Source of the DNA: a virus
Reading direction: 5' to 3' (one strand)
IMG/VR virus record: IMGVR_UViG_3300048552_000056
Location: 1 to 29,332 of that record
Length of the DNA stretch: 29,332 nt
This document shows, piece by piece, positions 1-29,332 of the stretch (the stretch's first letter is position 1; each line of letters begins with the position of its first letter). A model generated the notes under the pieces. The model ran no database searches, had not been told where the DNA came from, and was given only the letters and a program-made list of their open reading frames with translations. The position numbers were made by a program, and so were the translations under genes.

Positions 1-1
1 G

Positions 2-91
2 GTCAAAACGATTGTGAATGTCAGGACGCCTTGGCTTTATGATGAGGTTCAGATAGTGCCAGCATTTATTCGGAGAGGTGAAGACAAGTGA
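2..91 (+). CDS. 3' end of an unknown protein (partial)
   Basis: Open frame running in from the left edge and ending at TGA 89-91; 29 codons are visible, with a basic, charged C-terminus ending in RRGEDK. Its stop overlaps the GTG start of the next gene (GTGA), the usual coupling in this gene block, which supports it being the tail of a real upstream gene. No function can be assigned from so short a piece. Confidence 0.5.
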   Translation, partial: VKTIVNVRTPWLYDEVQIVPAFIRRGEDK

Positions 92-267
92 ACATCTGGA
101 AGCAAACAATAAGTGTTTATATTAACGCGCTGGAGCATGGGGAGCAGCAAGCAAAGGATGCCGCTGCCGCCGAGCTTCTCTTGGTGGCCGATTACTTGAA
201 CAAGTCAGGAGTAAAGTATCCCGACATCATGCCAGACAACAGACCACAACCAAAAGAATGGAGATAA
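88..267 (+). CDS. Small protein of unknown function (59 aa)
   Basis: GTG start at 88 overlaps the preceding stop (GTGA) and has a GGAG ribosome binding site at 72-75. The frame runs to TAA 265-267. The protein is mostly helical-looking and Ala/Leu rich in the middle (DAAAAELLLVADYL) with a Pro-rich end (PDNRPQPKEWR). The next gene starts only two bases after the stop. I do not recognise the family; it is probably a small early phage gene. Confidence 0.6.
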   Translation: MNIWKQTISVYINALEHGEQQAKDAAAAELLLVADYLNKSGVKYPDIMPDNRPQPKEWR

Positions 268-269
268 CA

Positions 270-566
270 ATGGAATTAATGACAGCAAACGAGTTCTTGC
301 AAGAGGACGGCCACGCATTTGATGAGCCGAGCTATGACACAGTGAGAGAAGTATTCGACGAGCTATCGCGTGAAACACTGGGCGAGAATACTTTTTATGC
401 AGACTTTACCAGCCACACCCTGACCTATGGCGAAGAGCTAGACCAAAAGATTAGCGCCGAACAATGGGAAAGAATAGGCGACCGATGCGGATTGGTAACG
501 AGCTACGTCAAAAAGATTGCGCTTGATTATGCAGAAGAGCAGAAGAGTTGGGCAGACCTATGGTAA
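270..566 (+). CDS. Acidic protein of unknown function (98 aa)
   Basis: The frame is open from an ATG at 258, but the ATG at 270 is preferred because GGAGA at 260-264 lies at normal ribosome-binding distance before it, whereas 258 has only an A-rich leader. The protein is acidic and contains the segment FDELSRETLGEN and a C-terminal helix ending AEEQKSWADLW. It shows no signal peptide, membrane segment or known motif. The 3' end overlaps the next gene by several bases (ATGGTAA), suggesting coupled translation. Function unknown. Confidence 0.7.
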   Translation: MELMTANEFLQEDGHAFDEPSYDTVREVFDELSRETLGENTFYADFTSHTLTYGEELDQKISAEQWERIGDRCGLVTSYVKKIALDYAEEQKSWADLW

Positions 567-730
567 AGGGAGCAAAGCCAGCAGCTTGCGACAAGTGCAA
601 GATGGTAGAGGAAAACTTTGTAATGATATTGTTGGAGTCTGAGCCAGCAGAAATTCACGCCACAATCTGCGACGATTGCTATCACGCAGAGATGGCCAAG
701 CCAGTGAGAGAATGGGGAGTGCAAACATGA
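560..730 (+). CDS. Small zinc-ribbon-like protein (56 aa)
   Basis: Two CxxC pairs (CDKC near residues 11-14 and CDDC near 37-40, counted from the ATG at 560) frame a short beta-like segment. This is the layout of a treble-clef or zinc-ribbon fold and would bind one zinc ion. The ATG at 560 overlaps the previous stop (ATGGTAA); an in-frame TTG at 548 is an alternative that adds four residues. Proteins of this type in phages often bind DNA or host proteins, but no specific partner can be named. The stop overlaps the next start (ATGA). Confidence 0.6.
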   Translation: MVKGAKPAACDKCKMVEENFVMILLESEPAEIHATICDDCYHAEMAKPVREWGVQT

Positions 731-885
731 TTAGTTATGTAGTGACAGAGTGGTGTGGATATTTCATGGTCATTGAGATTGATGACACTCAAGATGAAAT
801 AGGTGCAGAGATTGTATATGGTGGAACAGCCGATGATAGCCTTGCAGATTGCGAGCAATGGATAAAAGAGATGGAAGAGAATTGA
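727..885 (+). CDS. Small acidic protein of unknown function (52 aa)
   Basis: The frame is open from 676, but the ATG at 727 is chosen because it overlaps the preceding stop (ATGA) and has a GGGGAG ribosome binding site just upstream. The protein is acidic, begins MISYVVTEW and ends KEMEEN, and looks like a small alpha/beta protein. One base separates it from the next gene. No family recognised. Confidence 0.6.
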   Translation: MISYVVTEWCGYFMVIEIDDTQDEIGAEIVYGGTADDSLADCEQWIKEMEEN

Positions 886-886
886 T

Positions 887-1216
887 ATGACAAGCAAGAG
901 CAAAGCGAAAGGAACCTATCACGAAAATTATTTTGTGAAGCTGTTCAAGGAGTGGGGCTTGAAGGTTCGCAAGCAGCCATTATCTGGCGCCCTGGGCGGG
1001 GAATATTCAGGCGACCTTGTGATAACAATCAACGGAGAAGATTACATTACAGAAGTAAAGTATCGCAAAGAGAAGGGCTTTCCCTCACCATTCACAGTCC
1101 TAAAAAATAGAGACGTTGCCTTGTTTAAGCTAGGCAAGAACGAGGAAGGCTCACCCAAGTGGGTGCTAATCATTCCCGATTATATCGTAGAGAAATTTAT
1201 TGGAGCAAACAAATGA
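887..1216 (+). CDS. PD-(D/E)XK endonuclease, Holliday junction resolvase-like
   Basis: The 109-aa protein carries the nuclease-fold signature in order: a glutamate in the first helix (E13), an aspartate after a Gly-rich turn (GGEYSGDLVI, D43), then E56-V-K58 on the next strand (ITEVKYRK). Size and spacing fit archaeal-type Hjc resolvases and the small PD-(D/E)XK nucleases phages use to resolve branched DNA before packaging or during recombination. Lysines after the ExK (KYRKEKG) would contact DNA. The stop overlaps the next gene's ATG (ATGA), and the neighbourhood is a recombination/replication block. The nuclease fold is well supported; the exact substrate is inference. Confidence 0.72.
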   Translation: MTSKSKAKGTYHENYFVKLFKEWGLKVRKQPLSGALGGEYSGDLVITINGEDYITEVKYRKEKGFPSPFTVLKNRDVALFKLGKNEEGSPKWVLIIPDYIVEKFIGANK

Positions 1217-1638
1217 ACATCAACATCACAATAAAAGAAGAGGGCGGAGCGCCAGAAGATATCTATAGCGTGACCTCGCTTATCAAAGCGGTAACCACTG
1301 TGTTTGCAATAAGCAAGGAAGAGCTATTGAGCAAGCGCCGAATGGCTTACATCGTAACGCCTCGACATGCTTTGTATTATCTCGGCTATAAAAACACTAG
1401 CCATTCCCTGCCTTCCCTTGCACGGTTCCTAGACCGCGACCACACCAGCATCATTCATGGACGAAACAAAACAAAGGAACGCCTAGCAAAAAACAAAGCG
1501 TTTGGTTTAAAGATTGACGAGGTTCACCTGCTTGCAATCGCCTACGAGGAGAAGCGGCAGAAGAACTTAGAGGATATCCGAGAAGATGTTGCCGATATGA
1601 TTTACAAAATTAACATGGAGAAGTTAAATGGATTATGA
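1213..1638 (+). CDS. Stand-alone DnaA domain IV (DNA-binding) protein
   Basis: ATG 1213 overlaps the previous stop, giving 141 residues. Residues about 20-90 match the C-terminal DNA-binding domain of the bacterial initiator DnaA: a helix ending in a basic loop (SKRRMAYIVTPRHALYYL), then the DnaA signature region with R71, D74 and DHTSIIHG at 76-83, which reads DHTTVLHA in typical DnaA. The AAA+ ATPase (domain III) and the DnaB-loading domain I are absent, so it can be expected to bind DnaA-box-like DNA without ATP-driven unwinding. A charged helical tail of about 50 residues follows. It may mark the phage origin, compete with host DnaA or act as a repressor; the sequence does not decide. Confidence 0.85.
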   Translation: MNINITIKEEGGAPEDIYSVTSLIKAVTTVFAISKEELLSKRRMAYIVTPRHALYYLGYKNTSHSLPSLARFLDRDHTSIIHGRNKTKERLAKNKAFGLKIDEVHLLAIAYEEKRQKNLEDIREDVADMIYKINMEKLNGL

Positions 1639-2197
1639 TATCCGCCACAATCTAATTCACGAGAAGTTTATTCTTAAGATGGGCAAGATGTATATGGCTC
1701 CAAAGAATATCGCCAACGATTCGGAAGCCAAGAAGATGTATTGCCGCGAGCTACGCAATGCAATCAACAAACGGATCGACTCAGGTGCCGACGAGAAAAC
1801 ATTTCTTAGTATGCTTGAGAAGGTATGGGATAGATGTATTGCAGACCAATCATATCGACTGTGGTTTACACCTGCCCTAGTATCCAAGCACGCCTCGAAA
1901 GTAAATGCTGAAAGGCGCGAGGCAATCAACGCAACCACAGTTGCAGTAGAAAAAGCTTTCTCACCTGAGCAGAAAGATGAACGCCCTCGCAAGTCTGATG
2001 CTGCTGGTGGTGGCTGGACTATCGAGAAGTGCGACGAGCATATTGCCAACATGGAACGCATGATTGCAGACGGAGAGATAGGCGGACACATGGGGCGCAA
2101 GCTTGCAAACATTCCGCGAGTAGCAAAAGAAAGACTAATAAATGCTGGACATAAACCAGCGAACTCTTTAGGTTATGGGGTAGGAGTTAAATCATGA
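1628..2197 (+). CDS. Unknown protein, possibly replication-associated (189 aa)
   Basis: The ATG at 1628 lies inside the last codons of the DnaA-domain gene, so the two are probably translationally coupled. The N-terminal half is helical and basic with conserved-looking aromatic residues (YRLWFTPALVSKHASKVN). A Pro/Lys/Gly-rich linker at about 117-130 leads to a second helical part with many Met and Gly residues. It resembles neither a helicase nor a polymerase. Its position between a DnaA-like protein and a recombination exonuclease suggests a role in replication or recombination, such as a loader or initiator partner, but that is context only. Confidence 0.6.
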   Translation: MDYDIRHNLIHEKFILKMGKMYMAPKNIANDSEAKKMYCRELRNAINKRIDSGADEKTFLSMLEKVWDRCIADQSYRLWFTPALVSKHASKVNAERREAINATTVAVEKAFSPEQKDERPRKSDAAGGGWTIEKCDEHIANMERMIADGEIGGHMGRKLANIPRVAKERLINAGHKPANSLGYGVGVKS

Positions 2198-3027
2198 GCA
2201 ACATAGACACCCACAGGATACAAGAGGATGAGCTACGCCGTAAGACAATCGGTGGTAGCTGCGCCCTTAAGATTATGAATGGTGATTGGCACGAGCTTTG
2301 GATGCAGAAGATGGGCTATGGTGAGCGGGTGGATTTGTCCGATGTCTTGCCAGTCCAGCTTGGTGTATTCACTGAGGCATTTAATGTGCAGTGGTTTGAG
2401 AAGCTGATGCAAGTAGAGTGTAAACGTGACGCCCAGGGAGACACAGAATCCCGCTATCATTTCATGTGGGATGGCGTCCCGTGCCGAGGCACAATGGATG
2501 CAGAGTTTGAGTATCAAGGGAAACGCATTGGCCTTGAGTGCAAGCATACCAATGAGCGAGCCAACATGAACTCCCAGCTTGAGCGTTACATGCCACAGCT
2601 ACAGATGTATATGCAGTGCGCTGCGCTAGAACATATGTATTTTGCAAACATCTTCGGCAATAGCCGCTACGAATATGTGAAGGTAGCAAGGAATGAATAT
2701 TATCTATCCGAGATGCACACCCAACTGAAAGAATTCTGGAACTATGTCACCACGGAGACAGAGCCGCCGTTGTCTATGCCATACTTCAACGCAACGATTG
2801 ACCAGATAGAGATTGATAACATGACATCGCGCAACATGAATACAGACAATGAGTTTATGGATAGGGCGCACAAATATATTGAGACACAACAAGCTGCCAA
2901 ACAACATGCGGCAGTAGGCAAAGATTTGAAGTCCATGGTGGCTACAAATGAGCGTGAGATATACAGCGATGTATTGAATATCAAGCGCGATAAGCGCGGG
3001 TCACTCCGCATCAACGTAAAGAAGTGA
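2194..3027 (+). CDS. YqaJ/lambda-type recombination exonuclease
   Basis: A 277-aa protein with the core of the YqaJ/lambda-exonuclease branch of PD-(D/E)XK nucleases: an N-terminal GGS motif (20-22), LGVFTE (56-61), D102 in RGTMDAEF, the catalytic E115-C-K117, and QLQMY (135-139), the QxxxY motif of RecB-like nucleases. Such enzymes digest one strand of duplex ends 5' to 3' and hand the resulting single strand to an annealing protein. That partner, a Rad52-like protein, lies two genes downstream. The ATG overlaps the preceding stop (ATGA). Length is slightly above lambda Exo (226 aa); the extra C-terminal 70 residues are charged and helical. Confidence 0.85.
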   Translation: MSNIDTHRIQEDELRRKTIGGSCALKIMNGDWHELWMQKMGYGERVDLSDVLPVQLGVFTEAFNVQWFEKLMQVECKRDAQGDTESRYHFMWDGVPCRGTMDAEFEYQGKRIGLECKHTNERANMNSQLERYMPQLQMYMQCAALEHMYFANIFGNSRYEYVKVARNEYYLSEMHTQLKEFWNYVTTETEPPLSMPYFNATIDQIEIDNMTSRNMNTDNEFMDRAHKYIETQQAAKQHAAVGKDLKSMVATNEREIYSDVLNIKRDKRGSLRINVKK

Positions 3028-3051
3028 CCGAGGGTGGAGTAAAGCCCTCGG
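3028..3051 (+). other. Intergenic hairpin without U-tract
   Basis: CCGAGGG (3028-3034) and CCCTCGG (3045-3051) form a perfect 7-bp stem with a 10-base loop immediately after the exonuclease stop codon. No run of T follows on either strand, so it is not a classical intrinsic terminator; it may stabilise or punctuate the message. A similar element follows the SSB-like gene. Confidence 0.5.
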
Positions 3052-3077
3052 CCACACACTGTCGAAAGGAATAAACA

Positions 3078-3326
3078 GTGAGTAATGATATCACACCACC
3101 GCTAATAAGTGAAGCTGCTGAACCGCTTACCCACTTGATTGGTAATGAGTATGAGTTGGGCTGGCGATCCGTATGGATACACACACCCGACGAGGCTGTG
3201 CGCGTTCAGTATAGAGACAGCCGTTTAGTATTAACTGTAGTAAGAAAGGACAAAGACCATGAGCAACAATATGGAACTATGGGAGAAGGTCTCCCAATCG
3301 GACTCGAAGTATCTGAAGAAGGTTAG
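3078..3326 (+). CDS. Protein of unknown function (82 aa), GTG start
   Basis: GTG at 3078 follows AAAGGA (3065-3070) at good spacing, and the first codons (SNDIT) are typical of a phage N-terminus. The protein looks beta-rich (WRSVWIHTPDEAVRVQYRDSRLVLTVV). Its last 68 bases overlap the annealing-protein gene in another frame, which is longer than the 1-10 base overlaps elsewhere in this block. The C-terminal tail (GEGLPIGLEVSEEG) may simply be read-through into that gene. No family recognised. Confidence 0.55.
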   Translation: MSNDITPPLISEAAEPLTHLIGNEYELGWRSVWIHTPDEAVRVQYRDSRLVLTVVRKDKDHEQQYGTMGEGLPIGLEVSEEG

Positions 3327-3705
3327 CTTCGGCGCAAACGCACGTTCCTTCACTAGTATCGACCCAATGTATCAAGTGCGTGAGGCCACTCGTGCCTTCG
3401 GAGCCATTGGCCAGGGATGGGGTTGGAACTCTGAGACTGAAATGATTACTGTAGCCAACGGAGACGTAGCTTGCATAGCGCATGTAACTCTGTGGCACGG
3501 TAGCAAAGAGAATAGCTTCGGCCCATTCACTGGGTGCCGCACCTTCTACAAGAAGGAACGCATTGCAGAGGATGCACCTAAGATGGCTGTAACTGATGGG
3601 CTAACCAAGGCATTGTCGCACCTTGGGTTCAACGCCGATGTGTTCTTAGGCGAACACGACAACAAGTATGCGGCAGACAGTAAGCCTACAAACGGAGAAT
3701 GGTAA
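3259..3705 (+). CDS. Rad52-family single-strand annealing protein
   Basis: The 148-aa protein has the hallmarks of a phage Rad52/Sak-type annealing family: GQGWGWNSE near residues 52-60, a beta-hairpin core ending FGPFTGCRTFY, and DAPKMAVTDGLTKALSHLGF at about 111-130 followed by a segment ending in NKYA. These proteins form rings on single-stranded DNA and pair complementary strands. Together with the exonuclease upstream and the SSB-like protein downstream it makes a two-component recombination system. The start is supported by AAGGA about ten bases before the ATG. The family is clear to me; the exact Sak subgroup is not. Confidence 0.8.
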   Translation: MSNNMELWEKVSQSDSKYLKKVSFGANARSFTSIDPMYQVREATRAFGAIGQGWGWNSETEMITVANGDVACIAHVTLWHGSKENSFGPFTGCRTFYKKERIAEDAPKMAVTDGLTKALSHLGFNADVFLGEHDNKYAADSKPTNGEW

Positions 3706-3884
3706 TGCAGCTATTGGATGTTAAGGCAATTACCGAACTGACTACCATCAGTGCGACAACGATCCGAAGAATGGTGAAGGAGAATAAGTTTCCTCAGCCA
3801 GCCAAGGTAAGAAGTCGTGATGTATGGAGCAGCAAAGAAGTCCACGAATGGATTGATAATCTACTAAAGGAGAATAAACAATGA
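3705..3884 (+). CDS. AlpA-family helix-turn-helix regulator
   Basis: A 59-aa protein of the AlpA/excisionase (MerR-like winged helix) type: LLDVKAITELTTISATTIRR forms the helix-turn-helix, NKFPQPAKV is the wing with the conserved FPxP, and WSSKEVHEWI is the closing helix. ATG 3705 (TAATG with the annealing-protein stop) is preferred over the in-frame ATG 3699 because GGAG at 3694-3697 fits it. AlpA relatives activate prophage integrase or act as recombination directionality factors. Here the gene sits between recombination genes with no integrase in view, so it may instead regulate this operon. Confidence 0.8.
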   Translation: MQLLDVKAITELTTISATTIRRMVKENKFPQPAKVRSRDVWSSKEVHEWIDNLLKENKQ

Positions 3885-4264
3885 CACAATATGATAACAC
3901 AGATAGCGGCGCAGTATTCCAGCCTCGTGATAACCACAAAATGATTTTGACTGGCAAGCTAAACAACGATGGCAAGGATGCACAGATGGTAGTTACCATG
4001 TCTACCCTGCCTGATGGCCGTAAGATTATGGATGTATACGAGAAGGTAGGAACTCTTTTCCCTAACGAGAAGAAGGACAAAGAGACCGCGCCTGATTACA
4101 CGGGGCCACTGGGTCATCGCCGTGTTGCAGCCTGGAAGAAAAGCAAGGATGGCAACGCCTATATGTCCCTGAACATCAGCGACAAGATGGTTAAGAATGA
4201 TGATGGCTTCGGTGCTGCACCTGCTGCCCCAGCTCAACCGCTTAACGACGACATCCCATTCTAG
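3881..4264 (+). CDS. SSB-like single-stranded DNA-binding protein
   Basis: A 127-aa protein with a beta-rich N-terminal part (MILTGKLNNDGKDAQMVV, then RKIMDVYEKVG), a basic middle (HRRVAAWKKSKDGNAYMSLNI), an Ala/Pro-rich flexible stretch, and the final residues NDDIPF. An acidic tail ending DDIPF is the protein-docking tip of bacterial SSB, used to recruit repair and replication partners. The body is not recognisable as ordinary OB-fold SSB by eye, so the assignment rests on tail, size and position after the annealing protein. It overlaps the AlpA-like gene by four bases (ATGA). Confidence 0.62.
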   Translation: MTQYDNTDSGAVFQPRDNHKMILTGKLNNDGKDAQMVVTMSTLPDGRKIMDVYEKVGTLFPNEKKDKETAPDYTGPLGHRRVAAWKKSKDGNAYMSLNISDKMVKNDDGFGAAPAAPAQPLNDDIPF

Positions 4265-4270
4265 CAAGGC

Positions 4271-4292
4271 GGGGAGGGGGCGACCTCTCCCC
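4271..4292 (+). other. Hairpin with GCGA tetraloop after SSB-like gene
   Basis: GGGGAGGGG (4271-4279) pairs with CCTCTCCCC (4284-4292), nine pairs including one G-U, closed by the GNRA-type tetraloop GCGA. It begins seven bases after the SSB-like stop codon. No U-tract follows, so termination may be weak or factor-dependent; it could also protect the 3' end of the recombination message. Confidence 0.55.
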
Positions 4293-4345
4293 CACCACTA
4301 CAGTGAACTAACCCCTACCTTACCTCACTACGAAAGAAAAATATA

Positions 4346-4687
4346 ATGGATGAACTAACAGCATGGCAACAGCGCGCAATTCAGGCAGAGAGCAAGCTGC
4401 GAGAGATAGCGTGTATGCCTAACGACTCTGTCACTTGGAAGCAGATGCGTCAGGCCGCAGCAGAAAAAGCTATGGAAGACCTAGAGGTTCCAGGCAATAT
4501 ACTTATTTATCTCCGCACCTCAGCCGATACAACTATACCAGCAGAGCTATGTGTTCGAGACGAGAACGGAAACTATAACGTATGGGGCATGTCGCCTCGT
4601 GCCTTGTATAACCTAGTGCGTGTGGGCGTTGGCCTCATGTCGCAAGAGAAGTTCTTCCTGAAAGATTCACATGACTTGGAAGTATGA
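4346..4687 (+). CDS. Unknown protein (113 aa)
   Basis: The ATG at 4346 is preceded by a purine-rich but imperfect ribosome binding site (GAAAG at 4332-4336), the weakest in the plus-strand block. It follows an 81-base gap with a hairpin, so it may open a separate transcript. The N-terminal 45 residues are helical (WQQRAIQAESKLREIA); the rest is mixed, with VWGMSPRALYNLVRVGVGLM. No catalytic motif is seen. The 3' end overlaps the next gene by 17 bases. Confidence 0.65.
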   Translation: MDELTAWQQRAIQAESKLREIACMPNDSVTWKQMRQAAAEKAMEDLEVPGNILIYLRTSADTTIPAELCVRDENGNYNVWGMSPRALYNLVRVGVGLMSQEKFFLKDSHDLEV

Positions 4688-5120
4688 GTATAAGTCCGAC
4701 CTCGACAATGAGGTTAGGATTATGGATCGCCTGTCTGGCATGTGGAACTGTGAGGCAGAGAAGTTACCAGGCTACAACTATGCTGACTACTTCCTGACAC
4801 GGGGATACAGAGACGGACGCCCACAAGCAGTAGCACTATGCGAACTGCGAGTAAGGTCTACACCTAGATTTAAATATGATACGGTGTTTGTTACGCTAAA
4901 CAAATATCAGAACATGCTACAGATGGCAGAGTTTACTGGCCTCAAGCCTATGTTTGTAGTCGAATGGTCTGATGAGTGCGCCTACATAGAGCTAACAAAA
5001 GACAATGCTGGTGTTAGCTACCCTAAGAGATCCAACCCCAAGGGCAGCGACCACCTAGATGAACTATGTGTCCACCTAGATGTCGCCAAGTTTACTACCC
5101 TTTGGAGCGTAGGAAGTTAA
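4671..5120 (+). CDS. PD-(D/E)XK-like protein with variant ExR motif
   Basis: The 149-aa protein has the order of elements of a small nuclease-fold domain: a helix with E14 (NEVRIMDRL), YADYFLTRG (D39) on a strand after a variable stretch, then ALCELRVRST on the next strand, then a helix (LNKYQNMLQMAEF) and a final strand (KPMFVVEW). The catalytic ExK would be E58-L-R60, with Arg in place of Lys, so activity may be altered or lost. It ends by running 26 bases into the 3' end of the opposite-strand phosphoesterase gene. The fold is moderately supported; function is unknown. Confidence 0.5.
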   Translation: MTWKYEYKSDLDNEVRIMDRLSGMWNCEAEKLPGYNYADYFLTRGYRDGRPQAVALCELRVRSTPRFKYDTVFVTLNKYQNMLQMAEFTGLKPMFVVEWSDECAYIELTKDNAGVSYPKRSNPKGSDHLDELCVHLDVAKFTTLWSVGS

Positions 5121-6138
5121 GAAACTCTACGCCAGTCTCAACATCGACGAAGCAATGGCTGAAACCTTCGGGGCTTTCTGCCTTCGGGTTAATCACCTGT
5201 AGGATAGCCTGCCCATAGTTCTGTTCGTCATAGCCACGGACTAGAGCATAAGTATCGCTAGACTTATAACCCCTAGCCCGAGCCAGCCAAGATACATGTC
5301 CTTCATCTACCTGCTCCATCTGTGCTAGTTCCCAGTTGTGCTTGTGACCAGCAATGTATAGGTGAGCATTGCTCTTGAACATTGCCATCTTCTTCTGACC
5401 ATGCAACGGGTTCCATTGACTATGCCCGGGCATATCGTGAGCCGCATGAACCTTACACTCTTGGCCGTTAGGGAACTTGATAGCAACCTTAGCAGCCCAG
5501 TCCTCATTGATAGAGTGAGGCTCAGTCATCCACTTGAGTGGGTCACCAGAGCCAGTCCACATATCGTGGTTGCCACCGATAAGGATGAGGGGATTGATAG
5601 CCCTGACAAACCATTCTACCAGGCGCCACGCAGTCTCGTGACTGGTGTCCTGCTCTGCATACAAGCGCGACAGACGACCAACCCAGTTGTTCTGGTAGTC
5701 ACCTAGCCCACACCCATAGACGCCATCGTTCTCCTGGACAAGCTCAACGTGCCGACGAAGTGTAGGCCAGTCACAGAAGTTGTCATCCAGGTGGGGGTCA
5801 CCAAACCATAGCAAGCCAATAGGCTCATCAGACTTCATGCGGATACGCTGCCAAGCCTTAGCATCAATGTGCTGCTTACGCTTCTCGAAGCGGCTGGTTA
5901 GCTGCTCAACGATTGTCTCGATTGGTTCGTCGCTTGGGGGGAGGAGGGCGCGACTGTAGGTTTCAGTCTCTGCTGTCCCTTCATTCCATAACCCCTTCTC
6001 TACTGCGCGGCGGAAGCGGCCACGGAATGTAGAACGGGATACGCCGAGTGCTTCGGCTGCTGCTTTCTGTGAGCCATGTGCTTTCATCATAGCTACTGTT
6101 TGTGTGAGCAGATCATCGCTCATTGGTTTCGGTGCCAT
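5095..6138 (-). CDS. Helix-turn-helix / calcineurin-like metallophosphoesterase fusion
   Basis: In 347 residues two parts can be seen. Residues about 10-45 form a helix-turn-helix of resolvase or transposase-like type (SQKAAAEALGVSRSTFRGRF). Residues about 105-300 are a calcineurin-like phosphoesterase with all metal-binding motifs: GDPHLD (D114, H116), GLGDYQN (D147), GGNHDM (N190, H191), HAAHD (H234) and AGHKHN (H265, H267). A complete set predicts an active two-metal enzyme that hydrolyses phosphodiesters or phosphomonoesters; the helix-turn-helix suggests it is directed to DNA. AGGAGT lies before the ATG. It is the last gene of the minus-strand block and converges with the recombination block. 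Confidence 0.85.
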   Translation of the reverse strand: MAPKPMSDDLLTQTVAMMKAHGSQKAAAEALGVSRSTFRGRFRRAVEKGLWNEGTAETETYSRALLPPSDEPIETIVEQLTSRFEKRKQHIDAKAWQRIRMKSDEPIGLLWFGDPHLDDNFCDWPTLRRHVELVQENDGVYGCGLGDYQNNWVGRLSRLYAEQDTSHETAWRLVEWFVRAINPLILIGGNHDMWTGSGDPLKWMTEPHSINEDWAAKVAIKFPNGQECKVHAAHDMPGHSQWNPLHGQKKMAMFKSNAHLYIAGHKHNWELAQMEQVDEGHVSWLARARGYKSSDTYALVRGYDEQNYGQAILQVINPKAESPEGFSHCFVDVETGVEFLNFLRSKG

Positions 6139-6147
6139 TGTTAACTC

Positions 6148-6312
6148 CTAATGTAGTTCTTGTTCGGGTTCATCGGTTCCATGTATGACCGAGAAGATAT
6201 CATCAGCTACTTCTTCTGCTGCATCCATATCGGCACAGCCAGTTACGCGCATAACGATTACTGGTTCGCCATTCTCTTCTATAATAAACATAGAGAAATC
6301 ATACTCATTCAT
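6148..6312 (-). CDS. Small acidic protein (54 aa)
   Basis: The ATG at 6310-6312 overlaps the M15 peptidase stop (ATGA), and the frame ends in TAG 6148-6150, nine bases before the phosphoesterase start. The protein begins MNEYDFSMFIIEENGEP, with a likely beta-hairpin (PVIVMRVTGC), an acidic helix (DAAEEVADDIF) and a charged end. It is too short for most ORF callers but is flanked by perfect coupling on both sides. Function unknown. Confidence 0.65.
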   Translation of the reverse strand: MNEYDFSMFIIEENGEPVIVMRVTGCADMDAAEEVADDIFSVIHGTDEPEQELH

Positions 6313-6893
6313 TTACTCAGTCCTTTCGAGTAGTGCTTACCATCGAAAGTTAGCGCCTGTTTGCGGTTCTGTCCAGTGATGTAGGACACATGTATCCACC
6401 CACTGTTAGGCTTACCAGGCGTGTAGTGTTCTAGGATTAGCTGGTCATACTCTAGGTTGGCCTCGATCCAGCGAGCAACTTGGTAGTTGTCACTGCCAAC
6501 AACCTCAAAGTCTACTGCCTCCCCCTTGCAATGCTGACTCGTGTGACTGCTGCCAATCTCCTCACAGAGAAAGGGGCTGCGGTATCCGCTAGAGATTATC
6601 ACAGGTGTCTTGAAGTGGTCACGCATAGGCTCGAGGACGTTGTTGCACAGCGCTCTGAGGGAGGTGACGTGTTCTGGTGTGGGGTTGTTGTCTATTCCCA
6701 GGCGCATAGCTGTCTGGCTTTTGATCATCTCCTGCAAAGTAAAGTTTGCACTAACTCTGCCGAATGGTAACGGAGCTTTAGGCTCCGCCTTTACAGGAGT
6801 ATCTACTTTTTTCCGCGCATCCCCATCAGTTTGTCGGCACCCTTCACCCCAAAGGATGCTGTTACCGCCACGAATAAGAGGTATTGATACCAA
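6309..6893 (-). CDS. Peptidase M15 endolysin (probably expressed by frameshift)
   Basis: The frame contains the M15 (D-Ala-D-Ala carboxypeptidase/endopeptidase) zinc site: SGYRSP (102-107), SQHCKGEAVD (119-128: zinc ligands H121 and D128) and WIHVS (H168). It would cut peptide cross-links of peptidoglycan during lysis. The start is a problem. The only in-frame start before the domain is TTG at 6893, without a ribosome binding site and 91 bases inside the holin gene; the first ATG (M56) lies past the conserved opening ANFTLQEM. A -1 slip at 6806-6812 would instead fuse residues 30-194 to the holin through a Pro/Ala linker (PVKAEPKAPLP). Domain call is sure; start is not. Confidence 0.85.
   Translation of the reverse strand: MVSIPLIRGGNSILWGEGCRQTDGDARKKVDTPVKAEPKAPLPFGRVSANFTLQEMIKSQTAMRLGIDNNPTPEHVTSLRALCNNVLEPMRDHFKTPVIISSGYRSPFLCEEIGSSHTSQHCKGEAVDFEVVGSDNYQVARWIEANLEYDQLILEHYTPGKPNSGWIHVSYITGQNRKQALTFDGKHYSKGLSK
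6767..6812 (-). promoter_or_regulatory. Candidate -1 ribosomal frameshift signal (holin to endolysin)
   Basis: Read on the minus strand: the last holin codons are GGA AAA AAG TAG, so the heptamer A_AAA_AAG (6806-6812) is in the correct phase, with the stop codon directly after it. A GGGG stretch a few bases upstream resembles the Shine-Dalgarno-like stimulator of dnaX. Downstream, GTAA (6794-6791) pairs with TTAC (6770-6767), and CGGAGC (6787-6782) with GCTCCG (6776-6771), giving a ten-pair stem with a three-base bulge and loop CTAAA. The spacer to the outer stem is 11 bases, a little longer than usual. Slipping back one base enters the M15 frame at GTA GAT ACT. Confidence 0.5.
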
Positions 6894-7192
6894 CTCGGGA
6901 GTGTATCCAAGACCGCGAACCCCTCCCGCACGTGTTGAGTCAGCGATGGCACAAAAACTAGGATAGACGGGACGAGCAACACCACGAGAGCGAACTCATC
7001 TTTCCACGAGTTCTTCGTTGCGTCAGCCATGTTGGCTTCCCAGTCAACTTCACCTGTCGCAATACGTTTCTGAACTTCTGCATCAGCCTTGGCCTTTTCT
7101 ACTTTGACTGCCGACTTAGCTTTGCTTTCCTCGACCTTACCGTTTACCCAGTTACCAGCGATGCCAGTGACCGCACTTAATATGTTAATCAT
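6803..7192 (-). CDS. Holin of the three-helix (GTA-type) family
   Basis: The 129-aa protein has an N-terminal amphipathic/hydrophobic stretch (INILSAVTGIAGNWV), a long charged Ala/Lys/Glu helix, the block NSWKDEF, and two membrane segments at about 68-87 (ALVVLLVPSILVFVPSL) and 104-118 (YQYLLFVAVTASFGV), ending MGMRGKK. Layout and the SWKDEF block fit the holin family linked to gene transfer agent release. It lies directly before the endolysin gene and would open the inner membrane at lysis. The ATG overlaps the preceding stop by four bases. Its last codons form the slippery site described separately. Confidence 0.78.
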   Translation of the reverse strand: MINILSAVTGIAGNWVNGKVEESKAKSAVKVEKAKADAEVQKRIATGEVDWEANMADATKNSWKDEFALVVLLVPSILVFVPSLTQHVREGFAVLDTLPSWYQYLLFVAVTASFGVKGADKLMGMRGKK

Positions 7193-7401
7193 TTCTCTTT
7201 CCTTTCGTTTAATAGTCTATCCATGTGATGGTTCCACAGTTCGAATAAACTAGTCAACTTGTCTTCAGCGTTTTCCATGCGTGTGTCAAGCTTATCATTC
7301 TTTGCTTCCAACACTGATATGCTGCGGCTGATCCACCAAGCCATAGCTAATGCCAGCGTAATGACAGGCCACCACTGTAGTAAAGTCTCGCCGAAGTTCA
7401 T
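7189..7401 (-). CDS. Single-span membrane protein with coiled coil, spanin- or holin-like (70 aa)
   Basis: The ATG at 7401 is chosen over the upstream in-frame start because AAGGAA lies at proper distance before it. The protein has one membrane segment (about residues 9-24, WPVITLALAMAWWI), then a charged heptad-like helix (SVLEAKNDKLDTRMENAEDKL) and a basic tail. This resembles an inner-membrane spanin subunit, anchored at the N-terminus with a periplasmic coiled coil. No outer-membrane lipoprotein partner is seen nested or next to it, so it could equally be a holin accessory protein. Confidence 0.65.
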   Translation of the reverse strand: MNFGETLLQWWPVITLALAMAWWISRSISVLEAKNDKLDTRMENAEDKLTSLFELWNHHMDRLLNERKEK

Positions 7402-7402
7402 G

Positions 7403-7561
7403 TTACTGTTCCTTGTATGCTTTCCATACACGCCAGATCAAAAGACCCAGGCCAATCATGGCACCAATAAACTGCATCCAAACAGTTGCCCCAGACATCC
7501 AAACAGGTGCAGTAATTACACCCCCTGCTACGACCATATCAGTGACAGCTTTGCTTTCCAT
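7403..7561 (-). CDS. Small membrane protein, holin-like (52 aa)
   Basis: The frame starts MESKAVTDMVVAGGVI with its ATG overlapping the upstream stop (TAATG) and ends one base before the next gene. It has a Gly/Val-rich hydrophobic stretch (MVVAGGVITAPVWM), a second stronger one (FIGAMIGLGLLIWRVW) and a charged end (KAYKEQ). Size and layout match small phage holins with one or two spans. With the next two genes it gives three consecutive membrane proteins before the endolysin. Confidence 0.7.
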   Translation of the reverse strand: MESKAVTDMVVAGGVITAPVWMSGATVWMQFIGAMIGLGLLIWRVWKAYKEQ

Positions 7562-7740
7562 TAGTCCGCATCCTGGATGGTTAGAGTTCCAGCATTAACT
7601 TGCCGCATAATTTCGTCGTAGTGGCGGTTGCCAGTTTGCATTGGAACGCCCCACTCAACGCCATCAATGGTCGCAAAGATAGAGTAATTGTTACCATCAA
7701 GGTCTTCTATATACTGTGCTGATGTAATATTCATTTCCAT
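7561..7740 (-). CDS. Small protein linking fibre and lysis genes (59 aa)
   Basis: Starts MEMNITSAQYIED (ATG at 7740, or the second ATG at 7734; GGAG of the fibre 3' end serves as ribosome binding site) and ends in TAA 7561-7563. It has beta-like IFATIDGVEWGVPM followed by a helix (HYDEIMRQVNAGTLTI). I recall similar short proteins next to tail fibre genes in marine phages, but no function is established. Short overlaps on both sides show it belongs to the same transcript. Confidence 0.65.
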   Translation of the reverse strand: MEMNITSAQYIEDLDGNNYSIFATIDGVEWGVPMQTGNRHYDEIMRQVNAGTLTIQDAD

Positions 7741-7741
7741 T

Positions 7742-8833
7742 TTACAACTCCGCCTCTAATTTGTATCCGCCAGTTGAACTTGCAGGTGTTACATTCCTGT
7801 AAACATTTGCAGTGCCGCCAGTAACAGCAGTGTCGATAGAAAGCTGGTTGCTTTCTTCGTCGAGTGTATAAACAGACCAAGAATTGACTGTTCCATCAGC
7901 ACCAAGACCAGGTGTGCGCAAAGATACAGTGCCAATCTTTGTTATACTGGGGGTAGCTCGCATTGCAACAGGAGTGGTTAACCCCCAAAAGCCCCTAGTG
8001 CTTGTAAACATACCAATTACATGAAGTCCGTGAGCATCAGCAGTTGTTGTGTTTAACCATTGATAATAATACCGCTGACACAAAGCCAACTCTTCACCAT
8101 AGCTGCGATGCTCAAACTCTGTATCTACTGAGCCGACTTCGAGTTGAACGCCTGTGAGGAGCCAGTTGTTGCTGGTGTTGTCTGCAAAGTTTACTTGCCC
8201 GACTGCGCGGTTGGCATTTGTTTGACTAGCCCAACTTGTTTCAAGCGTCCCAGAGTTGTAATTTGAGCCAGCACTTACCCACCAAGAAACAAACAAACTT
8301 AAATTTTTATCAGTGTCGAGTGCGCCACTCGTATCTCCAACAAACGTAACGCTCTTTTTCTCCCAAGTGTTCGCCGAATTAACCGTATAACTTTTCGAAA
8401 TTGTGCGAGTGTTATCTGTGTCTTTTATCTCAACAATATAAGTCCCAGTCTTTCCCGACTTTACCCAGAAAGACAATGTCATCGGCAAGGCATCAGACGT
8501 TCCTTTTTTGATGTGCTGAAAGTCTTGCCCTTCAAACCTTTGGCTTAGGTTGATTTCGTGGTCTGCCGCTAGGGATGTGTCTGCCGTTGTGCAATCCAGT
8601 TTATAACTGTAGGCAAAACCATCAGGCGCGTCTGCCGCTTGGCTTAAATCAAAAACAGCTTGCGAGATATTGTTGAAAATATATCTGTCAGGCGCGTCGA
8701 AATAACCAGCATTGTATCCAACGCCTATTTGGCTAGTCCCACGCTGCGCCACGTTCATAGCACCATTGATAATCAGGTTCTTGCGGCCTGTAGGCTGATT
8801 AGGCTTTTGTGCCAGTTCTCTTGCTTTAGACAT
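7742..8833 (-). CDS. Fibre-associated / receptor-binding protein
   Basis: The 363-aa protein follows the main tail fibre with a one-base overlap. It opens with RKNLIINGAMNVAQRGTS, a motif common at the start of phage fibre C-terminal modules, and has PDRY near 48. A beta-sandwich-like region (about 120-240: MTLSFWVKSGKTGTYIVEI, WLLTGVQLEVGSVDTEF) resembles carbohydrate-binding modules. The block ends with EELALCQRYYYQW and is followed by a beta-rich tip. It most likely forms or decorates the distal fibre and contacts host glycans. Receptor specificity cannot be read from the sequence. Confidence 0.75.
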   Translation of the reverse strand: MSKARELAQKPNQPTGRKNLIINGAMNVAQRGTSQIGVGYNAGYFDAPDRYIFNNISQAVFDLSQAADAPDGFAYSYKLDCTTADTSLAADHEINLSQRFEGQDFQHIKKGTSDALPMTLSFWVKSGKTGTYIVEIKDTDNTRTISKSYTVNSANTWEKKSVTFVGDTSGALDTDKNLSLFVSWWVSAGSNYNSGTLETSWASQTNANRAVGQVNFADNTSNNWLLTGVQLEVGSVDTEFEHRSYGEELALCQRYYYQWLNTTTADAHGLHVIGMFTSTRGFWGLTTPVAMRATPSITKIGTVSLRTPGLGADGTVNSWSVYTLDEESNQLSIDTAVTGGTANVYRNVTPASSTGGYKLEAEL

Positions 8834-11631
8834 TAGTTTGCCTCCAGTGCAGTCAGTCGTGTTTCAATATCTGCCAGGCGCTGCTCGGTAGCTGCACCGA
8901 CAAAGGCTAGCAGTTCAGGGTAGCGGATACCAAGGCGGGTGCGTTCCGTTGCACCTGCTGGTGCGTCAGCTTGCGTGTCGTATGTTTCTGTGCGTGTCTG
9001 TGCATTGCCATCATCGTCGGTGTAAGCCTCGTCAGCTTCCCACCAAGTCGCTGAAATAAAGAAGGCGTAGTCACCAGCATCCAAGCCAGCGTCAGTCATA
9101 GCTTGCTGAACGTCCTGTGCAATTACACCAGTGTGCGTTCTGGCGTTGTCACCATTCTCTGCAACACTGTCATTCCACTTAAATGTCTTGAACAGTGTGC
9201 TGATTGCTTTGGCGGCAGTGATTTCTGCGTCAGTCAAGCTGGCAATCTGTTGCTTTTCGTTTTGGTCGGATGTTTGGATAGTGCCGTTGGTGGCGTAGAT
9301 GTCGTCGAAGCGGCGTGATGCGTTACCTAAGTCAACCAAGTTATCCCTTGCTGTTCCATCGCTATCCGAAGGCCCAACAATGTTGTCCCCAAAAATCAAT
9401 CCGCTAACTGGGTTAGCAACATAAACATTTACTCCCAAAGACCCAATCGACCCGACAGTTGTGCCGTCTTTTTGGAACACCGCAATGTTGCCATCGCTGC
9501 TTAATCTGTTGCAAATAAGTGCCGACGATGCACTGTCGGTAACATAAAGTTTATCTATATCACCCCTAAGTTCAACGCCAGCCGTAGCACCATTATCTGC
9601 GCTAGTTTTCCCCACCAGCACATTCCCGCTGCTGTCGAGGCGCATGCGTTCTGTAGCGTTCACATGAAACAACATAGCGTTATCACCGTGAAGATATTGA
9701 ATTTCACCAACATCGCTATCATCTGTGTCGCCAAACTCTAATCGAGAATTGCCAGTATTAGCAGCCAACAACTGTATGTTGGGAGAACCAGTGCCATCAC
9801 CGATGGACAATTCTCTAGCTGGCGAACTCGTGCCGATGCCGACTTTATTATTCGTGCTGTCAACGTATAGTGTGTCAGTGTCAACCGTCAGGTCGCCAGT
9901 AACACTTACGTTACCAGTGAACGTGCCACCTGTTGAGGCAGGAACCATATCGGCAGTAGTAAAGGATTTGAAGGCTACTACATTAAGCTCATCATCCACC
10001 GCAGCAGCATCAGTTAGAACAATGCTAGTCCCGTTGGTAGCTGTGTAGTCTGTGCCATTCTCTAGCACGATACCATTCAGCGTAACAATCAAGTTAGACA
10101 GAACGTAAGCAAGCGTAGCTGCATTGTCATCAGCGCCAGAGAATGTAGTTTGTCCTGCCGTTGCTGTGTAATTATATTCCAGGAGGGAGGCGCCGCCAGC
10201 AGATGAGGCCGCAATCCAGCTACCACCATCATAAACGCGCATCTCATTATCGGTGCTATTGAAGTAGAGAGCGCCAGCAACCAAGGCATCGCCATCGTTA
10301 TCTACTGTAGGATCACTTGCCTTAGTGCCTAAGTATGTATCGTCGAAGTTATCAAATGTATTGGCAGCAGCAGCAGCGCTGTTAGCGGCAGCGACCTGGG
10401 AAGAAGCAGCAGCAGTTGCGCTAGTCGATGCATTGCTTGCTTGAGTAGTGGCTGTGCTTGCAGACGTGGATGCCGATGTTGCAGATGATGCAGCAGCAGT
10501 AGCCGAAGTTGCAGCATTGGTCTCGGATGTGGCTGCGTTAGTTTCGCTGGTAGCGGCAGCAGTCTCAGATGCAGCAGCCGCAGTAGCCGAGCTTGCAGCA
10601 GCAGTGGCCGACCCAGCAGCAGCCGTAGCTGACCCAGCAGCAGCAGTGGCCGAGGTGGAGGCGTTAGTTTCAGCAGTTTCTGCATTGGTCTCAGCAGTTT
10701 CAGCATTAGTCTCGGCTGTTTGAGCAGCAGTTTCTGATGTAGCAGCCGCTGTAGCACTAGCAGCAGCCGCCGTAGCGGAGCCAGCAGACTCAGTAGCAGA
10801 GTTTGCGGATGCCGTAGCGCTTGTAGCTGCGTTAGTCTCAGCAGTTTCAGCGTTAGTTTCGGCAGTCTCGGCGTTTGTCTCAGCAGTCTCAGCAGCCGTT
10901 GCGCTGGTAGCTGCGGCAGTAGCACTCGTAGCAGCAGCAGAAGCGCTTGTAGCAGCCTCTGTGGCGCTTGTAGCAGCATTAGCAGCCTGTGTTGGGGCGC
11001 CCTGAATAGCAGCGATGTTATCTGCGGCAGTTGTTACGTCAGATGCGATGGCTGCTAGCCCAGAAATAGCATCAGTAGCTACAGTTCCATCTTCAATATC
11101 AGCAAGAGCAGCAATGTCTGCCTTGATATCAGCAATAGACTGGGTGTCAGCAATGGTCGGCCCGACTTCAACAGCGCCTGTTACTGTATTAAACGCAAGA
11201 ACCGTCCCCTTCCGAGCGTTTTTGTCAGCCAGGACAAGAGCAGCAGAGGTGTCGGAGTCAGACAAACGCAAGCCACGATCAGCAAGGTCTCTCATATCAG
11301 CGATCATAGCGATCAGCTTATCTAACTCTACGTTTAGTGACGCGACCTGGAATGGGCCAGAGGTGGGAAAGTCGGTAGTTCTCTCAAGTTCTACGTCTCG
11401 TGTCAGCACCACAATGTCGCCAGCAGTAGCACCAGTAACCAGGGTCACTGTCCCTGCTAGGCCACTGCCGCCTGTTACTGCATAGTCTGTTGTGAGGGTC
11501 TTAAGAACGTCATTGATATAGACGTTGATGTCACCATCCACAAAGAAAGCGAAGCTAGTAGGGAACGCAGTTTGCCCTCCTGTAGCGGTATAGGAGATGC
11601 GAGGGTTGTTGTTTGCAATCTGAATGGTCAT
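8833..11631 (-). CDS. Tail fibre with heptad-repeat shaft and S74 chaperone
   Basis: A 932-aa protein in four parts. Residues 1-130 form a T7-fibre-like attachment domain (ISYTATGGQTAFPTSF). Residues 217-419 are an Ala/Ser/Thr heptad-repeat shaft. At about 484-555 a second copy of the N-terminal beta domain appears, followed by beta repeats (KVGIGTSSPARELSI). Residues about 785-932 are an intramolecular chaperone of peptidase family S74: the cleavage serine S788 lies in TSDQNEKQ, HTGVIAQDVQ follows, and a terminal coiled coil (RLADIETRLTALEAN) drives trimerisation. The chaperone should cut itself off before S788 after folding. ATG follows AGGATAG. Confidence 0.88.
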   Translation of the reverse strand: MTIQIANNNPRISYTATGGQTAFPTSFAFFVDGDINVYINDVLKTLTTDYAVTGGSGLAGTVTLVTGATAGDIVVLTRDVELERTTDFPTSGPFQVASLNVELDKLIAMIADMRDLADRGLRLSDSDTSAALVLADKNARKGTVLAFNTVTGAVEVGPTIADTQSIADIKADIAALADIEDGTVATDAISGLAAIASDVTTAADNIAAIQGAPTQAANAATSATEAATSASAAATSATAAATSATAAETAETNAETAETNAETAETNAATSATASANSATESAGSATAAAASATAAATSETAAQTAETNAETAETNAETAETNASTSATAAAGSATAAAGSATAAASSATAAAASETAAATSETNAATSETNAATSATAAASSATSASTSASTATTQASNASTSATAAASSQVAAANSAAAAANTFDNFDDTYLGTKASDPTVDNDGDALVAGALYFNSTDNEMRVYDGGSWIAASSAGGASLLEYNYTATAGQTTFSGADDNAATLAYVLSNLIVTLNGIVLENGTDYTATNGTSIVLTDAAAVDDELNVVAFKSFTTADMVPASTGGTFTGNVSVTGDLTVDTDTLYVDSTNNKVGIGTSSPARELSIGDGTGSPNIQLLAANTGNSRLEFGDTDDSDVGEIQYLHGDNAMLFHVNATERMRLDSSGNVLVGKTSADNGATAGVELRGDIDKLYVTDSASSALICNRLSSDGNIAVFQKDGTTVGSIGSLGVNVYVANPVSGLIFGDNIVGPSDSDGTARDNLVDLGNASRRFDDIYATNGTIQTSDQNEKQQIASLTDAEITAAKAISTLFKTFKWNDSVAENGDNARTHTGVIAQDVQQAMTDAGLDAGDYAFFISATWWEADEAYTDDDGNAQTRTETYDTQADAPAGATERTRLGIRYPELLAFVGAATEQRLADIETRLTALEAN
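10375..10983 (-). repeat. 21-bp tandem repeats coding 29 heptads in the tail fibre
   Basis: From residue 217 to 419 the fibre can be written as 29 seven-residue units with no insertion, of patterns such as TAAATSA, TNAETAE and TAAAGSA. Two blocks of TNAETAE units occur (around residues 251-271 and 307-327), suggesting duplication of a larger multi-heptad unit. At DNA level this is an imperfect GCA/GCT-rich 21-bp repeat. Confidence 0.85.
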
Positions 11632-11655
11632 GTGGCTATCCTACCATATTTACGT

Positions 11656-14600
11656 TTAATCTTTTAGAACCTTTTTGTGGAACATTGAAAAGTCTATAGC
11701 TGCTTGCCCTGGAATTACAAACCTAGGTAACGCGCGAGAAAGCTCTCTGGCATTGCCATCTGTATTGTTTTCAAGGTAGTCCCTAAATGCGCTTTGCAGA
11801 TTCCATGCAAGGCTAGGCGCTGGGCCAGCGAGACCATATATATCCGATGTTCCTGGTCGCGCAATCTTGCCACGAACAGGCATATCTTCTGGGTCTACCA
11901 AGCCAGTAGCGCTTGCCATGTGTATAGCATCGTAAGCTAAGTCACCATAAATAGACATTACACCAGACCGATCAATGGAGCGCATTGCTATTTCAGTAGT
12001 ATCCTTGCCTTCAAACCACCAGTCAGGCTTTGTAACTTTAAGAAGCAAGTAACCTGCGGCTGCGGATACTGCAATGTGCTGTAGTCTACGCTCGTGCGTT
12101 GGGTCAAACGACTTGCCCAATACAGAGCTTGCTGCGCCCCAAGAGTAGTTCCAAAACTGGAATGGGAACTTAAGGATGCCAGACTGAACCCGTGCATACT
12201 CACGACCATTTACTGTCATAAGCGGGTCAGCTTTCATGCCAAAGACTTCCATTGCGGGATGGAAACGAACAAAAGCAACACCATCAGAAATCAGTGGCTT
12301 GTCAAAAGACTTGGCCATAATAATTTGAGAGTCTGTGGCTATATCAATGGCAGTTAGGAAAGTATCGTAAGCGCTGCGAGCTTCTGGTGTATCCATTTCC
12401 CACTTAGTAGTATTAGCTCTGTAAACAGACTTACCCTTTTCAATTACGTTCCTTTGCGAGTAAATATACTCTGCCACCTTTGGCTCGATGCCAAGCGTTC
12501 CTGCTTGTTGCAACTCCATAGCAGTAGGCGTTTGGTCAGGGTCAGCAATCTTGTAAGCAATCTTAATGATATCCGAGATATTCATTGATGCTGCAATACG
12601 TCTAGTAAAACTTGTAATTGCGTGCAGATCATTACCAACTACAGGCAAATTAAACATAACCTTGCTGGGAAGGTGAGTTATTTTCTCGGCAAGCGTTGGC
12701 TGCAAACCAGTCTTTGCGTCAGCCATCATCTGCTCTTTGATCATGTTCGGAGCCATGCTCAATACTTCTATAAAACCCTCTAGGTCTGCAACGTTATCGA
12801 ATAGTGCGCCAGACTCTCTCAGCATCTCAAACATATCTTTTAACGATCGAGCGCCAATCATGTTTACCAAGTCTTGTGTAGCAGTAAGGCCAGAGCCAGC
12901 AAGGTGGACAATGCCAGCATAATCGCTTAAAACCTTTGCAACTTGGTTATCAAAGCTGTGCGGGTTCCTAATGTGTGTCCCAGTAGCTCGCAGATAGTCA
13001 CCATAAAACGCCTGGATAGCTTGTTTAGTTTTCTTATCTGATAGCCCCGCGTCTTTAGCTATCTGCCGAATATCATTCAAAGCGCCCTCTAGCGTTTTGT
13101 CGCCAAAGTTACGCTTCCAAGCCATGCGGAAACCCATCTTGTCAGCATAAGCACCCAAGACAGTTACATCCCTTACCAAGAACTTAGACAGCTTACTGTC
13201 AGGAATATTTAGAACGCGACGACGAAGGTGCTTACCTTTACCAACCCCACCAATGTAGGCGCTTGGGTCATTGTCATCCCTAATAATGTTACCTAATGTC
13301 TCGTCTGCATCCTTAACTGGGTCGCTAACGTAATCCTCAGTTTTTCCAGTCTTTTCATTAAATCTTTTACGGGGTGGCTTTGTGCTGTATTCTTCAATAA
13401 GCATATTGCGAAGTTCGTTGTAATAAACTTTATCGCCCTTCTCGCTCTTACGCAGAGCAAGGACATCAAAGTAACGAGGCCAACGATAGTTAGACTTGCC
13501 GCCAGCAGTTGTCTTTGCATCTATCATGGCAAGCAGACCGTCTGGCCCAAGCTCTAATTCTTCAATTAACTGCTTTGCATTTGCTAGTTGCGCCACCTTA
13601 TCGGGGTCGCCCTCAAACTTATTAACCAAGTTTTGTTGGTATGCAATTTCATCTGTAAGACGATTGATTTCTACATCATAATTCTCAATACCGAGAAGCA
13701 TCCCATCATCTTGCGCCATATCCAAGAAGTCATCTAGTAGGCCTTTGATTTCCCCTTCGATCTTTTTCTGGGTTGGCGTTCTTTTACCTGGCATACCGCT
13801 TAAGTAAACAGCAACTTCTCTTTCCATCCAGTCCTTGAAGGAAGTTTTTGCAAGAGTCCAGTCAGCAGTGCTAAAACCAAAAGATCGAACACGAAGCGCT
13901 CCATCTTTACCTTTAACATCCTGAACCCAGATGTCTTGCAAGTTCTCCATGGTCTTCCGAAACATAACTGTGCCTCGGTTCTTTTGCTGATCTACACCAT
14001 TAGTTCCGAACCCAGCAGTGTTTCTGTCCAGAGCAATCTGATTGTTGCCAGTCAAAAGAGCCAGCATACGCTTGATACCTTGAGGCATATCCTTGTCTCG
14101 CAAAACATTAAAGACAGGGCTTCCAAAAGGAGAGAGGTCAGTAAAGGCGGTCTTTTTTGTAGACCAGCCGTTAGCCCCATCGCTCATTGCCAGTGTATTG
14201 ATTCTGTCTTCAAAGGCAGCATCGCTCTCGCCAGGCTGTTTGCTTTCATTCCGCTTGCGGCGCTCCTTGTAAACAAGAAAGTCAGTGTAGTGCTTAAAGG
14301 TAGGGAAAGCATTTTTAGCTAAGGATGTAGAACCCTCTACTTCTGGGAAGGTAAACTTAAGAGTGTGATAATCATCACGCGCACGGTCTAGGTTTACAAC
14401 AATTTCTTCCGTTTGGACTACATCTGTAGGACGGGCAGGGTCTTCGGGGCGTGTAAGCTCACCCTTGCGAGCCTTCAAGGAAGTAACAACACGATCTGAA
14501 AGATCTACAAGTCCAAGTGCCTCATCAACTTCCTCATCCAAAAGCTGTTGGACTGTGGGCTGGGTTCCGTCATCCCTAACGAGAGGAGAGGGAATAGACT

Positions 14601-15564
14601 CTAACTCAAACGGGCTAGTTAATTCTTCCTTGGCAGCGACAAAACGCTGGCCGTTTTCTATGTAAGCAATATTGCCATTCTCAAGGCGTTCTTCAACTTC
14701 AACGCGAGTAGGCGCACCATCATCAGCGTAAATAACAACAGTGTCTACGTCTGTCTCAAATGCCTCTGTGCGTGTTCCACGTGAAACAACAGGGGCATCA
14801 AGGGTAGCATCATCCGTGTAAATGATGTCGATCTCAGTCAGATCAGCTTCATCATCAACAGCTTTGATTGTGTCATCTAAATGATCTTCTTTAAACTTCT
14901 TCATCCCATCTTCTGAACGATTGATAAACGGGACAAGGCGTCGAGCATTTTCAGGCATGACATGTTTAACAAAATGGAACCCGCCAGGGATTGCTCCGCC
15001 TAGGACACCGCCAAATGCTGCGCTTGCGCCTACGTTTGCCGCAGCCTCAACACCACTTTCTAATGGGTCAAATGGATATCGGATACCTTCAAGGGCAACA
15101 CCAGCAGCCAAACCTTGTTTAGCACCAGCAGCAGCCGCCGCACTGATTCTAGCTGTTCCAGTTACTGCACCTGCAACCACACCGATCGCAGGAAAAGCAA
15201 AAAGTAAATTGAGTGGGTTTGTTACCGCAGTTCCCAGGGTTGTAAGAAATGAGGTGTTGGCCAATACATCCCTACGCGCTTGGTTTCTTTCAAGACTGCC
15301 GCGAAGAAAGTCAAAGTGTTGCTGGCTCTTTGCGTGAGCGAGGTCATAAGCAAAGGGCGCAAGATCAGGGGACTGTTCCATTGCTGTAGCAAAGTCAAAC
15401 GAGTGATCAATATCAGCCGCACCAAACCTAGCAAACTCCATAAACGTATCGGTTGCAGGGGCTACATACGTTTGAAGTTCGGCAACATACGATTCCGTAA
15501 AAGTCGGCTCCGCACCATCGTAGAAGCTGCGTTTGTCGTGTCTGATCTCAACTGGTTTTAACAT
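11656..15564 (-). CDS. Large internal virion / DNA ejection protein (1302 aa)
   Basis: The position after two other internal virion genes and before the tail fibre, and the size, fit the gp16-type ejection protein of T7-like phages. Hydrophobic Ala/Gly-rich stretches occur at about 105-160 (NPLNLLFAFPAIGVVAGAV) and 180-200 (GGVLGGAIPGG), and a C-terminal one (VSAAAGYLLL) near 1190, consistent with insertion into the host envelope. The rest is largely helical with long acidic segments at 200-350. I see no lytic transglycosylase motif, unlike T7 gp16. The ATG follows AAGGGG. Confidence 0.75.
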   Translation of the reverse strand: MLKPVEIRHDKRSFYDGAEPTFTESYVAELQTYVAPATDTFMEFARFGAADIDHSFDFATAMEQSPDLAPFAYDLAHAKSQQHFDFLRGSLERNQARRDVLANTSFLTTLGTAVTNPLNLLFAFPAIGVVAGAVTGTARISAAAAAGAKQGLAAGVALEGIRYPFDPLESGVEAAANVGASAAFGGVLGGAIPGGFHFVKHVMPENARRLVPFINRSEDGMKKFKEDHLDDTIKAVDDEADLTEIDIIYTDDATLDAPVVSRGTRTEAFETDVDTVVIYADDGAPTRVEVEERLENGNIAYIENGQRFVAAKEELTSPFELESIPSPLVRDDGTQPTVQQLLDEEVDEALGLVDLSDRVVTSLKARKGELTRPEDPARPTDVVQTEEIVVNLDRARDDYHTLKFTFPEVEGSTSLAKNAFPTFKHYTDFLVYKERRKRNESKQPGESDAAFEDRINTLAMSDGANGWSTKKTAFTDLSPFGSPVFNVLRDKDMPQGIKRMLALLTGNNQIALDRNTAGFGTNGVDQQKNRGTVMFRKTMENLQDIWVQDVKGKDGALRVRSFGFSTADWTLAKTSFKDWMEREVAVYLSGMPGKRTPTQKKIEGEIKGLLDDFLDMAQDDGMLLGIENYDVEINRLTDEIAYQQNLVNKFEGDPDKVAQLANAKQLIEELELGPDGLLAMIDAKTTAGGKSNYRWPRYFDVLALRKSEKGDKVYYNELRNMLIEEYSTKPPRKRFNEKTGKTEDYVSDPVKDADETLGNIIRDDNDPSAYIGGVGKGKHLRRRVLNIPDSKLSKFLVRDVTVLGAYADKMGFRMAWKRNFGDKTLEGALNDIRQIAKDAGLSDKKTKQAIQAFYGDYLRATGTHIRNPHSFDNQVAKVLSDYAGIVHLAGSGLTATQDLVNMIGARSLKDMFEMLRESGALFDNVADLEGFIEVLSMAPNMIKEQMMADAKTGLQPTLAEKITHLPSKVMFNLPVVGNDLHAITSFTRRIAASMNISDIIKIAYKIADPDQTPTAMELQQAGTLGIEPKVAEYIYSQRNVIEKGKSVYRANTTKWEMDTPEARSAYDTFLTAIDIATDSQIIMAKSFDKPLISDGVAFVRFHPAMEVFGMKADPLMTVNGREYARVQSGILKFPFQFWNYSWGAASSVLGKSFDPTHERRLQHIAVSAAAGYLLLKVTKPDWWFEGKDTTEIAMRSIDRSGVMSIYGDLAYDAIHMASATGLVDPEDMPVRGKIARPGTSDIYGLAGPAPSLAWNLQSAFRDYLENNTDGNARELSRALPRFVIPGQAAIDFSMFHKKVLKD

Positions 15565-15573
15565 TATTACCCC

Positions 15574-17526
15574 TTAGTATCTTTGCAGACCTTCTGCAAG
15601 AAACTCATTGATTACTTCAAGCTCTTGTTTCTTATTAAGTGCCATGTCAAAGTAGTCTTTGCGTTTCATAGACTCTTTAACTGTAAGGACGCTAGACAAG
15701 CCTTTTAGGGAAATAGGTCGGCCAACCTGAACTTGTGCTTTTGTCTCACTCAAGTAATAAGGTTGCCAAACCACTTCTGCATCAGATGAGTTAGGCAAAG
15801 ACTTTAGGTAAACTGTCTTGCCAGGAGCAATAGAATCAATCTTAGCACGCAATACAGTTTGACCTTCTGTATCAAGAAAATCAGATGGAGAGTATGGATA
15901 CTTATTATACCCGCCAGATTGCTCGTAGAACCCGCCTTTAACAGAATAATTTTCTCTAGCGTAAGCCTCAATAGCATCGTTGAAATCTAAATTAGGCATA
16001 GCAAGAAATGTTTCTGCTGCTGGCATTAAACTATCCCGCAAGTGAGCGGGAATGCCAGATAGCTTATTCATTTCATACCTGGCTGCATTGCGGATGTTTT
16101 GTTCATCACTAACTTTTACATCATAGGTAAAGTTGCTGTTTGCCCGAATGCTTCTTAAAAACTCAGTAGGATTCGCCTTGTTTAGTAAAAAGGTTTTATA
16201 ACTCTCTACAGCAACATTATCACCGCCCAGTTTTCGCAGCATATCAAGTGCCTGAACTTGCTCTTGGATCCTTTTACCTTCACTTCCGCCAAAGTAAACA
16301 TCAAGCGTTTTGCCTTTATATTGCTGTGCTGCTCTAACATTTGTAAGCCTGTTAAGGGCAGGAATAACCTGTTCATCTGGAAGGAGGCCAGTAGAAAGAG
16401 AAACCGCCAGTTCCTTAAGGTGAGCGGATGCTATTGGCCCATTATTTTCTTTTTGCTGAACACTAACAGGAGCGACAAGAACATCTACCATGCTAGTGTA
16501 TCCAAGTTCTTTCGAAACAAGATCTCGGTTAGCTGCGTTATTCGCTATAAGGCCAGAACTAAACTCGCTTTCAAATACAAACTTTTTATACGCATTCTTT
16601 AAAGCGGAAGAACTAGCACCTGCTACCCCATTGTAATACGTCTTAGTTTGGTTCCACTCATCTTCACTTAGATTTACTCCCTCAAGCTGAGGGTTTTCTT
16701 TTAGTGTTTCTTCTGACCAGACGTTTGTTTTTGCCTCAGAACTTAAACGTGCTAATTGAGCAGGGGTCTTATCTCGTGCAGCAGAACGGACTACGCCTAA
16801 GCGCAGGTCTGACTCAGCCTTTCTTTTAAATGCTGCCTTTGCCCTTGGAAGTATTGTTGTGCTAGAGTCTACCTCTTGAGCAAGTTCATTGAAGTCTTTA
16901 CCAGCGCCAAGAACGTCACCGCTAACAGCCCTGTTGTAAGCTTCACTTGCCCTTGCAGTATAAAGAGATAGCTCTTCATTAGCAGCAATATCATTAAGCT
17001 GTTGCTGTCTCTCTAACTTAATATCCGTTTCAGCAAGAGAGCCAATGTTGTAAGCAATCTCATTAAAGGTAGGTAAGAAATCTTCCCCACCACTTTCAGT
17101 AATATCTTTAGTCCGTTGAGCTAGATATGTTTCCATGTTAAATCGGAAAGCATTTGCTGGGTCAGAAGACCCTTTGGCCGCTTGTTTAAACTGAGCAGCA
17201 ACACTCTTCATTTCGTTTTGAGTCGCAATCGACATGCGGCGGTTAATTTCTTTAACGGCAACTTCCTGGCCAAACTTACCTAGGCCAGAAGGAATTTTCT
17301 TGGAAACAACCTTGCCATCATCATCAAGAACTTGAGCCTCAGCAGCAAACTCAGCGCCAGCTTCCTTCTGCATACTTGCAGTTTGCTCAAACATAAAGTC
17401 AGCAAACTGACCATAGCCCTTAGCCTTTTGCTCATAGACTCGCTCGGAGCCTGACTGAACATTTACAACACCAATTCTACTAAGCTTATAGCCCTGACCT
17501 GCTCGTGTGCGTTTAATCTCAACCAT
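15574..17526 (-). CDS. Internal virion protein, gp15-like (650 aa)
   Basis: A hydrophilic, mainly helical protein without membrane segments or signal peptide, lying between a small Ala-rich internal protein and the giant ejection protein. That is the gene order gp14-gp15-gp16 of T7-like phages. The N-terminus (MVEIKRTRAGQGYKLSRIG) is basic; residues 60-300 have high Ala/Glu/Lys content typical of rod-like ejection proteins. It likely forms part of the ejected conduit between tail and cytoplasm. Assignment is by position, size and composition; sequence similarity to T7 gp15 itself is not obvious. Confidence 0.68.
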   Translation of the reverse strand: MVEIKRTRAGQGYKLSRIGVVNVQSGSERVYEQKAKGYGQFADFMFEQTASMQKEAGAEFAAEAQVLDDDGKVVSKKIPSGLGKFGQEVAVKEINRRMSIATQNEMKSVAAQFKQAAKGSSDPANAFRFNMETYLAQRTKDITESGGEDFLPTFNEIAYNIGSLAETDIKLERQQQLNDIAANEELSLYTARASEAYNRAVSGDVLGAGKDFNELAQEVDSSTTILPRAKAAFKRKAESDLRLGVVRSAARDKTPAQLARLSSEAKTNVWSEETLKENPQLEGVNLSEDEWNQTKTYYNGVAGASSSALKNAYKKFVFESEFSSGLIANNAANRDLVSKELGYTSMVDVLVAPVSVQQKENNGPIASAHLKELAVSLSTGLLPDEQVIPALNRLTNVRAAQQYKGKTLDVYFGGSEGKRIQEQVQALDMLRKLGGDNVAVESYKTFLLNKANPTEFLRSIRANSNFTYDVKVSDEQNIRNAARYEMNKLSGIPAHLRDSLMPAAETFLAMPNLDFNDAIEAYARENYSVKGGFYEQSGGYNKYPYSPSDFLDTEGQTVLRAKIDSIAPGKTVYLKSLPNSSDAEVVWQPYYLSETKAQVQVGRPISLKGLSSVLTVKESMKRKDYFDMALNKKQELEVINEFLAEGLQRY

Positions 17527-17534
17527 GTTTTAAC

Positions 17535-17987
17535 CTATGTCCGTTCAGGAATGAAAGCAGATGCTTTATATGCTGTATCAAATAATGTGTTTCGTGCCTG
17601 GGCGCGGTAAGACTTGCGAGCCTGAACACCCCTACGCTCAATAGCTTTAGCTTCTTTTTCAAGAGCAGCCTTTTCACGAGCCTCTTGGAGACGAAGGCGA
17701 TCAACGCTTTTGCCATATAATTGTTGCTCACGTTTTTTCAGGGCAGCAGAACTGCGTCCAACTCTACCACCAGCAGCAACAGCAGCCGCGTTGTAAGCTA
17801 CCATCTCTGCAAACTGTGCCTGTTGATCTTCGTGCGCTTGCGTGGCTAGCAGGGCTACGTCTTGTTTTTGTAGGCGAACCTCCGCAGCTTGTGCGCGAGC
17901 TTCTCTAAGAGCCGCTTGAGCCGCTTGCTTCTTTGCACTAGCTGACATAAAGCCACCTGCTACTGCGAATGCTACTTGCCAAACCAT
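17535..17987 (-). CDS. Internal virion protein B, gp14-like (150 aa)
   Basis: A hydrophobic N-terminus (WQVAFAVAGGFMSASA) is followed by a long, uninterrupted, charged helix rich in Ala, Gln, Arg and Lys (residues 18-140). This is the classic layout of the small internal virion protein of T7-like phages, which inserts in the outer membrane when DNA is ejected. The ATG overlaps the tail tubular B stop by one base (TAATG). It is followed after eight bases by the gp15-like gene. Confidence 0.78.
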   Translation of the reverse strand: MVWQVAFAVAGGFMSASAKKQAAQAALREARAQAAEVRLQKQDVALLATQAHEDQQAQFAEMVAYNAAAVAAGGRVGRSSAALKKREQQLYGKSVDRLRLQEAREKAALEKEAKAIERRGVQARKSYRAQARNTLFDTAYKASAFIPERT

Positions 17988-20272
17988 TAGAATGATACCT
18001 CTACTACCATGCCGTTCAACTGTAATCCAAATGGAACGGACTGTGTGATCTCAACTACTGGATCACGACTTAAACCAATCAAACGAAACTCCTTCTTCCC
18101 CGTAAAGTTAGCACGGTCTAGGGAGAAGTCATCATTTACATTACGCAACACCATGTTCTTATTATTAACAGCTACAGACAAAGTGTCCAGCAAATCCAGT
18201 GTCACCATATCAATCTTGCGTGGACGCCCTGTGAGGGAGTCGCCGCCAATAAGGATGTCGATGGGGAGGGTTTTTAGGATAGGATTAAACTGATAGCCTA
18301 CATAGGCAGCAGTTACCGAGTCCTTAACAGCAGATACATCTACCTCACCAGTAGTGACATCACCTACAGTATACTCACCGAGGTAGTCAGTGCCGCTCAA
18401 TAGCTTAACCTCGGCATTATCTAAATACTGATCGCTAACATCAAACACGCCAGCCACACCATCTGTGCGATACTGGCAAAAGTCCATGGGCATATCGTCC
18501 TTGAACTCTTCTAGGTAGTAGCGGTTGGTTCCGTCACCCTTGTCTCGGACAACAACAGTAAACAACTGGCGGTCTACAACGCAAATGCTGTGGAACTCGC
18601 CTGGAGTATCCCACTTCATCCAACCTGCTTTCTGATCTCCACGAGAAGAATAGAAAACAGACAAGCTTCCCTCTGGATTTACCAGGAACATATAGGATTC
18701 AGACCTGTCAAAGCCACCCTTAATAGATGCTGATTGTAAGGGCGACTGCATAAGGTGCGAGGCGGTCTGGCTTACGTTCTGTGTGTTGTAAGCTTGCTCT
18801 ACCTCGCTATACACAAACGAACCTAGCATTTCACCAGAGGCTTGCGTATAGAGCGTAGCGCCATCAAAGGGTTGTGGTCGTGCAAACGAGCAACCGAATG
18901 GCGTCTGACGTTTAATCAAAGCTGTTGCAGGAGTGATAGGTGCTGATGTAACAGCAGGAATGTATGCTTCACTACTAGCGGAAAAGACTTGGAGGTCGCG
19001 ATTAGATACCAAATGCCTAATTTGAGAAAACTCACCAAAGCTAGAAGCAATATCAATGGCATCGTTAGCAGCCCCTCCACCGATAGAGAAGTTAAAGAAC
19101 TCATTAGACTTGGACGCCCAGATGTGGTCTGGCTGTCCTGTTGTGCCAGCAAACCAAAGGCGTCCCTCAAAGAAGGTTACTGCGCCAGGATACCCACGGA
19201 TATCAGAGTAAGACTGCTCATACCACTCAGTAGTGGGGGCTACAGTAGCCACACGCACACTACCACCGCCGATAGCAGAGCTATTAGCATTGTGGGTGCA
19301 GTCGTATTCAAATGTGTTTTCATCTATAATTTCAGATACAGTGAATGAACCTTCTATCTGCGTTTGAGTGATACCTCCCAAAGCACCAAGCCTAGAAATA
19401 GTAACACTGTCACCAGCCTTAAGATTATGTAAAGCCATAGTAATGCGAACAAAACTAACGCCAGAGAAAACCTCTGCACTATCAGGAGCAAGCTCTCTAT
19501 AAATACCGCCATCTGGAATAGTTACTCTTACTGTTGTGCTACTTGTATAATTAGTAATAAGAACTGGGACACTTCCTAGTAAAAGCCATTTACCAACATG
19601 ATCCGTTGTAAAGTATGGGTAAGTAGTTCCGTCCGATATTTTCTTTGCAACTAAATTGCGCAACGTTCCCTCAGTAAAAGAACTAGGTGTAAGTGCAATG
19701 CCCTGCGGTTGGAAATCAAAGTAGGGCTGTTTAGGAGCTTGCAATACAAAAGCGTCAGTGTCCGCACCGAGTTGCAATTCCTCAAACGCAAAGTCTTCGG
19801 TAGTAAAGGTATCTACTGCTGTGCGCCGAATAATCTTAGGCGGGAAGGATGTGTGGCAAATAAAGGTAACATCGCCAGAGGAGGCGAAGGTAATCTCTGA
19901 TAGCTTTTCTGTAGTCCAAGGGCAGTTGCCAGAGCCGCTCAGAGACATAGTGTAAGACACGCTGTTGTCAGAGGTATCAATAGTAAAGATGTCTAGCTTT
20001 TGATTGCTAAACGCAAAGATGTAACGCTCAGTATCCGAGAAGATAAACGGCTCAATACGGATTTCCATTGGATTGGAAGGAATGCGTATATTAGAAAACT
20101 CGTAAATAAACTCAGTGCCAGGGCGCTTCTTAACACCACCCTCACCCAAGATAAGGAAGTTGCGAACCTTCTGTGCGCCAGCCTGATACAACTGTGTGTC
20201 TACACGGGACGTAAAGGAGGGGCTTAGCTCGCCAAACTGAAAGCTGTTGAAGGGAACTTTAACCTTAGCCAT
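17987..20272 (-). CDS. Tail tubular protein B (nozzle)
   Basis: The 761-aa protein begins with the characteristic opening of podovirus nozzle proteins (FNSFQFGELSPSF, then QLYQAGAQKVRNFLI and EGGVKKRPGTEFI). It continues as a long beta-rich protein with GAVTFFEGRLWFAGT near the middle and DQKAGWMKWDTPG toward the end, both typical of the gp12 family. It forms the hexameric distal tail tube below the gatekeeper ring and holds the fibres. The start overlaps the tail tubular A stop by one base. Confidence 0.9.
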   Translation of the reverse strand: MAKVKVPFNSFQFGELSPSFTSRVDTQLYQAGAQKVRNFLILGEGGVKKRPGTEFIYEFSNIRIPSNPMEIRIEPFIFSDTERYIFAFSNQKLDIFTIDTSDNSVSYTMSLSGSGNCPWTTEKLSEITFASSGDVTFICHTSFPPKIIRRTAVDTFTTEDFAFEELQLGADTDAFVLQAPKQPYFDFQPQGIALTPSSFTEGTLRNLVAKKISDGTTYPYFTTDHVGKWLLLGSVPVLITNYTSSTTVRVTIPDGGIYRELAPDSAEVFSGVSFVRITMALHNLKAGDSVTISRLGALGGITQTQIEGSFTVSEIIDENTFEYDCTHNANSSAIGGGSVRVATVAPTTEWYEQSYSDIRGYPGAVTFFEGRLWFAGTTGQPDHIWASKSNEFFNFSIGGGAANDAIDIASSFGEFSQIRHLVSNRDLQVFSASSEAYIPAVTSAPITPATALIKRQTPFGCSFARPQPFDGATLYTQASGEMLGSFVYSEVEQAYNTQNVSQTASHLMQSPLQSASIKGGFDRSESYMFLVNPEGSLSVFYSSRGDQKAGWMKWDTPGEFHSICVVDRQLFTVVVRDKGDGTNRYYLEEFKDDMPMDFCQYRTDGVAGVFDVSDQYLDNAEVKLLSGTDYLGEYTVGDVTTGEVDVSAVKDSVTAAYVGYQFNPILKTLPIDILIGGDSLTGRPRKIDMVTLDLLDTLSVAVNNKNMVLRNVNDDFSLDRANFTGKKEFRLIGLSRDPVVEITQSVPFGLQLNGMVVEVSF

Positions 20273-20859
20273 TAGGAACGCCTTTCGGTCAGGAACCTCG
20301 AAGTAATTAGTTTGCGTGTAGTTTGTTGCTGACTATCCGTCGAGCGAGCCTTAGCCATAAAGAGATTTGCTTTCTGCTCGAGAACAGCAGCCAAGTTACC
20401 GTCACGGGCAATAGAAGTAGCAAAGATACTGGCAAGGATATACTCGACAGCGACAACAAAATAGGATGGCCAATCTTCTTCGCCAGCACGATATATGTAG
20501 TCAGCAACAACAGTTTCGGTAGAAGATACATCGCTAAATACTTTGTCGCCGTAGATCGTGTAGTTAATAGGTTGGTCAGATACTGTGATGGCGTTGACCA
20601 TCAGGATTCCTGTAGGCAGTTGGTGTGCTGTATCGAAGCGGCCAGTAGGCTCATCAACGAGAGCGGCTAGTTCTGCCTGCTCGGTAGCAAAGCGCCAACG
20701 CATTAAACATAGTTGTGAACGTGCAATGTCTTCATACATATTTGAGGCCACTAGAGCCTCGGTCGTGTCGTCTTCAAAGGATGTGATTGGGTCAGCGCCG
20801 ATAAGGATCAGGGCGCGTGAGCAAATATCAATAGCACTATTAGCAGCAGTAGAGGGCAT
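20272..20859 (-). CDS. Tail tubular protein A (gatekeeper)
   Basis: The 195-aa size and sequence fit the gp11/gp4-type adaptor: NSAIDICSRALILIGADPI at the start, then ALVASNMYEDIARSQL, a WRFATEQ motif, and the DFA/YIYR core (VADYIYRAGEEDWPSYF). A helical end (LEQKANLFMAKARSTDSQQ) follows. These proteins form the ring joining portal and nozzle. The gene directly precedes the nozzle gene with a TAATG overlap and follows the capsid gene, from which it is separated by a hairpin. The ribosome binding site AAGGTG lies before the ATG. Confidence 0.88.
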   Translation of the reverse strand: MPSTAANSAIDICSRALILIGADPITSFEDDTTEALVASNMYEDIARSQLCLMRWRFATEQAELAALVDEPTGRFDTAHQLPTGILMVNAITVSDQPINYTIYGDKVFSDVSSTETVVADYIYRAGEEDWPSYFVVAVEYILASIFATSIARDGNLAAVLEQKANLFMAKARSTDSQQQTTRKLITSRFLTERRS

Positions 20860-20880
20860 CGTTCACCTTTGTAAGTAGTA

Positions 20881-20906
20881 GGGGAGGGAGATAAGTCCCC
20901 CTCCCC
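20881..20906 (-). terminator. Hairpin after the capsid gene, no U-tract
   Basis: GGGGAGGG (20881-20888) and CCCTCCCC (20899-20906) form a perfect 8-bp stem with a ten-base loop, eight bases past the capsid stop on the minus strand. No T-run follows, so termination would be partial at best. It may lower tail gene expression relative to capsid or protect the capsid message. Confidence 0.5.
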
Positions 20907-20913
20907 AGATAAC

Positions 20914-21726
20914 TTAGTTGTTGTCGAGAACTTCGTAAACGCCATCTGCATCAATAACAACCGCGCCCATGCTCATGTGAGCAGTGACAAGGTGTGCTAC
21001 TTTTTCAGCAACGTAGTTTACCTCAGTCTGAACATCCGAACCCACACCCAGACCAATGGCCGAGCTGTGATACAAGAAGTTCTTACCGCCAGCAACAGAC
21101 GATGTAGCGAAGCATTTGATGCCCATGAATTCTTTCATGGAAGCACCACCTGCGAATGGCAGGTTCTGGTCGCCAACAAAGTCGCTCGAAGCGAACTCAG
21201 TGATGTTGAACAGATCAGCGTAAGCAGCAGGAGACAGGGCGAGGAAACGCTTTCCGTCTTCTGGGATGTCTGCTGTGCCGAGAGTTTCGAACATAGTCAG
21301 GAAGTCAGCTTTAACCAAGGCACCAGCAGTATCGTTGATTGCTGTGGAGTTTGCACCAGCATCAAGAGCAGTAGTGATAAGGTCATCAGTTTTTCGACCC
21401 AGAGCATAAGCAGCCGATTGAGCAACAGCTTGGCGCTCGTCGATGTTGATTTTCAACTCGTCCAGCTTGTCGATATACTCAGGTGCATAGTGATCTGTCA
21501 GGGTTGCAGTCACATTGCTGTGGGCTACTTCCATAGCAGTAACATCAGCACCGCGAGCTTTGGTGTTGGCAGCGCCTTTGCCGATGATTTGGAATTTAAC
21601 AGTCGAGCCGTTCACGTTGTTGGCTTGGCGGACGGTGTTGCGAAGTTTCGAACCCATACGCTGATATGCCAAGTGAACTTCCGATTCGAACTGCGTGATA
21701 AAAGCATTGTTAATTGTGTTAGCCAT
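20914..21726 (-). CDS. Major capsid protein
   Basis: The 270-aa protein lies between scaffold and tail tubular A, the standard capsid position. The sequence fits the short coat proteins of podoviruses with the HK97 fold: FESEVHLAYQRMGSKLRN at the N-terminus, a beta/extended-loop segment (FQIIGKGAAN), MEVAHSNVTATLTDHYAPEYIDKLDELK, a helical spine (AVAQSAAYALGRKTDDLI) and the late GAVVIDADGVYEV. GGACA lies before the ATG, which overlaps a start-stop pair (AUGUAAUGG at 21723-21731). An intrinsic terminator and 158-base leader separate it from scaffold, as if it had its own regulation. Confidence 0.88.
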   Translation of the reverse strand: MANTINNAFITQFESEVHLAYQRMGSKLRNTVRQANNVNGSTVKFQIIGKGAANTKARGADVTAMEVAHSNVTATLTDHYAPEYIDKLDELKINIDERQAVAQSAAYALGRKTDDLITTALDAGANSTAINDTAGALVKADFLTMFETLGTADIPEDGKRFLALSPAAYADLFNITEFASSDFVGDQNLPFAGGASMKEFMGIKCFATSSVAGGKNFLYHSSAIGLGVGSDVQTEVNYVAEKVAHLVTAHMSMGAVVIDADGVYEVLDNN

Positions 21727-21884
21727 TACATTTGTCCTATAAAAAGAAAGTTAGATTAAGGTTTTTCAGGATTGGTTGTCCGTGTTTCGCATCGCCTGGT
21801 TATCCATCTCTGGGCCATCCGCTATATACGGGCCTCTCATCAAGCAATAATGCCTGAAATGTTGCAATTTGGCAACACAAAAAA
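21727..21884 (-). other. Capsid leader region
   Basis: The 158 bases between the terminator and the capsid ATG hold a six-pair hairpin (TGTTGC/GCAACA, 21860-21877) just after the terminator, a possible 24-codon frame (21771-21845, beginning MRGPYIADGPEMDN) without a ribosome binding site, and a start-stop ATGTAA immediately before the capsid ATG. I see no convincing -35/-10 pair; a TATATA lies near 21822 without a good partner. A promoter here is expected if the upstream terminator is efficient, but is not proven. Confidence 0.35.
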
Positions 21885-21918
21885 GAACCGCCAGTGGAGG
21901 AGGTCACGCTGGCGGTTC
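21885..21918 (-). terminator. Intrinsic terminator between scaffold and capsid genes
   Basis: On the minus strand a 12-pair stem (one G-U pair), GAACCGCCAG pairing with CTGGCGGTTC plus two further pairs, with a ten-base loop, is followed directly by six T residues (21884-21879). It stands 23 bases after the scaffold stop. This is the only textbook intrinsic terminator in the window and lies inside the virion gene run, upstream of capsid. Confidence 0.85.
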
Positions 21919-21941
21919 AATAGCAAGGAGATTTGCTGTCT

Positions 21942-22661
21942 TTATTTATAGAGCTTTGAGAAACCCTCGTCAACTTGTTTTACAAAGCCTGGGTCACGGC
22001 GAGTATTGTCCCAATAGCGAGGGTCTTGCATCATTGAGCGTAGCTCGTCTTGGTTTAGGCCAGCAGCAGTTGACCCTTCGCCGCTAAGATTAACACCATC
22101 ATTCATAGACATGAAGTGTTCCAGTAGCTCTACGCCAGCAGCGCTCTCGCCCATAGCCATGACTGCATCAGACATTTCCTCTGGCACATTCTTCTGCGCC
22201 CACAAGGATACGGCCTCAATACGAGCGCTAGAGTTGTCACCCAACTTGGCAGCTTCTGCTTCCAGGTCTGGCCCCTGAGGGATCATGCGTTGCAAGCCCT
22301 CTGCAAACTCATCCTGAGAGAAACCGTTCTCCCAAGCAAAGTTAGACCACCACTCTACGTTTGGATCATTGGCTAGGTCTTCTGCGATTTCCTCAGTCCC
22401 TTCTGGGAGAGTGTAGTCACCAGAGGTTTTAGGACGATTGGCAAATGCCTCGCCTTCAATCTCTTCCATAATAGAGGTTCGGATATCTTCCTCACCCTTA
22501 CCCATACGGCTTTCCAGGTTGCTATAAGATGTAACCAGATCTTCTGGTGTCTTAAACTTTTCTGGTAGCCACTCTGGGCGGCTTGTTTCTACTGACTCCG
22601 TTGTTACATTGGCGTCAGGTGTTTCGGCTACTGCCTCTACATTATCTGTTGCTTCAGTCAT
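21942..22661 (-). CDS. Capsid scaffolding protein
   Basis: The 239-aa protein is strongly acidic, Glu/Ala rich and mostly helical, and ends in a short basic patch (KQVDEGFSKLYK), the usual capsid-binding end of scaffolds. PEWLPEKFKTPEDLVTSYSN near residues 29-48 is a motif I associate with T7 gp9-type scaffold/assembly proteins. It lies between portal/Bbp19-like and capsid genes. It would guide prohead assembly and then leave the shell. The ATG overlaps the preceding stop (ATGA). Confidence 0.85.
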   Translation of the reverse strand: MTEATDNVEAVAETPDANVTTESVETSRPEWLPEKFKTPEDLVTSYSNLESRMGKGEEDIRTSIMEEIEGEAFANRPKTSGDYTLPEGTEEIAEDLANDPNVEWWSNFAWENGFSQDEFAEGLQRMIPQGPDLEAEAAKLGDNSSARIEAVSLWAQKNVPEEMSDAVMAMGESAAGVELLEHFMSMNDGVNLSGEGSTAAGLNQDELRSMMQDPRYWDNTRRDPGFVKQVDEGFSKLYK

Positions 22662-22909
22662 TTGCTTTCTACTTTCTCTGCATGTTTAATGCGCCGCTCA
22701 AGCAGCGCTACTACAAAGCGTTGACCCTCCAAATGTCGGAGTTCGCCATCGCTTATTCCACCGCCAGCTACCGCATCCAATGTAATGGAACGGAGATAGC
22801 GAAGAACCTCACGCCCTGCTGGACTACCCAGCAAGGCTCTAATGTCTTGTGAAATCTTTTCGTCTTCCTCTTTCGGGCGAGGATAGCCGTCTACTCCAAT
22901 GTGTGACAT
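22658..22909 (-). CDS. Bbp19-like head protein (83 aa)
   Basis: The small protein contains LLGSPAGREVLRYLRS and RHLEGQRFVVALLERRI, matching my recollection of the Bbp19 family, first named in Bordetella phage BPP-1 and found between portal and scaffold in many podoviruses. It is helical with a central Gly-rich turn (DAVAGGGISDGE). Its ATG directly abuts the portal stop (TAAATG). The role is probably structural or in assembly but is not well established for the family. Confidence 0.75.
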   Translation of the reverse strand: MSHIGVDGYPRPKEEDEKISQDIRALLGSPAGREVLRYLRSITLDAVAGGGISDGELRHLEGQRFVVALLERRIKHAEKVESK

Positions 22910-24436
22910 TTATACCACACCGCCGCCTTGCTGTTGAGCAGCCATTTGTTGCATCATTTCTTGCATCTGTTTTCTCTCCGCCTCATCTCGAATCAAAGTA
23001 TCGGGAACACCGAACTTCTTACCAAGATAGATTGCAGCTTCCTCTGTGTCTACAAGTAAGTTGACCATCTCTGGGCCGAAGTTACCACCGACAAGCTCTA
23101 AGAAGCGAGCAACGGACGAGATGTCTTGATTAGACTGGGCTTGTGCCAAAGGTGAAGAGCTACGAACTTTAACTTCACGGCCATTCACTGTAGGCAAATC
23201 AATACGCCCCTGCTTCTTGAGAATGTAAACTACACGCTGGAGAAGGGGTTGAACTAGCTCTGCTTGCAAGCGACCAAAGGCTGAACCAATACGACGAGAC
23301 AAGTCTGCCATACGCTCTGCAATCTCTGTGGCTGTAGCTGGTGTGCGATTTGGATCACCAAGCATATCGTTATACAGAGCGCGTTTAATGTTCAGGCGCA
23401 TGTCGTTTAGCACAAGCTGGGCAACGTCAAAGCTACCAGCAGCAGCTACAGGCTGTAGTCCGCCTGAGCCTGGGGCTTTAGGAATGACTGTGCCTGGCAC
23501 AAGGTTGATTGTATCCACGTTGATAATGCCATCGTCATCCATCTGATAGATGCCAGAGATAGCCATCTGTGCGTTCTCAAGGATTAGTTGGATAGTCAGG
23601 TTGGTTGTCTTGATAGAAGACAGTGCGTTGACTAGCGGCCCTCGCCCATAAACTTCGCCAGAAGCTTTCGACCATCGGAAACAAATGAACGGGTTACTAC
23701 CGACACCTGTGAAAATATCTTGGTAAATGAGTTCACCATGCGTTTTATCAATAGCATAGTAGCCGTAACGTTCTTGGTTTGGTTTATCATATAATCGACA
23801 AACGACTTCAAGGACTTTGCATTTTTCATCTGGTTTATTCTCCATCAGGTCTACCAACTTGGGAGACAGTTTTGCTTTAGGGTATGCAACTTTAAAGTCG
23901 CGGTGACGAATCTCGCGCTCACGATACACATGGTCAATGCGATCATCAGCACCATTTTCTAATACAATCTTAGGCAGGGGGATAGCGCTAAAGCGTAGTG
24001 GGTTAACGGCATCGCCTTCTTCCACTAGCAAGCAGCCAGTGCCTACAGCTAGATCCATAAACGACTCATGCACTTCCTGTGCAAAGTTACTGTTAGCTAT
24101 GATTTCAAAGATGTATTCTGTGACTTCATCGAGATCATTATTTACCTCATCACGCTCTTCACCAGGAATCTCACTGCCAGCAATAAGGTCTGACCAGCGA
24201 GCGAAGTTAGGCACTAGCCCAGTCTGTAAGCGCGATGCAAACTCTTGAACACCAACGACAGCAGTCTCATCAAAGATGCGGTCATCTCGGCGCTCGGCGG
24301 GGGATGTATGGAAAAAGCCCTCACGCTGTGGGAGAGCATAGTCGTAGCACTCTTGGAACAAGTCTTCGAAAGGAAGTCGAAACGACTTGGCCGTTTCATA
24401 CTTTTTCATGTAGTGCTTCGCTGTTTTATTTTCCAT
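22910..24436 (-). CDS. Head-tail connector / portal protein
   Basis: A 508-aa protein of the podovirus head-to-tail connector family (T7 gp8-like): FEDLFQECYDYALPQREGF near the N-terminus, FDETAVVGVQEFASRLQTGL, DLAVGTGCLLVEEGD, the stretch ending RWSKASGEVYGRGPLVNALS, and a Gln/Met-rich end (QMQEMMQQMAAQQQGGG). Twelve copies form the DNA entry ring. The frame extends upstream to 24466, but the ATG at 24436 (MENKTAKHY) is preferred: it overlaps the previous gene by only 11 bases and the family normally starts near this point. Confidence 0.92.
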   Translation of the reverse strand: MENKTAKHYMKKYETAKSFRLPFEDLFQECYDYALPQREGFFHTSPAERRDDRIFDETAVVGVQEFASRLQTGLVPNFARWSDLIAGSEIPGEERDEVNNDLDEVTEYIFEIIANSNFAQEVHESFMDLAVGTGCLLVEEGDAVNPLRFSAIPLPKIVLENGADDRIDHVYREREIRHRDFKVAYPKAKLSPKLVDLMENKPDEKCKVLEVVCRLYDKPNQERYGYYAIDKTHGELIYQDIFTGVGSNPFICFRWSKASGEVYGRGPLVNALSSIKTTNLTIQLILENAQMAISGIYQMDDDGIINVDTINLVPGTVIPKAPGSGGLQPVAAAGSFDVAQLVLNDMRLNIKRALYNDMLGDPNRTPATATEIAERMADLSRRIGSAFGRLQAELVQPLLQRVVYILKKQGRIDLPTVNGREVKVRSSSPLAQAQSNQDISSVARFLELVGGNFGPEMVNLLVDTEEAAIYLGKKFGVPDTLIRDEAERKQMQEMMQQMAAQQQGGGVV

Positions 24437-24902
24437 TGAAATATCCACCGTAAAATCCACTACCACCAGCAGGAGATGTTAAAAGGGCTCGACGACCAGT
24501 CTTGCGTGTTAAAGCTTTAGCTTCCGCCTGGACTAAACTCTTGCGTTTTTGTTTAACCTCTTGCAAAGCTGGTTGCTGCTCGGTATCTGTTTTAACTTTT
24601 TTACTTAGCTCGGCCGCTTGAACACCAACAGTAGAGGCTAAATCTTTTAACTTTTGTGTATAAAGAGACCCTACCATACCTGGTTGCGAAGCTTTTTTTC
24701 GAACAACCTTAGCTTCAGCCAAAGTGACCGCAGCCTGTTTTCTGTAAGCCTCGATTGTTCTAGGATCAACACCAGCTTTTTCAGCATCTTGATATACAGC
24801 TTCTGGAATAGAGTATGTGTTAGTAAAGTTTTGTTGAGCAGCTTTAGCCGCCTGCATTTCTCTTTGCCGCTTTCGCTGTAGCGCGGGTCCTGATAATCCC
24901 AT
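24426..24902 (-). CDS. Duplicated small protein, copy 2 (158 aa)
   Basis: Basic, helical protein whose last 42 residues nearly repeat those of the preceding gene: KQKRKSLV, then EAKALT, KTGRRALLTSP and AGGSGFYGGYFNGK. Upstream, AGVDPRTIEAYRKQ also matches SGVDQRTIDSYIAKQ of copy 1. It is 26 residues longer than copy 1. The ending GRRALLTSPAGGSG resembles a short Arg/Leu/Thr/Gly motif seen in small virion proteins encoded near podovirus portals. The position between large terminase and portal suggests a head or connector accessory role. Confidence 0.7.
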   Translation of the reverse strand: MGLSGPALQRKRQREMQAAKAAQQNFTNTYSIPEAVYQDAEKAGVDPRTIEAYRKQAAVTLAEAKVVRKKASQPGMVGSLYTQKLKDLASTVGVQAAELSKKVKTDTEQQPALQEVKQKRKSLVQAEAKALTRKTGRRALLTSPAGGSGFYGGYFNGK

Positions 24903-24937
24903 TACTTCACCCTGTTCCAGAAGCTTTGCTTCTTTTG
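24900..24937 (-). repeat. Relic copy of the large terminase 3' end
   Basis: This 38-base stretch is identical to 25335-25372, the end of the large terminase gene plus the following ATG, except at one base. Read in frame it still encodes QKKQSFWNRVK and stop, but it is attached to the stop of copy 1 instead of a terminase. It marks one edge of a tandem duplication with a 435-base period. Confidence 0.9.
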
Positions 24938-24938
24938 T

Positions 24939-25337
24939 TTATTTTCCATTAAAGTATCCACCATAGAATCCACTACCACCAGCAGGAGATGTTAAGAGAG
25001 CGCGACGACCAGTTTTTTTAGTTAAAGTCTTTGCCTCTAGTTCAACTAAGCTTTTACGTTTTTGTTTGATAGCTTGAAGCTCAGGTTGTTTTTTAATTTC
25101 TGTGTCTAATGCAGCCCTTGCAAGTTGTGGGATTCGTCGCTCTTCAAGACCATGAATGTGCATCGCCCTAAAGAAGCCGCTTGTCCTCATAACATCGTCT
25201 ACTTGTTTGGTTTGCTTGGCTATATAAGAATCAATAGTTCTTTGATCTACACCAGAAGCTTTAGCCTCAGCGATTTGTTCAGGGCGGATTCCCAGTCTGT
25301 ATTCTGCCCGTTCCCTACTAGTGCCACGCATTGCCAT
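24939..25337 (-). CDS. Duplicated small protein, copy 1 (132 aa)
   Basis: Starts MAMRGTSRERAEYRLGI, with the ATG overlapping the large terminase stop (TAATGG). It is basic and helical and ends with the same block as copy 2 (KTGRRALLTSP, AGGSGFYGGYFNGK). The N-terminal halves of the two copies have diverged, so the shared tail is under stronger constraint or was homogenised later. The relic of terminase sequence directly after its stop shows the pair arose by tandem duplication. Probable head or packaging accessory protein; function unproven. Confidence 0.7.
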   Translation of the reverse strand: MAMRGTSRERAEYRLGIRPEQIAEAKASGVDQRTIDSYIAKQTKQVDDVMRTSGFFRAMHIHGLEERRIPQLARAALDTEIKKQPELQAIKQKRKSLVELEAKTLTKKTGRRALLTSPAGGSGFYGGYFNGK

Positions 25338-25372
25338 TACTTCATCCTGTTCCAGAAGCTTTGCTTCTTTTG
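25335..25372 (-). repeat. Large terminase 3' end, parent copy of the repeat
   Basis: Functional partner of 24900-24937: it encodes the last residues of the large terminase (KQSFWNRMK) and the ATG of duplicated gene copy 1. The two stretches match at 37 of 38 bases. Confidence 0.9.
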
Positions 25373-26899
25373 CTTGGGGTTCCGTGTAAATATATCAAAT
25401 TCTCGCTTCATAGTAAATGGCTTTGCTGTTTTGCTGTTACCAAGCACTTCGCGCCCCTCGCCACCACCGAGCATTAGATACTGCAAAGCATCGTGAATGT
25501 GAGAGAAGCGGTTCTTATCTGGCTTGTCATCGTAGCGCTCACCCGACACTTGCATACGCCGATACCCATACCCACCCTCAAAGCCCTTGATCAGTTCTTT
25601 GCATCGTGGGTCAATCAGGATACCAGACTTGCCCTCAACCATACGGTTAAGAGTTCCAGCTACAGCCTCAACACGCAGGGATACATCATTGCTTTGTGCA
25701 GGGCGAGCTACCAGGCCAGCGCCACGCAATACTTGGAACGGAGTGCTTTCATCAGTCTGAGCGCGGAAGTCACCAGCAGGGTCACCGATGATACTAACCT
25801 CACAGGCTGAGTAGCGCGTGGCTATCTCCTGCCTAATTAACTCTGAGAATCGGACGATGCCCATGTCAAAGGCGACAATCTCTTGCAGTATAAGCCATCG
25901 ACCACGCACCTTTTGTCCGAACACTGCGGCGGGAGTGAGGCCAAAATCAAGGCCGATAAAAGTAGGAACTCCAGCAGCCACGGGAATCTCTTCTTTAGCA
26001 ACGTGCATATCAGGCGCAAACATTTGGTAAACTGGCTTCCCTTCATTGATCTGACCTAACTTATTCATAACGTAAACATCAATCCAGCTTTTAGTTTTAC
26101 CACGAATGAGGTTTGAGTAGTAGCTGCCCAACATGTTTTTCTGGTTCTCAGCAGTCTTACTAGGTTCGTAATCCTCAATCACACCCTCAGCATCTTTGAC
26201 TTCTACCATGCCAGCAGGTTGTGTGTAGAAGCTCCAGTTGTCTGGCTTCACCATCATACGCGCCTCGTCAGCAGAGATGTGGTCGGGGATAGGAACTTCA
26301 CCCGACATGATAGGCCACCAGTGATCTTCTTCTGGGGCGTTGGTGTCAGCGATAACCCCAGTCCAAGTGGGGCCACCATCACGCATAGAAGGGAAACGAC
26401 CTACGCGCATGGTGCAAGCATCAATGATTGACTTGGGTAATTCCCTCGCCTCGTTAATCCAGATGCCTGTCAGTTCGAGCGACAGCAACTTCTTCACGTC
26501 CTCTGGACGATCGAGTGCGAGGAAGATGACCTCTAAGTCAAGGTCACCTTGTTTAATGTGGTGGGTGTAGGGGACAGACCACTGGAACCTACCCCACTGA
26601 TCTTCGGGAAACCAGTCAAGCCATGTCTTAATTGTAGTAGTTCGTAGCTGGGGGTTAGTGTTCCGAATGATAGCCCAACGAGAACGGCGAATACCTTCAT
26701 CGTTTTTCTCCTGTGCTAACGCTCGTCGGAAGACTTCCACACAGCAACCAACAGACTTACCAGACCCCACAGGGCCACGAATCCCACGAAAGAAAGTATC
26801 ATCTTTCATAAACTCCTTTAGAGTATCGCCATCAGGCTTGTAATTAAAGTTGGTCAATTTTAAAGTCCACCCCGACCTTGATAAGCTTTTCGACAACAT
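25337..26899 (-). CDS. terL: Terminase large subunit (TerL)
   Basis: A protein of up to 520 aa with an ATPase and a nuclease domain. Walker A is GPVGSGKS (42-49). Walker B is LTGIWINE (143-150), ending in the catalytic Glu, with A-R-E following. The RNase H-type nuclease shows GLDFG (D318), IIGDPAGDFRAQTDE (D373) and a late HIHDALQYLM. It cuts and pumps DNA into the prohead. The ATG at 26899 lacks a ribosome binding site and lies 56 bases inside the upstream gene; TTG at 26857 (LTNFNYKPD) after GGTGG is an alternative start. Confidence 0.93.
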   Translation of the reverse strand: MLSKSLSRSGWTLKLTNFNYKPDGDTLKEFMKDDTFFRGIRGPVGSGKSVGCCVEVFRRALAQEKNDEGIRRSRWAIIRNTNPQLRTTTIKTWLDWFPEDQWGRFQWSVPYTHHIKQGDLDLEVIFLALDRPEDVKKLLSLELTGIWINEARELPKSIIDACTMRVGRFPSMRDGGPTWTGVIADTNAPEEDHWWPIMSGEVPIPDHISADEARMMVKPDNWSFYTQPAGMVEVKDAEGVIEDYEPSKTAENQKNMLGSYYSNLIRGKTKSWIDVYVMNKLGQINEGKPVYQMFAPDMHVAKEEIPVAAGVPTFIGLDFGLTPAAVFGQKVRGRWLILQEIVAFDMGIVRFSELIRQEIATRYSACEVSIIGDPAGDFRAQTDESTPFQVLRGAGLVARPAQSNDVSLRVEAVAGTLNRMVEGKSGILIDPRCKELIKGFEGGYGYRRMQVSGERYDDKPDKNRFSHIHDALQYLMLGGGEGREVLGNSKTAKPFTMKREFDIFTRNPKQKKQSFWNRMK

Positions 26900-27038
26900 C
26901 AGGTGCGATTGTTGCGATTAGCTTGTCGGCCTCGTAGTCTGTGCAGAACTCTTTGGGGTGATACTTGAGGTGAACCTTTTTAACAATCGTGCGCAAAGCG
27001 TTGCGCTCCTGTTGATTGATTGTATGTAAGAAAGTCAT
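26844..27038 (-). CDS. Conserved small protein upstream of terL (64 aa)
   Basis: Starts MTFLHTINQQERNALR after a perfect AGGAG site and ends VGVDFKIDQL. The body is helical with a conserved-looking centre (VKKVHLKYHPKEFCTDYEADKLI). I recall similar proteins just before the large terminase in other phages, but no function is known. Its 3' end overlaps the terminase frame. Confidence 0.7.
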   Translation of the reverse strand: MTFLHTINQQERNALRTIVKKVHLKYHPKEFCTDYEADKLIATIAPDVVEKLIKVGVDFKIDQL

Positions 27039-27050
27039 AGCTACTCCTAT

Positions 27051-27299
27051 CTATGTTCTGTATGCCTTTGTCTTCTTTGCAATGCCCTTGGGCTGTTTAG
27101 CAAACTGCTTACCAGCACGGCGAGCCGCACGTTTCTTTGCAGTAGTCTCAGCATATTCTTTAGAACTCAGAGATGCAATGGCTTTCTCAGGCAGGTAGCG
27201 CTCGCCAGTAGCCTCAGAACCCTGAGTGCTGGGCTTACCAGACTTGGTGCGCCACTTCTGTTTGCCCCAGGCAACAAGAGATTTCTGAGAAGCTTTCAT
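27051..27299 (-). CDS. Small very basic protein (82 aa)
   Basis: Rich in Lys, Arg and Ala, with SQKSLVAWGKQKWRTKSGKP at the start, ERYLPEKAIASLSSKEYAET in the middle and a strongly basic end (AKKRAARRAGKQFAKQPKG). I recall near-identical layouts in marine phage genomes as a protein of unknown function. The composition suggests nucleic acid binding. The ATG overlaps the preceding stop (ATGA). Confidence 0.72.
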   Translation of the reverse strand: MKASQKSLVAWGKQKWRTKSGKPSTQGSEATGERYLPEKAIASLSSKEYAETTAKKRAARRAGKQFAKQPKGIAKKTKAYRT

Positions 27300-27460
27300 C
27301 GGTATCCGCCGCCCTTAGCCTTATACTGCTTGGCAAGCATCTGAGCCTTACGCGCAGACCACTGCCCAGGAGCAGCGCCCTTGCCACCAGCCTTGATGCG
27401 GTTGAAAAGACTCTTCCGCATCCCAGGCTTAGTATAGTTTCCAGCAGCGTTAACAGCCAT
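27296..27460 (-). CDS. Small basic Gly-rich protein (54 aa)
   Basis: Encodes MAVNAAGNYTKPGMRKSLFN, then RIKAGGKGAAPGQWSARKAQ and ends KAKGGGYR. The start overlaps the upstream stop (TAATG) and the stop overlaps the next start (ATGA), so it is clearly a real gene despite its length. The same pattern of residues is familiar from many marine phages next to terminase genes; function unknown. The basic charge and Gly content suggest RNA, DNA or virion binding. Confidence 0.75.
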   Translation of the reverse strand: MAVNAAGNYTKPGMRKSLFNRIKAGGKGAAPGQWSARKAQMLAKQYKAKGGGYR

Positions 27461-27708
27461 TAGTCTGTAGCTTCTTGGCCGAGCTTACGCAGGGAGGTAG
27501 GAGTGTTTTTAGTTTTAACTTTCTCCACACGCTTTACAGGAACGTGAGGGATTGGCTCGATGCCACGCTCTTTCAGTTCCTCAGCAGTAATAACGCGGAC
27601 GCTATCTTCTGTAAGCGTTTCGCCAGACTTCAAGTTACCATTAGGCATCTTGCAGGTTTTGCCGATCCACTCATTACCATCTGTTTTGTATAGCTTAGTC
27701 ATTACCAT
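27460..27708 (-). CDS. Small protein of unknown function (80-82 aa)
   Basis: Two in-frame starts are possible, ATG 27708 and ATG 27702 (MTKLYKTDGNEW); AAGG lies four and ten bases before them. The first half looks like a small beta barrel (WIGKTCKMPNGNLKSGETLT, then VRVITAEEL), and the end is basic (KRVEKVKTKNTPTSLRKLG). It overlaps both neighbours by one to a few bases. No family recognised. Confidence 0.68.
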   Translation of the reverse strand: MVMTKLYKTDGNEWIGKTCKMPNGNLKSGETLTEDSVRVITAEELKERGIEPIPHVPVKRVEKVKTKNTPTSLRKLGQEATD

Positions 27709-27986
27709 TTAACCTTATCTGCCCAGTAAGCCGCCGACATCTTGCCCTTGGCTATGTTTTTTCTGTGACGAGCCTTAAAGCTCGCACGTTTCATCTTCAT
27801 CTTGTCGGACTCGCCCGCCTTGGGCTTGCCAGCAGTAGAAGCACCTTGCTCTCCGAAACGGATAGTCTTTACCTTCTCACCCTCTTTAGCCACTACAACG
27901 TGCGACTTCTTAGGATGATTAGGTGTGCGCTTGGGTTTATTATAACCTTTTACACCCGCGCGAACAAGTCTGGGATCTTTACTCAC
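27702..27986 (-). CDS. Small very basic protein (94 aa), GTG start
   Basis: GTG at 27986 is preferred over GTG 27995 because AAGGAG lies eight bases before it. The protein starts SKDPRLVRAGVKGYNKPKRT, contains a beta segment (SHVVVAKEGEKVKTIRFGEQ) and ends with a basic helix and SFKARHRKNIAKGKMSAAYW. The final block is one I associate with a widespread phage protein of unknown function. Its start overlaps the upstream gene by eight bases. Confidence 0.72.
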   Translation of the reverse strand: MSKDPRLVRAGVKGYNKPKRTPNHPKKSHVVVAKEGEKVKTIRFGEQGASTAGKPKAGESDKMKMKRASFKARHRKNIAKGKMSAAYWADKVKW

Positions 27987-28683
27987 CGTATGCACTCCTT
28001 ACACCAACCTTAGTTTTCTTTTTGGTAGTTACCTTGGGGCGACCTTCGGCACTCATCGTGCGCTTATCTTCCTCGCTGAGTTCAGGCTGTGGCTTGTCAG
28101 CAGGGATGCTTTGGGTTCCGCCCATATAACCTGAAGTATATTCATTCCCACGCCATTCAAACGTCTTGGCTTGCTTGGTCTTAGCTCGGAACTGGGCTTG
28201 GGGGAAGGAAAGTTTATCAAGGTCTTGCTCTGGGGTCATGTCATTATACGCAGACTGCACGGTGGATTCTGCAAGATCAAGAGAGGAATCGCTCAACTCA
28301 CCCAAAGGTAAACGTCCAGAGTCTAGGTCAGGCTCCTCGTCAAAGAACTCACCAAAGCGTTGGAACTTAGGAGGGATGTAATAATCAATATCCTCAAACC
28401 CCTCCTCCTCAGACCTAATGGAATATCCTCCACCATCAGTCACTGTGGCAGTCAGGTAAGGAATGAACTCAGGGACTGCTTCCATCATCGGGAAATCGAC
28501 AGCAGCAAGGGGAACTTCGTCAACACCAGGGGACGAGGCCATGTGGCGATCAATGCCCTCTTTAATAATTGCTAGGAACTCAAGAGGAACACTATCCTCG
28601 GAAGAAGTGCCAGAAGTCATAAAGTTGTCCATCACAGTGGTATATGCTGCCTGGACTACGGAAGAAGGATTGTATTCAGCCAT
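27979..28683 (-). CDS. Unknown protein with acidic body and basic tail (234 aa)
   Basis: The first 150 residues are acidic (for example SEEEGFEDIDYYIPP and FDEEPDLDSG). A short conserved-looking block follows (AKTFEWRGNEYTSGYMG, about 170-187), and the end is basic (KVTTKKKTKVG). AAAGG lies six bases before the ATG. It lies between the terminase subunits; an acidic protein with a basic end in a packaging region could be a head assembly factor, but I do not recognise it. Confidence 0.7.
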   Translation of the reverse strand: MAEYNPSSVVQAAYTTVMDNFMTSGTSSEDSVPLEFLAIIKEGIDRHMASSPGVDEVPLAAVDFPMMEAVPEFIPYLTATVTDGGGYSIRSEEEGFEDIDYYIPPKFQRFGEFFDEEPDLDSGRLPLGELSDSSLDLAESTVQSAYNDMTPEQDLDKLSFPQAQFRAKTKQAKTFEWRGNEYTSGYMGGTQSIPADKPQPELSEEDKRTMSAEGRPKVTTKKKTKVGVRSAYGE

Positions 28684-28844
28684 AACGAACCTTTTGGGTT
28701 AAAAAATATTTCTAGACCACTATACTTTTTTTACCGAGCCTTGGGAAGGAATAATGTTTGTTGGGGTCCTCATCCTACTGTGCTGTGCCGTATTTTCCCC
28801 CCCACCCCACACTACCATCGGGTCACTGTCTGCAAGTAAAAGAT
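28684..28844 (-). other. 161-base spacer between small terminase and next gene
   Basis: The longest gene-free stretch in the packaging region. It holds a run of seven C (28797-28803), an AT-rich part (28700-28732) with TATAGT on the minus strand at 28720-28725, and the ribosome binding site of the next gene. No -35 box at normal distance from TATAGT is convincing, so a host-type promoter is possible but unsupported. No terminator hairpin with T-run was found. Confidence 0.4.
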
Positions 28845-29231
28845 TTACCCGAGGTCGATGTTTACCTTTATGTCTCCTGCCACCAGATGCATATGCTTGT
28901 CAGGAGCCTTGAGACCTGCGCGGTCTAGAATATCCTTGCTGGCTTCCAGCTGGACATACTCACTCTTGGCTGTTCTGGATAGCTTGGCCACTTGGTGGAC
29001 TGCTAGTGTCGCCTTAACGCCCAATTCGTCTCTCACCCTTTGCATCATATACGCCTGCACCTTCGGCAGCGCTAACGCTTTGCTTGCGCTCACTCTTCCG
29101 CTCTCACCTTCTTTATATCCTGCAACTTCTGCGGCTCGTTTTATCGTTCCGCCATTTGCTACGAGGTGCTCAACCAGTGCCGTTTGTTTCTCTGTCAAAC
29201 CTGTCTCGGCGTTCTTGATTGCGTTAGCCAT
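28845..29231 (-). CDS. terS: Terminase small subunit (TerS-like)
   Basis: A 128-aa protein with the N-terminal helix-turn-helix layout of small terminases: LTEKQTALVEHLVANGGTIK then RAAEVAGYKEGESGRVSASK, and a helix (LPKVQAYMMQRVRDEL). The second half is an oligomerisation-type helix pair (ALAVHQVAKLSRTAKSEYVQ, LEASKDILDRAG), followed by a beta end (HLVAGDIKVNIDLG). It recognises phage DNA and hands it to the large subunit, which here lies six genes downstream instead of next to it. GGGGAAG precedes the ATG. Confidence 0.8.
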   Translation of the reverse strand: MANAIKNAETGLTEKQTALVEHLVANGGTIKRAAEVAGYKEGESGRVSASKALALPKVQAYMMQRVRDELGVKATLAVHQVAKLSRTAKSEYVQLEASKDILDRAGLKAPDKHMHLVAGDIKVNIDLG

Positions 29232-29332
29232 CTCTTCCCCTTTGCTTTCCCCTGTAGGGGTAACTTAGTCCTATGAGCCGCATCTAAAGGATGCGCCACA
29301 AGTGGAGTTTAAGAGGGTTTGGCAAGGTAAAT
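29232..29332 (-). other. Right-edge region: small inverted repeats, possible partial gene end
   Basis: Contains CCCCTGTAGGGG (29249-29260), a six-pair hairpin CGCATC/GATGCG with a five-base loop (29279-29295), and CCAC/GTGG (29296-29305). On the minus strand a frame enters from the right edge and stops at TAG 29284-29286, reading TLPNPLKLHLWRIL; it could be the end of an upstream gene but is too short to judge. The inverted repeats could be operator-like sites or a packaging signal next to the small terminase; none is proven. Confidence 0.3.

Follow-up and report, generated by a model that had tools for sequence, protein, structure and literature searches.

A putative programmed −1 frameshift that would join a holin-like membrane protein to an M15 endolysin in marine phages

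The lysis cassette and its genes

The DNA analysed here, referred to as the window, comprises positions 1–29,332 of IMG/VR record IMGVR_UViG_3300048552_000056, a marine phage. Its minus strand carries a lysis cassette made up of a 52-aa ORF, an 80-aa ORF, the gene of a 129-aa membrane protein and an M15 peptidase:

7403–7561, minus strand: 52-aa hydrophobic ORF, possible second holin (Phage_holin_10, E=0.068, below cut-off)
7189–7431, minus strand: 80-aa ORF with one transmembrane segment and a charged tail, questionably spanin-like (weak Rz-like matches only)
6803–7192, minus strand: 129-aa holin-like membrane protein, PHROG 2524 (phrog_2524, E=5.3e-30), read in the zero frame and ending CGC GGA AAA AAG TAG
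6309–6806, minus strand: −1-frame extension, a Val-Asp-Thr-Pro linker and the M15 peptidase, 165 aa plus stop (phrog_894 endolysin, E=6.9e-38)

The peptidase assignment rests on a Peptidase_M15_3 domain in the −1 frame (Pfam E=1.9e-21; 76.6 bits against a curated cut-off of 23.2). By inspection of the translation the M15 zinc ligands, H-x6-D and a later H, are present (QHCKGEAVDF, WIHVSY). A PDB sequence search gave no match to this protein. The 52- and 80-aa ORFs overlap each other just upstream of the 129-aa gene (7189–7561); the former may be the true holin and the latter an i-spanin, a possibility that has only sub-threshold family matches behind it.

The 129-aa protein has no Pfam or NCBIfam match, and PHROG 2524 is of unknown function. 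No profile match to GTA_holin_3TM (PF11351, the former DUF3154) was obtained; a homologue annotated as DUF3154 aligns with the protein from end to end and itself lacks a PF11351 match. Hydropathy peaks at residues 66–86. The AF2 model (helices 63–79, 82–97 and 100–113), with a pLDDT of 58, is of too low quality to support a fold search. The holin traits are the membrane segments and a position in the lysis cassette adjoining the endolysin, and on these grounds the protein is likely to be a holin; this is not proved. The label "holin" of the first-pass annotation, which was made from the sequence alone, is accordingly no more than likely. Its claim that the fused peptidase is membrane-anchored remains probable, but the positively charged C-terminus (RGKK), taken with the positive-inside rule, would place that end in the cytoplasm. 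On this inference the fused peptidase would wait on the cytoplasmic side until the membrane is breached.

The nearest cultured relative of the window phage is Pelagibacter phage EXVC031P Hodr (terminase 66%, capsid 50%). The G+C content of the window, approximately 47%, is far above what is expected of a SAR11 phage, and the host is therefore probably another marine bacterium. No phage tRNA was found. Elsewhere on the minus strand, the adjacent ORFs 24426–24902 and 24939–25337 share a near-identical C-terminal part, RRALLTSPAGGSGFYGGYFNGK, and are likely to represent a tandem duplication in which the N-termini have diverged.

The junction in the window and in its relatives

On the minus strand the junction reads ...CGC GGA AAA AAG TAG ATA CTC CTG..., and contains the following features:

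6806–6812, minus strand: slippery heptamer A_AAA_AAG, in phase with the 129-aa frame (as in 47 of 47 class 1 membrane-protein coding sequences, defined below)
6803–6805, minus strand: zero-frame stop codon TAG, directly after the heptamer
6800–6805, minus strand: 6-nt spacer between heptamer and stem, of the same length in nearly all relatives
6789–6799, minus strand: 5′ arm of a conserved stimulatory stem, CTCCTGTAAAG (folding and covariation)
6770–6788, minus strand: local hairpin nested inside the stem, specific to the window (folding)
6729–6739, minus strand: 3′ arm of the conserved stem, CTTTGCAGGAG, inside the M15 codons TTG CAG GAG (L-Q-E) (folding and covariation)

An open −1 frame spans 6995–6309 on the minus strand and contains the Peptidase_M15_3 domain; the predicted fusion has 129 + 165 = 294 aa. 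No start codon lies between the heptamer and the domain in the M15 frame of the window, the codon after the heptamer being GTA, and the only start ahead of the domain in that frame is a TTG at 6893. The heptamer, its phase and the absence of a start are seen in the sequence itself. The string AAAAAAG occurs at six further sites in the 29-kb window. The first-pass annotation had described the in-phase A_AAA_AAG with the stop codon next to it, and an M15 frame with no ATG or GTG before its domain, only a TTG; both descriptions held. The 294-aa product made beside the 129-aa protein, by continuation of the −1 frame into M15, holds as a prediction.

Relatives were collected by scanning IMG/VR with both proteins and with divergent members, which gave several hundred loci. 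Junction counts vary by one or two between analyses because distinctness was judged on different stretches. At every junction where M15 directly follows the membrane gene (about 80 distinct in IMG/VR) it stands in the −1 frame, and this frame is kept through nine different distances from heptamer to domain motif. The junctions fall into two classes. In class 1 (50 distinct junctions) A_AAA_AAG adjoins the stop, except in L363, L364 and L370, where it lies one codon further upstream; an ATG coupled to the stop was found in 0 of 50. Fourteen of these junctions, the window's included, have no ATG, GTG or TTG after the slip site; an ATG lies between slip site and domain in 18 of the 50 (not in the window), and a GTG or TTG in 18 more. 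In class 2 (29 distinct junctions) the A6G run, six A followed by G, is absent and an ATG stands at −1 to +5 of the stop in 29/29, as ATGA, TAATG or a close start, which is ordinary translational coupling. Every junction had at least one of the two, a slip site or a coupled start.

Among distinct junctions adjoining the membrane gene, 51 of 81 show A6G together with a real upstream frame. For M15 genes elsewhere the figure is 1 of 189, and this single case carries an ATG of its own; the heptamer is therefore not there by chance. The stop codon (TAG, TAA or TGA) of class 1 relatives adjoins the heptamer or comes one codon later, so that conservation of the A6G run, a check put forward in the first-pass annotation, was borne out. 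The last codons of 47 distinct class 1 membrane-protein genes are always NNA AAA AAG or AAA AAG AAR, preceded at the A run by Gly, Arg or Leu, while other conserved Lys columns of class 1 mix AAA and AAG, mostly with 15–43% of the minor codon. Class 1 was itself selected on A6G, and the fair codon control is the set of membrane-protein homologues with no M15 downstream; in these, every one of the four possible pairs of AAA and AAG occurs at the last two Lys codons.

Four changes of the A6G state are required on a quick tree of the membrane protein, so that one mode, coupling or frameshifting, has given way to the other at more than one point; deep branches still carry the fusion mode. The linker between slip site and M15 domain varies in length and sequence across relatives. 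A scan with the motif pattern returned mostly chance matches and a few more diverse members. No cultured phage with the fusion junction was found, the best M15 matches in 50,697 phage records beginning at the domain, and Hodr, the nearest cultured genome, carries other lysis genes. Bacterial genomes yielded a single homologue (L516), without A6G at the junction.

Five A6G members (L188, L236, L248, L277 and L281) keep an ATG for M15 inside the stem-loop; these could make both free and fused enzyme, and resemble intermediates between coupling and frameshifting. In L452, L456 and L457, which lack A6G, the membrane gene ends CGG GGA AAG TGA, with an in-phase G_GGA_AAG and an ATG 5 nt past the stop. 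G_GGA_AAG is another very efficient motif and may be a second slippery variant.

RNA structure downstream of the heptamer

The minimum-energy fold downstream of the heptamer in the window consists of the CTCCTGTAAAG/CTTTGCAGGAG stem and the nested hairpin (−31.7 kcal/mol, z=−4.85; two computations gave z of about −4.9 and −4.3). The conserved stem has 11 bp, pairing 6799–6789 with 6739–6729; it begins 6 nt past the heptamer, and its 3′ arm falls in the M15 FTLQEM codons. Folded singly, most of 19 diverse members form this same stem, and its arms covary across members (CTCCTG/CAGGAG, CTCCCG/CGGGAG, CTCTCG/CGAGAG). On an alignment of 25 sequences, 96% of stem cells are paired, compared with 42–58% when the partner is slid, and changes on both sides occur in 10 cells versus 3.8 in shuffles; the column pair 18–83, for instance, shows UA:17, CG:7 and UG:1. 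The stem and its covariation are likewise seen in the sequences. Over the 90 nt past the stop, z against shuffles averages −2.13 in class 1 (n=45) and −0.47 in class 2 (n=27), a difference whose P value of 2e-7 is only indicative because the sequences are related.

The long-range stem is not universal. In L363, L364 and L370 its arms are missing and a local 7-bp hairpin occupies that position (representatives folded), and in L375 and L458 the folds are weak or different, with the long-range stem absent. No conserved upstream Shine-Dalgarno stimulator was seen by inspection, the 12 nt upstream being GAGTATGCGCGG and similar in relatives.

Two elements named in the first-pass annotation failed at this point. 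The ten-pair bulged stem that it placed 11 bases downstream (about 6788–6770) is specific to the window and not the conserved stimulator, the long-range stem reaching into the M15 codons having been missed; and the GGGG upstream lacks conservation, GAGTATGCGCGG being found in most close relatives.

Frameshifting, its rivals and its known counterparts

A frameshift signal requires an in-phase X_XXY_YYZ heptamer, a structure approximately 5–9 nt downstream and an open −1 frame coding for a conserved domain, and all three are present. A_AAA_AAG is among the three most efficient motifs in E. coli when a stimulator is provided, and stimulatory structures usually begin 5–8 nt downstream (PMC4066793). 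The signal is also conserved in relatives while synonymous sites elsewhere vary. We therefore consider it very likely that programmed −1 ribosomal frameshifting produces a 294-aa membrane protein–endolysin fusion beside the 129-aa protein, a reading of the first-pass annotation which the comparison strongly supports. That slippage occurs, and how efficiently, is inferred by comparison only, in the absence of protein, ribosome-profiling or reporter data and without knowledge of the host or its tRNA-Lys set.

In this view ribosomes translating the 129-aa gene would meet A_AAA_AAG just ahead of the stop and be held there by the stem 6 nt downstream, the 3′ arm of which consists of M15 codons. Some would slip back one base, from AAA-AAG to AAA-AAA, miss the stop and read on into M15. 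The predicted products are the 129-aa protein alone and the 294-aa fusion with the peptidase at its C-terminus. Since frameshifting would be the sole evident route to the endolysin in the window phage, a single signal would set the ratio of membrane protein to endolysin and tie the enzyme to the membrane. Against this account stand those 18 of the 50 A6G relatives, the window not among them, in which an ATG would allow free M15 to be initiated, as well as the few members without the long-range stem and the lack of a conserved upstream Shine-Dalgarno.

The main rival has M15 translated by re-initiation after termination, or by an initiation event of its own, at a start that is non-canonical or hidden, with the heptamer incidental. 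In its favour, relatives without A6G clearly use a stop-coupled ATG (29/29), an ATG, GTG or TTG lies between slip site and domain in 36 of the 50 A6G relatives, and the TTG at 6893 exists in the window. Against it, no start is conserved: GTA follows the heptamer in the window and 14 junctions have none at all. The TTG, GTG or ATG at about −88 stems from out-of-frame reading of a conserved Trp codon, and in many relatives stops in the −1 frame put M15 out of its reach; a start at TTG 6893 was rejected on these grounds. A hidden start would also leave unexplained the conserved heptamer, the fixed 6-nt spacer, the covarying stem and the preserved frame of the linker, and we regard it as very unlikely. 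According to the first-pass annotation, related phages with separate genes, a clear M15 start and no slippery site would refute its reading; that arrangement was found in all 29 class 2 junctions, which form a complementary class and not the window's own. Transcriptional slippage on the A6 run, giving mRNA with an extra A, would yield the same protein from a conserved homopolymer, and is the alternative used for dnaX of Thermus (PMC5009743). Six A residues are, however, short for polymerase slippage. The run is moreover always in the exact A_AAA_AAG phase with G next and a stem at ribosomal spacing, none of which polymerase slippage needs; this explanation too has very little to recommend it. 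A sequencing or assembly error concealing a plain in-frame fusion (A7) or another indel is all but excluded. A homopolymer beside a frame change is a typical site of error, and the first-pass annotation had cautioned that a one-base deletion in the A run would mimic the signal; but A6G with the −1 frame recurs in all of about 50 distinct junctions, which come from separate metagenome assemblies, and seven A or an in-frame fusion occurs in none of the relatives. A contig from a separate assembly (L081/L193), with a membrane protein 99% identical, has the same A6G.

The last alternative concerns purpose rather than mechanism and does not exclude frameshifting: the fusion would serve dosage only, the enzyme being freed later by cleavage or the tether having no role. 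Class 2 makes free M15 of the same family by coupling, and the linker, being variable in length and sequence, could be cleavable. On the other side, some A6G members keep no evident route to free enzyme, and the fusion mode has persisted on deep branches despite four transitions of mode. We lean slightly against this alternative. The linker may be cleavable, the role of the fusion may be one of quantity alone, and members that keep an ATG may make additional free enzyme.

Frameshifting is well known in phage tail genes, in dnaX and in insertion sequences. To the −1 frameshift favoured here, E. coli dnaX offers a close parallel, in which an identical heptamer is soon followed by a stop and a downstream stem lies at ribosomal spacing (PMC5009743, PMC4066793). 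There the frameshift produces a truncated protein, with the aid of an upstream Shine-Dalgarno, whereas here it would add a whole enzyme and there is no conserved upstream stimulator; the Shine-Dalgarno criterion of the dnaX/IS911 type is not met at this junction. IS3-family transposases (IS911, IS3) use an A_AAA_AAG-type motif with a branched stem or pseudoknot to fuse two overlapping frames (PMC4066793), but their product is a transposase, unrelated to the present junction in sequence or role. The G/GT tail assembly chaperones of tailed phages are likewise made by −1 frameshifting as a short and a C-terminally extended protein in a set ratio (PMC3556154, PMC6316719); they are tail genes with different proteins, whereas the present junction belongs to lysis. 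Also comparable are the stop-coupled cassettes of class 2, with the same membrane protein, the same adjoining M15 and the same −1 frame, which differ in having ATGA or TAATG coupling, no A6G, no stem and a free endolysin. Joining of a holin-like protein to an endolysin by frameshifting was not found in the literature searched, which did not cover most subscription journals, and within that limit it is an unreported use of programmed −1 frameshifting. One lysin reportedly involves overlapping genes; to judge by the title, that report concerns the lysin itself and not a fusion to a holin.

Lysis timing is usually attributed to a holin releasing a soluble endolysin made as a separate protein, or to secreted (SAR) endolysins. 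The comparative data point instead to recoding as the means by which an endolysin is tethered to a membrane protein and kept at a fixed ratio to it; what the tethered enzyme does in lysis is inferred only. A bolder reading, on which we find the evidence finely balanced, is that frameshifting makes the endolysin chiefly or only as a C-terminal fusion to the holin-like protein. Translation would then determine the ratio of the two and the enzyme would stay at the membrane, at the site of lesion formation, in a gene pair that has switched several times between this mode and stop-coupled re-initiation in marine phages. In marine viromes, endolysins of this kind have probably been annotated as genes with no start or with a wrong one. 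The gene pair offers a natural series of switches between coupling and frameshifting and, if the interpretation is true, lysis would join the phage functions that are run by frameshifting.

Follow-up and report, generated by a model that had tools for sequence, protein, structure and literature searches.

How did two small genes that end almost alike come to stand one behind the other between the terminase and portal genes of a phage, with a copy of the terminase tail between them? We analysed a stretch of 29,332 nucleotides, here called the window (G000), whose source is a marine virus of bacteria. Pfam and PHROG searches identified genes for portal, scaffold, major capsid, adaptor-like and nozzle-like tail proteins. 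The gene order on the minus strand is terL (26899-25337), gene A (25337-24939), a gap of 36 nt, gene B (24902-24426) and portal (24436-22910), with genes A and B both between terL and portal. The terL gene, whose 3' end supplied the repeated tail, encodes 520 aa (PHROG terminase large subunit, E 2.5e-17), and its stop overlaps the start of gene A as TAATG. The portal gene (508 aa from the ATG at 24436; Pfam Head-tail_con, E 1.1e-99) starts inside gene B, overlapping its stop by 11 nt. Gene A (132 aa) has an N-terminal module without a close relative, and gene B (158 aa) has one of the type that we call beta. Both carry the C-terminal motif [KR]xSL...GGxGF[FY], and they are the sole matches in the record to our profile A2 (E 1.3e-11 for gene A and 1.0e-11 for gene B). 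Their C-terminal tags of 42 residues (24942-25067 in gene A, 24429-24554 in gene B) agree at 38 residues, and thus are nearly identical, as a sequence-only reading of this DNA had noted. The same reading had described the N-terminal halves as diverged, and indeed the DNA there gives no alignment except over one stretch of 31 nt.

The gap contains an ectopic copy of the terL 3' end (24900-24937). A recount bears out the match that had been reported, 37 of 38 positions identical to 25335-25372. Two copies of this 38-mer occur in the window and none in 100 dinucleotide shuffles of it (up to three mismatches allowed). The repeat lengthens to 42 nt (40 of 42 identical, period 435), and a second repeat extends over 177 nt (75% identity, period 513). 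Both periods given in the sequence-only reading were thus recovered, but its explanation of their difference by one 78-base indel fails, as several gaps are required to align a region that has no real similarity. The copied piece also takes in the first 12 nt of the portal gene, and the seam lies between portal start and terL tail. The gap sequence begins with the portal start as expected after gene A (ATG GAA AAT AAA) and continues, joined codon to codon, with the terL tail (CAA AAG AAG CAA AGC TTC TGG AAC AGG GTG AAG TAA). Portal codons 1-4 and the terL tail thereby form, in frame, a 15-codon ORF (MENK-QKKQSFWNRVK; 24902-24949, minus strand) that starts inside the 3' end of gene A and stops on the start of gene B (TAATG). 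It translates as MENKQKKQSFWNRVK followed by a stop, so the claim that the terL tail is still encoded out of context stands. By inspection, portal start and terL tail share zero bases at the seam itself. A self-copy of the terL tail is present in the window only (35 of 36 bases) among 108 distinct terL-portal intervals, and the next-best interval for the second tail reaches 22 of 36 bases, which is the shuffle level. A 20-mer from the scar is absent from every other viral contig searched; the scar is known from one contig.

The seam and the two genes appear to differ in age. In a DNA alignment of the two units, the 3' ends of genes A and B are 80.6% identical over 129 nt. Their last 45 codons differ at 20 of 32.2 synonymous sites (62%, pS 0.62, dS 1.3) and at 9 of 102.8 non-synonymous sites, and upstream of these codons the divergence is saturated. 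One position in 38 separates the copied terL tail from its source. Under divergence in place, the probability of at most one change in 38 is 5.6e-15 at the synonymous rate of the last 45 codons and 0.0028 at the rate for all nucleotides in the 129 aligned bases, which is lower; Fisher's test of the seam (1/38) against the gene ends (25/129) gives 0.010. The seam is thus not as diverged as the neutral sites of the copies (1/38 against a pS of 0.62). The terL tail is mutable as DNA: the sister L007 (L numbers designate loci) differs from the window at two synonymous positions, and other lineages differ at more. Given a seam with one difference, genes at 62% synonymous divergence and a terL tail that is not frozen, these comparisons argue that two already different genes were joined recently, and we consider old alleles with a young seam to be highly likely. 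An older scar that had been converted by the intact terL gene could also look young. The N-terminus of gene B is nearer to other lineages (44-47% identity; 46.6% over 116 aa for L106_2) than to that of gene A. The last 26 bases had suggested that the end of gene A, but not that of gene B, resembles L007; this impression was discarded on full alignment.

The sequence-only reading had proposed checking relatives for a single-copy state, and the closest ones (L007, L093 and L094) do have a single gene. It encodes 207 aa with another, unrelated N-terminus, a third type beside those of A and B, although both the terL and the portal proteins of these relatives are 99.6-99.8% identical to those of the window. 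At the DNA level, the window and L007 are 97.2% identical over the last kb of terL and 99.7% over the first kb of portal, but the interval aligns over 262 bases only, at 81%. The dS is 0.133 for terL and 0.010 for portal, compared with 0.50-0.67 for the C-terminal end of the gene and saturation in its N-part. Low values in the flanks and high values in the interval indicate that the interval was imported. Flanks and interval also differ between L106 and L010 (98.8%, over 491 bases, and 97.3% for the flanks, 79% over 676 bases for the interval) and between L109 and L014 (97.5% and 95.9% for the flanks, 77% for the interval). The increase extends to synonymous sites, so selection on the protein is insufficient by itself and exchange with divergent relatives is needed; diversifying selection alone was ruled out on this ground as the source of interval divergence. 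In searches for close relatives of A and B, one locus (L001) was found, matching through the C-terminal part, and no parental sister with a single A or a single B.

The whole-gene alleles L109:2255-2998 and L014:5524-6270 are 77% identical between flanks of 96-97.5% identity. In the N-part of these genes dS is 0.75 and dN 0.22, compared with 0.09 and 0.003 in terL. A second fast-changing place was observed at the nozzle gene of the window (17987-20272), whose product is 92% identical to L217 (from L007) and 89% identical to L219 (from L093) despite the 99.6-99.8% identity of portal and terL; the adjoining gp14-like ORF is at 91% (L007) and 84% (L093).

The terL-portal interval is a cassette locus of one to three tandem genes, each with an exchangeable helical N-module and a short disordered C-tag. 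With identical intervals counted once, 152 loci reduce to 108 distinct ones. In the clade around the window (19 distinct intervals), one gene is present in nine, two genes in nine and three genes in one (L022). Outside the clade, 88 of 89 intervals contain one recognised gene, and none was recognised in the remaining one (Methylophilales phage MEP301). A search with the C-terminal motif returned 38 loci, partly on the same contigs, including a further three-gene array (L180). Clustering of the N-terminal parts gave the types alpha (10 genes), beta (10) and gamma (9), two groups of three and two orphans; gene A is an orphan and gene B is a beta. Clustering by the last 30 residues sets the window, L007, L184, L210, L212 and L215 apart from L010, L013, L106, L180, L186 and others. 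Alpha and beta modules are each found on both C-clusters (a four-gamete result), which requires that either segments were exchanged inside the gene or its ends were homogenised. The C-tags of array-mates are matched, with a mean C30 identity of 0.756 that is reached by 15 of 20,000 permutations within N class.

Among phages with flanks at least 91% identical we identified alpha, beta, alpha+beta, beta+gamma and alpha+beta+gamma. Single-gene states of the parental type are present in relatives: beta alone in L186, and a short delta-type alone in L015, L198 and L200. L013 and L193 have flanks 90-95% identical to those of L210, L212 and L215 but carry different C-tag types; thus, whole arrays are exchanged too. 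The same comparison ruled out a C-tag tied to the terL/portal backbone. Across 289 gene pairs (L118 omitted as a near-duplicate of L020), N and C parts follow the portal alike (r 0.55 and 0.57).

Nearly all single-copy genes outside the clade (alignment A2) start with Met-Cys and a P..P..D stretch that by eye resembles the start of T7 gp6.7. The last array genes of L020 (6050-6439), L022 (3760-4158) and L023 (5195-5599) have a hydrophobic stretch and a coiled coil at the start, which to the eye recall the window ORF 17535-17987 (gp14-like by position). In Methylophilales phage MEP301 (L003), nine annotated genes lie between terL and portal (5199-8040); one of them, of 80 aa, has GGSRALLSD near its end and is perhaps a distant family member.

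Most likely, recombination stacked two old alleles at a locus where alleles are exchanged often. Two sister genomes, one with a single-copy A and one with a single-copy B, would have undergone a crossover by which the portal start following A became joined, in frame, to the terL tail preceding B; the 15-codon ORF would then act as a relay that couples translation of A to that of B. If the alleles are old and the seam is young, joining in one step is rather likely. For the whole explanation, namely recombination between co-infecting sisters that joined two pre-existing alleles, together with a virion role of the products like that of T7 gp7.3 (see below), we estimate a probability of about 0.58.

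The sequence-only reading had instead proposed tandem duplication followed by divergence. Its tandem of homologous genes with variable N-terminus and constant C-terminus is real, but its account of divergence in place conflicts with one difference in the seam against 20 of 32.2 synonymous sites in the genes. Duplication within one genome of a unit made of terL tail, gene and portal start would leave exactly the scar structure observed, and the identity of the gene 3' ends also speaks for it. In addition to the youth of the scar, however, the N-module of gene B is present at 44-47% in other lineages and the N-parts of A and B cannot be aligned as DNA, and we regard this history as unlikely. A duplication after which the body of one copy was replaced by homologous recombination with a co-infecting relative, anchored in the terL tail and the coding end of the C-tag, would account for both the young scar and the old divergence, and exchange of intervals is demonstrated. 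It takes two events where one suffices and its intermediate was not found; we consider it doubtful, though less so than divergence in place, and recombination between genomes the most likely course.

The window could also be the remnant of an ancestral alpha-beta-gamma array thinned by deletions between the repeated C-tag ends, since this order is kept wherever the modules co-occur and all three are present in L180. Such thinning is likely for the lineage of L010, L106 and L180. For the window it is very improbable: in the other multi-gene arrays the genes are -1 to 21 nt apart with no terL tail between them, and deletions do not produce the junction of portal and terL that the scar requires. 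An assembly chimera of two strains is just as improbable. The scar occurs in a single contig and the window is a virus record of 29332 bases, but portal start and terL tail have no bases in common at the seam that could have led to a misjoin, and the seam is in frame with both native start/stop overlaps restored.

What the products do was approached through structure and profile searches. An AlphaFold2 model of gene B (15 sequences; pLDDT 78.9, pTM 0.51) has four helices (residues 5-30, 34-42, 47-71 and 76-139). Confidence is low at the C-terminus (pLDDT below 50 at 138-149 and 156-158), and the last ~20 residues are predicted to be disordered. The model fits a helical body with a flexible tag. 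No match to it was found with Foldseek in the PDB and BFVD at E of 0.001 or below, and Pfam, NCBIfam and PHROG searches with the two genes and other modules gave no informative match. A PDB profile search with A2 returned an unrelated best hit (E 0.8), and tblastn of gene B against phage records gave no match. Weak small-terminase matches (phrog_4044) were seen for 24426-24902 and L010:6150-6587 (E 0.021 and 0.014), and an A-x-x-AGVDPRTIE stretch in both looks helix-turn-helix-like by eye.

The gene for T7 gp7.3 lies just upstream of portal in the T7 record, the same position as that of the window genes. In 4 of 22 records the gp7.3 profile (phrog_1320) has the gene of the terL-portal interval as its only target (E 4.4e-7 to 5.9e-5), and the window and 17 others are unmatched; the profile also matched in 2 of 14 control genomes. 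The profile of T7 gp6.7 (phrog_1391) matched in none of the 22 records. In the reverse direction, a search of 7 records with profile A2 recovered the two genes of the window and the two of L010, and nothing in four T7-like records or in BcepC6B. An hhalign comparison of the family with the gp7.3 alignment gave a probability of 2.8% over 16 columns.

The C-tag covaries with the nozzle (tail tubular protein B, 761 aa, 17987-20272 on the minus strand; PHROG tail protein, E 6.6e-106), its proposed docking partner. Comparisons were made among genomes in which a nozzle was found, 14 and then 38; the terL row for L192, a locus without terL, was invalid, and the r with terL derived from it was excluded. 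In partial Mantel tests, which are liberal, the 14 genomes gave a partial r of 0.57 for C-tag and nozzle given portal (0 of 5000 permutations) and -0.01 for portal given nozzle. As a correlate of the C-tag, the nozzle also outperforms adaptor, capsid and scaffold. A protein that we presume to be gp14-like, from gene order and recall, adds 0.50 of its own (9 genomes). With one genome per lineage (8), the nozzle partial r is 0.23 (p 0.11). The 38 genomes gave 0.47 for the nozzle (0 of 3000 permutations) and -0.06 for portal given nozzle; after thinning to nozzle identity below 85% (28 genomes) the values are 0.40 (0 of 3000) and 0.01. Restricted to the 22 genomes outside the clade, the test favours neither the nozzle (0.23) nor the portal (0.20). 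The covariation supports docking of the C-tag on the nozzle but does not prove it.

The nozzle genes themselves show some irregularities. In L258, L262, L263, L264, L265 and L266 the frames are 859-1144 aa long and the first ~65-100 residues give a match apart from that of the rest, which looks like the insertion of a domain close to the N-terminus. In the record of L105 (L234, L236 and L240) and that of L188 (L229 and L238) the match is in two or three pieces, with stops inside one of them, by assembly error or decay.

Homology of the window genes to gp7.3 is unproven, and the link is weak because it consists of profile matches in one direction, gene position and a C-tag that covaries more with the nozzle than with the portal. 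By analogy with gp7.3, a role of the product as a minor virion protein that works in a similar way is probable, with about an even chance that this role is in the tail channel as for gp7.3. The C-tag would dock inside the tail, at the nozzle, and the N-part would fill the portal-tail channel near the DNA end and leave with the DNA at infection. The products of two genes with one and the same tag would either share their docking sites or compete for them.

The minor proteins of the tail channel in short-tailed phages have received little study and are difficult to recognise. A preprint on phage Peru-2 states that counterparts of gp6.7 and gp7.3 were not identifiable there and suggests small ORFs upstream of portal (PMC13320782). 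The gene beside the portal is here a cassette of fast turnover set between nearly identical flanks. Its copy number varies, and its N-modules can be interchanged on a tag that stays constant; we found no paper on such a terL-portal cassette locus in the open-access PMC literature. A bolder and tentative possibility, which we rate as rather improbable, is that the C-tag is a portable virion-loading signal. Any N-module acquiring it would be packed in the tail channel and delivered ahead of the DNA, and the locus would serve as a magazine of payloads, with one to three exchangeable ejected proteins per phage, swapped among sisters and stacked by recombination. If the products are in the virion, it becomes testable whether channel proteins are payloads under host selection, and whether the tag suffices to load a protein.

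One of the closest known counterparts is T7 gp7.3. A study of T7 describes six copies of its C-terminal loop (84-98) anchored to the nozzle gp12, with lysines of this loop contacting the DNA end and the N-part in the portal-tail channel, and proposes its ejection on channel opening (PMC11784390). In T7 grown on the space station, according to another report, substitutions and in-frame deletions were enriched in gp7.3 (PMC12798971). Both gp7.3 and the window genes are small, lie just upstream of portal, and have a variable N-part and a short conserved C-terminus (...GGKKSLSVARSSGGGINI in T7 gp7.3, ...GRRALLTSPAGGSGFYGGYF in the window genes). Unlike the window genes, which are longer, helical and in tandem, gp7.3 is single-copy in the seven T7-like stretches examined. 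The single 'MC...' gene (70-90 aa) of related marine phages, for example Pelagibacter phage Hodr (86 aa), has the same place and C-terminal motif as the window genes and is found by the same profile (A2), but it is single-copy in 88 of the 89 intervals outside the clade and mostly has a much shorter N-part. Tail-fibre cassettes are modular exchange loci with a constant attachment end, a swapped outer part and near-identical flanks. The window locus is like them in its constant end, its swapped part and its near-identical flanks, and unlike them in that the swapped part belongs to a small gene beside the portal, with variable copy number.
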